Shown: positions 1-64,000 of the stretch, in pieces
Layout of the letters: every line of letters starts with the position of its first letter
How positions within the stretch are numbered: position 1 is the first letter of the stretch
From: an uncultured Candidatus Actinomarina sp.
GTDB taxonomy: Bacteria; Actinomycetota; Acidimicrobiia; Actinomarinales; Actinomarinaceae
Direction: 5' to 3'
Length of the DNA stretch: 64,000 nucleotides
Assembly: GCA_902526825.1 (NCBI GenBank)
Contig: CABZMN010000001.1
Location: 71,819 to 135,818, forward strand
Notes under the pieces: model-generated
Databases searched by the model: none
Told to the model about the DNA's origin: nothing
What the model saw: only the letters and a program-made list of their open reading frames with translations
Made by a program: the position numbers and the translations under genes

Positions 1-138
<138 letters not shown>

Positions 139-154
139 CTAAAAAATTATCTAT

Positions 155-814
155 CTAGTAATTCCAAAGGGGTTCATTTAAATTCCAATCTGGGGATTCA
201 CCCCATTTATTTAAAAAAGTAACTTCCTCTACAGGCTTTCTTGTTGCAACTCCCCATTTCCCTAAAGGGTATCCTGCAGTAATAGTCGCATTTAAGGTCC
301 ACCCTTTATCTGCTGGAATATCAAGAATTTTATAAACTTCTTCTGTCTTAAAACTCATTACTGTTGTTAGGCATGTTCCTATTCCATGACCTCTTGCAGC
401 AAGCATCAAACTCCATATTGCAGGATAAATTGATGAACCAGTTGGATCATTTCTTGAAAAAACTAAAACCAAAAGGGGAACTTTTTCATAGTTCTCAGCT
501 AACCAACTTGCAGAATTACTAATTCTTCGAACAGTATCAATTTGTTCTTTGTCTTTTAAATTTGAAGCACCTAAATCAGACGAATTATTGTAGAAAGATT
601 TAACGTAATAGTCCCAAGTTTCTTTATAGATATCAGCTAACTGAGTTCTGACTTCTTGGTCTGTTACAGCTACAAATCTCCAGTCTTGTTTGTTTGAACC
701 ACTTGGTGCACGAATTGCTGAATCAATCATTGATTTTATAATTTCATCGGGGATAGGATCTTCTTTTACCCTTCGCATTGCCCTCGTTGTATAGAGAGCT
801 TCAAATACATCCAT
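155..814 (-). CDS. nitroreductase family protein
   Basis: ORF; TTRAMRRVKEDPIPDE..APSGSNKQDWRF typical of the nitroreductase fold. Confidence 0.85.
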   Translation of the reverse strand: MDVFEALYTTRAMRRVKEDPIPDEIIKSMIDSAIRAPSGSNKQDWRFVAVTDQEVRTQLADIYKETWDYYVKSFYNNSSDLGASNLKDKEQIDTVRRISNSASWLAENYEKVPLLVLVFSRNDPTGSSIYPAIWSLMLAARGHGIGTCLTTVMSFKTEEVYKILDIPADKGWTLNATITAGYPLGKWGVATRKPVEEVTFLNKWGESPDWNLNEPLWNY

Positions 815-848
815 TTTGTTATTTTAGTAAGATAGAAGTTAGGTAAGT

Positions 849-1664
849 ATGGATAAAAAAATATTTTCAGAAGTAAAAGACAATATTGGGATTGTTTGGT
901 TAAATCGTCCTGAGAAAAAAAATGCCTTAAACGATGAACTATGGTTTGGACTTCCAGAATTAGTAAAAGAATTAGATGAAAGTGACGAGGTAAGAGTAAT
1001 TCTTCTTGCAGCAAAAGGAGATACGTTTTCTGCAGGTATAGACATAAATTTACTTGTAGAAGCTTTTGATCTAAATGAAGATTTGAAAACTAATGCGAAA
1101 GAAAGAATTGAAATTATGGAGATTACAAAAAAATTTCAAGATGCGTTCACGACCGTTGCAAAAACACAAAAACCAACAATAGCTGCAATTCAAGGATTTA
1201 GTATTGGAGGTGCTACAAACTTAGTAGCATCTTGCGATATTAGGCTTTCAACAAAAGATGCCCAATTTTCAATTGGTGAATCAAAGCTTGGGTTAGTAGC
1301 CGACGTTGGGGCTTTACAAAGAATGCCTAAAATCATATCAAAGGGTCTACTAAGAGAACTAGCATACACTGGAAAAACTTTTGATGGTGAATATGCAAAA
1401 GAGATTGGATTTGTAAATCATATTTTTGACACCCATGAAGAACTTATCAGTGGTGCTATGGAATTAGCAAACGAGATTGCTTCAAACTCACCCTTAGTTA
1501 TGAGAGGTACAAAAATGATTCTTGATAAAGGTGAGGAGTTAACATCTGATCAGTCATTAGATCTTGTAAGAATGTGGAGTACTTCATTCCTGAGTTCTGA
1601 AGACTTGAAAGAAGGAATTTTTGCAAGAATGGAAAAGAGAGATCCTAAGTTTAAGGGACAATAG
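849..1664 (+). CDS. enoyl-CoA hydratase/isomerase family protein
   Basis: ORF; crotonase motifs FSAGIDINLL and AIQGFSIGGATNLVASCDIRL. Confidence 0.88.
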   Translation: MDKKIFSEVKDNIGIVWLNRPEKKNALNDELWFGLPELVKELDESDEVRVILLAAKGDTFSAGIDINLLVEAFDLNEDLKTNAKERIEIMEITKKFQDAFTTVAKTQKPTIAAIQGFSIGGATNLVASCDIRLSTKDAQFSIGESKLGLVADVGALQRMPKIISKGLLRELAYTGKTFDGEYAKEIGFVNHIFDTHEELISGAMELANEIASNSPLVMRGTKMILDKGEELTSDQSLDLVRMWSTSFLSSEDLKEGIFARMEKRDPKFKGQ

Positions 1665-2642
1665 TTATAATTTGCTAAATTCCTTCAGGGCAAATCTATC
1701 CGTCATACCAGCCACGTAGTCTACGGCATTTTCAAGTTCTGATTGAGCAGTCCTATATTGCTCAGGTAGTAAGTTTGGATTATTCGTATAATTTGAAACT
1801 AGTTTTTCAACAACTTTTTTAGCTTCTGCTCTTTCCTTTTTTGTTTCATCTCTGAGATATACTTTTTCAAACATAAACTCTCTTAAATTGTTCATAATAT
1901 TCAAAATCTCATCATCCATACGAAGGTTACCTTCAGACGACGCTTTAAAAATTCCTGAAATAAGTGAATTTATCCAAGTTTTACCTGGACTACCTAGTTC
2001 AGAAGTAATGTTTTTTGGTATTTCACTTTCATTTAGCACACCAGCTCTTATTGCATCTTCAACATCGTGTGAAAGATATGCAATCCTATCGGCGTATCTA
2101 CAAATTAAGCCTTCATTAGTAAAGGGAGGTTCTTCATATTTCCATGGATGTTTTTCTATTCCATTAACAGTTTCTTTTGTAAGATTTAAAGGTTCAATGA
2201 TTGAGAGCATTTTTACAGAATTTTCAGAATGGCTCCAACCACCATCAAGCATATCGTTCAAAACTTCCTCACCAGTGTGTCCGAAAGGAGAATGTCCCAC
2301 GTCATGCCCTAAACAAATAGCTTCAGTTAAATCTGGATTTAGGCCTAGAGTTTTTGCGATAGATCTACCAATTTGAGTTACGTTTAGCGTGTGAGTCATT
2401 CTTGTTATAAAATGATCGCCATCCGGATTGATAAATACTTGAGTTTTGTGTTTTAATCTTCTGAATGTTTTTGAGTGTATAATTCTATCCCTATCTCTTT
2501 CAAAAACAGTCCTAAAAGGATCTTCATCTTCTTTTTTAAAACGACCTTTTGATTCTTCAGATAACATTGCGTACGAAGATAAAGTAACACGCTCGTTAGT
2601 CTCTCTCCATTTTCTATCTCTAAGTATGAAAGAATCATTCAC
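1665..2642 (-). CDS. dgt: deoxyguanosinetriphosphate triphosphohydrolase-like protein
   Basis: ORF; HD-domain motifs RRLKHKTQVF, TRMTHTLNVTQIGRSIA, LGHDVGHSPFGHTGE. Confidence 0.9.
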   Translation of the reverse strand: MNDSFILRDRKWRETNERVTLSSYAMLSEESKGRFKKEDEDPFRTVFERDRDRIIHSKTFRRLKHKTQVFINPDGDHFITRMTHTLNVTQIGRSIAKTLGLNPDLTEAICLGHDVGHSPFGHTGEEVLNDMLDGGWSHSENSVKMLSIIEPLNLTKETVNGIEKHPWKYEEPPFTNEGLICRYADRIAYLSHDVEDAIRAGVLNESEIPKNITSELGSPGKTWINSLISGIFKASSEGNLRMDDEILNIMNNLREFMFEKVYLRDETKKERAEAKKVVEKLVSNYTNNPNLLPEQYRTAQSELENAVDYVAGMTDRFALKEFSKL

Positions 2643-2658
2643 AATTTTAGATTAATTC

Positions 2659-3204
2659 TTAAATGGAATTTAATAAAGCGATTAAATCATTCCAACCATT
2701 TAAATCGTGAACGCCTTCGATAGGATCGTTATATAATCTTACGAATCTAATAATTGTTTTATCTTTCCTGTTTTTTACATAATTATCAAGCTGATATGGA
2801 GCATCATCTATGTAAACGTCACAATCTATCTTCCACTTTTCCTCAATAAAGTGTATTTCTTTCGTTGGTATCTTATTTTCCCCAAGCCACATCAAAGTAT
2901 CATGTATTGACCACCATGGCTTAGAGGAAATAATTACTACCTCATGACCATCTTTTGAAAGCTCATATAAAACATCTACAGCATTTTCGTACAGTTCAAG
3001 ATTTCTAAAAATGGATGAGCCGTCGATATCTTTAGCCCATTTCCAGAAATCTATTTCCTCCTGAAAGTGTGTTAAAGGTTTAGAAAGGCCCCATTCAGTT
3101 ATCTCTTCCAATAATATTTTTTTACCAAATTCTTTTTCATATAGTTCAGTCCAGCCTTTTGTGAAGTTTGCAACAACACCGTCTAAATCAACTCCGATTC
3201 TCAT
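2659..3204 (-). CDS. HAD-like 5'(3')-deoxyribonucleotidase-type protein
   Basis: ORF; MRIGVDLDGVVANF and YIDDAPYQ. Confidence 0.65.
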   Translation of the reverse strand: MRIGVDLDGVVANFTKGWTELYEKEFGKKILLEEITEWGLSKPLTHFQEEIDFWKWAKDIDGSSIFRNLELYENAVDVLYELSKDGHEVVIISSKPWWSIHDTLMWLGENKIPTKEIHFIEEKWKIDCDVYIDDAPYQLDNYVKNRKDKTIIRFVRLYNDPIEGVHDLNGWNDLIALLNSI

Positions 3205-3263
3205 TTGACTAAGTTTAATTCTTCAGTGCACTATAGAAGGGTAACCTATTAGCATTTACATAT

Positions 3264-4793
3264 ATGGAACAAGCATTATATAGAAAATATAGACCCGCAA
3301 ATCTAAAAGAGATGGTAGGACAAGATGAGGCGGTTTCTTTAATTTCGTCCCAAATATCGGATGAAAAAATTGGCCATGCTTACCTATTTTCAGGACCAAA
3401 AGGTGTGGGCAAGACTTCACTTGCACGCATAATTGCAAAAGAACTTGGTTGTGATCCGGTATTTGACGTATCTGAAATTGATGCAGCCTCACATAATAAG
3501 GTGGATGACATAAGGGATATGAATGAAAGTGTAAATTTTATTGCAACTTCTCCTGGAAAAAAGAGAATATTTATTTTGGATGAAGTTCATATGTTGTCGA
3601 ATGCAGCGTCAAATGCATTTCTTAAGACATTAGAAGAACCACCCGAACACGTAATTTTTATACTTGCAACAACTGAGCCAGATAGAGTGATTGAAACCAT
3701 AAGAAGCAGAACAACACAAGTTGTATTTAAAAAAATTTCTGAAGCAGAAATAATTAAGGTACTACAAAAAATTTCAAAAAAAGAAAATATAAATTTCAAT
3801 AAAGACATTCTTCAAACTATTGCAACTTATTCAGACGGATCTTTGAGAGATGCAATAAATTTATTTGAGCAAGCAGATAATACATTTGGAGAAAAAGTAA
3901 CTGTTGAAAATATATTCAGCTTAGTTGGTAAATTGGGCTCTGAAGAGATACAGGAAATAATTGAATCTATCGAGTTTCAGGATACAGGCAAAATTTTAAA
4001 TGTCATCAGAGAAGCTTATGCTAAAGGTTTGCAACCAACCGATATTTCAAATTCAATATCAGAATTTTTTCGTAATTTATTTTATCTTAAGTATTTACCA
4101 GATGATAAAAAACTCGAATCTTTAACTGAAGATTTTAAAAAGAATTTAGAAAAAGCAAATGAAAAAATATCAGCAAAACAATTGGTTCGTATACTTGATT
4201 TGATTGATGAAATTAATTCAAACTTACCATCATCAAATTCTCAACATTTAAAACTTGAATTATTCATGATGAAATTGATTAAGCCAGAATTTGGCTCTGA
4301 TGTAAAATCTATTGGTTACCGACTTGATCTTCTAGAAGGACGAACTAGTTTATCAAGAAGTGTTGATGAAGATACTAAATCAGAAGAAAAAATACTAGCT
4401 GATGAGAAACCAAAAAATGAATCTAAACCTAAAGAAAAAAAAGTTAAAAGTAAAAATAAACAATCACTTGAAGATTTCGATGTTTACTGGCCAAAAATTT
4501 TGAACTCGCTGAAAGAAACTTTATCAGCAAGAAAATATTCTTACTTAACGGCAGTGAAACCTGAAGTGAATGAAGATAACGTTGTAACCCTTTATGTTGA
4601 TAAAAATAATGAATTTCTTTTTGATGAATTAAAAAAAAGTACGGAGATAATTGATCTGATTAAATCAGAAGTAGCAAAACTCATGGGCATTGAAGCTTTA
4701 GTAAATATAGAAATTAGCGAAACAATTAATACAAAAGAAGAGGGTGGCATATCAGCGGCCCAAGAAATTTTTGATGTTGAGGATTTAAGTTAA
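3264..4793 (+). CDS. dnaX: DNA polymerase III subunit gamma/tau
   Basis: ORF; ALYRKYRP..VGQ, GPKGVGKTSLARI, FILDEVHMLS..FLKTLEEPP. Confidence 0.95.
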   Translation: MEQALYRKYRPANLKEMVGQDEAVSLISSQISDEKIGHAYLFSGPKGVGKTSLARIIAKELGCDPVFDVSEIDAASHNKVDDIRDMNESVNFIATSPGKKRIFILDEVHMLSNAASNAFLKTLEEPPEHVIFILATTEPDRVIETIRSRTTQVVFKKISEAEIIKVLQKISKKENINFNKDILQTIATYSDGSLRDAINLFEQADNTFGEKVTVENIFSLVGKLGSEEIQEIIESIEFQDTGKILNVIREAYAKGLQPTDISNSISEFFRNLFYLKYLPDDKKLESLTEDFKKNLEKANEKISAKQLVRILDLIDEINSNLPSSNSQHLKLELFMMKLIKPEFGSDVKSIGYRLDLLEGRTSLSRSVDEDTKSEEKILADEKPKNESKPKEKKVKSKNKQSLEDFDVYWPKILNSLKETLSARKYSYLTAVKPEVNEDNVVTLYVDKNNEFLFDELKKSTEIIDLIKSEVAKLMGIEALVNIEISETINTKEEGGISAAQEIFDVEDLS

Positions 4794-5131
4794 TTATCTT
4801 TTAGATTTAATTCACTTAAAGCCATTGTTATTCTTCTTGATCCTTGATTTTGGGCACTTTTACATAATTCAATAAAACTTCTTAGTTCCCCAGTTCTAAA
4901 TTTTTTAAGTGCATCACCTGAAGGAACATCTCCATTTCTTTCTCTTTCTAGTAATTTAATTTCAATCTCTTTTGCCCTGGCAAGATAAGTACTGCTCACC
5001 TCAAATAAAGTATCAACACCATCAGTTATAGGTGGATTAATATGACCCATTAGCACATTTATGTATTCGTTAATTTCTTCATGCAGCTCGTCTGCGCCTG
5101 AAAGACCTTTCTTTAGTGGAAATTTTTGCAT
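4790..5131 (-). CDS. hypothetical protein
   Basis: ORF 113 aa, fits between dnaX and murJ-like gene. Confidence 0.6.
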   Translation of the reverse strand: MQKFPLKKGLSGADELHEEINEYINVLMGHINPPITDGVDTLFEVSSTYLARAKEIEIKLLERERNGDVPSGDALKKFRTGELRSFIELCKSAQNQGSRRITMALSELNLKDN

Positions 5132-6624
5132 TATTCTTTTCTAACCTTTATGTATTTCATTTTAATTACATTAAGAGACACAATAAACGCCAAAGCAATA
5201 ATTGTTAGGTAAATCAATAAATTCATAATGTTCGAATTTCCACTAACAGATAAAAATCTGATAAATGTAAAGACTACACTCCCAATTAATGTTGAAATGC
5301 TCAAGTCAATTGCTAAATCCCTATTTAGAATTTTTTCATTTCCTATTTTTAATGTAAAAAGCAACACCAATGAATACAAGAAAAGAGGTATAACAATTAA
5401 AACTGCATAGTTTGATTCCGACTTATTTGTACTACTTAACACAAGTAGAGTTGACAAAACTGTTGCTGAAGTACCTATCAAAACTGGATACCAATATTTA
5501 CTTTGAACATAAAAAGATCTAGTTACAATCTGATTGATAGACCAAGGTAAGATAGCAAATGATACAACTGACATAATTGAACTTACACGTTGGACATCAT
5601 TACTAGTAAATGCACCACGTTCGTAAACAATACTCACTACCTCATCGCTACCAAAGAAAAAAAACAAAACTATAGCTACATTTAGAAAAAATAAAATAGA
5701 GACTTGGTGACGGATTAATTCTCTAAGCTCTTCAAACTTCTTGTTAACAAATAAGTTAGATAAAGTTGGAAAACTTGCAACACCTACAGCTTGGGCTAAA
5801 ACTCCCACCGGTAAAATTGCTACTCTCCTAGCGTATCTAAAAGAGGCAATTGCTCCTGTGCTAAGAAAAGATCCAAATATTCTGAATAATTGTTCATCCA
5901 TGACTGCAATTGATTGACCAACAATCAAAGGAAGTGATACTTTAAAATATTGACTTAAAAACATTGCTTTTGGTTTTATAAATTTATAACTCAGACCAAC
6001 ACTTCTTAATCCAATTAATTGGATTACTATATGACCCAAAAAGGAACCGATCAAACCACCTATTGCAAATCCGTAAACTGTAGCTTCTGGAGTTGAAGAA
6101 TAAATCCAGCCAAATAAGATAATTGACAAATTATAAATTACTGGAGCTATCGCAGCGTATTTAAATTCATTTTTAAAATACTGATATGCCATCATAATCG
6201 CACCCGAAAAGAAAAAAACTTGACTAAAAATAATTGGAGTAAAAACTTTAACAAAAAGGTTTTGATTTACCACTCCAAAGATATCTGCTATTTCATATCT
6301 AAAAATAAAACCAAGAATAGAAATACTTAAAAATATAACCGTTAAGCCATTTAGCAGTGAAAGGAAATAACTATTTAGCTTATCGTCATCTTCTTTTTCA
6401 AACCTTGAGAGAAGAGGTATTAATGTTATTGCAAGATAGCCTCCGGCTGATAGATAAAATAAAAAATCAGGAATCACAAAAGCTAAATCCAAAGTATCTG
6501 ATGCATTAGATACCCCAGTCCAATTTGCTAATAAAATTTCTCTAACAAACCCAAAAATTCTACTCATTAAATAAGCTAAAGAAATTATTGATATTGGACC
6601 AATTAATTTTTTATAATTCTGCAT
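5131..6624 (-). CDS. murJ: MurJ/MviN-type lipid II flippase
   Basis: ORF; polytopic, SRIFGFVREILLANWTG, QSIAVMDEQLFRIFGSFL. Confidence 0.8.
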   Translation of the reverse strand: MQNYKKLIGPISIISLAYLMSRIFGFVREILLANWTGVSNASDTLDLAFVIPDFLFYLSAGGYLAITLIPLLSRFEKEDDDKLNSYFLSLLNGLTVIFLSISILGFIFRYEIADIFGVVNQNLFVKVFTPIIFSQVFFFSGAIMMAYQYFKNEFKYAAIAPVIYNLSIILFGWIYSSTPEATVYGFAIGGLIGSFLGHIVIQLIGLRSVGLSYKFIKPKAMFLSQYFKVSLPLIVGQSIAVMDEQLFRIFGSFLSTGAIASFRYARRVAILPVGVLAQAVGVASFPTLSNLFVNKKFEELRELIRHQVSILFFLNVAIVLFFFFGSDEVVSIVYERGAFTSNDVQRVSSIMSVVSFAILPWSINQIVTRSFYVQSKYWYPVLIGTSATVLSTLLVLSSTNKSESNYAVLIVIPLFLYSLVLLFTLKIGNEKILNRDLAIDLSISTLIGSVVFTFIRFLSVSGNSNIMNLLIYLTIIALAFIVSLNVIKMKYIKVRKE

Positions 6625-7489
6625 GCTTTTCTTTCATAAGCTCAAGTAGTTCATAAGAAATATTCAACTTATTACTCTCATAACCAAATCCTATATTTAT
6701 GTCAGGTTTATTGTCACCGTGATAATCAGAACCACCACTTTTTAATAAATTCATATTGTTTACAATCTCACTCAATGTGCTTGAAGTTGTTTTGGAGTAA
6801 CTTGAATAATATGTCTCAACTCCATGAATACCGAGATTTTTCAATGATCTTAATCGATCTACAAATACAGAGTCACACCAATTTTTTGAAAAAGAGTAGT
6901 CTTTATTACTCATTAGTGTGTGAGGGTGTGCAAGAAAAACCAAACATTTAGATTCTTTCGCACAATCAATGACTTCCTCAATTGGGTTTTGGTGAATTCT
7001 AGAATCACCAACTTTACCATTTCCTAAGTATTCTTTAAATGCTTCATTTAGTGAAGCTACATACCCTTTAGATTTCATCAAATTAGCAATATGAGGACGA
7101 CCCGGTACTTTTGTTTCAAGATCATCCAATTCTTTTCTTTCAATTTCTACACCTACTTTTTTTAGTTTTTCCAATATTTCATAATTTCTATTTTTCTTTT
7201 CAATTCTAATTTTTGAAAGTAACTCATATATAGGGGTATCTTTTTTTAAAAAATAAATAAGTAAATGAATTCCCGCAAATGGATTTTCTAACTCTAAGTC
7301 ATACCAACTAACACTCATTTCAACTCCTGGAATTATTTCAATTAAATTAGTGTTTTCAACCTCTGACAAAAACTCGTGATCAGTTATTGATATAGCCTGT
7401 AGTTGTTGTTCTATTGCAATATTCAATATATCTTCAATTTTGTCAGTCCCGTCAGAATTAGATGAATGAATATGGAGATCAATGCTCAT
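6611..7489 (-). CDS. PHP domain phosphoesterase
   Basis: ORF; DLHIHSSNSDGTD, SITDHEFLS, FLAHPHTL, SGGSDYHGD. Confidence 0.85.
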   Translation of the reverse strand: MSIDLHIHSSNSDGTDKIEDILNIAIEQQLQAISITDHEFLSEVENTNLIEIIPGVEMSVSWYDLELENPFAGIHLLIYFLKKDTPIYELLSKIRIEKKNRNYEILEKLKKVGVEIERKELDDLETKVPGRPHIANLMKSKGYVASLNEAFKEYLGNGKVGDSRIHQNPIEEVIDCAKESKCLVFLAHPHTLMSNKDYSFSKNWCDSVFVDRLRSLKNLGIHGVETYYSSYSKTTSSTLSEIVNNMNLLKSGGSDYHGDNKPDINIGFGYESNKLNISYELLELMKEKHAEL

Positions 7490-7536
7490 TAAATCTAGAA
7501 TACTAGGTCTGTTAAATCTTTAATAAACTCATTAGA

Positions 7537-8754
7537 ATGTTTCAGATGAATTTAATAGTACAAAAATTTGGTGGAACTAGTGTTGAAAATCCCGAAACAC
7601 TAAAAATTGTTGCACAAAAAATAATTGATTGTAAATCAAAAGGAAACGAGGTTGTAGTAGTTGTTTCTGCTATGGGTTCAAGTACGGATGAGTTAATTGA
7701 TCTAGCTAATGAACTATCCGATACACCCTCCCCCAGAGAAATGGATATGTTGTTGTCGGCAGGAGAGAGAATAACAATGTCACTACTAGCAATGCATCTA
7801 AATAATCTTGGTTATGAATCCTTTTCTTTAACAGGTTCACAGGCAGGAATAACTACAACGTCGAGACATGGAATGGCGGAGATCGAAAATATTTCTGGTG
7901 AAAGAGTTAAAGAGGGCATTAATGAAGGAAAGATAGTAATAGTTGCTGGTTTTCAAGGAGTAAACAAAGAGACTAAAGAGATTACAACACTTGGAAGAGG
8001 AGGATCTGATGCTACAGCAGTTGCGTTAGCTGTAGCACTTGGTGCAGAAAAATGTGAGATTTATACAGATGTTGAGGGTGTATTTACAGCAGACCCAAGA
8101 ATAGTTACAAAAGCCAAGCTAATTGAAGAGATAACATACGATGAAATGTTGGAAATGGCTTCATCAGGTGCAAGGGTTTTAATGGCTAGGTCTGTAGAAT
8201 TTGGTAGAAGGTATAATGTACCAATAATTGTAAAACCTACCTTTAGCGAAGGTTCAGGCACAATTGTAAAGGACAAAGTAATGGAACAAGCAATTGTAAG
8301 TGGAGTCACTCACAACGATAAAGAGATCAAATTTACACTATTTGGAGTTCCCGATCAGCCAGGCATTGCTGGAAAAGTTTTTGGACCTCTTTCAGAAAAT
8401 GGTGTAATTGTAGATATGATTGTTCAAAACGTTTCAAAAGAATCAAAAACGGATATTAGTTTTACTGCACCATTAGAGCAAAAGTCCGAAGTTGAAAATA
8501 TCTTAGAAAATTTATCAACTGAGCTCGAAGCAGAAGGAGCAGATTCAGATCCAAACATTGCAAGGGTTTCATTAATTGGTGCTGGTATGAAAGCTGAGTC
8601 TGGAATAGCTTCGAAAATGTTTTCAATACTTGGCGAAAATAAAATCAATATTGCAATGATTTCAACATCACCGATAAGAATTTCATGTGTTGTTAACAAG
8701 GATGATATGCAAAAAGCTATAGACTCATTACACAAAGAATTTATTGAAGCATAA
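7537..8754 (+). CDS. lysC: aspartate kinase (start may be ATG 7546)
   Basis: ORF; VQKFGGTSVENPE, LGRGGSDATAVALA, tandem ACT-like C-terminus. Confidence 0.95.
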   Translation: MFQMNLIVQKFGGTSVENPETLKIVAQKIIDCKSKGNEVVVVVSAMGSSTDELIDLANELSDTPSPREMDMLLSAGERITMSLLAMHLNNLGYESFSLTGSQAGITTTSRHGMAEIENISGERVKEGINEGKIVIVAGFQGVNKETKEITTLGRGGSDATAVALAVALGAEKCEIYTDVEGVFTADPRIVTKAKLIEEITYDEMLEMASSGARVLMARSVEFGRRYNVPIIVKPTFSEGSGTIVKDKVMEQAIVSGVTHNDKEIKFTLFGVPDQPGIAGKVFGPLSENGVIVDMIVQNVSKESKTDISFTAPLEQKSEVENILENLSTELEAEGADSDPNIARVSLIGAGMKAESGIASKMFSILGENKINIAMISTSPIRISCVVNKDDMQKAIDSLHKEFIEA

Positions 8755-9756
8755 ATGAAAATCTCAATAGTTGGAGCTACTGGTCTTGTAGGGCGAAATA
8801 TAATTGAGCTCTGTGAAGAATTTTTTGACAATTCTGTTGAATACCATCTTTATGCATCCAAAGAGTCTGAAGGCAAAACACTGCAAGTTAATGGTAAAGA
8901 AGTTCTCATTAGAGAGTTAAGTTCAAAAAATATTGAGTCATGCGATATTGCTTTGTTTTCAGCTGGAGGAGAAAGATCAAGAGAATTTGCAAATCAATTT
9001 GTAGACAAAGGGGCTTTCGTAATCGATAATTCATCATCTTTCAGAATGGAAAAAACAGTTCCTCTTGTTGTTTACGGTATTAATGAAGACATAATAAAAA
9101 ACGATTCGAAAATTATAGCCAATCCAAACTGTACAACTATGGCCCTTGTTATGGCTTTAAAACCATTACATGATATTTTTAATTTATTAAGTATTGTTCC
9201 AGTTTCATATCAAGCTGTTTCAGGTTCTGGTAAGAGTGCAATTGAATCGTTAGAAAATGAACTTGCTAACCTTTCAACACCAGGATCAGCACCTGATGAA
9301 AAATATTATCAATCCCAGATAGCGAAGAATGTAATTCCAATTGCTGGAAATATTTCAGAAAATGGATACTCAGATGAAGAAATGAAGTTTTCTAATGAGT
9401 CAAAAAAGATTTTGGACATACCGGACTTAAATGTTGAACCATCTAATGCAAGGGTAGGGGTTGAAACTGGACATGGTATATTTTGTACTGCAACATTTGA
9501 AAAAGACGTTGATGTTGAATCGGCTATTGAATCATTGGAAGCATTTGAAGGTATAGAATACTGGAAAGAAACTTATCCGACACCTCTTGATGCTCAAGGA
9601 AATAAAAATATCTTAGTCTCAAGAATGAGATCCGGTCTTACAAGCAACAAAATACTAAACTTCTGGGCAGTCGGTGACAATCTCTTAAAAGGAGCAGCAT
9701 TGAATGCTGTTCAAATTGCTAACCACCTATACAAAAATGATTTCTATACCAAATAA
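8755..9756 (+). CDS. asd: aspartate-semialdehyde dehydrogenase
   Basis: ORF; GATGLVGRNI, NPNCTTMALVMALKPLH, YQAVSGSG; abuts lysC. Confidence 0.94.
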   Translation: MKISIVGATGLVGRNIIELCEEFFDNSVEYHLYASKESEGKTLQVNGKEVLIRELSSKNIESCDIALFSAGGERSREFANQFVDKGAFVIDNSSSFRMEKTVPLVVYGINEDIIKNDSKIIANPNCTTMALVMALKPLHDIFNLLSIVPVSYQAVSGSGKSAIESLENELANLSTPGSAPDEKYYQSQIAKNVIPIAGNISENGYSDEEMKFSNESKKILDIPDLNVEPSNARVGVETGHGIFCTATFEKDVDVESAIESLEAFEGIEYWKETYPTPLDAQGNKNILVSRMRSGLTSNKILNFWAVGDNLLKGAALNAVQIANHLYKNDFYTK

Positions 9757-10408
9757 AGTTCCTAGAAAGAAAAGAGTTTTTCTAGGACCTTTGAGTAGGA
9801 AAATACTTAAACTTTCAAACTGGGAAATTACAGGTGAATTTCCGAACTATAAAAAAATAATATTAATTGGAGTACCTCATACAGCAAATAGAGATGCCTG
9901 GTACGCACTTCTTGCAGTACTGGCTTTGGATTTAAAGATAAATTTTTTTGGTGCAAGATGGATATTTACCAGACTTCCAAGCCCTTATACTTTTTCAAAA
10001 GATGTTGATCGTTTAGGAATTCCCTGGCCTTTAGGGTGGTTACAAAAATTAATACTTTTAAAACTTGGAGGAATACCAGTTTATAGAAATAAATCAAAAG
10101 GATTAATAAAGGGTGCTGTAGAAGAATTTTCTAAAATGGAAGAATATGTTCTTGCAATTGCTCCAGAAGCTGGGACAGAGCAGGTTAAAAAATTTAGAAG
10201 TGGATTTTATTATTTAGCAAAAGAACTGAATATACCTTACTTACCAATCGAGTTAGATTTTAAAAATAGAAGGTTTCATGTACAAAAAGAACAGTTCGTA
10301 TCGATGTCATTTGAAGAAGAGTCTAAAAAAATTATTTCACTTTTTGAAGGGGTAGAAGGAGCTTTAAGAGAATTTAAAATGCTAGAAGAAACGGAAGAAA
10401 AAGACTAA
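9737..10408 (+). CDS. 1-acyl-sn-glycerol-3-phosphate acyltransferase-like protein
   Basis: ORF track starts at 9704 inside asd; ATG 9737 is preferred. GVPHTANRDAW and APEAGTEQVKKFRSGFYYLA. Confidence 0.72.
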   Translation: MISIPNKVPRKKRVFLGPLSRKILKLSNWEITGEFPNYKKIILIGVPHTANRDAWYALLAVLALDLKINFFGARWIFTRLPSPYTFSKDVDRLGIPWPLGWLQKLILLKLGGIPVYRNKSKGLIKGAVEEFSKMEEYVLAIAPEAGTEQVKKFRSGFYYLAKELNIPYLPIELDFKNRRFHVQKEQFVSMSFEEESKKIISLFEGVEGALREFKMLEETEEKD

Positions 10409-11057
10409 GCATATAATTTCCTACAGGAATTTTTTTTAATCCTAACAAGTTTATTCCAACACCTATTAACAATACCCCTCCAATTCCTGCAATCGAGTCA
10501 GATATTTGTTGTTCAATATTTGTGTTAATTAATAAAGCAAACAAAGTAAATATTCCTTGATAGATCAATATTGAGACACCCGAGTATACAGCTCCTTTAC
10601 CACCACTTGAAGTTATAAAAATTACCAGGATACAGTCTAAAGCAGTTTTTATTAATAACAATTCTAAGTTTGACTCGACAACATCAAAGAAAGGCCCAAT
10701 AATTGCTAGTGGTCCAGTAATTACAATTAATGTAGTTGTTAGATAGCTTTCTATAAATTTAGTTTGATCACTTTCACCTTTTTCAAATTTTAAATAGAGA
10801 TAATCTCCAAAATTTTTTACTTTATTTTCAATCTTTAAGTAGCTTCCAATAATTGAGCCAACTATTACAGCAAACAGGGTGAACATAAAATCTGGACTTT
10901 TTAAAGTTTCTCTGAACCCTAAAGCCAAAACTAAAAGACCGAGTGGTAGGAGATTTTCATCAAAGTTTTTGAGTTCTTTTTTAAAAATTATTCTGGCAAG
11001 AATACCAGAGACAATAACACCAAATCCATTAATAAGCGTTCCAATTCCTGGGATCAT
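10374..11057 (-). CDS. DUF554-type membrane protein
   Basis: [26 protein letters not shown], polytopic. Confidence 0.72.
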   Translation of the reverse strand: MIPGIGTLINGFGVIVSGILARIIFKKELKNFDENLLPLGLLVLALGFRETLKSPDFMFTLFAVIVGSIIGSYLKIENKVKNFGDYLYLKFEKGESDQTKFIESYLTTTLIVITGPLAIIGPFFDVVESNLELLLIKTALDCILVIFITSSGGKGAVYSGVSILIYQGIFTLFALLINTNIEQQISDSIAGIGGVLLIGVGINLLGLKKIPVGNYMLSLFLPFLLAF

Positions 11058-11620
11058 TAGTTGCTAAAATCGCTATGGCTTTTACTTGGTGTAGGCCCTT
11101 CTTGGCCTTGATACTTACTTCCATAGCTTACGTCACCATACTCAGCCTCTGAAGGTGAATTTAAATAATAGAAAGATATTTGTCCAATTTTCATCTCTGG
11201 ATATATTTTGATTGGTAAGTTTGCAACATTTGAAAGTTCTAATGTTAAATAACCTGAAAATCCAGGATCAACAAATCCTGCAGTTGAGTGAATTAATAAA
11301 CCTATCCTGCCTAGTGATGACTTACCTTCAAGTCTTGCAACAATCTTATTTGATAAAGCAACTTTTTCATAGGTTGTGCCCAAAACAAATTCTCCAGGAT
11401 GGAGCACAAATGGTTCATCCTTTGAAGCCTCCACCAGAGTAGTTAAATCTTCTTGAGGTGATTTCGGATCTATATGACTATATTTATGATTTTCAAAAAC
11501 TCTGAATTCTGTCCCAACCCTTAAATCAACACTAGAGGGTTGTATATATCCTTGATCTAAAGGTGATATCTCGATCCACTTATCTTCTAAGGCTCTTTTA
11601 ATATCTTTATCTGAAAGCAT
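11057..11620 (-). CDS. dcd: dCTP deaminase
   Basis: [50 protein letters not shown]. Confidence 0.93.
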
Positions 11621-11665
11621 TTTTCCTCACGTTTAAAGAATATACTAATCTAAAAATTTTTGTTT

Positions 11666-11866
11666 TTAATTATTTAGCAAAGAAGCAACTGTCCATATAG
11701 TAATTATGAATCCTATTGTCCCCAAAAAAATTGTTCTTGATTTGTAAAACTCATTATCGTTTTTATCTTTATTTATAAAAGCAAGAAAGCTACCAGCAAA
11801 CATAGCTGAGCCAAGGCCTAACATTAAAAGTCTTATAGTTAAATCGAGCGCAAATGGGTCATTCAT
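11666..11866 (-). CDS. small membrane protein, unknown
   Basis: ORF; two hydrophobic segments; start trimmed to MNDPFALDL. Confidence 0.5.
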   Translation of the reverse strand: MNDPFALDLTIRLLMLGLGSAMFAGSFLAFINKDKNDNEFYKSRTIFLGTIGFIITIWTVASLLNN

Positions 11867-11892
11867 GACATTATTGTTATCATAATAAAATA

Positions 11893-12738
11893 ATGGATAC
11901 AAGAGATATAGTAGATATTTTTAATAGATTCGATATTTCATCAATCAAAGATGAGAGTAAATATAAAATATCTACATTGGGAAGTATTACAAATCTTAAC
12001 TATAAAGTTGAGATAGGTGATAAAAAATTTGTTCTAAGAGTGCCTGGAGAAAATCCAGATTTAATAAACAGAACATCTGAAGGATATAATGAAAAACTGA
12101 TTCAGAGTATCGGAATATCATTACCATTAATTGCATTTGAAGAAGAAACTGGTCTAAAAATTTCAGAATATTTTGAAGATTTATATACTTTTAAATCAAC
12201 CGATATGCTTGATATAAAATTTAGAGATGACGCATTGAACCTACTAACTATTCTGCATAATTCAGAACTTGAATTTAAAGAAAATTTCTCTCCTCTCAAC
12301 GTTTTTAAAAAATTAGTCAAAACGAATGACAAAATTGAAGATGAAGCAAAAACTGTCGGTGAAGAGATAGTCAAAGAACTGAACAAAATTGGCCTTGATA
12401 GTAAGCCATGTCATCAAGACCTCTACCACGCTAATTTTGTTTATTTTAAAGAAAAAGCATATTTGATTGACTGGGAATATTCATCACAAGGGGATCCATT
12501 CTTTGACTACGCAGATTTTATATGGCAGAACGAGCTAGAAGATAATACCGAAATAACTAATGATATTTATTCAAAAATTGGAATTAACAATGATCAACTT
12601 AAAACAAAAATGGAATTATTTCAGATTTTATCAATGATTACTTGGGGCTTTTGGGCAAAAAGAAAATCTCCAAAAGACAATAGAGGTCAAGAAGCATTAA
12701 TTTCCGCACTAGAAAAGTATGATAATAATTTTTCTTAA
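11893..12738 (+). CDS. choline/ethanolamine kinase-like (LicA/APH fold) phosphotransferase
   Basis: ORF; LGSITNLNYKVEIGDKKFVLRVPG, CHQDLYHANFVYFKEKAYLIDWEYSSQGDPFFDYA. Confidence 0.82.
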   Translation: MDTRDIVDIFNRFDISSIKDESKYKISTLGSITNLNYKVEIGDKKFVLRVPGENPDLINRTSEGYNEKLIQSIGISLPLIAFEEETGLKISEYFEDLYTFKSTDMLDIKFRDDALNLLTILHNSELEFKENFSPLNVFKKLVKTNDKIEDEAKTVGEEIVKELNKIGLDSKPCHQDLYHANFVYFKEKAYLIDWEYSSQGDPFFDYADFIWQNELEDNTEITNDIYSKIGINNDQLKTKMELFQILSMITWGFWAKRKSPKDNRGQEALISALEKYDNNFS

Positions 12739-12807
12739 AAGATTTAACTATATTAATCTACTTGGGTTAGAATTTCGCAGTACGAAAAAAGGATAAATTT
12801 AAATTTT

Positions 12808-12903
12808 ATGGGATCTTTGATTAAAAAAAGACGTAAGAAAATGTCTAAACATAAATACCGAAAACGTCGTAAATCAAATAGACATAAAAAGAAGTCTGTC
12901 TAA
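12808..12903 (+). CDS. bS22-like small ribosomal protein (AURKAIP1/COX24 domain)
   Basis: Not in ORF track (31 aa). Manual translation MGSLIKKRRKKMSKHKYRKRRKSNRHKKKSV resembles actinobacterial bS22; AAAAAAGGATAAA upstream. Confidence 0.85.
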   Translation: MGSLIKKRRKKMSKHKYRKRRKSNRHKKKSV

Positions 12904-13751
12904 AACTCTCTACCTTCACTATTAAGAAAATCTTCAATTTCCTCGACTAGATTATCCTCTGAAAAACTATCTTCAATGCTTACTTCTGCCTCTTCAAGTT
13001 TTGATACGTATTCAGCGAGATCTTCAGAGTTCTCCATAGCTTTACTAATTTTTGTATCAAACTGTTGTCCTTCTGACTGAATACCTGAATCATCTATATC
13101 AATTTTTAAGATTTCAGAAGTTTTATTCATTAAGGCACCAATACCCTTTGGGTAAGCGCCAGAACTTAAATAATGCGGAACTGCTGCCCATAAACCTGAA
13201 GTTTCTATTCCGTTACTTCTTAAGTCATGGCCAACAACACTAGTAATTCCAGTAGGTCCAGAATAATTTGTTGGAAGTACATTAAATCTTGAATTAAAAG
13301 TTGGATCATCGCTTACACCAAATATTGGTACTGGTAAAGTATGTGCAACTTGGCCAAAGAATGCACCTAATGTAACTGCTCTTTTTACCCCAAGTTCAAT
13401 TAGCACTTCTGATATATTCTGTGAATATTTTTTCCATTTCATTGAAGGTTCTTCTCCAAAGACTAAGATCACTTCTCTTTTAAGTTTGTAATCTTCAATA
13501 GAATAAAAAGTTGTTTGTGGCCAGTGAAAATTTCTTTCCCCAATTGCTTTTACTTCAACGACGGGCCTTCTCATTTGATAGTTATAAAATCCCTCGGAAT
13601 TAAGTTCTGCGAATGGTTCGACATCATAGGTACCACAAATATTTTCAATACAACCACTTGCAGTGTTACCAGCGTCACTCCATCCCTCAAAAGCAAGAAT
13701 TGCTACAGGGTCAGATAGAAGTGGCTTTCTATACCAAACAACATCTTCCAT
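12900..13751 (-). CDS. PAC2 family protein
   Basis: ORF; ILAFEGWSDAGNTASG, WAAVPHYLSSGAYPKG. Confidence 0.85.
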   Translation of the reverse strand: MEDVVWYRKPLLSDPVAILAFEGWSDAGNTASGCIENICGTYDVEPFAELNSEGFYNYQMRRPVVEVKAIGERNFHWPQTTFYSIEDYKLKREVILVFGEEPSMKWKKYSQNISEVLIELGVKRAVTLGAFFGQVAHTLPVPIFGVSDDPTFNSRFNVLPTNYSGPTGITSVVGHDLRSNGIETSGLWAAVPHYLSSGAYPKGIGALMNKTSEILKIDIDDSGIQSEGQQFDTKISKAMENSEDLAEYVSKLEEAEVSIEDSFSEDNLVEEIEDFLNSEGREF

Positions 13752-13792
13752 AAACGAAGATTAATATTTAAAAAATTTTATATAAAAAGAAA

Positions 13793-15871
13793 TTAGAGTT
13801 TTCTGGATGAGTTTAAAACTACAGATAAACTCGATAACGCCATAGCTAAAGCAGCCATACTTGGAACAATACTCCCACTTACAGCAATTGGAATCATGAT
13901 TATGTTGTATATAAAGGCAAAAAATAAATTTTGAATAATTCTTTTATTTGAATTTTTTGAAATATTAAAAATTTTGTTTAATATTTCAAGGCCCCCTTTA
14001 AAAATAATAATGTCGCTAACACTTTGCGCGATTTGTGTGCTTTGAGAAAAGGATAAACTTACATTTGCTTGTTTGAGTGCAGGTGAATCATTAATTCCAT
14101 CGCCAATGAAACCTACCGTTTTATCCATCTGTTTTTCTTGAATATATTTTAATTTATCTTCTGGGGACTGATTGCCTAACACATTTTTGATATTTAAATC
14201 ATTTCCAATTTCTTTTACTTTTTCAGTTTTGTCTCCTGATAAAATTTCAATTTCATAATCTTTTGAAAGATCTTTAATAATATCTTTATTTACAGTTTTA
14301 TCTTCTACTAGCTTTACCTTATATTCCTCATTATCAATTATTAATTCAAGATCTCCTTTTAAATCATCTTTCGACCTAAAAACAGAAACTTTTTTGTTTT
14401 CAACAACTCCACTAACACCAATTCCTGGTGTTTCAATAAAATTATCTACAGGGAAGAGACTCAAATTTTTTATTTCCGATTCCAAAAGTATGCTTTTAGC
14501 AATAGGATGGTTTGATTTTTGTTCAACAGACGCAAGCACTCTCAATACTTCATCATCAACAATTTTACCTTTTGAATCTGATATGCTTTCTATTTTGAAA
14601 ATACCAGAAGTAAGAGTTCCAGTTTTATCAAAAACTATTGTGTCTAAATTTTTGAATCTTTGAAGATAGTCAAAATTTTTAAAAATAAAACCATTACGAT
14701 TTGAAACTGAGGCAGTCCTAAATAATACGATAGGAGTTGCAAGTCCTAGAGCACAAGGGCAGGCAACAACAAGAATTGCAATTGTTGAACTGATTGTCTC
14801 TGAAAAATCATTTTCTAATACAAATAATTTAATTATCATGTTTGCAAAACTTAAAATCAAAATAGAAGGAACAAAGATATTTGTTATTTTATCTACGAGA
14901 TCTTGAACTTCAGGCTTACTTGTCTGGGCTTTCAAAATTAATTTTTCAATATGGTTTAAAGTTGTCTCTCCCTCTTTTTTTACTACTTCAACTTCAATAT
15001 CATCACCAAGATTAATTGAACCAGATACAATTTCATCACCCTCTTTTTTTGTAAGAGGTTCGGATTCTCCAGAGATTACGCTTTCATCAACTTCAGAACT
15101 ACCACGTATGATTACACCATCAAGAGGAATGATTTCACCTTTCTTAACTATGATTACATCACTAATTTCAATCTGATTTAAAGGCTTGCGAACAGTTATT
15201 TGATTTTCGAAAACATTTACATCTTTGGGAATACTTTCGATTATGGAGTCTGATACTGAAACAGATGACTTAATTGAAATATCTTCTATAGTCTTACCAA
15301 GGAGAATGAAGCTAATTATGAATCCTCCTGTTTCTAAGTACATTAATTCTCCATTATTTGGCAAAATTCCAATGGCGAAAGAGGAGAGACTACCAATAGA
15401 GATTAATGTATCCATATTGAAATTAAGTTTTTTTATATTTTTTAAAGCAGATACGTGAAATTTTCTACCAAAAACAAAAATTATTAGTGAACCTATTCCT
15501 AATGCGGCGAGACCTTGATCAGCCCCAATGAGTGGGTTGATACTAAGCGTAAATATGAGAGAAAGAAACGGAGTAAGAAATTTTCTTATATTACTTTTTT
15601 TCTCCTCGGCTATTTCTTCTTGTGCTGAATATCCAATTGATCTAATTCGTTGAATATATTCATCTGAATTATTATCTTCGAGGTTAACTTCTAAGATTGC
15701 TTTTTTTAGGGGGAAGTTTACAACTACATCTTTGACAGATTTTTCTTTTGTTAGAACTCTCTCTATTCTTGCAGCACATGCTGCACAGGTCATTCCTTCA
15801 ACAGATAGAACTAACGTTTTTGTCTTAGCTGACAACGGTATAGCCTTGTTCATCAAGAAGTGATTTAACAA
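13793..15871 (-). CDS. copA: heavy-metal (probably Cu+) translocating P-type ATPase
   Basis: ORF; HMA motif GMTCAACAARIE, VVACPCALGLATP, DKTGTLTSG, GDGINDSPALKQA; start may lie downstream of 15871. Confidence 0.93.
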   Translation of the reverse strand: MLNHFLMNKAIPLSAKTKTLVLSVEGMTCAACAARIERVLTKEKSVKDVVVNFPLKKAILEVNLEDNNSDEYIQRIRSIGYSAQEEIAEEKKSNIRKFLTPFLSLIFTLSINPLIGADQGLAALGIGSLIIFVFGRKFHVSALKNIKKLNFNMDTLISIGSLSSFAIGILPNNGELMYLETGGFIISFILLGKTIEDISIKSSVSVSDSIIESIPKDVNVFENQITVRKPLNQIEISDVIIVKKGEIIPLDGVIIRGSSEVDESVISGESEPLTKKEGDEIVSGSINLGDDIEVEVVKKEGETTLNHIEKLILKAQTSKPEVQDLVDKITNIFVPSILILSFANMIIKLFVLENDFSETISSTIAILVVACPCALGLATPIVLFRTASVSNRNGFIFKNFDYLQRFKNLDTIVFDKTGTLTSGIFKIESISDSKGKIVDDEVLRVLASVEQKSNHPIAKSILLESEIKNLSLFPVDNFIETPGIGVSGVVENKKVSVFRSKDDLKGDLELIIDNEEYKVKLVEDKTVNKDIIKDLSKDYEIEILSGDKTEKVKEIGNDLNIKNVLGNQSPEDKLKYIQEKQMDKTVGFIGDGINDSPALKQANVSLSFSQSTQIAQSVSDIIIFKGGLEILNKIFNISKNSNKRIIQNLFFAFIYNIIMIPIAVSGSIVPSMAALAMALSSLSVVLNSSRKL

Positions 15872-16028
15872 GATCTAAATTTATCTCTTCTGAGGACTCC
15901 AGTGTTACATTTTTTGTCTTAACGTCAACATTAACTGATTCAATATTTTCAACAGCTGACAAAGTGTTTACAATCGTACTTTTACAATGATCACAACTTA
16001 TTTCGGGAACGTTAAAATTAGTAGCCAT
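15825..16028 (-). CDS. copZ: HMA-domain metallochaperone
   Basis: ORF; PEISCDHCKSTIVNTLSAV, adjacent to copA. Confidence 0.85.
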   Translation of the reverse strand: MATNFNVPEISCDHCKSTIVNTLSAVENIESVNVDVKTKNVTLESSEEINLDLVKSLLDEQGYTVVS

Positions 16029-16079
16029 AATAAAATAATAATTGTTAGTTGTTTATATTGTTAAGTTGAATTTTTAAAC

Positions 16080-16274
16080 TTATGCAGTTTCTTGAAGAAT
16101 TCTTCCTCTAACTCTTGGGTATTTAACAGGAGCATGGTTAAAGCAGTGCTCTCTTTTGTTATAGATACTTAATTGAGTATTGCAAGATTCTTCTTTACAA
16201 ACTCTGCCCTGGTCAAAACTCTTTGAAGGTCTTATACCACCTTTAATTTGACTTGCTTTTAATCCGTCAGTCAT
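16080..16274 (-). CDS. small putative zinc-binding protein, CX4CX12CX2H
   Basis: ORF 64 aa; VCKEESCNTQLSIYNKREHCFNHAP..YPRVRG; paralogous to 37645-37848. Confidence 0.75.
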   Translation of the reverse strand: MTDGLKASQIKGGIRPSKSFDQGRVCKEESCNTQLSIYNKREHCFNHAPVKYPRVRGRILQETA

Positions 16275-16287
16275 TTAATTCCCCACT

Positions 16288-16305
16288 TTGTGAATATATT
16301 CACAA
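16288..16305. promoter_or_regulatory. perfect 18-bp palindrome TTGTGAATATATTCACAA, candidate operator
   Basis: Self-complementary; 13 bp from the ATG of the minus-strand copper cluster and upstream of the divergent SelW-like gene. Confidence 0.6.
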
Positions 16306-16378
16306 GCTTAACAAACATTTGAAAAACCTGCAAGTTTTTCCAAACTTTTTATCCAGCTACGTATAGTAACATTTGTTT

Positions 16379-16615
16379 ATGGAAATCAAACTAGAATTTT
16401 GTATTGTTTGAAACTATACACCCCGTGCAGTTAGTACGGTAGAAGACATACTTGAAAAATACGGAAAAGAAGTAAAATCCATTGATCTTATTCCAGGAAC
16501 AGGTGGTGTTTTTGAATTGTATTTAAATGGTGAACTTATTTATTCAAAACTTGAAACTGGAAGGCATACAAACGAAGGTGAAATATTAGAGTTAATGGAA
16601 AAAGCACTTAGTTGA
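16379..16615 (+). CDS. SelW/Rdx-family selenoprotein with Sec at TGA 16409-16411
   Basis: Not in ORF track. Reading through TGA gives MEIKLEFCIVUNYTPRAVSTVEDILEKYGKEVKSIDLIPGTGGVFELYLNGELIYSKLETGRHTNEGEILELMEKALS; CxxU-N-Y..RA and PGTGGVFEL are Rdx hallmarks. Confidence 0.9.
16423..16439 (+). promoter_or_regulatory. candidate bacterial SECIS hairpin (SelW-like gene)
   Basis: CCGUGC-AGUUA-GUACGG, 6-bp stem with one G-U, starts 11 nt after the TGA. Confidence 0.65.
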
Positions 16616-17346
16616 CATATCCATTTGATCTTTCCCTAGTTGAGCTTATATTTATTTCATTACTTCTATTTGTAAGTGCAGCGATTCAAGGAATATTAGG
16701 TTTTGGATTTGCTGTTATTTCTTCACCAATACTTGTCCAAATTGAGCCACTACTAGTGCCACAAATTCTAAGTTTACTTGCCTTGCCTATGGCTTTCCGT
16801 ATATATCAACGTGAAAAAAAAGAAGTAGATTGGAAACCGTTTAAATTCTTATTCCTAGGAAGAATTATTGGTGGCCCTTTGGGTTTATTGCTCCTTATTA
16901 ACTTGAACGAGAAACTACTTTCAATAAGCGTAGGAGCAATTGTACTTGTTGCAGGAATTGCAACATTATTTAACTGGACTGTGAATAGGAATAATAATTC
17001 GTCATGGATCGCTGGAACATTATCTGGAATATTTGCAATGATTGCAGGAGTAGGGGGCCCTCCTATTGCAATTTTGTACAGAGGAGCTTCGGGTAAGGAG
17101 TTCAGACCATCGTTAAACGCTGTTTTTACGTTTGGAATAATGATAACACTAGGTCTTCTGCTTTTTAGTGGTGAGATTTATAGAGATCATATAATTTTAT
17201 TTTTATATCTTGCAATTCCAGTTGCTGTGGGATTAAAAATATCTTCTTTACTGTTTTCAGATGTCTCTGACAATGCAATTTCAAAAGGCGTAACATACTT
17301 TTCAATAATCTCAGGATTGGTTGTTATATTCAGAAATATAATTTAG
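16612..17346 (+). CDS. TauE/SafE family transporter
   Basis: ORF; AAIQGILGFGFAVISSPIL, GGPLGLLLL, AGVGGPPIAI; TTG start overlaps the SelW-like stop. Confidence 0.85.
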   Translation: MTYPFDLSLVELIFISLLLFVSAAIQGILGFGFAVISSPILVQIEPLLVPQILSLLALPMAFRIYQREKKEVDWKPFKFLFLGRIIGGPLGLLLLINLNEKLLSISVGAIVLVAGIATLFNWTVNRNNNSSWIAGTLSGIFAMIAGVGGPPIAILYRGASGKEFRPSLNAVFTFGIMITLGLLLFSGEIYRDHIILFLYLAIPVAVGLKISSLLFSDVSDNAISKGVTYFSIISGLVVIFRNII

Positions 17347-17384
17347 TTTTGAAATCTGAATTCGGAGTTAACATTAAATAGACA

Positions 17385-18863
17385 ATGAATACTAGAGTCA
17401 TAATATCCTCAGTGCTATTTTTTTTGAGCTTCCCCCCATTTAACTTCTGGTATTTAATTTTTCCATCTCTGTTCTTTTTTTACTCAGGGATTTTATTAAG
17501 TAGTAAACCATTTCTTTCAGGCCTAGTATTTGGAGCAATATCATTTGGTGTAATTTTATTTGGTATCCAATCAATTGGTTACGAAGCTTGGATTCCTCTT
17601 TCTCTTCTTATGGGTCTTTTATATGGATTTTATGGAAAACTGTTTAAATTTATTGCTGTAAAAACCAATAACAAATTTTTTATATTGATTGGAATAATAA
17701 GTACTTTTGATTTACTAAGGGCTTACTTTCCATTTGGCGGTTTTCCATGGGGTTCAACTTCAACAGTTTTAATTTCAGGATATAGAGATACCTCGTTCAA
17801 TCTCCTACCAAGCATTTTTAAAACATTTGGTCCGACAGGTTATTCTTTAATCATTCAATCGTTGACTCTTTTAATTGTCTTATTTGTACTTGAAAATAAA
17901 AAGAAATATACATACTTGAAAGATTCACTAGTATTTTTCATTTTAATATTTACACCTCTTTCATTATTTTTACTAAACGACAGTTTTAATTTATTAGACA
18001 AAAATAATAAATCTGAACAGATTAGTGTTGTGATTGTCCAGGGAAACAGTCCTTGTCCTGGAGCAAAAAACAGATGTAATAATGAAAGAGCAAGAATATA
18101 TGAAAGTCATATAAATTTAACAAAAAGTATTAGCTCCGAAAAAGATCTGATTATTTGGCCTGAAAGCTCGACAGGTTTTAACAATGATCCTCTCATTCAC
18201 GATTGGGTCTTGACCGATATTCAAATAGAAGTTGAGAGGTTAAATTCTTATTTTTTAATTGGTGGAGATAGGCCAATACGGGGAGCTAATTTTGAAAATT
18301 ATGGTCTATTTATCAACAATGAGGGAACAATTGTAGATCAATATCTGAAACAACACCCAGTACCTTTTGGAGAGTACATTCCTTTTAGGAGATATCTTGA
18401 TTGGATCCCTTCCCTTTCGCTAGTTCCGAGAGATATGATTAGGGGAGAACAAGAGAAAATATTTCAAATAGGATCACATAAATTGGCCTCTGTGATTTCT
18501 TTTGAGGGATCATTCCAAAGATATATTCGAGGTAGTGTTCAGGCTGGAGCAGAGATTATTGTAATTCTTACAAATCAAGCCAGCTATGGAGAAAGCGGAA
18601 TGTCTGATCAATTTATATTAATGTCTCGTGCAAATGCGATTTCAAATGATAGGCCTGTCATACATTCTGCAATAACTGGAAAATCTGCATTCATCGACAA
18701 TAATGGAAAAGTTTTATCACAGACAAATTTATTCACTTCTGAAATCTTGAACGAAAACATAAATCCAATTAACTCACAAACTCCATTTAGTTTGTTTGGA
18801 AATTACTTTAATTATCTAATAGTTGCTATTGCATTTGTTATTTTCTTAAGAAAGAGAGTTTGA
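17385..18863 (+). CDS. lnt: apolipoprotein N-acyltransferase
   Basis: ORF; FGGFPWGS, VVIVQGNSP, LIIWPESSTG, PFGEYIPFR. Confidence 0.88.
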   Translation: MNTRVIISSVLFFLSFPPFNFWYLIFPSLFFFYSGILLSSKPFLSGLVFGAISFGVILFGIQSIGYEAWIPLSLLMGLLYGFYGKLFKFIAVKTNNKFFILIGIISTFDLLRAYFPFGGFPWGSTSTVLISGYRDTSFNLLPSIFKTFGPTGYSLIIQSLTLLIVLFVLENKKKYTYLKDSLVFFILIFTPLSLFLLNDSFNLLDKNNKSEQISVVIVQGNSPCPGAKNRCNNERARIYESHINLTKSISSEKDLIIWPESSTGFNNDPLIHDWVLTDIQIEVERLNSYFLIGGDRPIRGANFENYGLFINNEGTIVDQYLKQHPVPFGEYIPFRRYLDWIPSLSLVPRDMIRGEQEKIFQIGSHKLASVISFEGSFQRYIRGSVQAGAEIIVILTNQASYGESGMSDQFILMSRANAISNDRPVIHSAITGKSAFIDNNGKVLSQTNLFTSEILNENINPINSQTPFSLFGNYFNYLIVAIAFVIFLRKRV

Positions 18864-18865
18864 AG

Positions 18866-20074
18866 TTAGTTTTCAAGACCCTCATTAAAGTGCAAATTTT
18901 TCATTGCTGCAGCTTCGACAATACCATCTTGGTAGGCTCTCAGATCAAACTTATGTAACACTGCTATTAAATGATCAAATATATCTGACTGAATGTTTTC
19001 ATATTCAACCCAGTCAGTAGTTTTTGTAAATGTATAGATTTGTATAGGGACACCCTGGTTTGTTGGTGATAATTGTCTTACTAAAAATGTCATGTTTTCA
19101 GTATCTAGGTTTTCATTTTGTCTGAGATAGCTTTCTATATAGGCTCTGAATGTACCAATATTTGTTAAATTTCTTTGTTCTGTTACTGATTCTCCAGACG
19201 ATAGTTCGCTATTAAATGTTTCCAACTCCTGCACTTTTTCATTCAGATAATCTTTAATAGGAGCAATTTTTTTTAATTTTTCAATTTCTTCAAATGTTAA
19301 AAATTTAATACTTGAGATATCAATACTTATTGATCTCATGATTCTTCTGCCACCATAATCAGACATTCCTCTCCAGTTTTTGACTGATGTAGAGATTATT
19401 TTTGAGGTAGGTATGGTTGTAATGGTTTTATCCCAGTTTTGTACTTTTACTGTGTGAAGAGCTATGTCAATTACATCCCCATCAGCTCCATATTCTGGGA
19501 CCTCTATCCAGTCACCATTATTTATGATATTGTTTTGTCCAATTTGAACCGATGCAACAAAAGATAGAATTGTGTCTTGAAATACTAAAAGGAGAACTGC
19601 TGTTAACGCCCCAAGTCCACTTATATAATATGTAACTGACTGTCCAGATAAAATTGCAAAAATAATAATGAATATAAATGCGTTCAGAATAATTTTAACG
19701 ATCTGAATATAACCTTTAATTGGCCTGTCTTTCAATGCTTCATATTTACTTGATGCATTATTAAATATTGAAAGCAATTCATTTAGAGATAAACCTAAGA
19801 ACACTGCTAATAGCGAACTAATTATTCGTTGACTAATTTCACTGTCTAATAATTCTGTTGAAAAGTCTGTAAATAATATTCCATTTAAAAAAGTAAATAC
19901 AGCGACAAAAGATACTCTATTTAAAAATTTTTTTTCTAAAAAAAGATCGTCAATGATAGTATTTGTTTTTTTCGCTATACGTTTGAGAAGTGGAAAAATT
20001 AGTGTTCTTAAGACTATATAAATACCCAGACTGCTTCCTGCGACAATCAAGAGTTTTAAATTATCTTCTACCAT
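18866..20074 (-). CDS. MscS-type mechanosensitive channel
   Basis: ORF; LVFQDTILSFVASVQIGQNNIINNGDWIEVPEYGADGDVIDI. Confidence 0.87.
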   Translation of the reverse strand: MVEDNLKLLIVAGSSLGIYIVLRTLIFPLLKRIAKKTNTIIDDLFLEKKFLNRVSFVAVFTFLNGILFTDFSTELLDSEISQRIISSLLAVFLGLSLNELLSIFNNASSKYEALKDRPIKGYIQIVKIILNAFIFIIIFAILSGQSVTYYISGLGALTAVLLLVFQDTILSFVASVQIGQNNIINNGDWIEVPEYGADGDVIDIALHTVKVQNWDKTITTIPTSKIISTSVKNWRGMSDYGGRRIMRSISIDISSIKFLTFEEIEKLKKIAPIKDYLNEKVQELETFNSELSSGESVTEQRNLTNIGTFRAYIESYLRQNENLDTENMTFLVRQLSPTNQGVPIQIYTFTKTTDWVEYENIQSDIFDHLIAVLHKFDLRAYQDGIVEAAAMKNLHFNEGLEN

Positions 20075-20092
20075 ATAAGCATGATACCTTAG

Positions 20093-20776
20093 TCAGAATC
20101 CTCTTTGTTGACCTTTCCAAGGGGGAGGAGTATTGTTTTTAAACTCTTCAACGCTTGGTCCATGTAAAGCTTTCAATTTATTTAAACCAATAAAATATGA
20201 AACTACCAAAAGAATTAAAGTAGTTTGGTTTGAAGTTGCCAATTTAATAACTGCAAGCACTTCTGGGTTATCAAAAAATAAAACTTGTAAACCACCTTTT
20301 ACTCCAAGAAATATGACCCACAAGATTGCAACCCGGTTATATGCTGGTTTTACTGTTGGTAATAAATACCACTCTCTAGGCCATTTTCTAAAATACATTG
20401 ATGAATAGATCGTAAATGGTTTTCTCAATACGATTGATACCAATCCTATAAATGCAATGCTTAAATCTCTTATAATACCTGGTAGAAAAAAACCTGATGC
20501 AGTACCTTGAATCTGAGCAATTAACAAAGCAACTAAAGTTCCAAGAACACCGTAAAATGCAAATTTAATTTCATCTTTTTTTACCAACCTGTAGCCAAAC
20601 GTAAGGGCAACCAATACGGCTGTACTTATAATTGCAATATTTAAATCAAAAAATCTAAATGTTAAAACAAAGAACACTGGAGCAAGAATTGAATCAAAGA
20701 TATTATTTTGTGATTCATTTAAACCCAGTACTTCACTTTTTATCTCAGTGAATTGATTTTTAAATCTTTTAAACAA
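20093..20776 (-). CDS. DUF3159-like membrane protein
   Basis: ORF; polytopic, LPGIIRDLSIAFIGLVSIVLRKPFTIY..RKWPREWYL. Confidence 0.65.
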   Translation of the reverse strand: MFKRFKNQFTEIKSEVLGLNESQNNIFDSILAPVFFVLTFRFFDLNIAIISTAVLVALTFGYRLVKKDEIKFAFYGVLGTLVALLIAQIQGTASGFFLPGIIRDLSIAFIGLVSIVLRKPFTIYSSMYFRKWPREWYLLPTVKPAYNRVAILWVIFLGVKGGLQVLFFDNPEVLAVIKLATSNQTTLILLVVSYFIGLNKLKALHGPSVEEFKNNTPPPWKGQQRGF

Positions 20777-22052
20777 CAGAATTTATTTTTTCTTCAAAAT
20801 TTTTGTTGGTTTTCTCAGAAAGAAAACTTTTTCTAATTTCCTGTAATTCTTTTTCTTCAACTTCCTCAAAATTTGTTGAAATATTTTTTATATAAGAATC
20901 TAAGTTATCGATTTCAAATGATTGAGATTGCAAAAATCTATATGCTTCATCCCTTTCAATCCCTTTAGTTACTAAATGAGATAGAAAAGATTGAGTTAGC
21001 AAACTCACTTTTGCTGAATTAATATTTGAATTTATTTTTTCATGATTAATGTTGATATTTTTGAATAGCTCTTCCATCTCAATTGTTGAAAAACAAATGA
21101 GATTAAAACTATCTGGAAAAATGATTCTTTCTACTGATGAATTTGATATATCTCTTTCATGCCAAAGAGATATATTTTCAAGCGCACTTACAACATAACC
21201 TCTGAGGATTCTTGAAATTCCTGATATTCTCTCAGAAGTAATTGGATTTTTTTTATGTGGCATTGCAGAAGAACCTTTTTGTTCGCTTGAAAATGACTCA
21301 TGAATTTCACCCACCTCTGAACGTTGATAACCTCTAAGATTTATAGCTATACGATCATAGGAACTTGCAAGCATTCCAATACAGCTGATTACTTCAGCGT
21401 ATCTATCACGGCTAACAATCTGAGAAGCAAATAGCTCTGGCTTAAGATTTAAAGTCTCTAAAGATTTTTTTTCAATATCACTGTTAATTATGGTGTAGTT
21501 ACCAACAACTCCACTTAGCTTTCCGATGCTAATATTTTCTTTTGCTCTTTCAAGACGTTCTTTATTTCGATGTATCTCCAACAACCAGTTTGAAATTATA
21601 TTTCCAAGGAAAGTTACTTCTGCAAATACGCCATGGGTTCTCCCGATTATTTTGGTATCTTTTTCTTTTATCGCAAGATTCTTCAAAGTACTGATTAATT
21701 CATCAACTTTTCCTATTAGGAAATCTAATGATTCTAAAATTAATAAACTATTTGATGTATCAACTACGTCTGAACTAGTTAGGCCGTAATGTATCCATTC
21801 GGAATCTTCATTTACTTTATCTTGTAATATGTCAACAAATGAAGCTAAGTCATGGTTTGTTACTTTTTCTCGAGCTTCAACTTCTTTTACGGTTACATTT
21901 GCATCAATTATTTTTTCTGACAAACCTTTAGGCACAATACCTTCCTCTTCAAGACTTTTTGTAACAGAGGATTCAACTTTCTTCCAAGTGCTTAACTTGT
22001 TTTCTTGACTCCATATATCAACTATTGCTTTTACTTCGTATCTTTTTATCAT
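20769..22052 (-). CDS. purB: adenylosuccinate lyase
   Basis: ORF; HYGLTSSDVVDTSNSLL, GRTHGVFAEVTFLG, GSSAMPHKKNPITSERI. Confidence 0.95.
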   Translation of the reverse strand: MIKRYEVKAIVDIWSQENKLSTWKKVESSVTKSLEEEGIVPKGLSEKIIDANVTVKEVEAREKVTNHDLASFVDILQDKVNEDSEWIHYGLTSSDVVDTSNSLLILESLDFLIGKVDELISTLKNLAIKEKDTKIIGRTHGVFAEVTFLGNIISNWLLEIHRNKERLERAKENISIGKLSGVVGNYTIINSDIEKKSLETLNLKPELFASQIVSRDRYAEVISCIGMLASSYDRIAINLRGYQRSEVGEIHESFSSEQKGSSAMPHKKNPITSERISGISRILRGYVVSALENISLWHERDISNSSVERIIFPDSFNLICFSTIEMEELFKNININHEKINSNINSAKVSLLTQSFLSHLVTKGIERDEAYRFLQSQSFEIDNLDSYIKNISTNFEEVEEKELQEIRKSFLSEKTNKNFEEKINSVV

Positions 22053-23363
22053 TTATCTAATTATATTTTGGTTTCTCTCTGGTCCAACAGATATATATTT
22101 AATTGGCACATCGCTGAAATCTTCAATAAATTCAATATATTTTTTAGCATTCTCAGGAAGTGCATCATATTTCGTAATTCCAGAAATATCTTCATTCCAA
22201 CCCTCAAACGATTCATAAATAGGTTCACACTTATCTAATATCTCATCAACTAATGGATAGTCTGTAATTTTTTTATCTTCAAAGCTGTATCCTATGCATA
22301 CCTTGATTTCCTCAAGGCCACTTAAAACATCTAATTTTGTTATAAATAATTGACTTAGAGAGTTAATCCTTTTCGAATATTTTAATGAAACTAAATCTAG
22401 CCATCCACAACGTCGTCTTCTTCCAGTAACCGTTCCAAACTCAGCCCCCTTTTCAATCATGTAATCACCAATTTCATTTTCTTGTTCAGTTATGAAAGGA
22501 CCAGTACCAACTCTAGATATGTAGGCTTTGGTTACACCAACAACTTCATCAAAATTTAAAGGACCAATTCCAGATCCAGTAGCTGCATTACCTGCACTTG
22601 TATTTGAACTTGTGACAAATGGATATGTTCCATGATCGATATCTAGAAGAGTGCCTTGGGCTCCTTCAAATAGGATCTTTTTATTTTCTTTTAATGAATT
22701 AGATATAACCAATGATGTGTCGTCTGCAATTGATGAAACAAGCTCTTTGTATTTTTTATACTCCTCCACTATTTCGTCAAAGTTTATAGAATTTCCACCA
22801 TAAATTTTTTCAATTATTTGATTTTTTTCTTCAAGATTATTTTTTAATTTTTCATAAAAATTTTCTTCAGATAAAAAATCTTGTATGCGTATACCTTTTC
22901 TTTGTATCTTGTCGCCATAACAAGGCCCTATACCTTTTCTAGTTGTTCCAATTTTCTTATCACCCAAACTATCTTCAATTAATTCATCAAGAATTTTGTG
23001 ATATGGCATTATAATGTGTGCGTTATATGAAAGTTTTAATTTAGTCGTGTCTATATTTTTACCATTTAAAGTTTCAATTTCATTTTTCAAAACTTCAAAA
23101 TCAATTACACATCCTGAACCAATGACTGGAGTACATGATTCATACATCACTCCTGACGGAACCATTGAAAGGGCAAATTTTTCATCACCTACAACAATTG
23201 TGTGACCCGCATTATTGCCACCTTGGAATCGGACTACAAGATCAGCTTTTGATGCAAAAAAGTCTGTGACTTTACCCTTGCCTTCATCGCCCCACTGAGC
23301 GCCTAAAACAATGGTAGTTGACAACTTTTCTCCTTGAATTACAACAATGGATAATACATGCAT
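22053..23363 (-). CDS. purA: adenylosuccinate synthetase (start probably internal, TTG 23321)
   Basis: ORF; VLGAQWGDEGKGKVTD, GGNNAGHTIV, GTYPFVTSSN. Confidence 0.96.
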   Translation of the reverse strand: MHVLSIVVIQGEKLSTTIVLGAQWGDEGKGKVTDFFASKADLVVRFQGGNNAGHTIVVGDEKFALSMVPSGVMYESCTPVIGSGCVIDFEVLKNEIETLNGKNIDTTKLKLSYNAHIIMPYHKILDELIEDSLGDKKIGTTRKGIGPCYGDKIQRKGIRIQDFLSEENFYEKLKNNLEEKNQIIEKIYGGNSINFDEIVEEYKKYKELVSSIADDTSLVISNSLKENKKILFEGAQGTLLDIDHGTYPFVTSSNTSAGNAATGSGIGPLNFDEVVGVTKAYISRVGTGPFITEQENEIGDYMIEKGAEFGTVTGRRRRCGWLDLVSLKYSKRINSLSQLFITKLDVLSGLEEIKVCIGYSFEDKKITDYPLVDEILDKCEPIYESFEGWNEDISGITKYDALPENAKKYIEFIEDFSDVPIKYISVGPERNQNIIR

Positions 23364-23509
23364 TTCTGATGTATAGAAAGATTTTTCTATCTAATAATTA
23401 AATTAATTTGTAGCTAAATCGAATAAGGGTTAAATTAGTACTTAGACAAGAACTTAATTTATTTATAGTTGTTTCGTTCTTGTCTGCTTTTATATAAAAG
23501 GAGAAAACA

Positions 23510-24589
23510 TTGAGTAAAAAAGCAATCGTTTCTTTACTTATACTTTCTATGATTGCAGTAGCTTGTGCTACAGAAGAAGAAGCAGTTGAGGAAGTAGCAG
23601 TTGAAGAAGAACACGATCACTCAGATGAATCTACACTAGATGAAGTAATCGAAAGAGGATTTCTTAAGTGTGGAATCAGTACTGGTGCTACCGGATTCAG
23701 TGAGCAAGCTGATGACGGATCCTTTGGTGGATTTGATGTTGATTTCTGTTATGCAGTTGCAGCTGCTGTTTTCGGCGACTACAGTAAAGTCGAATTCAAG
23801 CAACTTACATCTGCTGAAAGATTCACATCTCTAGCAGCTGGTGAGGTCGATGTTCTATTTAGAAACACAACTTGGACTCAAAGCCGTGACACAGAGTTAG
23901 GTAATGACTTCGGTCCTACAACCTACTTTGATGGTCAGCAATTACTTGGTAGAAAAGCAGACGGTATTACCGAAAGCTCTACACTAGCTGATATTGACGG
24001 ACTTAGAGTATGTACTAACGCAGGAACTACAACCGAAAAGAATATTACTGAAGGTGCAGGACTTGCTGGTGCAACAATCGAACTTGTTACAGTTGAAGCT
24101 TTCGCAGAAGCTGTTGACAAATTCATTGCAGGTGAATGTGATATTATCACAACTGATGGTTCAGCACTTGTTGGTAGAAGAGCAGTTAATGATGCTCTTA
24201 ATGACTGGGTAATTTTCCCAACATCACCAATTTCAAAAGAGCCATTAGGACCAACATATAGATCAAATGACAGCGCCTGGGCAGACGTAGTCAACTGGAC
24301 AGTTTACGCAACAATCATCGCAGATGAGTATGGCGTAACTAGTGCAAACGTTGACTCTGTTGATACAGATGCACTTCCAGAACTTGGAAGATTATTTGGT
24401 GCAAATGATGGTGAGCTTCAAACAAAGATGGGTCTTAGCGCAGATGCGTTTTACAATGTTATCAAGCAAGTTGGTAACTATGACCAAATCTACTCAAGAA
24501 ACCTAAATCCATTAGGTCTCTTCAGAGAAGGTGGAGCTAACGATCGTTGGACAAACGGTGGGTTAATTTACGCACCTCCTGCAAGATAA
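23510..24589 (+). CDS. aapJ: general L-amino-acid ABC transporter substrate-binding lipoprotein, AapJ-like
   Basis: ORF (TTG start); lipobox VACA, GFLKCGISTGATGFSEQADDGSFGGFDVDFC. Confidence 0.87.
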   Translation: MSKKAIVSLLILSMIAVACATEEEAVEEVAVEEEHDHSDESTLDEVIERGFLKCGISTGATGFSEQADDGSFGGFDVDFCYAVAAAVFGDYSKVEFKQLTSAERFTSLAAGEVDVLFRNTTWTQSRDTELGNDFGPTTYFDGQQLLGRKADGITESSTLADIDGLRVCTNAGTTTEKNITEGAGLAGATIELVTVEAFAEAVDKFIAGECDIITTDGSALVGRRAVNDALNDWVIFPTSPISKEPLGPTYRSNDSAWADVVNWTVYATIIADEYGVTSANVDSVDTDALPELGRLFGANDGELQTKMGLSADAFYNVIKQVGNYDQIYSRNLNPLGLFREGGANDRWTNGGLIYAPPAR

Positions 24590-24612
24590 TTTAATTATCT
24601 TTATATAAATGT

Positions 24613-24636
24613 AAAAGGGGCTGAAAAGCCCCTTTT
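24613..24636 (+). terminator. GC-rich hairpin, partial intrinsic terminator between aapJ and aapQ
   Basis: AAAAGGGGCT-GAAA-AGCCCCTTTT, 10-bp perfect stem followed by GCTTTG. Confidence 0.8.
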
Positions 24637-24674
24637 GCTTTGTAACTCTCTTATTATTTTGATAAAATTTATTC

Positions 24675-26474
24675 ATGAAGGGAGCTCTTAAGTATTTACT
24701 TTTTTTTAGAAATGTAGTTTTTTTAAAATGGGTAAGCCAAATAGTTTTTTTGGTTGGATTTGTAACCATTGTTTTAAGGTACTTAGGAAACGCTTCAACT
24801 AACTTTGCATCCACGAACATAGCGTTCTCCTGGGATTTTTTGGGAGAAACACCAGGTGTATCTATAGCAGAAGGAATGTACACCCTACCAGTTTCTGGTT
24901 TACAGATGCTTCAAGTAGGCATGTTAAACATGCTAAGGATTACAGTTACAGGGATTTTTGCGGCAACAATTCTTGGGACAATGCTTGGTATCGCAAGACT
25001 ATCAAAAAATTATATTGTGGAAAAAAGTGCAACAGGAATATTAGAAATCGTAAGGAATGTACCCCTTTTAGTTCAAATTCTTTTCTTTCAAGCCTTGATA
25101 CTTACACTACCTAGATTAGAAGTATCAGAAATTGGAACATACACAATTCATGCAAGTGCAAAAGGTATCGCATTCCCATGGCCAAATAGAGAACCTAATG
25201 CAATTTTGTTTATGGTTTACTTTATTTTAGTTTTATACATTGCCAACCAGATATTTAAATGGAGAGTTAGAACCCTTGAAAAAGAAGGAAGAGAGACATA
25301 TCCAACATTATGGGCCGTTCTATCTTTTGTTGTACTTATTTTTGTAGGATGGTTCGGAGGCTTTAGAGTTGTTGGAATACTTGGCCTGGTTGCTGGGTTT
25401 CTCTCCACAGGCTTAGAAAGTGTTCCAGGAATTATTTATCAGATTCTATTTTCGGCAATTACCGTTTTTATTGGATTTAGAGTTACTAAAAGATTTGTTG
25501 ATAGCAAAAAATCTGAAGAAGCCCAAGGAATTTATAGTGATGATGATTATTTCAAAATAATATTTAATGTTGCAATAGTTGTTTTACTAGTTTTTCTTTT
25601 TCTTACATCATTTGGAGCAAGTGTCTCAAAGTTTTTAGTAGGAGATGAACTGACCTATAAAGCCGATTGGGGGCTTCCACAACTCTTCCATGGTATTGAA
25701 AATAAATTATATTGGTTTCCAATGCATGATGTTGAAATTGAAAAAGAAACTGTAGAAATGAAAAAAGCAGAGATAATTAATTGGGTAGTTGAGCCAGGAT
25801 CAAAAGTAGAAGTTGGAGATAAAATTGCTGATGCATACATTATTAGAAAGCCAAATGAAGAAAAAATAGAGTATGAAATTGTTGCTAAATACGCAGGTAC
25901 TATTGAAACCTTATATCTTGAAGAAGGAAAATCATTAAAAGTAGGTGAAGAATTTTATGAGATTCAAGTTACAGAAGGTGATCCATTTACACTGTCAAGA
26001 CCAAGGATTGAGCAAACAGGTACTACAAAATTTAAGAGATACTCTGATGATTATGGTAAAAAGTTGTCAGTTGGTTATTTTGCAACTTGGGTAGGAGTAG
26101 TTTTATATACTGCAATATTTATATCCGAAGTAGTAAGAGCAGGTATTATGGCTGTTGCCAAAGGGCAATCTGAAGCTGGACTTTCTTTAGGTTTTAGAAG
26201 GAGTGCCCTTTTGAGATTAATTATTATACCTCAGGCAATTAGAGTGATGTTGCCTCCAATGGGTAACCAGTATCTAAACCTTGCAAAAAATACTTCATTG
26301 GGGATAGCCGTAGCTTTTCCTGAAATTGTTGCTGTTGGTCAAACTTTATACAACCAGGAAGGACAAACTTTACCTGTATTTATTGTATGGATGATCTTTT
26401 ACAGTACCGTAAGTTTGACAATTTCCAGCATAATTAATTTCTACAACAGAAAACTGAAGATTGTTGAGAGATAA
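24675..26474 (+). CDS. aapQ: amino-acid ABC transporter permease, AapQ-like, with large internal insertion
   Basis: ORF; EIVRNVPLLVQILFFQ and C-terminal FISEVVRAGIMAVAKGQSEAGLSLGF..QAIRVMLPPMGNQYLNLAKNTSL. Confidence 0.88.
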   Translation: MKGALKYLLFFRNVVFLKWVSQIVFLVGFVTIVLRYLGNASTNFASTNIAFSWDFLGETPGVSIAEGMYTLPVSGLQMLQVGMLNMLRITVTGIFAATILGTMLGIARLSKNYIVEKSATGILEIVRNVPLLVQILFFQALILTLPRLEVSEIGTYTIHASAKGIAFPWPNREPNAILFMVYFILVLYIANQIFKWRVRTLEKEGRETYPTLWAVLSFVVLIFVGWFGGFRVVGILGLVAGFLSTGLESVPGIIYQILFSAITVFIGFRVTKRFVDSKKSEEAQGIYSDDDYFKIIFNVAIVVLLVFLFLTSFGASVSKFLVGDELTYKADWGLPQLFHGIENKLYWFPMHDVEIEKETVEMKKAEIINWVVEPGSKVEVGDKIADAYIIRKPNEEKIEYEIVAKYAGTIETLYLEEGKSLKVGEEFYEIQVTEGDPFTLSRPRIEQTGTTKFKRYSDDYGKKLSVGYFATWVGVVLYTAIFISEVVRAGIMAVAKGQSEAGLSLGFRRSALLRLIIIPQAIRVMLPPMGNQYLNLAKNTSLGIAVAFPEIVAVGQTLYNQEGQTLPVFIVWMIFYSTVSLTISSIINFYNRKLKIVER

Positions 26475-28277
26475 ATGAATTTAGAATTTAAAAAATCAAT
26501 AACTTGGATGAGAGAAAACCTATTTTCTTCAATTCCATCATCAATACTTACCGTAGCTACATCATTTTTTGTTTTGGGTTTCTTTAGAGGATTGTTTGGA
26601 TTTGCAATGGCATCCGATAAAGATTGGCTTTCTGTCTTAAATAACATGCAACTTTATATGGTCCAGGCATATCCTGAAGAAGATTTTATTAGGGTGTGGA
26701 TATCTGTAGGGTTAGCTTTAGTTTTTGCTGGAATGTCTATAGGGTTATGGAAAAGTACAGAAGAATCATCATTATCTGAGGTATTCTCAAAATTTCTGAG
26801 AGTCAGTTTAGCTTTTCTTTTCTTCACTGTCGTAGCACCTACGTTTTCAAGCGTTACAGACAATGACGGAATCATTCAAACAGAGGAGTCCTTCCCAATG
26901 GAAACACGCTTACAACTCCTTATACCTTCTGCAATATTAGTTGTTGTATTTTTTCTATTAAAAAATGTAAAACTTAATTACAAATTCAATAAATCAGACT
27001 TATTATGTTTTTATTTGGCAATACCAATAGTTTTGTTGTGGATTATAAAGCTCCCGACAATACAGCTTGATAGTAGTAACCAAAGAATAATTCCAGATCC
27101 TTTAATGCCAATTGCTGACACAACAAAGACTCCTTGGACTATCATTTTTGGATTATTTTTAGCTTTTTACTTTATAGGTTCTAGATTCAAAGATTCTAAA
27201 AATATGAAGAGAATAATGTCTATCTCGTGGGTTCTTTTACCATTATTCATTTTTTCATGGATTTTCAAAAAGCCAGAAATAGATCTACCAACAATTCTTG
27301 GTCAGGATATACCAATTTTTATTGGAATCTTTTTAATTGGAGCATTGACAATTACCTTTATTAACAATCCAATTGTTGAGAAATATTTTTCTATATATTT
27401 GGGTGTACTGATTGCTATTACAGCAATAGCACTTTTTATCTCGATCCCTATTCTTCTTAAATCAGCACTCTTACTACTTGTGTTATTTACTATCGTAATT
27501 CCAGCCGTGTCTTCATCTGCAAAAGGTAAGAGAAACCTTATTATTGTTTGGGGTGTTTCACTATTTACTTTATCTGTTTTAATTCGTGGTGGCTCTTCAG
27601 ATACACAGATTATCGTACAACAACAAAGTATTTTTGGCGGCTTTTCTCTAACTTGGCTTCTTGCAATATTTGGAACTTATGTTTCATTTCCTTTGGGAGT
27701 TCTTTTGGCCTTGGGAAGAAACTCAAAACTACCTATTGTTAGAATTGTTTGTACAGGAATTATTGAATTAACTCGTTCTGTTCCCTATATTACATGGCTT
27801 TTCTTTGCCAGCGTTACCATGGCAGTTTTCTTACCAGAAGGTGTCAACTTTGAGTTAGTTGTAAGAGTGCTTATGGTAACCGCATTTTTTAGTGGAGCAT
27901 ATTTCGCAGAAAATATTAGAGGGGGGCTTCAATCAATTCCAAAAGGACAATATGAAGCTGCTGACGCAATAGGAATGAGTCCTTTTCAAAAAACTTCATT
28001 GATTGTAATGCCACAGGCATTAAGAGCAATTATCCCTACATTAGTTAGTAGTGCGATAACTGCATTTAAAGATTCTAGTTTAGTTACAATTATCGGACTT
28101 ATTGATTTCCTCACAATCGGTAAGGTGATAATTGGTACTCAATCAATACCAGTAAATTTTGTTGGTCACGATAGAGAAAACTTATTATTCATTGCATTTT
28201 TCTATTGGATATTTACATTTACTCTATCCAGAAGAAGCATGAAAGTTGAAAAAAGATTAGGATTAGGAGAAAGATAA
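26475..28277 (+). CDS. aapM: amino-acid ABC transporter permease, AapM-like, enlarged N-terminal half
   Basis: ORF; ELTRSVPYITWLFF, ENIRGGLQSIPKGQYEAADAIGMSPFQ..QALRAIIPTLVSSAITAFKDSSL. Confidence 0.87.
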   Translation: MNLEFKKSITWMRENLFSSIPSSILTVATSFFVLGFFRGLFGFAMASDKDWLSVLNNMQLYMVQAYPEEDFIRVWISVGLALVFAGMSIGLWKSTEESSLSEVFSKFLRVSLAFLFFTVVAPTFSSVTDNDGIIQTEESFPMETRLQLLIPSAILVVVFFLLKNVKLNYKFNKSDLLCFYLAIPIVLLWIIKLPTIQLDSSNQRIIPDPLMPIADTTKTPWTIIFGLFLAFYFIGSRFKDSKNMKRIMSISWVLLPLFIFSWIFKKPEIDLPTILGQDIPIFIGIFLIGALTITFINNPIVEKYFSIYLGVLIAITAIALFISIPILLKSALLLLVLFTIVIPAVSSSAKGKRNLIIVWGVSLFTLSVLIRGGSSDTQIIVQQQSIFGGFSLTWLLAIFGTYVSFPLGVLLALGRNSKLPIVRIVCTGIIELTRSVPYITWLFFASVTMAVFLPEGVNFELVVRVLMVTAFFSGAYFAENIRGGLQSIPKGQYEAADAIGMSPFQKTSLIVMPQALRAIIPTLVSSAITAFKDSSLVTIIGLIDFLTIGKVIIGTQSIPVNFVGHDRENLLFIAFFYWIFTFTLSRRSMKVEKRLGLGER

Positions 28278-28280
28278 TTT

Positions 28281-29009
28281 ATGAGCATTATTAAAACAAA
28301 CGATGTTAAAAAATGGTTTGGAGATTTCCAAGCTCTTAAAGGTATATCTATGGAAGTTGAAGAAGGTGAAGTTTTAGTAATATGTGGACCTTCAGGTTCT
28401 GGAAAATCAACCTTTATTAGGTGTATAAACAGACTTGAACAACACCAAGAGGGTGAAATTCTCGTTGATGGTATTGAGTTAACTAATGACCTCAAAAATA
28501 TAGAAGCTATTAGATCTGAAGTTGGAATGGTTTTCCAAAGCTTCAATCTCTTTCCACACCTGACAGTATTGCAAAACGTAACTCTTGCTCCAATTTGGGT
28601 TAGAAAAAAAAGCAGAAGTGAATCAGAAGAAAAAGCAATGGAGCTTTTGACAAGAGTTGGTATTCCTGAGCAAGCATCAAAATTTCCAGGCCAACTATCT
28701 GGTGGCCAACAACAAAGAGTGGCAATAGCAAGAGCATTAGCAATGGAACCCAAAATAATGTTATTTGACGAGCCAACATCGGCACTTGACCCTGAAATGA
28801 TAAAAGAGGTATTGGATGCTATGAAAGAGCTAGCTTTATCTGGAATGACAATGATTGTCGTTACTCATGAGATGGGATTTGCTAAAGAAGTTGCTGACAG
28901 GGTTATGTTGTTTGATGAGGGATTGATGGTTGAGGAAAATACCCCAACAGAATTTTTTGATAATCCTCAAAATGACAGAACCAAGTTGTTCTTAAGTCAG
29001 ATTCTTTAG
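28281..29009 (+). CDS. aapP: amino-acid ABC transporter ATP-binding protein
   Basis: [41 protein letters not shown]. Confidence 0.95.
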
Positions 29010-30145
29010 AGTTTATCCCAGAGATTTTTTTCTGCTAAATCAATAATGGTTGCACCCATTCCATATGCTCCATCGAATATAGCTTTATGACCACCAGCTT
29101 TAATTGTAGCTGCTGCAAATTCTGGCTGATGATTGACTGCGTCTCCGGAGTCGATAGCCAACATAGGATGAATAGATGGCATCGCGAAGGATATGTTTCC
29201 CATATCTGTTGATCCTAGGCCAAGTTGTGCCGGATCTTGTAGTGGCATGTCTCTTCCAATTTCATTACAGTTTTCCATAAACAACTCGAACATTGTTTTA
29301 TTATTCAGAATTTCTTGATATCTAAAGTCTGGAGAAGTAACGTCTGATTTGCATTTAGTTGCAATAGCTGCTCCGTTTACGAAATTTAAAAAATTTTGTT
29401 CCAACTTGTTCAGACCTTCTTCGTTTAAAGATCTAAGGTACCACTCTGAAGAAGTATAAGATGGAATAATGTTCGGCTTAAACCCTCCATCTTTTATAAC
29501 TCCATGCATCCTATCAGTTCTTAACATTTGTTGACGATAGGTAGAAGCATTTACAAATAGTTGTATCTGGGCATCTAGTGCATTTATACCTTCTTCAGGC
29601 GCACCAGCAGCATGTGAGTCTTTTCCAAAGAACTCAACTTTATATTGTTGGATTGTTGAAAATGTAGGATTAGCCACATCATAAGGACCAGGGTGAATCA
29701 TCATCGAACATTTTGCATCTTCAAATGCTCCATTGTCTAATAATATTATTTTTCCACCTCCACCTTCTTCCGCAGGAGTTCCCAGTAGCTTGACTCTGAT
29801 ACCTAGTTGGTCGACAAGATTTCTCAGACCTAATCCAGCTCCAATCGAGCAAGTAGCAATTATGTTGTGGCCACAGGCATGTCCAATCTCTGGCAGTGCA
29901 TCGTATTCGACACAAATAACAACGAGAGGACCACCCTTACCAAAAGTTACCTCAAAAGCTGTATCAAGACCATGTGTTGGGTACATTACTTGAGGATCAT
30001 ATTTTTTTATGTAGTTAACGAGATACTTCGACGTTTCAAATTCTTCGAAAGCAAGTTCTGGATTTTCATACATCCAGTCATTCACTTCAATGAGGCTTTT
30101 ATGTAAAGATTCTAATTCAGATTTAAATTTTTTTTTAATTGTCAT
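29006..30145 (-). CDS. M20-family amidohydrolase/peptidase
   Basis: [33 protein letters not shown]. Confidence 0.87.
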
Positions 30146-31407
30146 GAATCAAGCTTACTAAAATAACCTAAATTATACGAAGAGGAAACGTTCCAAATTA
30201 TCCAATCCAAATTTTTATCTTCTGCTGCTCGAATATTTTCTTGGACTTCAGCGTCAGAATGCCAAAACCCCTGTAAAAATGGTCTTAATTTAATTTCTTC
30301 AACACCTCTTTGTAATGCATCATCTATAGCTGAGGTAATGACCCCATATGGGTTTCTGTTCGGGTTTTGATATCCAAATGAACCTCTACTGTAATGTGAT
30401 GGATAAACCATTGGTGATAAGAAGTCAACATTTTCGATAATTGTTTCAAGATTTTGACCAATTCCTCCATCAAATTTATTTGTTAAAATATATCCAAATA
30501 CATCTGCCGAAACAAAACACCCAAGACTGTTTATCTCTTTTTTGGCAACCATAAGAAAACTGTTAATATTTTTTATTCTGTTTTCGTAAGTATTTTCATC
30601 TTTGAAAACTATGTACTTGTAGTTCGAATCTGGATATCTAATATAGTCAAACTGGATTTCGTCAAAACCTAATTCGCATGCTTCCTTTGCGATATTGATC
30701 ACATAGTTTCTTGCCTTTTCACTACCGGGATCAATAAAATATTGACCATCTTGAGAATATATCTTGTTTTTATATGAATCAAATACTGCTTCATTCGGAT
30801 AATTTTTAGCAAATAACGGATCTTGAAAAACAACAACTCTTCCTATTAAGTAAAGATCATTTTTATCTTTTAAAGTATTTAATGTTTCACTGTTATATTT
30901 ACTTCTAACGTTTGACATTTCTACAGCAAGTTCATTTACAGAATCAAATAGAATATGTCCATTATCAGTTTTTACATCAATGACAAGGCTATTGACATTT
31001 GTATTATCTAAGATGTTGTTGATTATTTCTAACTTTGAATTATTGGTCATGTGGTAACCATTGAGATAAATTCCTCTGACTCCTCCATGCTTTTCTCTAA
31101 ATTGAGAAAATTTTTGTTGTTGTATTAAAAAAGTAATTTCTTGATTGAGAACAACTAGCTCTTCATTTAATTCTGAAATTAGTTTTGAACTAAACTTTTG
31201 TTCTTTACTAGCTATATCTGCATCGATCTTATTTGTATCAATACTATTAATAGTTTTTGATATTTCTACAGCAACATCTCTTTTGTATATGGTTGTGTTC
31301 GTGACTATTTGATTATTGGATATTTCACTGTTGATATCTCTTGAAAAAAAATTTGTAATAGCAAATGCCAATACAAACACAAGAAAAAAATTTGTTACCC
31401 TGTTCAT
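30142..31407 (-). CDS. putative glycoside hydrolase (DUF4015/COG1306-like)
   Basis: ORF; GVRGIYLNGYH, LVIDVKTDNGHI, FDEIQFDYIRYPD, DFLSPMVYPSHYSRG. Confidence 0.75.
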   Translation of the reverse strand: MNRVTNFFLVFVLAFAITNFFSRDINSEISNNQIVTNTTIYKRDVAVEISKTINSIDTNKIDADIASKEQKFSSKLISELNEELVVLNQEITFLIQQQKFSQFREKHGGVRGIYLNGYHMTNNSKLEIINNILDNTNVNSLVIDVKTDNGHILFDSVNELAVEMSNVRSKYNSETLNTLKDKNDLYLIGRVVVFQDPLFAKNYPNEAVFDSYKNKIYSQDGQYFIDPGSEKARNYVINIAKEACELGFDEIQFDYIRYPDSNYKYIVFKDENTYENRIKNINSFLMVAKKEINSLGCFVSADVFGYILTNKFDGGIGQNLETIIENVDFLSPMVYPSHYSRGSFGYQNPNRNPYGVITSAIDDALQRGVEEIKLRPFLQGFWHSDAEVQENIRAAEDKNLDWIIWNVSSSYNLGYFSKLDS

Positions 31408-31464
31408 CCTCTTATTTTAAGAATACTTATTAATTTCTTTCAAAGCTAGTTTTATAATATCTAT

Positions 31465-32211
31465 ATGCAAAATTCGAGATATCAAAAAGTTGAAAAGTTT
31501 TATGAAGTTCCTGTTTTTATTGCAGTTGTTTTACTAATACCTGTAATAATCATTGAATATAGAAGTTCAGAACTAAAGGAATTTGCAAACTATCTCAATT
31601 GGGGTATTTGGGTTGTATTTTTATTGGAGTACGTCCACTTACTAATTCTTTCTGAAAACAAAAAAGACTATGTTATTAATCACAAATTGGAACTTTTTAT
31701 TGTAATTGGTTCAATACCATTTGTCCCCCAAGGATTAGAATCGTCGAGATTTCTACGTTTTGTAAGACTACCAAGACTCCTAAGAGTATTACAGTTATTT
31801 AGACTTGCAGTTGTAGTTGCAAAATTTGGAGCTGATATAAAAGCTATTTTTAATAGCAGGGGACTCAGGTCAATTGTTTATGCAACTATATTTTTAATAA
31901 TTTTCTTTGGATTCCTTTTCTTTGTTTCAGAACCTGAGGTTGAAACATTTAGTGATGGAATATGGTGGGCTTTGGTTACCATTACAACTGTTGGGTATGG
32001 AGATATAACGCCCTATACAACACTAGGAAGAATTGTTGCAAGTTCCCTAATGATTTTAGGCATTGGATTTATAGCAACAATAACAGCAACTGTTTCCGCT
32101 TATTTCCTATCAAATTTTGGAGAAAAACAAACTACTCTTGATGATGTTCTCGTTAAGCTAGAAAAAATTGAAAATGAAATAGAAAAAATAAAGGAAGAAA
32201 AAAATGATTGA
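31465..32211 (+). CDS. ion transport protein / K+ channel
   Basis: ORF; RFLRFVRLPRLLRVLQLFRL S4-like segment and TTVGYGDITPYT filter. Confidence 0.87.
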   Translation: MQNSRYQKVEKFYEVPVFIAVVLLIPVIIIEYRSSELKEFANYLNWGIWVVFLLEYVHLLILSENKKDYVINHKLELFIVIGSIPFVPQGLESSRFLRFVRLPRLLRVLQLFRLAVVVAKFGADIKAIFNSRGLRSIVYATIFLIIFFGFLFFVSEPEVETFSDGIWWALVTITTVGYGDITPYTTLGRIVASSLMILGIGFIATITATVSAYFLSNFGEKQTTLDDVLVKLEKIENEIEKIKEEKND

Positions 32212-33892
32212 AGCATTAAGCAATTTAGCAGATGATTTCTTTAAAAATTCTTTAGACTCATCACCAACATCTGCAATTATGAGAGGATATAGGGAATACT
32301 TTGATCAAATCGAAGAATTAACTGAAACCAGATTCGATAAAAACTTAAAAGATCTAGATAAGTTTGAAAAAAGATTAAAAGAGATAGATTTCAACAATTT
32401 GTCAAACAAGGAAAAAGTAACTTATGGAATGTTGGAGTATGCTTTTGGATCAAATAAAGATTCATTACTTGATAAAAGCTGGGAGTTTGGAGCCGGAGTT
32501 TCTGGCTTTACAGGGTATTTAATTGATTACAACCAGCAAATGTTTATTCCTGATTTAGAATCAGCAGATCTTTTATTGAAGAGATTAGAACTATATAATC
32601 AGTTCTTTAATCAAGTATCTTTAGTTCAAAAGAAAGGTTTAAATGAAAATAGAGTAGCAACTGAAAGAAACTTATTAAGAACAATTGATCAAATTGAAAG
32701 CTATCTAAAAACATCATTAGAAGAAGACCCTCTTTTGTTAGTAAATTTCTCTCCTGAAGTCTCTGAAGAAGATGTAAGTAGCTGGAAAAATAAAGCAAAA
32801 TTAATCATTGAGAGCCATGTGAGGCCAAGTGTTAATTCTTATCTCGAACAACTCAAATCAGACCATTTACCAAAAGGTAGATCAGATATGAATCCCGGCA
32901 TAATGTGGATTGAGGGTGGAGATGACATTTATTTAAGAAGTTTAAGAAAATTTACAGGTAATAAAGACATAACTGTTAAAGAGGTACATGAAACAGGTTT
33001 ATCTGAGATTGAAAGATTAAAAAAAGAATTTTTTGAAATTGGAAAAAATGTTTTTGCAGATGTAACAACTCCAGAAGAGGTTATTTATAAAATGCAAACT
33101 GAACCATCGATGCGCTTTGAAAGTAAAGAACAGATGCTACAAATGGCAGAAGATATTATTAAAAGAGCTTACGAACCACTCGCTGATTGGTTTACAGTAT
33201 TTCCAAAAGCGCCTTGCAATGTTTTACCAGTTCCCGAAGAGTCAGAAAAACATGCTCCACCAGCCTACTATTATTCACCTTTGCCAGATGGTTCAAGAGA
33301 TGGAACTTATTTCTTAAATACTTACAAACCAGAAACAAAAAGTATTTTTGAAGCTGAATCCGTTGCTTTTCATGAAGCAATACCAGGGCATCATCTTGAT
33401 AGGACAATTGCTGTAGAGCTTGAGGATGTTCCTGATTTTCAAAAATATGTTGCTTCTACTGCATTTGTGGAAGGATGGGGGCTATATTCAGAGCAGTTAG
33501 CAAACGAAATGGGTCTATATTCTAATGACATACAACAACTTGGTAGATTAGGAAATGATGCATGGAGAGCATGTCGTCTTGTACTCGACACTGGAATGCA
33601 TGGCATGGGATGGTCTAGGGACAAAGCCATCAAATTTTTTAGAGCAAATTCACCTATTGAAGAAATAAATGCAAATATCGAAACTGATAGATACATTGCT
33701 TGGCCTGGACAAGCCTGTTCATATAAGATGGGACAATTAAAAATCGAGGAATTAAGAAGAAAAGCTGAAAACGAACTAGGTAATATGTTTGATATTAGAT
33801 ATTTTCATGATGAAGTACTTTGTGATGGAGGTATAACTTTACCTATTCTTGAAAATAAAATAAATGAATTTATAGAAAGGCATAAAAGTTAG
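32204..33892 (+). CDS. DUF885 family protein
   Basis: ORF; EAVAFHEAIPGHHLDR-like ESVAFHEAIPGHHLDRTIA, AFVEGWGLYSEQLANEMG. Confidence 0.87.
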   Translation: MIEALSNLADDFFKNSLDSSPTSAIMRGYREYFDQIEELTETRFDKNLKDLDKFEKRLKEIDFNNLSNKEKVTYGMLEYAFGSNKDSLLDKSWEFGAGVSGFTGYLIDYNQQMFIPDLESADLLLKRLELYNQFFNQVSLVQKKGLNENRVATERNLLRTIDQIESYLKTSLEEDPLLLVNFSPEVSEEDVSSWKNKAKLIIESHVRPSVNSYLEQLKSDHLPKGRSDMNPGIMWIEGGDDIYLRSLRKFTGNKDITVKEVHETGLSEIERLKKEFFEIGKNVFADVTTPEEVIYKMQTEPSMRFESKEQMLQMAEDIIKRAYEPLADWFTVFPKAPCNVLPVPEESEKHAPPAYYYSPLPDGSRDGTYFLNTYKPETKSIFEAESVAFHEAIPGHHLDRTIAVELEDVPDFQKYVASTAFVEGWGLYSEQLANEMGLYSNDIQQLGRLGNDAWRACRLVLDTGMHGMGWSRDKAIKFFRANSPIEEINANIETDRYIAWPGQACSYKMGQLKIEELRRKAENELGNMFDIRYFHDEVLCDGGITLPILENKINEFIERHKS

Positions 33893-33897
33893 TAAAT

Positions 33898-34284
33898 CTA
33901 ATTTTTTCTAAGATCTTTATTCGACTTCTTCACAATTTCATTCTTATAGCTTTTGTGAATTTCTTTTTCAGATTGGCTTCTTTGGTTTTTTTCTAATTTA
34001 ATATCTTCCTTTAGAGATTCAATCTCAATTTGCAGCTCAGAGATTCTGTCTCTCATTTCATAAATTATCTTTATGCCATCTAAGTTAATACCTCTTTGTG
34101 AAAGATTTTGAATCTGTATAAGTTTGTCTACGTCTTCTTGTGAATAGCGCCTTGTACCACCACCAGTTCGATAAGGCTTGATCAAACCTTTTTCTTCATA
34201 TGTTCTTATAGTCTGGGGGTGGATCCCAGACAGCGTTGACGCCACAGAAATAAAGTATATTGCTTTAGAACTTTCGCTACTCAT
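33898..34284 (-). CDS. hspR: MerR-family heat-shock repressor HspR
   Basis: ORF track runs to 34317; ATG 34284 (MSSESSKA) preferred. IHPQTIRTYEEKGLIKPYRTGGGTRRYSQEDVDKL, last gene of dnaK operon. Confidence 0.87.
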   Translation of the reverse strand: MSSESSKAIYFISVASTLSGIHPQTIRTYEEKGLIKPYRTGGGTRRYSQEDVDKLIQIQNLSQRGINLDGIKIIYEMRDRISELQIEIESLKEDIKLEKNQRSQSEKEIHKSYKNEIVKKSNKDLRKN

Positions 34285-35362
34285 AGAGGTAGTCCCTTGG
34301 CGAGTCTCCGGATTCAAATTGTTCTTTATATTTCTCTAAATGTTTTTTTGCTGACCTAGAGAGATTTGTTGGAGCAACAATTGTAGTTTTTACATATAAA
34401 TCTCCTGCTCGTCTACCCTGCGGTTTGATTCCCTCACCTCTAATTTTAAATGTTTTACTACTTGCTGTTCCTGAAGGAACTTTTAATGTTACGGAACCAT
34501 CCAGAGTTGGAATTTTTATCACAGTGCCTAGAGCAGCCTCCGTAAACAAAAGAGGTATTTCGAGTATCAGATCGCTACCATTTCTCTTAAAAAACTTGTG
34601 AGGCTCAACATTAACTTGAACTAGAAGATCGCCATCAGGACCCCCTCCACTTCCAGGACCTCCATAGCCTCTTAGTCTTATGACAGTACCATTATCAACA
34701 CCTGCGGGAACTTTGACCTTAATTGTTTCATTTTTGATAACAAAGCCATTAGCCCTACAACGTTTACATTGTTTGTCGATGACATTTCCTTGACCCCGAC
34801 ATGCTTGACATGGCTGTGAAAATGAAAAGAACCCTTGATTTGATGCTGTTTGACCTGATCCCTTACATATGTTACAAACGTGATACGAATTACCATTTTC
34901 TGATCCGTTTCCTCTACAATCTTCACAGACAACCTCTTTTCTTAGAGGAACATTTGTATCCAATCCAGATGCAGAGTCATTAAATGATACATTTATATTA
35001 GTTTGATAGCTTTGACCTTTTCTTCTGGACGTACCTCCAAAACCAAATATATCTCCAAAATTACCAAATATATCTCCTAGATCTTCAACATTAAAGTTTG
35101 TACCTCCGCTAAAACCAGAAAAACCAGAAGCACCCATTGCTCTTACTTGGTCATATTCTTGTCTCTTATTTACATCTGTTAAAACAGAGCTTGCTTCAGA
35201 AATGTCTTTAAATCTTTTTTCAGCTTCCTTATCATCTGGATTTAAATCTGGATGATTTTCCCTAGCTAGTTTTTTATAGGCTTTTTTTATTTCTTCTGTG
35301 CTCGCATCTTGGTTTACACCAAGGACGGCATAAAAATCTTTCTCTAACCAGTCTCTATTCAC
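34277..35362 (-). CDS. dnaJ: chaperone DnaJ
   Basis: ORF; J domain with HPD, four CxxCxGxG-type motifs. Confidence 0.95.
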   Translation of the reverse strand: MNRDWLEKDFYAVLGVNQDASTEEIKKAYKKLARENHPDLNPDDKEAEKRFKDISEASSVLTDVNKRQEYDQVRAMGASGFSGFSGGTNFNVEDLGDIFGNFGDIFGFGGTSRRKGQSYQTNINVSFNDSASGLDTNVPLRKEVVCEDCRGNGSENGNSYHVCNICKGSGQTASNQGFFSFSQPCQACRGQGNVIDKQCKRCRANGFVIKNETIKVKVPAGVDNGTVIRLRGYGGPGSGGGPDGDLLVQVNVEPHKFFKRNGSDLILEIPLLFTEAALGTVIKIPTLDGSVTLKVPSGTASSKTFKIRGEGIKPQGRRAGDLYVKTTIVAPTNLSRSAKKHLEKYKEQFESGDSPRDYLYE

Positions 35363-35828
35363 TTTTAACTCTTACCATTGCTGGTCTTAGTAGCTTGTCT
35401 TCCAAGGTATAACCTTTTCGTAAAACTTCTTCAATGGTTTGAGTGTCTCCATCCCCTGAATGCTCAACTGCTTCATGGAAGTTTGGATCAAATGCCTCTC
35501 CAACACCAGGGACTTCAACTATGTTAAGATTGTCCATGAAGTCTTGCAGAGTTTTGTACAACGATTCAATCTCTTTTGGGTTGTTGTCTTGTTTTATGGC
35601 GATTTCAAAATTATCAATTAATGGAAATAAACTATTTACGAATAAAAATACAAAATTAAATGAAGCAGACTCTTTTTCTTTTTGATTTCTCTTTTTAAAA
35701 TTTTCGAAATCAGCAGCCAGTCTGAGATAGTCGTCCTTGATTTTTTCATATTCATCAAGGGTTACAGTGTTAGTTTCTTGATTTTGTTTTAATTCTTCAG
35801 ACGAAGACGCCTCGTCTTTATTACTCAT
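35355..35828 (-). CDS. grpE: nucleotide exchange factor GrpE
   Basis: [31 protein letters not shown]. Confidence 0.93.
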
Positions 35829-37626
35829 CTTCTTCTACAACTTCACCCTCAACTACATCCTCCTCATTTTCATCTTGAGCCTTCTGTTGTTGAGTTTCAG
35901 CATATAGTTTTTCAGCAAATGATTGACTTGACTTTGTTAGTTCATCAATACCATTTCGCATTTCTTCAGTTGAAGCTTCATCATTTTCGAGTATCTTTGA
36001 GAGTTTTTTCTTACTTTCATTTATAGATTGAATTTCTTCATCTGTTGCTTTGTCTTTATTTTCTTCAAGCATTTTTTCTGTAGATGTAATCAATCCCTCG
36101 CCTAAATTTCGTGTTTCAACTTGCTCTTTCTTTTTTGCATCTTCATTTGCATGAGTTTCAGCATCTTTGATCATTCTTTCAATTTCATCATCTTCTAGGG
36201 CAGTACCCCCTGTGATAGTAATTGCTTGTTCTTTACCTGTTCCTAAATCCTTAGCATTTACATTTACAATTCCATTTGCATCAATATCAAAAGTTACCTC
36301 AATTTGAGGTATGCCTTGTTTTGCTGAAGGAATATCAGTAAGTGTAAATTTTCCAAGAGATTTATTTCCCGAAGCCATTTCTCTTTCACCTTGTAAAACA
36401 TGTATTTCTACTTGGGTTTGGCCATCTTCAGCAGTCGTGAATGTCTCTGATCTTTTTGTTGGAATAGTTGTGTTTCTTTCAATCATCTTCGTCATGATTC
36501 CACCTTTAGTTTCAACACCAAGTGTTAACGGGGTAACATCTAAGAGCAATACGTCTTTTACGTCACCCTTAAGAACTCCAGCTTGAATAGCTGCACCAGA
36601 AGCAACAACCTCGTCAGGATTAACACCTTTATGAGGATCTTTACCGGTTAAAGTTTTAACCATAGCCTGTATAGCTGGCATTCTTGTTGATCCACCAACT
36701 AAAATAACATGTTCTATGTCAGAAATAGACAGACCCGCATCTTTGATTGCATTTGTTACTGGATCTTTAGTTCTTTCAACCAGATCGTCAGTAATTTTTT
36801 CAAATTCACTTCTAGATAATTTTTCCAATAAATGTTGAGGACCAGAATCATCTGCAGTAATAAAAGGCAAATTTATCTCTGTTTCACTTGTAGAGGATAG
36901 TTCTATTTTTGCTTTTTCTGCCCCTTCTTTAATTCTTTGCATCGCCATTTTGTCAGATGATATGTCGATTCCTGTAGATGATTTAAATTTATCTACTAAC
37001 CAATTCATTACTCTTTCATCCCAGTCGTCTCCTCCAAGTTTTGAGTCGCCGGATGTTGACTTTACCTCAAAAACTCCCTCAGAAATTTCTAGTACTGAGA
37101 CATCAAAAGTTCCACCACCTAAGTCATAGACTAATATTTTTTGATCTTCATTATTTTCTAGACCATAAGCTAGTGATGCAGCCGTTGGTTCGTTAATTAT
37201 TCTTAGAACGTTAAGACCAGCAATCTGACCTGCTTCTTTAGTAGCTTGCCTTTCTGCATCATTAAAATACGCTGGAACTGTTATTACAGCTTCAGTAACA
37301 TCCTCTCCAATATAACTCTCAGCATCTCTTTTTAACTTTTGTAAAATTCTTGCTGAGACTTCTTGAGGCGTATATTCTTTGTCTTCAAATGTTTGTTTCC
37401 AGTTTGTACCTATTTCTCTTTTAATTGATCTAACCGTGTTATCTGGATTAGTAATTGCCTGTCTTTTTGCCAACTCACCAACTAAAACTTCGGCATTTTT
37501 AAATGCAACTATTGAAGGAGTTGTTCTGTTACCTTCAGCATTAGTAATAACAGTTGGCTCACCTCCTTCTAAGACTGCAACGACACTATTGGTAGTTCCT
37601 AAGTCGATTCCTACAGCTTTACCCAT
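35821..37626 (-). CDS. dnaK: chaperone DnaK
   Basis: [35 protein letters not shown]. Confidence 0.98.
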
Positions 37627-37644
37627 GAATTTTTCCTTTCTAAA

Positions 37645-37848
37645 TTAAATTTGAGGTTCTTGTTCTCTTGGTAGGTGTCCACGCACTCTTGGATATGAGA
37701 TAGGGGCATGTAAAAAACAATATTTCTTTTTGTTGTAGACACTGATTACTGTTTCACATGAATCAAATTCGCAAACTCTTCCAGATGTGTATTTTTTTGA
37801 TCTTCTAACCCCAGGCTTAACTGTTGAGGCTGTTAATGTTCCACTCAT
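37645..37848 (-). CDS. small putative zinc-binding protein, CX4CX12CX2H, heads dnaK operon
   Basis: ORF 67 aa; VCEFDSCETVISVYNKKKYCFLHAPISYPRVRG; 18 bp upstream of dnaK, same strand. Confidence 0.78.
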   Translation of the reverse strand: MSGTLTASTVKPGVRRSKKYTSGRVCEFDSCETVISVYNKKKYCFLHAPISYPRVRGHLPREQEPQI

Positions 37849-37884
37849 TTTTTTCCTTTCAATCTTACCTTATTTGCTTATATT

Positions 37885-37906
37885 ATCTAAGTATATTTAC
37901 TTAGAT
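37885..37906. promoter_or_regulatory. perfect inverted repeat ATCTAAGT-N6-ACTTAGAT, candidate HspR (HAIR-like) operator
   Basis: 8-bp perfect arms, 36 bp upstream of the first gene of the dnaK operon. Confidence 0.55.
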
Positions 37907-38009
37907 TTAATATAAATATAATATATCTATTTTTTTATGCAAACTTTTATTTAAATTTCTTTAAATATCAGTATTTTTAGATATTTTCTGTGCTTGATAA
38001 TATTAAAAG

Positions 38010-38795
38010 ATGGCAGAAATTGACGTTCATATAGTTGGGATTGGTAATCTTGGGAAGTCTTTTCTAGGTGGGTTTAGTTCTATTTCACAAGGACCAAACT
38101 TATATCTATATGAATCAAACAAGGATATTGTTGATTCATATAGTGGCAAACAAGAAATTAAATCAAGTTTAGGACAGCTAGATGAGGGAGTTCTTTTGTT
38201 ATGCATTAAACCAAATAATTTAAATGAATTTATTGAAACAAACAAGGAACTGATATCACCTGACGTTTTAATAGTTACCGCTCTTGCTGGATTAAATATA
38301 ACTCACTTTGAAAATATTTTTATGAACAAAATATTAAGATTGATGCCTAATCTGTCCATAAAAAATAATAACGGTTTCATTCCTTATACAAAAAATTATA
38401 AAGATGATTACCTCGGCTTCATTAAATGCCTTAATGAACTTGGAAAAACTGCTGAGTATTCTGAAAATTTATTTGATATTATTACCGCAATTTACGGTAG
38501 TGGACCAGCTTGGTATTTTGAAATGTCTTCAAAAATTGTTGATGCTGCTGAAAAACTCGGAATGGAAAAAGAGGAAGCCAAAGCTATTGTTGAACAATTA
38601 ATATTATCTTTGCCTTCATTATTAGGTGAGATCAGTTTTGATGAAATTGTTGAAAACATTAAATCACCAAATGGAACTACTGAGGCTGGTATCAATTCGC
38701 TGTCTGAAAACTCTTTTGATAAAATAATATTTGACGCAATTGAGGCAGCGACTAACCGCTCAATTGAAATCTCAAAAGAAAATAATAATGAATAA
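38010..38795 (+). CDS. proC: pyrroline-5-carboxylate reductase-like protein
   Basis: ORF; VGIGNLGKSFLGG, IKPNNL, ITAIYGSGPAWYFE, SPNGTTEAGI. Confidence 0.8.
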   Translation: MAEIDVHIVGIGNLGKSFLGGFSSISQGPNLYLYESNKDIVDSYSGKQEIKSSLGQLDEGVLLLCIKPNNLNEFIETNKELISPDVLIVTALAGLNITHFENIFMNKILRLMPNLSIKNNNGFIPYTKNYKDDYLGFIKCLNELGKTAEYSENLFDIITAIYGSGPAWYFEMSSKIVDAAEKLGMEKEEAKAIVEQLILSLPSLLGEISFDEIVENIKSPNGTTEAGINSLSENSFDKIIFDAIEAATNRSIEISKENNNE

Positions 38796-40947
38796 TAGTA
38801 AACCGAAAAAACAAGTTAATGATTATGTTTTATTGTTTTCTGCTGGTGCCGCCCTCTCGGTAGTATTTTTATGGCTTGCTAGCTACATATTTCCTGAAGG
38901 TGAAATTATTGGGGGGAGAAGAGTTTTTGAAAATATACCTAAATCAATCCAATATATATTTTATATACTTAGTGCGTCATCAATATTTATTTCTGGTTAT
39001 TTGTTTTCCCTTCGTGCAAAAAATTGGTCAAGAGGATCTGAAGAAAAAAGAAAAGTAAAAATTTCAGATAGGATATTTAGCTTCTTTGATGGAATACTCA
39101 TGAGAACAACTTTGAGATTTAAAGCAGCTGGCTTAATGCACTCTATGATATATTTAGGCTTTCTTGGATTATTTGCAGGAACAATAACTTTGGAGATTCA
39201 CCACTTGATGCCGCCATCCTTAAAATTTTTACAAGGTACAACATATATAGTTTATTCATTTTTACTTGAACTAGCATCACTTCTTTATCTCGCAGGGCTT
39301 GTTTGGGCTTTCTATAGAAGAATTTTTGGTACTGAAGACAGAATTAAAACTAAGACAAAAATGGACGATTATTTAACTCTGTCCCTTTTAGCTTTTATGG
39401 GTGTTTCGGGTCTTACAACTGAAGCAGGAAGAATAATTGTTGAAGGATTTCCTAACTATGAGAAGTGGAGTTTTGTAGGATATTTTATTGCCACTCTTTT
39501 ACCTCTTGAAAGCGGTGTGTTATTTCACAGAATCTCGTGGATTCTTCATACTGTAAGCTTTTTTGTATTTTTACTAGTACTTCCACAATCAAAATTAAGA
39601 CACATAATCACATCTCCAGTAAATATGTATTTGAGTCCAAAAGAAAGACCAAAAGGTGCGATGAGAGATATTGGAAATCTAATGGAGGCGGAAGATATTG
39701 AAACTGTAGGTGCTGAATTAATTGAAAATTTTACATGGAAGCAACTTTTAGATCTTGATGCATGTACTGTATGTGGTCGCTGTACTTCTGTTTGTCCAGC
39801 TAACCTTACAGGAAAACCATTGGACCCCCGAGAGATTATCTTGAAAGTTGGACAGGTTATGTCAGAAACCGGAAATCCTGCTGTGCCTACAACCGTATCA
39901 ACTCCTATAGACTTAAAAGTGAAATCATCAAGTGTATTTGAGCGAATTACAACAGAAGAGCTTTGGGCCTGTACTTCTTGCAAAGCATGTGATGAAATTT
40001 GTCCTGTAAATATTGAAATTCTAGACAAGATACTTGATATGCGTAGATACTTAGCATTGATGGCTTCCGATTTTCCTTCTGAGTTAGGAAAGGCATATGT
40101 TGCAATGGAAAATTCTTCAAATCCTTGGGGTGCATCTCAAGAAGATAGAATGAAATGGTCAGAAGATTTAGATTTTGAAGTTCCTTTGCTTGATGAAAAA
40201 AATAAAGAAGAAATTGATTACCTGTACTGGATAGGTTGTGCAGGAGCTTTTGATGATAGAAATGTTCCTGTAACAAGAGCTGTTGCAACACTCCTCAGAA
40301 GAGCAAATGTATCATATGCAGTCCTGGGTCCAAAAGAAGTTTGTACAGGTGATTCTGCAAGAAGAACTGGAAATGAATTTGTATTTCAGCAATTAGCAAT
40401 TCAAAATATTGAGACGATGAATAACCTTGATGTTAAAAAAATTATTACTCAGTGTCCGCACTGTTTTAATACGATTAAAAATGAATATCCCCAATTAGGC
40501 GGAAATTTTGAGGTCATACATCACAGTCAATTGTTGACTGAACTTGTCCAATCAGGACATATTGAAGTAGGAACAAGTGACAAACCACATGTCATTACAT
40601 ATCATGATTCCTGTTACCTAGGTAGACATAATGATATTTACACCGCTCCAAGAGAGATAGTTGGATCTATTGGTGGTATTGAAATTCGAGAAATGAAAAG
40701 ACAAGGAACAACAAGTTTCTGCTGTGGTGCTGGTGGTGGACGAATGTGGATGGAAGAAGCAACCGGTAAAAAAGTTAATATCGAAAGAGTAGAGGAAGCT
40801 GTCGAAACTGGTGCTGATGAGGTCGCTGTTGCTTGTCCATTTTGTTACATAATGATGGATGATGGAATGAAAGAGATTGGCCAAGGAGATAATGTCAGAG
40901 TAAGAGATGTTTCTCTTATATTGCTTGATAATTTAAGAAAAGATTAA
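38788..40947 (+). CDS. membrane-anchored (Fe-S) oxidoreductase with two 4Fe-4S motifs and CCG domains
   Basis: ORF track starts 38731; ATG 38788 preferred. CTVCGRCTSVCPAN, CTSCKACDEICPVN, CCGAGGGRMWMEE. Confidence 0.87.
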   Translation: MNNSKPKKQVNDYVLLFSAGAALSVVFLWLASYIFPEGEIIGGRRVFENIPKSIQYIFYILSASSIFISGYLFSLRAKNWSRGSEEKRKVKISDRIFSFFDGILMRTTLRFKAAGLMHSMIYLGFLGLFAGTITLEIHHLMPPSLKFLQGTTYIVYSFLLELASLLYLAGLVWAFYRRIFGTEDRIKTKTKMDDYLTLSLLAFMGVSGLTTEAGRIIVEGFPNYEKWSFVGYFIATLLPLESGVLFHRISWILHTVSFFVFLLVLPQSKLRHIITSPVNMYLSPKERPKGAMRDIGNLMEAEDIETVGAELIENFTWKQLLDLDACTVCGRCTSVCPANLTGKPLDPREIILKVGQVMSETGNPAVPTTVSTPIDLKVKSSSVFERITTEELWACTSCKACDEICPVNIEILDKILDMRRYLALMASDFPSELGKAYVAMENSSNPWGASQEDRMKWSEDLDFEVPLLDEKNKEEIDYLYWIGCAGAFDDRNVPVTRAVATLLRRANVSYAVLGPKEVCTGDSARRTGNEFVFQQLAIQNIETMNNLDVKKIITQCPHCFNTIKNEYPQLGGNFEVIHHSQLLTELVQSGHIEVGTSDKPHVITYHDSCYLGRHNDIYTAPREIVGSIGGIEIREMKRQGTTSFCCGAGGGRMWMEEATGKKVNIERVEEAVETGADEVAVACPFCYIMMDDGMKEIGQGDNVRVRDVSLILLDNLRKD

Positions 40948-41261
40948 CTGTTTTTACCCATAAAAAATTTCGAAATATTTCCCTTTGATTTATTTAGGCT
41001 GTAGATAACATATATTGCTGTAGTTAAATTGCCTAAAATCATCAAGAAAAAAATCCAAATTAATGCAAATAATCCTTTTTCTTTATAAGATATCCAAATT
41101 CCAACAAGAACAAACCCAGCATATAAATCAACAAGTGAGACGATACCCCAAGGAAGAGATGGAATTATTGAATCAAATAAAGAGACTTGGTTCTGAGCCC
41201 AAAATATTGTTGATACCATAGCTATAGTTATTAAATAAGCTATTACTTTTGTTATAGTCAT
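40944..41261 (-). CDS. small membrane protein (DUF1475-like)
   Basis: ORF; several hydrophobic segments, SLVDLYAGFVLVGIWISYKE. Confidence 0.5.
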   Translation of the reverse strand: MTITKVIAYLITIAMVSTIFWAQNQVSLFDSIIPSLPWGIVSLVDLYAGFVLVGIWISYKEKGLFALIWIFFLMILGNLTTAIYVIYSLNKSKGNISKFFMGKNS

Positions 41262-41291
41262 ACATTAGATTTTAAAGAAGAAGAAAAGTAT

Positions 41292-41912
41292 ATGGGAAAC
41301 AATAGACAAGTAATTTTAAAAATATTTAGATTCGATAAAAATATTTACAATGAACTTGCATCAGAAGTTGGCAATTTCCAAATTGCTATTGCAATTTACA
41401 TTTCTGGTTTCTTATTTAGTGGTCTTGCAGCCTTAAACTTTTTAAGAAACTCACTTGTTTATCTTGAGGCAAATCTTGGATTAATTGTTGGCACCCTTCC
41501 AGCACAAACAGTCAATGAATTAAATAATTTAATAAGAGAGTTCGAGAATGTATTCAATTCTCAACAATTTTTTGGATTACTTACAAGTTATTTAATATCT
41601 AGCTTTGTATCAGGGTTTGTTGGTGTTGGCCTTGTTTATTTTTTGTTGACACGTTTTTTTAGAAAAGAGACAAATTTTAGGCAAGTAGGAATAATTTATG
41701 GATTTTCAAACATTCCAGTTTTTTTAAATGGAGTAGTCTTCTTTACTAGTTCAATCCCTCTTCAAATATTTTTAATTATTGGAACAGCTATTTTTGCACT
41801 TGTTTGTTTAGGGTCAGGTTTAAAACAGGTATATCTTCTCAGAAACATTGAAGCTTTTTTATTAGTTGTTGTTTCCGGCTTCGGTAGTTCACTTTTCTCA
41901 CAAGTAATATAA
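41292..41912 (+). CDS. YIP1-like membrane protein
   Basis: ORF; RFDKNIYNELASEVGNFQIAIAIYISGFLFSGL, hydrophobic. Confidence 0.5.
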   Translation: MGNNRQVILKIFRFDKNIYNELASEVGNFQIAIAIYISGFLFSGLAALNFLRNSLVYLEANLGLIVGTLPAQTVNELNNLIREFENVFNSQQFFGLLTSYLISSFVSGFVGVGLVYFLLTRFFRKETNFRQVGIIYGFSNIPVFLNGVVFFTSSIPLQIFLIIGTAIFALVCLGSGLKQVYLLRNIEAFLLVVVSGFGSSLFSQVI

Positions 41913-42506
41913 ATGAAAGCAGCAATTATCTTAGCCGCTGGAGAATCGTCAAGGATGGGATTCCCAAAACAATTGGCTGAATATAAAGGTAAAACAATTT
42001 TGGAAACTGTTGTAGAAACCGTTTCCAATAGTATTGAAAATTCAATTGTCGTTTTAGGGCATGAAAACGAAACCCTCACTGAAAAGATTGATTTTAAAAA
42101 CAGCACAATTCTTATCAATGAAAGTTGGGAGGAAGGAATTATTTCATCAATTAGAACTGGTTTATTCTATTTGAGCTCGGATAAAAATATCAATGGAGCA
42201 TTAATCTTCATGGGGGATCAACCAGCAATTAATTTACAAGTAATTGAAAAATTACTATTAACAAAGCATGATGATGATGAGGTTGTAGTCCCTCAATACC
42301 GATACGAAACAGGATACCCAATCTTGATACCTAGATATTTCTGGAACAAACTTGAACTCATTACTCAAGATGATATTGATGGTGATGATTCAGTATTTAA
42401 AAATTTTGATTTGATTGACTTCTTTGAAACATCTGAATCAAAAATGAAAATTCTAAATTTTAATTTTCTTAAACCTACAGATTTTGACAAACAGTCTGAT
42501 TTTTAA
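41913..42506 (+). CDS. MobA/MocA-like nucleotidyltransferase
   Basis: ORF; IILAAGESSRMGFPKQLAEYKGKTIL, FMGDQPAI. Confidence 0.83.
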   Translation: MKAAIILAAGESSRMGFPKQLAEYKGKTILETVVETVSNSIENSIVVLGHENETLTEKIDFKNSTILINESWEEGIISSIRTGLFYLSSDKNINGALIFMGDQPAINLQVIEKLLLTKHDDDEVVVPQYRYETGYPILIPRYFWNKLELITQDDIDGDDSVFKNFDLIDFFETSESKMKILNFNFLKPTDFDKQSDF

Positions 42507-42568
42507 GAGTGGGAAAATCTCCCTAAAAATTTTCTTAGTTTTTAAAAAAAATTTTGTAAACTTTAAAC

Positions 42569-42973
42569 ATGAATTCAATTGACTCAATAAATGGAATGAC
42601 CCATACAGAAGCTACAAAATTAAGAAGAGCTAGAGTCAGAACTACAGTAACTTTTCTCCAAATCGCATCAACTCGATCTGGAAGAGCTTTGCTTACAAAA
42701 GAGACTGGAATAACATCACCAAAACTTTTACATTGGGCCAAACGCGCCGAACTGATGAAAATTAAGAACCTAGGTAGAGATTATGCAGATCTCCTAGAAG
42801 CTGTTGGTGTTGAAAGTGTGGCTGATCTTAAAAGAAGAAACCCTGAAAGTCTTCATGAGATGATGCATAATGCAAATCAGGCAAAAAAAATTGTTGATAG
42901 AATGCCTTCACTTAAAAGAGTAACGAATTGGATTGACGATTCAAAAGATATTGTCGTAACCGTATCGTCTTAG
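42569..42973 (+). CDS. DUF4332-like protein
   Basis: ORF; LLHWAKRAELMKIKNLGRDYADLLEAVGVESVADLKRRNPESL. Confidence 0.65.
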   Translation: MNSIDSINGMTHTEATKLRRARVRTTVTFLQIASTRSGRALLTKETGITSPKLLHWAKRAELMKIKNLGRDYADLLEAVGVESVADLKRRNPESLHEMMHNANQAKKIVDRMPSLKRVTNWIDDSKDIVVTVSS

Positions 42974-42998
42974 TTAATCATTTAATTATCATTATTAT

Positions 42999-44705
42999 GT
43001 GAATACAAAAACCATAAGAATATCTTGCGCACAATTATCTTTTTCTGTTGGTGCGATTCAAGAAAATAAAGATAAAATAATCAACACATTAAAGGAAGCT
43101 GAAAAAGTACATTCTGATATTGTCTTATTTCCAGAACTTGCCCTCACAGGCTATCCTCCCGAAGATTTGTTACTAAGAGAGAGTTTCGTCGGAAAAAATT
43201 TTGCGGTATTAGAAGAGATTGCAGAGTTTTCTGGAAAAACAAGTGGTGTAATTGGATTTGTTGATCGTAGCTTAAAGAATCAAAAAAGTGACAATGTTGA
43301 TAGAGATATAGCCAATGCCGCTGCGATTGTTCAAAATGGGGATGTTAAAGGAATTTATCATAAGTGTTTTCTACCTAATTACTCCGTTTTTGATGAAGCA
43401 AGATATTTTGACAAAGGCACAGATGCTTCAACTCTCTTTTGGTATGAAGATATTGCGGTAGGGATAAATATATGTGAAGATATTTGGATCGAAAATGGTC
43501 CAGCCGAAGAACAAGTAAAAAAAGGTGCTTCAATCATATTGAATATAAATGCATCTCCATTTGATTTAAACAAAATTAACCAAAGAAAAGACAAAGTAAA
43601 AAATAAAGCAAAAAAATTGGGCGTACCGATTGTTTATCTAAATATGGTTGGTGGTCAAGATGAACTTGTTTTTGATGGTGGATCATTTGTGGTTAATAAA
43701 AATGGAGAAATTGTATACATGGCTCCACAATTTGAAGAAGACTTTTTTACTTTAGATATTGAACTCGAACTAAAAGATATTATTTCAGAGTCAAATTTAT
43801 ATTTGAATGATAAGAATGTTGAGCTAGAACCATTAGTTAGTACAAAAGAGCTTGATAAAATCGAATCAATGTATGCTGCTCTGAAACTAGGTCTATCTGA
43901 CTATGTAACAAAAAATAAATTTAATAAAGTACTTGTTGGACTATCTGGTGGAATTGATTCAGCTTTAACGGCAACTATAGCTTGCGATGCGTTAACTCCA
44001 GAACATGTCATAGGTGTTGCAATGCCATCAAAATACAATCCAGAATCATCCTTAGATGATGCAAAACAACTTGCTAAAAACTTAGGTATAAATATGAAGG
44101 AAATCACCATTGAGGATACTGTTGAAAATATAAGAACATTAGTTTCTGAAAATATTGAAGAACAATTGAAAAATGTCGTAGATGAAAATATTCAGTCGAG
44201 GGTTAGGGGCAACCTCCTTATGGCACTATCAAATCAATTAAATGCTATGGTTGTCTCGACAGGCAACAAATCAGAAATGGCCGTAGGTTATGCTACTTTG
44301 TATGGAGACTTAGTTGGTGGATTCGCGCTCCTTAAAGATGTTTATAAAGCAGATGTATATAATCTAGCAAAATATAGAAATTCAATATCAGAGGTTATTC
44401 CACAAAACACTATAGAAAAAGAACCAAGCGCAGAGCTAAGTGAAAATCAGTTTGATTCAGACTCTCTTCCTAATTACGACACTTTAGATAAAATAATAAA
44501 ACTTTATATTGAAGAAGACTATTCCTCTGAGAAAATTATAAATTTTGGAATTGATAAAGATGTTGTATACGACGTGCTCGAAAAAATTGACAGAAATGAA
44601 TATAAGAGAAATCAAGTCGCTCCTGGTGTAAAATTGACAAACAGAGCTTTTGGAAAAGATAGAAGAATGCCAATTACAAATACATATAAACGAGAAAGAA
44701 ACTAA
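42999..44705 (+). CDS. nadE: glutamine-dependent NAD+ synthetase
   Basis: ORF; nitrilase domain ELALTGYPPEDLL and synthetase VGLSGGIDSALTATIA. Confidence 0.95.
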   Translation: MNTKTIRISCAQLSFSVGAIQENKDKIINTLKEAEKVHSDIVLFPELALTGYPPEDLLLRESFVGKNFAVLEEIAEFSGKTSGVIGFVDRSLKNQKSDNVDRDIANAAAIVQNGDVKGIYHKCFLPNYSVFDEARYFDKGTDASTLFWYEDIAVGINICEDIWIENGPAEEQVKKGASIILNINASPFDLNKINQRKDKVKNKAKKLGVPIVYLNMVGGQDELVFDGGSFVVNKNGEIVYMAPQFEEDFFTLDIELELKDIISESNLYLNDKNVELEPLVSTKELDKIESMYAALKLGLSDYVTKNKFNKVLVGLSGGIDSALTATIACDALTPEHVIGVAMPSKYNPESSLDDAKQLAKNLGINMKEITIEDTVENIRTLVSENIEEQLKNVVDENIQSRVRGNLLMALSNQLNAMVVSTGNKSEMAVGYATLYGDLVGGFALLKDVYKADVYNLAKYRNSISEVIPQNTIEKEPSAELSENQFDSDSLPNYDTLDKIIKLYIEEDYSSEKIINFGIDKDVVYDVLEKIDRNEYKRNQVAPGVKLTNRAFGKDRRMPITNTYKRERN

Positions 44706-45533
44706 ATGTATCTTATTAATGGGGTTGAGGTATCAAAAGAAGAATTTAATATACCTGTAGAAAACCTAGCTATCTGGAGAGGCGATGGAATTTTTGAAGC
44801 AATAGCCATACATAAAGGCTATTTATTTGGAATAGATAAGCACATGGAAAGATTCGCCCAATCTGCAGAAAAAATGTTTTTCAACAATATTAATTTTCAA
44901 GAAATAAAAGATAATCTTATTTCAATTGCTTCAAATTATGATGATGGCTACATGAGGGTAATTATTGGAAGAGGCTCGGATAAAGATAAAAGTGATGTCT
45001 ATATTTTTTATCAAGAACTAATTAACTTCCCTGAGAGCTTCACATTACAATCTCACTTGGCGCACTGGCATGCTGGAGGTGATTTTGATTTAAATGAAGT
45101 AAAAAATATTGGTTCAAAATCAATTTCTTATGCAATGAATCTTAATCAAACAAGATTAGCTGAAAAAAACGGGTACACAGATTCATTGTTATTGAACAAA
45201 GATGGAATCGTACTAGAAGGTCCGACATTTTGTGTAAGTTGGATAATTGGTAACAAAATTTATGTACCTGATTTAGAACTTGGGATATTAGATTCCATTA
45301 CTCGCCGTTCTCTCATCGATATAGCAAACGAGACAGATTTAGATTTAGAAATTTCTCGAATTCATATTAATGATATTTATAATGTTGATACCGTGTTTGC
45401 TCTATCAACAGCCAAACATGCAATTTTTGTAAGTAAAATTGATGACCAAGTTTACACTCAATCCCCCGTTCTAGAGAGGATCCGACAGTCATTTACCGAA
45501 TTTATTGACAAAGAAAGACAATTAAACAAGTAA
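44706..45533 (+). CDS. class IV aminotransferase (PabC/IlvE-like)
   Basis: ORF; MYLINGVEVSKEEF..WRGDGIFEAIAIHKGYLFGIDKHMERF. Confidence 0.83.
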   Translation: MYLINGVEVSKEEFNIPVENLAIWRGDGIFEAIAIHKGYLFGIDKHMERFAQSAEKMFFNNINFQEIKDNLISIASNYDDGYMRVIIGRGSDKDKSDVYIFYQELINFPESFTLQSHLAHWHAGGDFDLNEVKNIGSKSISYAMNLNQTRLAEKNGYTDSLLLNKDGIVLEGPTFCVSWIIGNKIYVPDLELGILDSITRRSLIDIANETDLDLEISRIHINDIYNVDTVFALSTAKHAIFVSKIDDQVYTQSPVLERIRQSFTEFIDKERQLNK

Positions 45534-45548
45534 TCAAAGGAGGTTCAA

Positions 45549-46571
45549 TTGAGATTAACTGAATACTCTCATGGCGCTGGTTGAGCTTGTAAACTCTCAC
45601 CTGGTGAGCTTGCTCAAGTTTTGATGCAATTTAAAAATCATAAAGCTATTAAATCTCCGAATTTATTAGTTGGACTAAATAATCCTGATGATGGAGGAGT
45701 TATTCAAGTTGGTGATCAAAAAATAATTCAAACTGTTGATTTTTTTACTCCCATTCTTGATAATCCTTACGATTGGGGAAGAGTAGCAGCCGCAAATGCC
45801 CTATCAGACGTCTATGCAATGGGAGGAGAACCTATTTCAGCTTTACAGTTAGTTTGTTGGCCTCGTAGTGAAATAAGTTTTGATATATTGTCTGAGGTTA
45901 TTAAAGGTGGTCTTGATACAATGCAAAAAGCACATTGTACTGTCATTGGAGGTCACAGTATCGACGACAAAGAACCAAAATATGGTTTCTCAATCACTGG
46001 TGTTATAAAAGATAAGATATTTAAAAATAATGAAATTAAGGATGGAGATAGACTTTTTCTAACAAAACCAATAGGAACTGGGATTATTACAACTGCAATT
46101 AAAAGAGGAGTTGCTTCTGACGAAAGCATAAAAATTGTAACCGACATTATGACTGAACTAAATAAAAAATCATTAAATTTTTCACTGGATAATAATGCAA
46201 ATGCAATTACAGATATAACTGGTTTTGGATTGTTGGGGCATTTGTATGAAATGCTCAATGATTCCAATTTATCAGCAACAATTAAATTTGATTCTGTTCC
46301 TTTGATTGAAAATATTTATGATTATTTGGATAAAGAAATATTTCCTTCTGGAAGCTTGAGAAATTATGAATACCTATCAGACAAATTTATTTCTGATCTG
46401 GATGAGCAATCTTTGAAAATATTATGTGATGCACAAACCAACGGTGGTTTTCTCATTTCAATACCTAAGAATCAAAATATTAAACTTCAAAAAGATATGG
46501 AGATTAACAAAAATATTTGGGAAATAGGTGAAATTAATTCTAAATATAATGAAAAGATAAATATTATTTAG
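45549..46571 (+). CDS. selD: selenide, water dikinase, Sec at TGA 45582-45584
   Basis: ORF track starts at 45621; the frame extends upstream to TTG 45549 behind AAAGGAGG (45536-45543): MRLTEYSHGAGUACKLSPGELAQVLMQF..; SelD motifs TVDFFTPILDNPYDWGRVAAANALSDVYAMGG. Confidence 0.94.
45596..45608 (+). promoter_or_regulatory. candidate bacterial SECIS apical hairpin (selD)
   Basis: CTCAC-CTG-GTGAG, starts 11 nt after TGA; outer helix TTGAGC (45581-45586)/GCTCAA (45612-45617). Confidence 0.7.
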
Positions 46572-46574
46572 AAG

Positions 46575-47495
46575 ATGATAAAAACAATTGCTAAAGTTTT
46601 CGCTTTCACTTCCATATTCAAGAATTTGGTTTTGACTCAAAAAAGTAAAACAGAAGGAATAACCCAATTACATCCTATAAAGATTCCCGGAAGAACTGTC
46701 TTTGTGAGAGAGAAAGAATATTTTATTAGAGAAAACATTGTTGAGGGCACAATACCAATTGTTTTTCTGCATAGTTGGGGTACTGACTCACTTGGGAGTT
46801 GGTTTAATGTTCTTCCTAAAATTAAAAATGTTAGTTCATTTATAACTATTGATTTTAAAAATCATGGAAGATCGGATGCCAGTTGGGAAAGATGGAGTGT
46901 TGATGAGAATGCAGACATAGTAATAAGCATTCTAGATGAATTAAATGTATCAGAATGCCATGTAGTAGGTTGGTCCATGGGAAGTGCAGTTGCACTAACA
47001 ATATCCAAAAAAATTCCGGAAAGAATAAATAAAATGGTTTTGGTTACACCATTTAGCTGGATCGAGGGAGAGAGGTATAAAGACAACTTTCTTTTCAAAT
47101 TACTTGTTGGTGTAGTAAGAATTAGAGAAAGACTTTTTCCTAATAAAAATCCACAATCTAAATATTCTTTTCTCAAAAAATCTAGTGCTCTAAAAAATGA
47201 GTTTACCGATTGGGCGTGGAACAATCTTCATCGCTCTAAAGATGATTTCATCTATGGAGATGGTGGAAGACACGTAGTAGCTTTTGATTCAAGAGACTGG
47301 CTAGGTGATATTGAAACTGAAACCTTGGTGCTAATTGGTGGTAAAGACAGTCTTGTACCTCAAAAAGCATCGCAAGAAGTGACTACAAAAATGCAAAATA
47401 TAACATCCATAACATTTACTAATGCATTTCATGGAATACCATGGACACATGATGAAGAACTTGTTGAAGAGCTCACTAAATTTTTGAATTTATGA
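46575..47495 (+). CDS. alpha/beta hydrolase
   Basis: ORF; FLHSWGTDSLGSW, VVGWSMGSAVALTISKK. Confidence 0.83.
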   Translation: MIKTIAKVFAFTSIFKNLVLTQKSKTEGITQLHPIKIPGRTVFVREKEYFIRENIVEGTIPIVFLHSWGTDSLGSWFNVLPKIKNVSSFITIDFKNHGRSDASWERWSVDENADIVISILDELNVSECHVVGWSMGSAVALTISKKIPERINKMVLVTPFSWIEGERYKDNFLFKLLVGVVRIRERLFPNKNPQSKYSFLKKSSALKNEFTDWAWNNLHRSKDDFIYGDGGRHVVAFDSRDWLGDIETETLVLIGGKDSLVPQKASQEVTTKMQNITSITFTNAFHGIPWTHDEELVEELTKFLNL

Positions 47496-48622
47496 AAAAT
47501 GTTCTATTTATTGCACCAACTACATATCAACTTCCTTTAACTGAAAACTTAAAAAAAAAGTTCATTACATTAAGTGAAGTTTGTAATGTTTCTGTTCTAG
47601 CTTTTGCAAACAGTAAAACTTTTTTAAACGAGACATATGGAAACTTCTACTTAAATAAAAAGATAAAAAATCGTTTATTAAATTATTTTAGAATTATTCA
47701 AATTTCAATCTTTACCACCTACAAAATTATTAAAAAGGAAAATATAAATATTGTATGTTTTCAAGATCCAGTATCTTCTTTTTTTTCAATTCTATTTTTA
47801 AAGGCAAGAGGAGTTGAAGTTAAAATAATTGTTGAGACTCATGGTGATTTCATCGAAACCTTGAGTTTAGAGAAAAATTTAGTTTTACCAAGGTTATACA
47901 AAAAACTATTTTACATAATGGCCAAATACTCTATTGGTAAATCAAATATTATAAGAGCAGTTTCATCTTCGACTGAACAACAAATTTTAGATATAGATTC
48001 TTCAAAAAGTATTGTAAGGTTTCCTGCTTGGATTGATTTTAAAGATTTTCAAAATATTGAACCTAAGGCACTTTCTAAAGAAAAATTTAATATTCTATTT
48101 ATTGGAAGTGTCACAGATAGAAAAAAACCCCATATGATAATTGAGGCAATTCAAAGAATAAATGACAAAAGGTATCATTTATCAATTGTTGGGCCCACTC
48201 CTAATGAAAAATATTATAAGGAGCTCAAGGACTTAATAGATAAATCAGACCTTCAAAATCAAGTTTCATTGATAGGAGTTGTTGATAGGGAAAGGGTTAA
48301 AGATTATTATTCGACTTCAAATTTGATGATTCTCCCTTCAGTATCAGAGGGGCTTGCACGCGTAATTTTTGAATCACAAGTAGCAATGTGCCCAGTACTT
48401 GTTACAGATGCTCCAGGTATGAGTGATATTGTCATTGATGGTCAAACAGGATATGTTTTTGAAAGTAATAATCTAGACAGCCTCTCCTTAAAGATTGAAT
48501 ACATAAAAAATAATTTTGACGAGGCATCTTTAGTTGCTAAGAATGCAAAGGGATTTATTTTATCTAATTATTCTGAAGATAATTTTAAATTTAGTTTCAA
48601 AAAACTTTTTGATACAGTTTAA
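47492..48622 (+). CDS. glycosyltransferase family 4 protein
   Basis: ORF; FNILFIGSVTDRKKPHMIIEAI, LPSVSEGLARVIFESQ. Confidence 0.86.
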   Translation: MKNVLFIAPTTYQLPLTENLKKKFITLSEVCNVSVLAFANSKTFLNETYGNFYLNKKIKNRLLNYFRIIQISIFTTYKIIKKENINIVCFQDPVSSFFSILFLKARGVEVKIIVETHGDFIETLSLEKNLVLPRLYKKLFYIMAKYSIGKSNIIRAVSSSTEQQILDIDSSKSIVRFPAWIDFKDFQNIEPKALSKEKFNILFIGSVTDRKKPHMIIEAIQRINDKRYHLSIVGPTPNEKYYKELKDLIDKSDLQNQVSLIGVVDRERVKDYYSTSNLMILPSVSEGLARVIFESQVAMCPVLVTDAPGMSDIVIDGQTGYVFESNNLDSLSLKIEYIKNNFDEASLVAKNAKGFILSNYSEDNFKFSFKKLFDTV

Positions 48623-48659
48623 TTTCAAAACTGTCTACGCAACTTGCTATTCTTGTAAC

Positions 48660-49685
48660 ATGGAAATTTTATTTTTGGGGATAATTTCAGTGCTTTTAAT
48701 AGCAATTTTATATTTTGTTACAAAAAAAGATAATTCTGAAGAACAAAATAAGGACGAATATTTGATAAAAGGAATTGTTAGTGAAATTATTGAAAATGAA
48801 GAATCTCAAATTTATAAATTATTGAACAAATCTGATCAAACTGTAAAAGAGTTTCTTGAAAAAACTGGTGAAATAAAAAGTTCTATATCAGGAGTAGATC
48901 AACAAACTCGAAATTTAATATCAGTTTTAAACAATAATCAAAGTAGGGGCCAGTGGGCTGAGTTTCAAGTTGAAGATCTCTTAGGAATTATGGATTATAA
49001 AGAAGGGATACATTACGAAACTCAAAAAATAATGAAGAGTGGTACAAAACCTGACTTTACTTTTTACCTTCCAGATGACAAATCGATCAATATGGATTCA
49101 AAATTCCCGCTTACGATATATATGGAAATTGCAAAACTTAATAGAGATTTAGAAGATGAAACTTTAGATGAAATAGCAAGACGAGAAATAACAGATTCTA
49201 TAAAGGCCAAAACTAAAGAATTCTTAGATAAAGCAATTAAAACCAAAATAGATGATACTGCTTCGAGAGAGGGCTACATTGCTCCTGATGAAGATACCGT
49301 AGACTTTGTTTTAATGTATATTCCACTTGAGAATTTATATCATTTTCTTCTCACTTCAGTTATTGGTTCTTTGAAAACACCAGTTATTGAATATGCCTTT
49401 TCAAGGAAAGTTATATTAGTAAGTCCACAAACATTAATGGCCTATCTTGAAACAATAAGACATTCAATGAAACTATTTAGTTTACAAACTGATACTAAGA
49501 ATATTCTTGCTACTCATGAAAAAATAAAAAATGAAATTAGGAAATTTATTGATTCATTTGATGATGTAACAAAGAGATTAGACCAAACTGTTGAATCGTT
49601 TGAATCTTTAAAGACTACAAGAGTCAATAAACTTGAAAAATCATTTGAAGAACTTGATCAGGTAAATAAACAACTTGAAGATTAA
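48660..49685 (+). CDS. rmuC: DNA recombination protein RmuC
   Basis: ORF track starts 48534; ATG 48660 preferred. RGQWAEFQVEDLLGIMDY, PDFTFYLPDDKSINMDSKFPL. Confidence 0.85.
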   Translation: MEILFLGIISVLLIAILYFVTKKDNSEEQNKDEYLIKGIVSEIIENEESQIYKLLNKSDQTVKEFLEKTGEIKSSISGVDQQTRNLISVLNNNQSRGQWAEFQVEDLLGIMDYKEGIHYETQKIMKSGTKPDFTFYLPDDKSINMDSKFPLTIYMEIAKLNRDLEDETLDEIARREITDSIKAKTKEFLDKAIKTKIDDTASREGYIAPDEDTVDFVLMYIPLENLYHFLLTSVIGSLKTPVIEYAFSRKVILVSPQTLMAYLETIRHSMKLFSLQTDTKNILATHEKIKNEIRKFIDSFDDVTKRLDQTVESFESLKTTRVNKLEKSFEELDQVNKQLED

Positions 49686-50074
49686 TAACTAGAAGACAAT
49701 CTTGTTACAACCATAATGCATTTGTCATCTATGTAACTTTTTTTGTTAATTTTTAAGAATTCTGAAATTTCATCACTTTCTGCACCTGGTTGGTACCAAA
49801 AATTGTCATACCCATTCTCAACCAAATCTCTTGTAACAACTAATCCTTCATCTGGAGGTATTACAAAATTGATTATCGAGGGGATTTCTTCAATCATTTC
49901 TACACTTTTATATGTTTTAAGTCCTTCAATTTCTTTTTCTTTGTTATTAACCGGATAAACAGTGTATCCCTTTTTTGTTAAATCTAATAAAATTTTATTT
50001 CCATATTTTCTAGGATCATTTGATGATCCAATGAGAGCAATAGAGTTACTTTTATTCTTTAAAGATTCAATCAA
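49682..50074 (-). CDS. CoA-binding domain protein
   Basis: ORF; IALIGSSNDPRKYGNKILLDLTKKGYTVYPVNNKE. Confidence 0.83.
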   Translation of the reverse strand: MIESLKNKSNSIALIGSSNDPRKYGNKILLDLTKKGYTVYPVNNKEKEIEGLKTYKSVEMIEEIPSIINFVIPPDEGLVVTRDLVENGYDNFWYQPGAESDEISEFLKINKKSYIDDKCIMVVTRLSSSY

Positions 50075-51865
50075 TTAGAAATTATCAGCCTTCATGGCAT
50101 AAAGATCATCTTTACCTGCTGTAACAGCTGAAGCATAACCAGATGTCAATGGAAGTAGTTGTTCCATATAAAATTTTGAAAGGGTTAATTTATCGGTATA
50201 AAACTCATCTTTAGTTTCTTTAAATTTTTTGTTTGCCAAAATAGCAGCTTTACCCATATAGTATCCACCAAGAACTTGTCCAAACATTTTCAAATAAGGT
50301 GTAGCAGCAGCACTTGCGTCAACAAGTTCTCCTTCTAACATTCTTCCACCAAGCCACAATGTAACCTCGGATAATGTAGCGACTTCTTTTTCAAGCTTTT
50401 CTGCCATAGATGCAATTACTTCATCATCTTTCTTCATTTCCTCTATAAGTTCATTTACATCACCCAATAATCTTTGCATTGCTTGACCATTGTCTAATGG
50501 GAGTTTTCTAAACATTAAATCTAAGGCTTGAATTCCATTTGTTCCTTCATAAATTGGTGCAATTCTTGAATCCCTCAGATATTGAGCTACTCCAGTCTCT
50601 TCCACATAACCCATTCCACCATAAACTTGTATAGCCATAGAAGAAAGTTCAACTCCTAAATCTGATATCCATGCTTTAGTAATTGGAGTCAAGATTCCAC
50701 ATCTTTCTTCACCAAAAGCCTTCATTTCCTCATCTTCTGCAAAGTATTCTACATCTAGCATTAATTGATTGTCATACATCATATATCTCATTGCATCAAC
50801 GTATGATTTAATTGTCATAAGCATTCTTCTAACATCTGCATGATCAATAATTGTTGAGTTTTTAGCATCCTCTTTTGACATTCCAACAGGGCGACCTTGG
50901 ACTCTATCCCTAGCATATTGGGCAGCACCCTGTAGAGATCCTGATGCGCAAGCAAGACCTTGTCCACCTACCCATACTCTTGCCTCATTCATCATTGTGA
51001 ACATGTAGTTAAGTCCTCTGTTTTCCTCTCCAACTAAATACCCAACTGACTCGTTATATTCCATAACACATGTTGGACTTGCGTGAATACCTAATTTTTC
51101 CTCGATAGAGTTACATGTGACATTGTTGCTTTCTCCAGAAGAGCCATCATCATTGACCATCATTTTTGGAACTATAAACATAGAAATACCTTTTGTTCCT
51201 TCAGGTGAACCAGGTACTTTTGCAAGTACTAAATGAATGATGTTGTCAGTCATATCATGTTCTCCAAAAGTAATCCAAACTTTTGTTCCAGTTATTTTAT
51301 AAGTTCCATCATCTTGAGGCTCTGCTTTTGTAGTGATCGTTCCAAGATCAGATCCTGATTGTGGCTCACTAAGGTTCATAGTTCCTGTCCACTCACCTGA
51401 AACTAATTTAGGTAAAAACTTTTCTTTTTGTTCTTCACTCCCATGAAAATTAATTGCTGAAATTGCTCCGGCACTTAAACCTGGTGCCAGTCCAAAAGCG
51501 AGATTTGCACTACTTAAAATTTCAAGAGTTCCTCCGGAGAGTGCAATTGGCATTCCTCCTCCACCAATTTCTGATGGTAACGAAATCGAAGCCCACCCAG
51601 CTTCGGCAAATCTTTTATAAGCGTCGACAAATTCAGATGGCATCGATACTTTTCCATTGTCAATAGTTGCCCCTTGTTGGTCACCAATTGCATTTATTGG
51701 TGCCAAAACTTCTTCTGCAAATTTTGCACATTCTTCCATAGTTGGAATGACAATATCCTCAGTGAAGTCACTAAATGCTGGTATTTTACCAATAACGTCA
51801 TAAGTGTCTACTACTTCGTATCCAAACACTATATCTTTAATTGGGGCCTTGTATGCGACAGCCAT
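50075..51865 (-). CDS. acyl-CoA dehydrogenase
   Basis: ORF; MNLSEPQSGSDLG, ITGTKVWITFGEHD, RIAPIYEGTNGIQALDL. Confidence 0.93.
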   Translation of the reverse strand: MAVAYKAPIKDIVFGYEVVDTYDVIGKIPAFSDFTEDIVIPTMEECAKFAEEVLAPINAIGDQQGATIDNGKVSMPSEFVDAYKRFAEAGWASISLPSEIGGGGMPIALSGGTLEILSSANLAFGLAPGLSAGAISAINFHGSEEQKEKFLPKLVSGEWTGTMNLSEPQSGSDLGTITTKAEPQDDGTYKITGTKVWITFGEHDMTDNIIHLVLAKVPGSPEGTKGISMFIVPKMMVNDDGSSGESNNVTCNSIEEKLGIHASPTCVMEYNESVGYLVGEENRGLNYMFTMMNEARVWVGGQGLACASGSLQGAAQYARDRVQGRPVGMSKEDAKNSTIIDHADVRRMLMTIKSYVDAMRYMMYDNQLMLDVEYFAEDEEMKAFGEERCGILTPITKAWISDLGVELSSMAIQVYGGMGYVEETGVAQYLRDSRIAPIYEGTNGIQALDLMFRKLPLDNGQAMQRLLGDVNELIEEMKKDDEVIASMAEKLEKEVATLSEVTLWLGGRMLEGELVDASAAATPYLKMFGQVLGGYYMGKAAILANKKFKETKDEFYTDKLTLSKFYMEQLLPLTSGYASAVTAGKDDLYAMKADNF

Positions 51866-51904
51866 ATTCTATTTTAAACGTAAAGTATCAAAATTATAAA
51901 ATTC

Positions 51905-52750
51905 TCAGCGCGGTTTTATTTCAATTAATTCTGAGACTTCTTTTATTTTCTCCATGGTGGGAAGTTCATTAGTTCCAGCAACAATTGCTCCTGATGCACA
52001 CGCACCTTTAACATTCTCAATTAAGTTTTCTACACCAAATGCACCAATGTACGCAGCAGTTGCATCTCCAGCCCCAGTTGAATTTATAGTTTTGAAATCT
52101 GGTGGTGTAATTTCTAAAACCCCATCTTTACTAATCAACCTTGCAGGAAGATTTGATGATGTTAAAAGTATCCAATCAACGTATTCTTCATTTATTAATC
52201 TGTTTGCTTCAATCACATCAATTTCATCTTTACTTACAACTAAAAAATTAATTCTGTAAGTAATTTCTTCTTGGTAGCCTGCTTGAGTAATAAAAATATC
52301 ATGGCTTATACTTTCTAAATCTTGTTTTATAAACGGAATCGAATACCTATCCACAATCAATGAGTCAAATTTTTTAACTTCTTTCAAATTATTCCACTTA
52401 CAAAAGTTATAACCCGAGGAAATTATTGTCCTTTCACCCTTTTTATCTACATAAATCGAACAAGTTGGTGTATCGTGATTTTCAAAAATTATATTTTCAT
52501 AGTTTATGTTTGAATTCTCAAAATGTTTGATCATGTATTTACCAAACTCATCACTACCTATACTATTTCCTGCGACTCCAACATTAAGACCCCAGTTGGA
52601 TATATTTTCTGCACAATTCGTAGCTGTACCTCCTGCTCTGATTAAGTATTTGTTACTTCTTATATCTCCACCTAAATCTGGAAGTTCATCGATGAAATAT
52701 ATAAAATCAGGATTCAGAGTGCCAAAACTCAATATATTATTAAATGACAT
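51905..52750 (-). CDS. PfkB-family sugar kinase
   Basis: ORF; RAGGTATNCAENISNWGLNVGVAGNSIGSDEFG, NSTGAGDATAAYIGA. Confidence 0.87.
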   Translation of the reverse strand: MSFNNILSFGTLNPDFIYFIDELPDLGGDIRSNKYLIRAGGTATNCAENISNWGLNVGVAGNSIGSDEFGKYMIKHFENSNINYENIIFENHDTPTCSIYVDKKGERTIISSGYNFCKWNNLKEVKKFDSLIVDRYSIPFIKQDLESISHDIFITQAGYQEEITYRINFLVVSKDEIDVIEANRLINEEYVDWILLTSSNLPARLISKDGVLEITPPDFKTINSTGAGDATAAYIGAFGVENLIENVKGACASGAIVAGTNELPTMEKIKEVSELIEIKPR

Positions 52751-52811
52751 AGTTACTATTCTATGCTTTAAAAATTTATCATATAAGCCGAATTTTGCTT
52801 AAATATTAATC

Positions 52812-53219
52812 ATGAACGTAAAAATATTAAATGCAAAAATTGATGAGTTTGTATCAAACACGATGAGTTTTTTAAACAACATCCAAGTTTATCATTGGCA
52901 AACACAGTCTTATTCAGAACATGAAGCATTGGGCGAATACTATGAAACCCTTACTCAATTAAATGATAAGCTTGTCGAGTCATGGCAGGGAAACCAAAAC
53001 ACCAGACTGAGGTTTAGTGAAGGTCCTTACTCAATTGAAAACTATTTTTCAAAAGAAGAAACTAAAAATAAAATTGTTGAGTTTAAAGAAAAGGTAACTA
53101 CAGTTTCAGGATTTGTATCTGAATTAAATGAGACAAATCAGTTTGATGATATTGAAAATATTCTTGAAGAAATATCAGAAGTCAACAGTCAAACTCTTTA
53201 TCTTTTAAGTTTGAGTTAG
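52812..53219 (+). CDS. DUF5856-like ferritin-fold protein
   Basis: ORF; NNIQVYHWQTQSYSEHEALGEYYETLTQLNDKLVESWQG. Confidence 0.55.
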   Translation: MNVKILNAKIDEFVSNTMSFLNNIQVYHWQTQSYSEHEALGEYYETLTQLNDKLVESWQGNQNTRLRFSEGPYSIENYFSKEETKNKIVEFKEKVTTVSGFVSELNETNQFDDIENILEEISEVNSQTLYLLSLS

Positions 53220-53268
53220 TCCAACATCTGAATATTCTGTATTTAGAAAACAAATTAGAAAAGTACAA

Positions 53269-53634
53269 ATGAAAGTAGCTTATGTTTTAAATACACCTAA
53301 CGCTGCAAATTATAAAGTTGGAGAAATGATACTTCCTCAACTTGAAAGTGATAGTCACGGTGTTGATGTTGTAGGAATTTTCTTTTTTGATGATAATACG
53401 ATGCTTCTTCAAAAAGGAAACCCTAAAGGCGAAAGACTTGCAAAAATTGCTGCAGAAAAAGGCATGCTCTTAATGATGTGTGACCAATGTGCAAATCAAA
53501 GAGGTTTAGCTTCTGAAAACAGCGATGGTGGTTATTCACCTGAAGGTACAGTTGATGGAGTAGCAGTTGGTTGTTTTCCAGATCTTTATAGTGCATTATC
53601 AGGTAATATGCCTGATCAGGTCATTTCACTTTAA
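53269..53634 (+). CDS. DsrE-like protein
   Basis: ORF; MKVAYVLNTPNAANYKVGEMILPQL, MCDQCANQRGL. Confidence 0.65.
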   Translation: MKVAYVLNTPNAANYKVGEMILPQLESDSHGVDVVGIFFFDDNTMLLQKGNPKGERLAKIAAEKGMLLMMCDQCANQRGLASENSDGGYSPEGTVDGVAVGCFPDLYSALSGNMPDQVISL

Positions 53635-53687
53635 CCTAAGAATTACTTAAGACAAATTACCACTACAAATCGTAATTTGTTTAGGTT
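53633..53687. terminator. nested inverted repeat, possible terminator
   Basis: Outer AACCTAA/TTAGGTT, inner perfect ACAAATTAC (53652-53660)/GTAATTTGT (53672-53680), between convergent genes. Confidence 0.45.
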
Positions 53688-53763
53688 TTCGATTATTGAA
53701 AATAAACAATTTTTTCACTCACTGAATTTAAAGGATGAAAGAATTAATAGATTTTTGTTGTGA

Positions 53764-54612
53764 TTAAGCTTGTAGCCAGTCTTCAGGATTATCATCAACA
53801 AAAAAATCTGAAACTAAAGTTGCGTCTGGATCTACTGCATATTGATCAAAATCTGTGATACCTTCTTCTTCAAGAACATCTTGGTCTAAAAAGAAATTTC
53901 CGGTGCATGATGATGAATCTCTCTTTAAGACGGCGTATGCAGCATCAGCATATATAGAGGGTTTTCTTGATCCTTTGACAAGTTCTGCCCCAATTACATT
54001 CCTTACAGCAGCTGTATCTAATGAAGTTCTTGGCCATAGACAATTTGATGCGATTCCAAATTTACCAAGTTCTTCTGCTAATCCATGAGCTATCAATGTC
54101 ATACCGTATTTTGCAGTTGTGTAAGCTAATGTCATTCCAAACCATTTTCTATCGAAGTTCAAAGGCGGGGAAAGTGTAAGGATGTGTGGGTTTTTTCCAT
54201 TTTTTAAATGAGGAATTGTTTTTTGACTTAACAAGAATGTCCCTCTTACATTAATTCCATGCATTAAGTCATATCTTTTCATTGGAGTATTTACTGTATC
54301 AGTGAGATGAATGGCACTTGCATTATTTACACAAATATCTATTCCACCAAACTTTTTAACAGCTTCATTGACGGCGCTTTCTACTTGTTCTTCAAATCTT
54401 ATATCACAAACGATAGGCAAAGCATTCCCACCAACTGATTCAATCTCTTCTGCGGCTGTATAAATTGTTCCAGGAAGCGTAGGATGAGGCTCGGTTGTTT
54501 TTGCGAGTATAGCAATGTTTGCTCCATCTTTACCAAGTGCTTTTGCTATTTCAAGGCCAACACCTCTTGACCCTCCACTCATAATTATTGTTTTATCTTT
54601 AAAAAATGACAT
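53764..54612 (-). CDS. short-chain dehydrogenase/reductase
   Basis: ORF; IIMSGGSRGVGLEIAKAL, CVNNASAI, YTTAKYGMTLIAHGLAEEL. Confidence 0.88.
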   Translation of the reverse strand: MSFFKDKTIIMSGGSRGVGLEIAKALGKDGANIAILAKTTEPHPTLPGTIYTAAEEIESVGGNALPIVCDIRFEEQVESAVNEAVKKFGGIDICVNNASAIHLTDTVNTPMKRYDLMHGINVRGTFLLSQKTIPHLKNGKNPHILTLSPPLNFDRKWFGMTLAYTTAKYGMTLIAHGLAEELGKFGIASNCLWPRTSLDTAAVRNVIGAELVKGSRKPSIYADAAYAVLKRDSSSCTGNFFLDQDVLEEEGITDFDQYAVDPDATLVSDFFVDDNPEDWLQA

Positions 54613-54615
54613 AAT

Positions 54616-56187
54616 CTAATCTATTAAATTATAAGCTGATAAAGTCAAAAATTCTTCGAAATTCTCATCAAAAATAAGATCACTAAACACCTCTACTGCT
54701 TCATTTAGCATTTCTGAATTTTCCTGAATTTCTTTTATTTTATTTACTTCGTCATTAATTAATTCACTTATAAAACCTTTATTAATCATATTATCTGATT
54801 CAGTCACTGCTTTATTATTTAGCCATTGCCATAATTGTGATCTTGAAATCTCAGCTGTAGCAGCATCCTCCATGAGATTAAATAATGCAGCTGCTCCTTG
54901 TCCTAGAAGCCATGATTGGATATACAAGATGCCTACACGTATGTTTGTTCTTATCCCTTCTTCGGTAATTGTTGAATTGGGAATGTTAAAATCTTGGAGC
55001 ATCTCTTCAGATATAATTGGTTCGTTAGGTACATAGTCAATTTGGTTTTCTTTTGTACCTAAGGAACTTTGGAACACATCTTTACATACTTTTACTAAAT
55101 CTGGATGAGCTACCCAAGAACCATCAAACCCCATAGAAACTTCTCGCTCTTTATCTTTCTTAACATTTTCTAATGCTTTCTCAGTAACATCTATATCTCT
55201 TCTATTTGGAATAAATGCAGACATACCTCCTATTGCATGAGCTCCTCTTTTGTGACAACTTTGTACGAGCAGTTCAGTATATGCTTTCATAAATGGAACA
55301 GTCATGGTAATTTGTGATCTATCTGGAAAATTGATTTCTTCTAGGTCCCTATGTTTTTTTATTGCACTAAAAATATAATCCCATCTGCCTGCATTCATAC
55401 CAAGAGAGTGCTCTTTTAAAGAATAAAGCATCTCTTCAATTTCAAATGAAGCAGAAATTGTTTCAAGGAGAACAGTAGCTCTAATTGTTCCTCTGGGTAA
55501 ATCTAATTCATCTTCAGAAAAAGAAAATATGTCATCCCAGAGTTGTGATTCTTTGCTATTTTCAAGCTTTGGTATATAGAAATAGGTACCAATGCCGTTA
55601 TCTAATCTTAATTTTGCATTATGAAATGTATATAGAGCAAAATCTAAAAATGCTCCTGAAATTGGTAACTCATTTATCAATACATTTTTCTCATCAAGGT
55701 GTAAACCTCTTGGCCTTACAAAAAGGCTTGTATTACTTTCTGAATCTAGGGTGTATGTTTTTTTGTTTTTTGGATCAACAAATTCAAGTTTCTTCAAATT
55801 TGCATCAAGTAAATTTATTTGACCATTCATTATGTTGCTCCAGGTAGGTGAAGTTGAATCTTCAAAATCTGCCATGAATACATCGGCACCAGAATTTAAG
55901 GCATTTATTATCATTTTTCTATCAACTGGACCAGTAATTTCAACGTTCCTATTTGCTACATCTTTTGGAGGTGGAGTAACTTTCCAGTCACCCTCTCTTA
56001 TTTTTTTATCTTTTGGAAAAGAGAGTTTAGTACCTGATGAAATTGCATTTTGTATTTTTTTTCTATTCTCTAAAATTTCTTGACGACTGATTTCAAAATT
56101 TGAGCAAATTTTTTCTAAAAAATTTATTGCATCATTAGATAATACTGATTGGTAATCATTTTTTTTATTTGATTGGATTTCAATCAT
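54616..56187 (-). CDS. aceB: malate synthase A
   Basis: ORF; GPVDRKMIINALNSGADVFMADFEDSTSPTWSN, GMNAGRWDYIFSAIKK. Confidence 0.95.
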   Translation of the reverse strand: MIEIQSNKKNDYQSVLSNDAINFLEKICSNFEISRQEILENRKKIQNAISSGTKLSFPKDKKIREGDWKVTPPPKDVANRNVEITGPVDRKMIINALNSGADVFMADFEDSTSPTWSNIMNGQINLLDANLKKLEFVDPKNKKTYTLDSESNTSLFVRPRGLHLDEKNVLINELPISGAFLDFALYTFHNAKLRLDNGIGTYFYIPKLENSKESQLWDDIFSFSEDELDLPRGTIRATVLLETISASFEIEEMLYSLKEHSLGMNAGRWDYIFSAIKKHRDLEEINFPDRSQITMTVPFMKAYTELLVQSCHKRGAHAIGGMSAFIPNRRDIDVTEKALENVKKDKEREVSMGFDGSWVAHPDLVKVCKDVFQSSLGTKENQIDYVPNEPIISEEMLQDFNIPNSTITEEGIRTNIRVGILYIQSWLLGQGAAALFNLMEDAATAEISRSQLWQWLNNKAVTESDNMINKGFISELINDEVNKIKEIQENSEMLNEAVEVFSDLIFDENFEEFLTLSAYNLID

Positions 56188-57473
56188 TAAAACTGTTCTT
56201 CTTCGGTAGAACCTTCTAGTGCTAGTGTGGAGGCATCGCCACCTGAAATTATTGTTGATACTTTGTCAAAGTAACCGGCTCCAACTTCTCTCTGATGCTT
56301 AACAGAGGTAAACCCTTTTTCTTCAAGTGAAAACTCTTTTTCTTGAAGTTCGACATAAGATGACATATTTCCACCCTTATAGTTTGTAGCTAATTCAAAC
56401 ATTGAAGTATTGAGGGTATGAAAACCTGCCAATGTTATGAATTGAAATTTATATCCAAATGAATTTAGCTGTTCTTGGAATGTTTCAATTTCCTTTTCAT
56501 TTAGTGAAGCTTTCCAATTAAATGATGGAGAACAATTATAAGCCATAAGCTTATTTGGATATTTTTCACGGACAGCTTCTGCAAAATCTTTTGCAAAGCC
56601 TAGATCTGGTTTAGATGTTTCACACCAAACTAAGTCTGAATAAGGAGCATAAGATAATGCTCTTGAAATAGCTGCTTCAGGTCCGTTATTTACTCTGTAA
56701 AATCCTTCAGCGGTTCTCTCTCCAGTTACAAACTTTGAATCAATTTCATCGATATCACTGGTAAGTAAATTTGCACCCAGAGCGTCAGTTCTTGCAATTA
56801 TAACAAGTGGAACTCCAAGTGTATCAGCTGCAAGCCTTGCAGAGGTTAATGTTCGGATATGTTGGCTTGTCGGAACAAGAACTTTTCCTCCCATATGGCC
56901 ACATTTTTTTTCAGCAGCAAGTTGATCTTCAAAATGAACTGCAGCAACTCCAGCCTCTATGAATTTTTTCGTAAGTTCAAAAACATTCAATGCTCCTCCA
57001 AATCCTGCTTCTCCGTCAGCAACAATTGGAATAATATAGTTTGTCGACTCAACTCCATCGGTTTTATCTACCTGCTCAGCTCTTAAAAGTGCATTATTTA
57101 TTTTTTTTGCAAGGTTAGGCGCACTGTTACTTGGGTATAGAGATTGGTCAGGATATGTCGTATCTCCAAGGTTTGAGTCTGCAGCTACCTGCCAACCACT
57201 TAAATAAATAGCCTCAAGGCCAGCCTTCGCCATTTGTACTGCCTGGTTACCTGACAAAGCACCTAAGGCTGAAATCCATTCTTTTTCTCGATTTAGTAAG
57301 TTCCACAAGTTTGAAGAGCCATTTTGTGAAAGAGAATACTCTATATGTATTGAGTTTCTTAAAGAAACAACATCTTCTGCTGAATAGTTTCTTTCAGTAT
57401 CTTTCCATCTAGGGTTAGATTCCCATTCTTTAGCCAATAAAGCGGCATCTAAGTGATCTTTATTCTCCATCAT
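56187..57473 (-). CDS. aceA: isocitrate lyase
   Basis: [50 protein letters not shown]. Confidence 0.97.
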
Positions 57474-57684
57474 AAAAACTTTCGTAAATGTCGTCTTTTG
57501 TTTGTTTTAATTTTTTTGCAACATTTCGATAAGTTCGTATAAATCCAATTTTTTTCAAAAAGTTGTAAGGAGCTCTGAAGATTTTATCTTCAAAAGAAAG
57601 AAAATTATTCACGAATTTAGATGATTTTTTTTCATCATCTTTTTCATAATATTCTTCATCATAAAACGTGTTTTCGTCAATCAT
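57460..57684 (-). CDS. small hypothetical protein ahead of aceA
   Basis: ORF 74 aa; GAAAGGAAAAAA before ATG; overlaps the aceA start. Confidence 0.6.
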
Positions 57685-57705
57685 TTTTTTCCTTTCAAAA
57701 AAAAT

Positions 57706-57722
57706 CCGGGCAATCTGCCCGG
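57706..57722 (-). terminator. strong intrinsic terminator / possible attenuator
   Basis: Minus strand CCGGGCA-GAT-TGCCCGG followed by A and T8 (plus-strand A run 57697-57704). Confidence 0.85.
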
Positions 57723-57735
57723 TCTATCAAACGCA

Positions 57736-57780
57736 TGCGACAGGGCTATCTATATGTAGATCACCACCACTTTTGCCGCA
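57736..57780 (-). ncRNA. candidate structured leader RNA
   Basis: Minus strand UGCGGCA (57780-57774) pairs with UGUCGCA (57742-57736); nested AUCUA-CAUA-UAGAU hairpin. Confidence 0.45.
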
Positions 57781-57844
57781 TTTAATTTAAACATGAGAAT
57801 AATATAGCAGTCCTTTTGCAATAATGTATTACATTTTTGTTAAA

Positions 57845-58963
57845 TTAATTTTGGCTAGCTGCCACACTAGCAATTATTACAGTTAGTGTAATAACACCTG
57901 CTGCAGCGATAAGCACCTCGTTTCTAGTAATTTTAATTTTTGGTGCAGAACTCATTACAGAAGCAAACAATAAAATTGCTGCAGATATTATTAGTGCAAA
58001 TAAGGGTGCATAATCGTGAAAATTAATAAAAACTTGAGAAATTAATACTGATATTACACCGCCAAATAAAATTGCCCCTAATGGAATTACAATAGATCCA
58101 GTTACTCTATTTCTAATTACATTTGCCTCTTTCAGCTCATATATGTCTAAACCTTTAGGTATACCAAGGACCATCACGATTGAAGCAATTATTGCTTGAG
58201 AGATAGTTGAAAACAATACAATCCTCCAAAAAGATCCAATTACTGGAATTAGATAAGTCGTAACATCGTCTTCAAGTATTGCTTCTATAGTTACCCCGAT
58301 ATTTGAAGTTATTACAAATCCAATTGAAGAACCAAATATTAAACCAAGGCCAACTCCAAGAAATAACGACTCCCTATCGTTTGTAAGAATTCCAAAACCC
58401 TCATAATTTTTTTCGAGAATTTTTTTTAAGTTTATTGAACTTATTACAGCAAAGAAAGTTGTAGTTAGAGCAATATTCAAAATGTACTGAGTAGGGGTAT
58501 AGTTTGCAATTAAATTTAGAGTTTCAGACTCTAGAATTAGACCTTCATAAAGATATGAACTTACGATAAATGCCTGAATAAATCCAGCAACGATTCCAAA
58601 AACTGTTCCATACTGTAAAGCTCTAAAAATTTTCATTGAGAGTTGAGCTGGTGGAGGAATATCTTCATTAACATAACTAAGTACCGTTTCTACTGGAGCC
58701 TCTTCTACAACCGTTTCTACTGGAGCCTCTTTTTCAACCGTTTCTACTGGAGCCTCTTCTACAACTGTTTCTACTGGAGCCTCTTCTACAACTGTTTCTA
58801 CTGGAGCAGAACTCACTGCTGGAGCTTCTCCGCTGGACCAACTTGCGAGAATTGCGTTAACATCAACTCCATTAGCTTCCGCTCTAGCTTGTGCTGAACG
58901 AGAAACTAATTCTTGAGGTACACCTGTATCTGTACTTATTTGTTCTACTAATTTTTCGTCCAT
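57845..58963 (-). CDS. polytopic membrane protein with PVETVVEEA repeat linker
   Basis: ORF; N-terminal VEQISTDTGVPQELVSRSAQARAEANGVDVNAILASWSS, repeat linker, then multiple TM segments. Confidence 0.7.
   Translation of the reverse strand: MDEKLVEQISTDTGVPQELVSRSAQARAEANGVDVNAILASWSSGEAPAVSSAPVETVVEEAPVETVVEEAPVETVEKEAPVETVVEEAPVETVLSYVNEDIPPPAQLSMKIFRALQYGTVFGIVAGFIQAFIVSSYLYEGLILESETLNLIANYTPTQYILNIALTTTFFAVISSINLKKILEKNYEGFGILTNDRESLFLGVGLGLIFGSSIGFVITSNIGVTIEAILEDDVTTYLIPVIGSFWRIVLFSTISQAIIASIVMVLGIPKGLDIYELKEANVIRNRVTGSIVIPLGAILFGGVISVLISQVFINFHDYAPLFALIISAAILLFASVMSSAPKIKITRNEVLIAAAGVITLTVIIASVAASQN
58684..58807 (-). repeat. 27-bp tandem repeat, about 4.5 copies, in frame
   Basis: TACTGGAGCCTCTTCTACAACCGTTTC and variants (plus strand) encode PVETVVEEA. 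Confidence 0.88.
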
Positions 58964-58979
58964 AGGATTTATTTAAATT

Positions 58980-59756
58980 TTAGTCTGATGAGACATTTCT
59001 AACCACGTCATCAAAGGTTTTTTCTGTTTTGTACCATCTCATCCAAATTGTTAATATTGATACCCAAAGAATTATTCCTCCACCTAATTTCAAAATTAAT
59101 CCACCAAGAACCTGATCATTCAAAGTAGAAATATTAAATATGTTATCAATACCAACATATGCTGAATATAGAGGTTCGGTACCAAATGCTAAGAAACTTG
59201 CAGGCACTGTCGGTAATAATGATTGTAAAAACAGGTATCCTATGCTTGCAGCCGAACTTAACCTTTTTACTTCATCGCTGAAACCAATAACCGGGACCCA
59301 CATGTTAAGTGATACAAGCAACATTATTGAATGTACAAAAAAATGAAATATATGATTAGTGACCATCAAGTTAACAACTGTACTCCAATGCATTCCTACC
59401 ATTACAAAATTAAATAAAAAGAAAGCAACCACAGGTTTACTAGTGATGTTAAGTAGATTTATAAAAGGTTTTATTGATATTATTTTTTTCTGTGAACTGT
59501 GTAGACCAAGAAGAAGCAATGGGGGAGAAACAAGTGCAAGTACAAGATGCTCAACAGAGTGAACTGAAAATAAATACTTTTCTCCAATATCATGTATTGG
59601 CCAGTCTGTAAAGAGCCAGAGAATAAACAAGCCAGAATACCAAAATTTTCTTTTTGGTTTTTTTAATTCATTGTTATCTGTTGTGTACTCAAAAAATATA
59701 ATAAGGGTGATTATTAGTGCCCATACGTCAAAATGAGGATGCCATTCAAGATTCAT
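58980..59756 (-). CDS. CtaG-like caa3 oxidase assembly factor
   Basis: ORF; HPHFDVWALIITLIIFFEY, HSVEHLVLALVSPPLLLLG; next to cox genes. Confidence 0.78.
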   Translation of the reverse strand: MNLEWHPHFDVWALIITLIIFFEYTTDNNELKKPKRKFWYSGLFILWLFTDWPIHDIGEKYLFSVHSVEHLVLALVSPPLLLLGLHSSQKKIISIKPFINLLNITSKPVVAFFLFNFVMVGMHWSTVVNLMVTNHIFHFFVHSIMLLVSLNMWVPVIGFSDEVKRLSSAASIGYLFLQSLLPTVPASFLAFGTEPLYSAYVGIDNIFNISTLNDQVLGGLILKLGGGIILWVSILTIWMRWYKTEKTFDDVVRNVSSD

Positions 59757-59757
59757 A

Positions 59758-60057
59758 TTAAAAGAAATTACCTACAGCTCTCTCAATCATTACAATTGCG
59801 AATAATATTAGAGCGAGAATCATTCCACCTGCAAAAAATTTATTTACCAAACTATTTTCGTATCTTAAATGCATAAACCAGCCGACAACTATAACAAACT
59901 TACCAATAGCCAAAATAATTAACAGGGGAGGAGCTAATGCACCGACAATATCTTCTGTGTAATAAAGTGCAACTTCTATTGCAGTAAGGATTGCCAAAAC
60001 AATTGCAATTTGAACATATTTAGTTGGGCTAGGGTGTTCTTTGTGAGTTTCTGACAT
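59758..60057 (-). CDS. ctaF: cytochrome c oxidase subunit IV
   Basis: ORF; YVQIAIVLAILTAIEVALYY, IVVGWFMHLRYE. Confidence 0.8.
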   Translation of the reverse strand: MSETHKEHPSPTKYVQIAIVLAILTAIEVALYYTEDIVGALAPPLLIILAIGKFVIVVGWFMHLRYENSLVNKFFAGGMILALILFAIVMIERAVGNFF

Positions 60058-60641
60058 CAGATTAAATAGACTACTGTAAACAACACAATCCAGACAATAT
60101 CAACAAAGTGCCAATAAAGCGCAATGAATTCTAAATTCATCCCATCATTGAGTGACAAACCTTTTTGTCTTTGTCCTATACCCCACAAAGCTAACAATAA
60201 AACAACACCAATAAATACGTGAAGACCATGAAAGCCAGTTAGTACATAAAAAGTAGAGCTAAATATGTTGGTAGATAATTCAAATCCTTTGTGATAAAAC
60301 TCTGTAAATTCGTAGATTTGTCCTGCCAAAAATACAGCCCCAAGCATTGCTGTTGCAAGTAACCAAACCCTAGTTTTTTCTTGATCATCAGTCTCGAGTG
60401 CATTGTGAGCAAGAACCATTGTTAATGAGCTCATTAGTAAAACGAAAGAGCTAACAGATGTAAAGGGTATATCATAAACGTCAGTAAGTTTGATACCAGG
60501 AAAATCTCTTCCTTTAAAAATTAGAAAAGTTGTTATTAATGTTCCAAAAAATAAGATTTCGGTTGATAAAAATATCCAGAAACCAAGTTTTCTAGTCTCA
60601 ACACCCGTGGGTTCATGAGGATAAGCGTGGGCATCACTCAT
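60057..60641 (-). CDS. ctaE: cytochrome c oxidase subunit III
   Basis: ORF track runs to 60689; ATG 60641 (MSDAHAYPHEPTG) preferred. GFWIFLSTEILFFGTLI, GFHGLHVFIG, YWHFVDIVWIVLF. Confidence 0.92.
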   Translation of the reverse strand: MSDAHAYPHEPTGVETRKLGFWIFLSTEILFFGTLITTFLIFKGRDFPGIKLTDVYDIPFTSVSSFVLLMSSLTMVLAHNALETDDQEKTRVWLLATAMLGAVFLAGQIYEFTEFYHKGFELSTNIFSSTFYVLTGFHGLHVFIGVVLLLALWGIGQRQKGLSLNDGMNLEFIALYWHFVDIVWIVLFTVVYLI

Positions 60642-62625
60642 AGTTTTGAGGTTTTTCCATATCAGGCTTCTCTTCTTCAGAACTTTCAAATTCTTCCTCT
60701 AAAGGTTCAGTTCCCCAACCAAAACCTCCAATTAATAAAAGAATCACTCCAATTAAAGCAAGTGGTATTGATTTATAAATTACTGCATAACCAATAAATG
60801 GAAGTCCAAAAGCCATAATTATTGGAAAATAAGATGGACTAGGAAGATGTATCTCTTCTTTTGGATTAAGCCCTTCATCCTCAAGTTGAGCAAGAAGCTC
60901 ATCCGCACCTTCTCTTTTCAATGCTCTACCATCTTCATCTTCTCCATATTTTTGATGCCAGAAATCATCAAGTGATTTAACTTCAGGTGCTTTTGAAAAG
61001 TTCCATACCGGAGTAGGAGATGGGATACTCCACTCTATTGTTCTAGCATCCCAAGGATCAAAAGGAGCAACTTCACCTTTTCTTCTTGAATACATCCAAT
61101 TTGCCATAAATATAAGTGTCGCAATAGCAAGAATAAATGCACCAATAGTAACAATTAAATTCCAAAACCCAAGATTAGTTTCTTCTGCATAGACCCAGGT
61201 TCTTCTAACTTGACCTTGGAGTCCCAGCCAGTGCATCGGTCCAAAAGTCAAGTTAAAACCAATAATCATTAACCAGAAATGAATCTTACCCATTGTCTCG
61301 TTATACATTTTTCCCCAGACTTTTGGAAACCAGAAATATAGTCCTGAAAAAATACCAAAAAGAGCACCACCAAATAGAACATAATGAAAATGAGCGACAA
61401 TGTAGTAAGTATCTGTTTGTTGGGTATCAGCAGGCACAACTGAGTGTGTAACTCCACTTAAACCCCCAATTACAAACATTCCAATAAACCCTAAGGCAAA
61501 TAACATTGGCGTATTCAGTGTCAATTTTCCACCCCAAATTGTTCCAAGCCAATTAAATATTTTTACTCCTGTCGGTACAGCAATAATCATTGTTGATAAG
61601 CCAAAACCAGCTTGTGCCACAGGACTAATTGCTGATGCAAACATATGATGTGCCCAAACACCAAATCCAATAAATGCAATTCCAAATCCAGCAAAGACTA
61701 TCGCTGGATAGCCAAATAACGGTTTTCTTGAAAATGTTGGAAGAACTTCCGATACAATACCAAAAGCTGGAAGTATTAGGATGTAAACTTCAGGATGACC
61801 AAATAACCAGAAAAGATGTTGCCATAATACAGGATCACCCCCACCTTCAGTTAGAAAGAAAGTTGTTCCAAATTGTCTATCAAATGTTACAAAAAATAAT
61901 GCAATTGCAATTATTGGTAACGAAAAAGCAAGTAGAAATGAGACTGCAAATGTCATCCAAGTAAATACAGGCATTCTCATCAACCTCATACCTTTTGTTC
62001 TCATATTGAGAATTGTTGTAATAAAATTGAAAGCTGAAACTAGTGAGGCAATACCTAGAATCTGAAGTCCGATTGCCCAATAGTCCATTGCGGTACCTGG
62101 GGAGTACTTGAGACCTGCATTTGGTTGATATCCAAACCATCCTCCATTAGGAGCTGAAGCTAATCTACTGACTTCCTCAGCTAGATAGCCCCCCTCTGGA
62201 GCACCAGCTGTTCCAAAAAGAAACGTTGAGTAAAGGAACAATCCACCAGCAATGAATATCCAGAAAGAAAGAGCATTAAGTCTGGGGAATGCAACATCTC
62301 TTGCTCCGATCTGAAGGGGTAGAAGATAATTAAAGAAAGCTGCACTGATTGGCATAATCGCTAAAAATATCATTGTTGTGCCATGCATTGTAAACATTGC
62401 ATTGTATTCAGCAGCACTCAAAAAATTATTGTCTGGTTGTGATAATTGGATTCTCAATAAAAGAGCTTCAAGCCCCCCAACTAATAAAAAGAAAAATGCA
62501 GCATAGCCATACATTATTCCTATTCTTTTATGATCTACAGTTGTGATCCAGCTCCAAACACCTTCCTCAGCAGTCGGTCTTGAAAAAATATTCCTTTGTT
62601 TTTTTGGCTGTATAATTTTTGTCAT
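60634..62625 (-). CDS. ctaD: cytochrome c oxidase subunit I
   Basis: ORF; TTVDHKRIGIMY, MHGTTMIFL, LFWLFGHPEVYILILP, HFHYVLFGG. Confidence 0.97.
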   Translation of the reverse strand: MTKIIQPKKQRNIFSRPTAEEGVWSWITTVDHKRIGIMYGYAAFFFLLVGGLEALLLRIQLSQPDNNFLSAAEYNAMFTMHGTTMIFLAIMPISAAFFNYLLPLQIGARDVAFPRLNALSFWIFIAGGLFLYSTFLFGTAGAPEGGYLAEEVSRLASAPNGGWFGYQPNAGLKYSPGTAMDYWAIGLQILGIASLVSAFNFITTILNMRTKGMRLMRMPVFTWMTFAVSFLLAFSLPIIAIALFFVTFDRQFGTTFFLTEGGGDPVLWQHLFWLFGHPEVYILILPAFGIVSEVLPTFSRKPLFGYPAIVFAGFGIAFIGFGVWAHHMFASAISPVAQAGFGLSTMIIAVPTGVKIFNWLGTIWGGKLTLNTPMLFALGFIGMFVIGGLSGVTHSVVPADTQQTDTYYIVAHFHYVLFGGALFGIFSGLYFWFPKVWGKMYNETMGKIHFWLMIIGFNLTFGPMHWLGLQGQVRRTWVYAEETNLGFWNLIVTIGAFILAIATLIFMANWMYSRRKGEVAPFDPWDARTIEWSIPSPTPVWNFSKAPEVKSLDDFWHQKYGEDEDGRALKREGADELLAQLEDEGLNPKEEIHLPSPSYFPIIMAFGLPFIGYAVIYKSIPLALIGVILLLIGGFGWGTEPLEEEFESSEEEKPDMEKPQNYE

Positions 62626-63638
62626 TTAAGTGTTCCCAAATATTCTATTAAAGCCTCAATTTCTCTCTCAGTCAATTCTAGATTAGGCATGAAAGTACCT
62701 GGTTTTAATTCAGCAGGATTTGCGAGCCATTGTGTTAAATTTTCAGCATTATTTTTTAATGCAGCTCCTGCAAATACATTTCTATTTGCGAAATGTGTAA
62801 GATTAGGGGCAATTCTTTCACCTTGAACATCCCAAACTCCACCAATTACATGGCATTGAGTACAGCCAGCATTTAAATATACTTGTTGACCTTCATACGC
62901 CAAGGATCCTTCAGTAAGTCCAGTGTTAGCATTTTTTTGTTCATTAACAACCCAAGCGTCAAAATCTGATTCAGACATTGATAATACCCTACCCCTCATT
63001 TTTGAGTGACTTAACCCACAATACTCTCCACATTGTGCCCAGAATTCTTCTGCATTATCTGCATGTAGATTTAAGTAAGTTTTTTGACCTGGGACTAGAT
63101 ATCTTTTGCCATTCAATTTAGGAACCCAATAATTATGAAGAACATCATTTGACCACATTTCTAATCTAATAGGTGTGTCCTCTGGTATAACAAGAACATT
63201 TGCTGTTGTAATGCCATAATCAGGATATTTATATTCAAACCACCATTGGTGACCAATTACTTCAATTTTTAGGGCATTTTCAGGCTCTCTAGCTAGATCA
63301 AAAATTGTTCTTACAGTTGGAACCGCAATAGAAGCTAATATAATTACTGGAATTATCGTCCACAAAATCTCTAAAAAATTGTTTCCATGAATTTGTTTAG
63401 GTTCAGGTTTATCAGGTGAATCTTTAAAGTAGAAAACTGAAAAAAGCAAAGCACCTTGAACAATAAAAAATATAACGACTGCAATCCAAAATGTTAACCA
63501 AAATAACTCATCAATTGTTCTTGCATAAGGTCCAGCTGGACTTAATGAGTCAAGAGGAGCATCCTCAATACATGCAGTTATAAACAAAAAACTGCATAGG
63601 ATTAAGTTTTTTGGTTTTAAAAATTTGTTTCTATGCAT
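62622..63638 (-). CDS. ctaC: cytochrome c oxidase subunit II with fused cytochrome c domain (caa3 type)
   Basis: ORF; CuA motif AQCGEYCGLSHSKMRG and C-terminal CTQCH with GTFMPNL. Confidence 0.95.
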   Translation of the reverse strand: MHRNKFLKPKNLILCSFLFITACIEDAPLDSLSPAGPYARTIDELFWLTFWIAVVIFFIVQGALLFSVFYFKDSPDKPEPKQIHGNNFLEILWTIIPVIILASIAVPTVRTIFDLAREPENALKIEVIGHQWWFEYKYPDYGITTANVLVIPEDTPIRLEMWSNDVLHNYWVPKLNGKRYLVPGQKTYLNLHADNAEEFWAQCGEYCGLSHSKMRGRVLSMSESDFDAWVVNEQKNANTGLTEGSLAYEGQQVYLNAGCTQCHVIGGVWDVQGERIAPNLTHFANRNVFAGAALKNNAENLTQWLANPAELKPGTFMPNLELTEREIEALIEYLGTLK

Positions 63639-63726
63639 AAATTATCTAGTCAATATTTAAGAATAGCGTCTACACCTGAAATAGGGTAATTATAAGTTAT
63701 AGACGAAGCGTCGTTACTATATCAAT

Positions 63727-64000
63727 ATGAAGTCAAATAAATCTTCTACATTCAAGAGTTATTTAAAACTATCCAAATTACGTGTTATTGAATTGTTGCT
63801 AGTCACAACAGTTCCCTCAATGGTCATTTCAATATATGGTATGCCACCTTTATCACTTGTTATTTACACATTAACTGGAGGGACTCTTCTTGCAATTAGT
63901 GCCAATGTCATGAACCAAGTTTTTGAAGTAGAGACAGATAGACTTATGGAAAGAACATCAGATAGGCCAATTGTTACAGGTGAGCTTACAAAGGTTAATG
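63727..64000 (+). CDS. ctaB: protoheme IX farnesyltransferase, truncated at window end
   Basis: Manual translation MKSNKSSTFKSYLKLSKLRVIELLLVTTVPSM..ANVMNQVFEVETDRLMERTSDRPIVTGEL; divergent from ctaC. Confidence 0.92.
   Translation, partial: MKSNKSSTFKSYLKLSKLRVIELLLVTTVPSMVISIYGMPPLSLVIYTLTGGTLLAISANVMNQVFEVETDRLMERTSDRPIVTGELTKVN

Follow-up and report, generated by a model that had tools for sequence, protein, structure and literature searches.

Gene content of the selW locus

The region analysed here (the window) is a 64-kb stretch of DNA with a G+C content of 33%, taken from a Candidatus Actinomarina genome (G000) assembled to 879 kb in 24 contigs and 74.6% complete. On its plus strand, selW runs in a single frame from the ATG at 16379 to a terminal TGA if an earlier TGA, at codon 11, is read as selenocysteine (Sec). 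The features discussed below are collected in Table 1. The predicted product has 78 residues (79 codons with the stop) and reads MEIKLEFCIVUNYTPRAVSTVEDILEKYGKEVKSIDLIPGTGGVFELYLNGELIYSKLETGRHTNEGEILELMEKALS*. Re-translation reproduced exactly the frame, both TGA codons and the residues quoted in a preliminary description of this DNA, which had also stated that a standard gene caller would skip the gene. Under the ordinary code the region is reduced to a 10-codon stub and, after the TGA at codon 11, a 32-codon ORF with a TTG start, and the latter is all that a conventional call returns. That description did not include the SECIS hairpin, the link between selW and tauE, or the recognition of selD as a second selenoprotein gene in the window. 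Just upstream of the ATG we noted a weak TATAGT box by eye, with a similar T/A-rich box in relatives, whose position may hint at a near-leaderless selW mRNA; a promoter scan returned no promoter at selW, this box included.

Table 1. Coordinates of selW, selD and associated features in the window
Feature	Position	Strand	Basis
Possible -10 box TATAGT, weak	16362..16367	+	Seen by eye; relatives have a comparable T/A-rich box
selW, Rdx/SelW-like selenoprotein (predicted), 78 residues, CxxU at residues 8-11	16379..16615	+	Frame, profiles, fold
UGA predicted to be read as Sec, codon 11 of selW	16409..16411	+	TGA in 31/31 Actinomarina sequences compared
Predicted bacterial SECIS, stem CCGUGC/GUACGG, loop AGUUA	16423..16439	+	Folding, covariation, bSECIS rule
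tauE/safE-family permease	16612..17346	+	PF01925 1.2e-24
UGA as ordinary stop of selW, overlapping TTG start of tauE (TTGA)	16613..16615	+	
selD, selenophosphate synthetase, itself a predicted selenoprotein; TTG start, Shine-Dalgarno AAGGAGG upstream	45549..46571	+	TIGR00476 4.4e-111
UGA predicted to be read as Sec in selD (HGAGU-ACKLSPGEL)	45582..45584	+	One TGA inside TIGR00476 match

SelW belongs to the Rdx family

The proposed assignment of the product to the Rdx (SelW/T/H) family was borne out by profile searches. Pfam Rdx (PF10262) matched residues 3-74 at 6.1e-19 (68.4 bits against a cut-off of 22.6), and the NCBIfam model TIGR02174 (CXXU_selWTH) matched over the whole domain at 1.1e-15 (57.6 bits, cut-off 34.2), both well past anything expected by chance, while NF041051, a Campylobacter-type SelTWH model, scored under its cut-off. 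A profile built from 19 relatives matched bacterial SelW-related structures as well as mouse selenoprotein W (2npb; 3.5e-6), which has the same CxxU motif and thioredoxin-like fold. The AlphaFold model of SelW (pLDDT 95.3) has its elements in thioredoxin-like order, with a strand at residues 2-8 followed by a helix at 14-31, and the C8-I-V-U11 motif lies after the first strand. Foldseek ranked SelW-related structures from Agrobacterium, Pseudomonas, Streptomyces, Bordetella and Vibrio highest (TM ~0.8-0.9; 0.88-0.91 for 2fa8), with thioredoxins lower. The bacterial Rdx structures 2fa8, 2p0g, 3dex, 2obk, 2ojl and 2oka share with SelW a common fold (TM 0.8-0.9) and a CxxC/U site, whereas 2fa8, 2ojl and 3dex have Cys in place of Sec; identity to the set in structural alignment is 19-28%. 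Judging from its family, SelW most likely serves in the cytosol as a small selenol/thiol oxidoreductase, acting via a Cys8-Sec11 selenenylsulfide.

The in-frame TGA is conserved in relatives

The nearest named loci belong to uncultured Candidatus Actinomarina or OCS155 genomes (63-99% identity). Two contigs filed under other names, L051 (Euryarchaeota archaeon ARS96) and L058 (Marinoscillum sp. MED1001), also carry Actinomarina sequence, with 97% and 82% SelW identity respectively and the same neighbours, and are probably mis-binned MAG contigs. Rdx was found in 59 of 119 relatives, 58 of which have one internal TGA; within the genus selW is present in 37 of 42 members, each with one internal TGA. 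In the five members without it, tauE is absent or matched weakly and distantly, and the assemblies are 66-83% complete. Given that a recognisable tauE is lacking there too, the selW locus is probably just missing from these assemblies, which therefore do not speak for loss or disruption.

A second set, which partly overlaps the first so that the two counts are not independent, comprises 80 selW loci on genome contigs spanning Actinomarina, Planctomycetota, Poribacteria, Acidobacteria, Chloroflexota and Bacillus relatives. TGA occupies the CxxU position in 79 of them and Cys in one (L106); as residue 11 was left out of the search patterns, this dominance of TGA does not reflect search bias. Among close relatives from outside the genus, almost every one has TGA at the Sec codon and two have Cys. 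SelW of Acidimicrobiia, Planctomycetota, Poribacteria, Chloroflexota and Bacillus relatives has TGA at the equivalent codon at ~37-56% identity. The in-frame UGA is thus retained as UGA or Cys in homologues.

These comparisons bear on whether the locus is a pseudogene or an error, that is, a Cys codon turned to TGA or an assembly fault. TGA is a single base away from the Cys codons TGT and TGC, and the source genome is incomplete and divided among 24 contigs, both of which would favour such an origin. On the other side, all 31 of the Actinomarina sequences that we compared, drawn from many single-cell and metagenome assemblies, have TGA as codon 11, and TGA is also found in distant phyla. Purifying selection moreover persists 3' of the TGA, where differences number 5859, 2673 and 11107 at codon positions 1, 2 and 3, a substitution pattern consistent with that of a translated frame. 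The preliminary description had pointed to sister genomes as a place where disrupted homologues might be met; within the genus the position is always TGA and a disrupted frame was never seen. Given this invariance we reject a pseudogene or error, which is exceedingly improbable.

A hairpin within the coding sequence

The hairpin downstream of codon 11 has a 6-bp stem and a 5-nt loop with G at loop position 2, begins its loop 17 nt after the UGA and folds at -8.2 kcal/mol. It conforms to the published bSECIS rule (a 3-9-nt loop with G at position 1-2 on an upper stem of 4-16 bp, 16-37 nt from the UGA, -7.5 kcal/mol or lower; PMC13188914), which is met by chance in 57 of 2000 dinucleotide shuffles (2.9%), 59 of 2000 synonymous recodings (3%) and 48 of the 2757 TGAs in the window (1.7%). 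An Rfam search yielded no SECIS, its only hits being at chance level.

Across 18 distinct Actinomarina sequences the hairpin is 100% paired. Its outer pair is UA in nine, CG in eight and GC in one, and a single G-U pair is replaced by G-C in five. The outer pair joins the wobble base of a Pro codon to the first base of a Val, Ile or Leu codon, and because a synonymous position takes part in this covariation, selection seems to act on the hairpin RNA. The covariation score was reached by none of 500 shuffles, which ignore kinship, and changes on both sides occur at one pair. Under a looser rule without the energy limit, 28 of 29 wider relatives have a suitably spaced hairpin whose first or second loop base is G. 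The hairpins of some relatives, at -6.6 kcal/mol, are weaker than the rule's -7.5. Two registers can be distinguished: in Actinomarina and a small number of further loci (L076, L086 and L089 among these 17-nt loci) the distance from the UGA to the loop is 17 nt, versus ~22 nt in most other loci from other phyla (L078-L124). Eukaryotic SECIS elements sit in the 3' UTR; unlike that of mammalian SelW, the predicted SECIS of selW lies within the coding sequence.

Selenocysteine machinery and other predicted selenoproteins

The source genome carries selA, selB, selC and selD, the first three of which the preliminary description had named as genes to look for. The tRNA-Sec gene (selC; C1:144231-144321) lies 8.4 kb past the window (RF01852, 75.2 bits; ARAGORN anticodon TCA). 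On contig C6, selA (L015:8433-9728; TIGR00474, 1.1e-110) adjoins selB (9725-11404) with a 4-base overlap; SelB contains a SelB-wing_3 domain and scores 214 bits, below the curated cut-off of 242. In the genus, selA is above cut-off in 34 of 42 members and RF01852 in 41 of 42, one of them (G002) only with a score like that of a tRNA-Ser match. selD was found in 40 of 42, all with one internal TGA, and two further selD pieces, from split genes and not reaching the N-terminus, have no TGA. One genus member, G039 (600 kb, four contigs), is without selA, selD, selW, tauE and a tRNA-Sec above cut-off, and either its assembly is incomplete or Sec use has truly been lost.

We scanned the whole window for in-frame TGAs that join a start to at least 30 further codons without collision with another gene, and searched the rest of the genome by family. 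Five candidates emerged in the window, of which only selW and selD (TGA at 45582) were judged real; in the other three, either a gene simply ended and its neighbour began, or an ORF had an incidental-looking upstream extension through a TGA. ORF lists start selD too late, at the TTG at 45621, 3' of the Sec codon, whose TGA is kept across the genus. When the selD hairpin was folded no clean canonical loop was seen, and we claim no bSECIS for this gene. Elsewhere in the genome, an AhpD/CMD-like protein on contig C7 (G000:C7:15402-15560; L159) has an in-frame TGA in its redox motif (ECEYU-IRAH) and is likely a third selenoprotein. The AhpC/TSA and thioredoxin families of this genome are ordinary, without TGA.

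The selW frame would likewise be joined if UGA encoded an ordinary amino acid, through genome-wide reassignment or a suppressor tRNA. Yet TGA terminates selW itself and at least three other genes of the window, namely lnt, the hydrolase at 46575-47495 and the channel at 31465-32211, the same three from which the preliminary description had argued against reassignment. The only two convincing genes with in-frame TGA in the window both belong to known selenoprotein families, and a tRNA-Sec with a TCA anticodon is present. Together these data uphold that argument, and we give reassignment or suppression next to no credence.

Gene neighbourhood

The gene order selW-tauE-lnt is kept throughout the genus. 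The overlap between the selW stop and the tauE start is TTGA in every Actinomarina sequence listed, while the last SelW residue varies between Ser, Asp and Gly. The persistence of the overlap despite this variation suggests that the two genes are probably translationally coupled. A further, rather doubtful possibility is that expression of TauE, a putative sulfur-compound exporter, follows selenium status, with ribosomes that pass the selW Sec codon re-starting at the overlapping TTG.

The overlap with tauE also invites a reading in which the UGA is a regulatory stop, ending a 10-residue leader peptide that controls tauE, with the downstream frame untranslated. That frame is nevertheless kept as an Rdx protein with a folded core across phyla, and outside Actinomarina tblastn gave no tauE match beside selW, so that we consider a leader peptide extremely unlikely.

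The opposite strand near selW encodes a P-type ATPase for a heavy metal, probably copper, as well as a chaperone with an HMA domain. Also on the minus strand, positions 16080-16274 encode a 64-residue protein with a Cys/His motif (VCKEESCNTQ...HCFNHAP) that has 88-100% identity across the genus, is better conserved than its neighbours and has no Pfam family. In more distant Actinomarina (L057, L063-L077) about 2 kb separate its gene from selW; in one of them (L064:3066-4964) this interval encodes a protein of 632 residues that contains HEFGH, resembles an M3 peptidase by eye and is absent there in the window.

Discussion

The sequence, the hairpin, its covariation and the complete set of sel genes lead us to conclude that Candidatus Actinomarina almost certainly has, in selW, a true bacterial gene for selenoprotein W of the Rdx family, in which we infer that codon 11, a UGA, specifies Sec. 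In the mechanism that we propose, the SECIS hairpin, which directly follows the UGA within the coding sequence, would direct Sec insertion, with SelB delivering Sec-tRNA to codon 11, and the second UGA would terminate SelW where it overlaps the tauE start. The product would adopt a thioredoxin-like fold and act as a thiol/selenol redox protein through a Cys8-x-x-Sec11 active site.

The kind of protein is already known. According to two ocean-metagenome studies (PMC1088965, PMC2398784), and again to one from 2021 (PMC9402790), SelW-like proteins are the commonest selenoprotein family of ocean metagenomes. The prokaryotic SelW of the first two studies resembles the protein described here in its SelW-like family, its CxxU motif and a bacterial SECIS with G in a small apical loop; in the available parts of those studies the metagenome sequences were not tied to Actinomarina, whereas here the host genus, the genome context and the sel genes are given. 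Our literature search found no paper joining Actinomarina and selenoproteins, and the available part of a 2020 genome paper on the order (PMC7771536) makes no mention of selenium. What is modestly new is the genus-wide use of Sec, with at least three selenoproteins, the third of them likely, in a streamlined actinobacterium.

The most abundant marine selenoprotein family can now be tied to a named, streamlined open-ocean genus. Ordinary ORF calls in Actinomarina genomes overlook short Sec genes and mis-start selD. To make a few selenoproteins, a genome of ~1 Mb retains the whole set of selA, selB, selC and selD.
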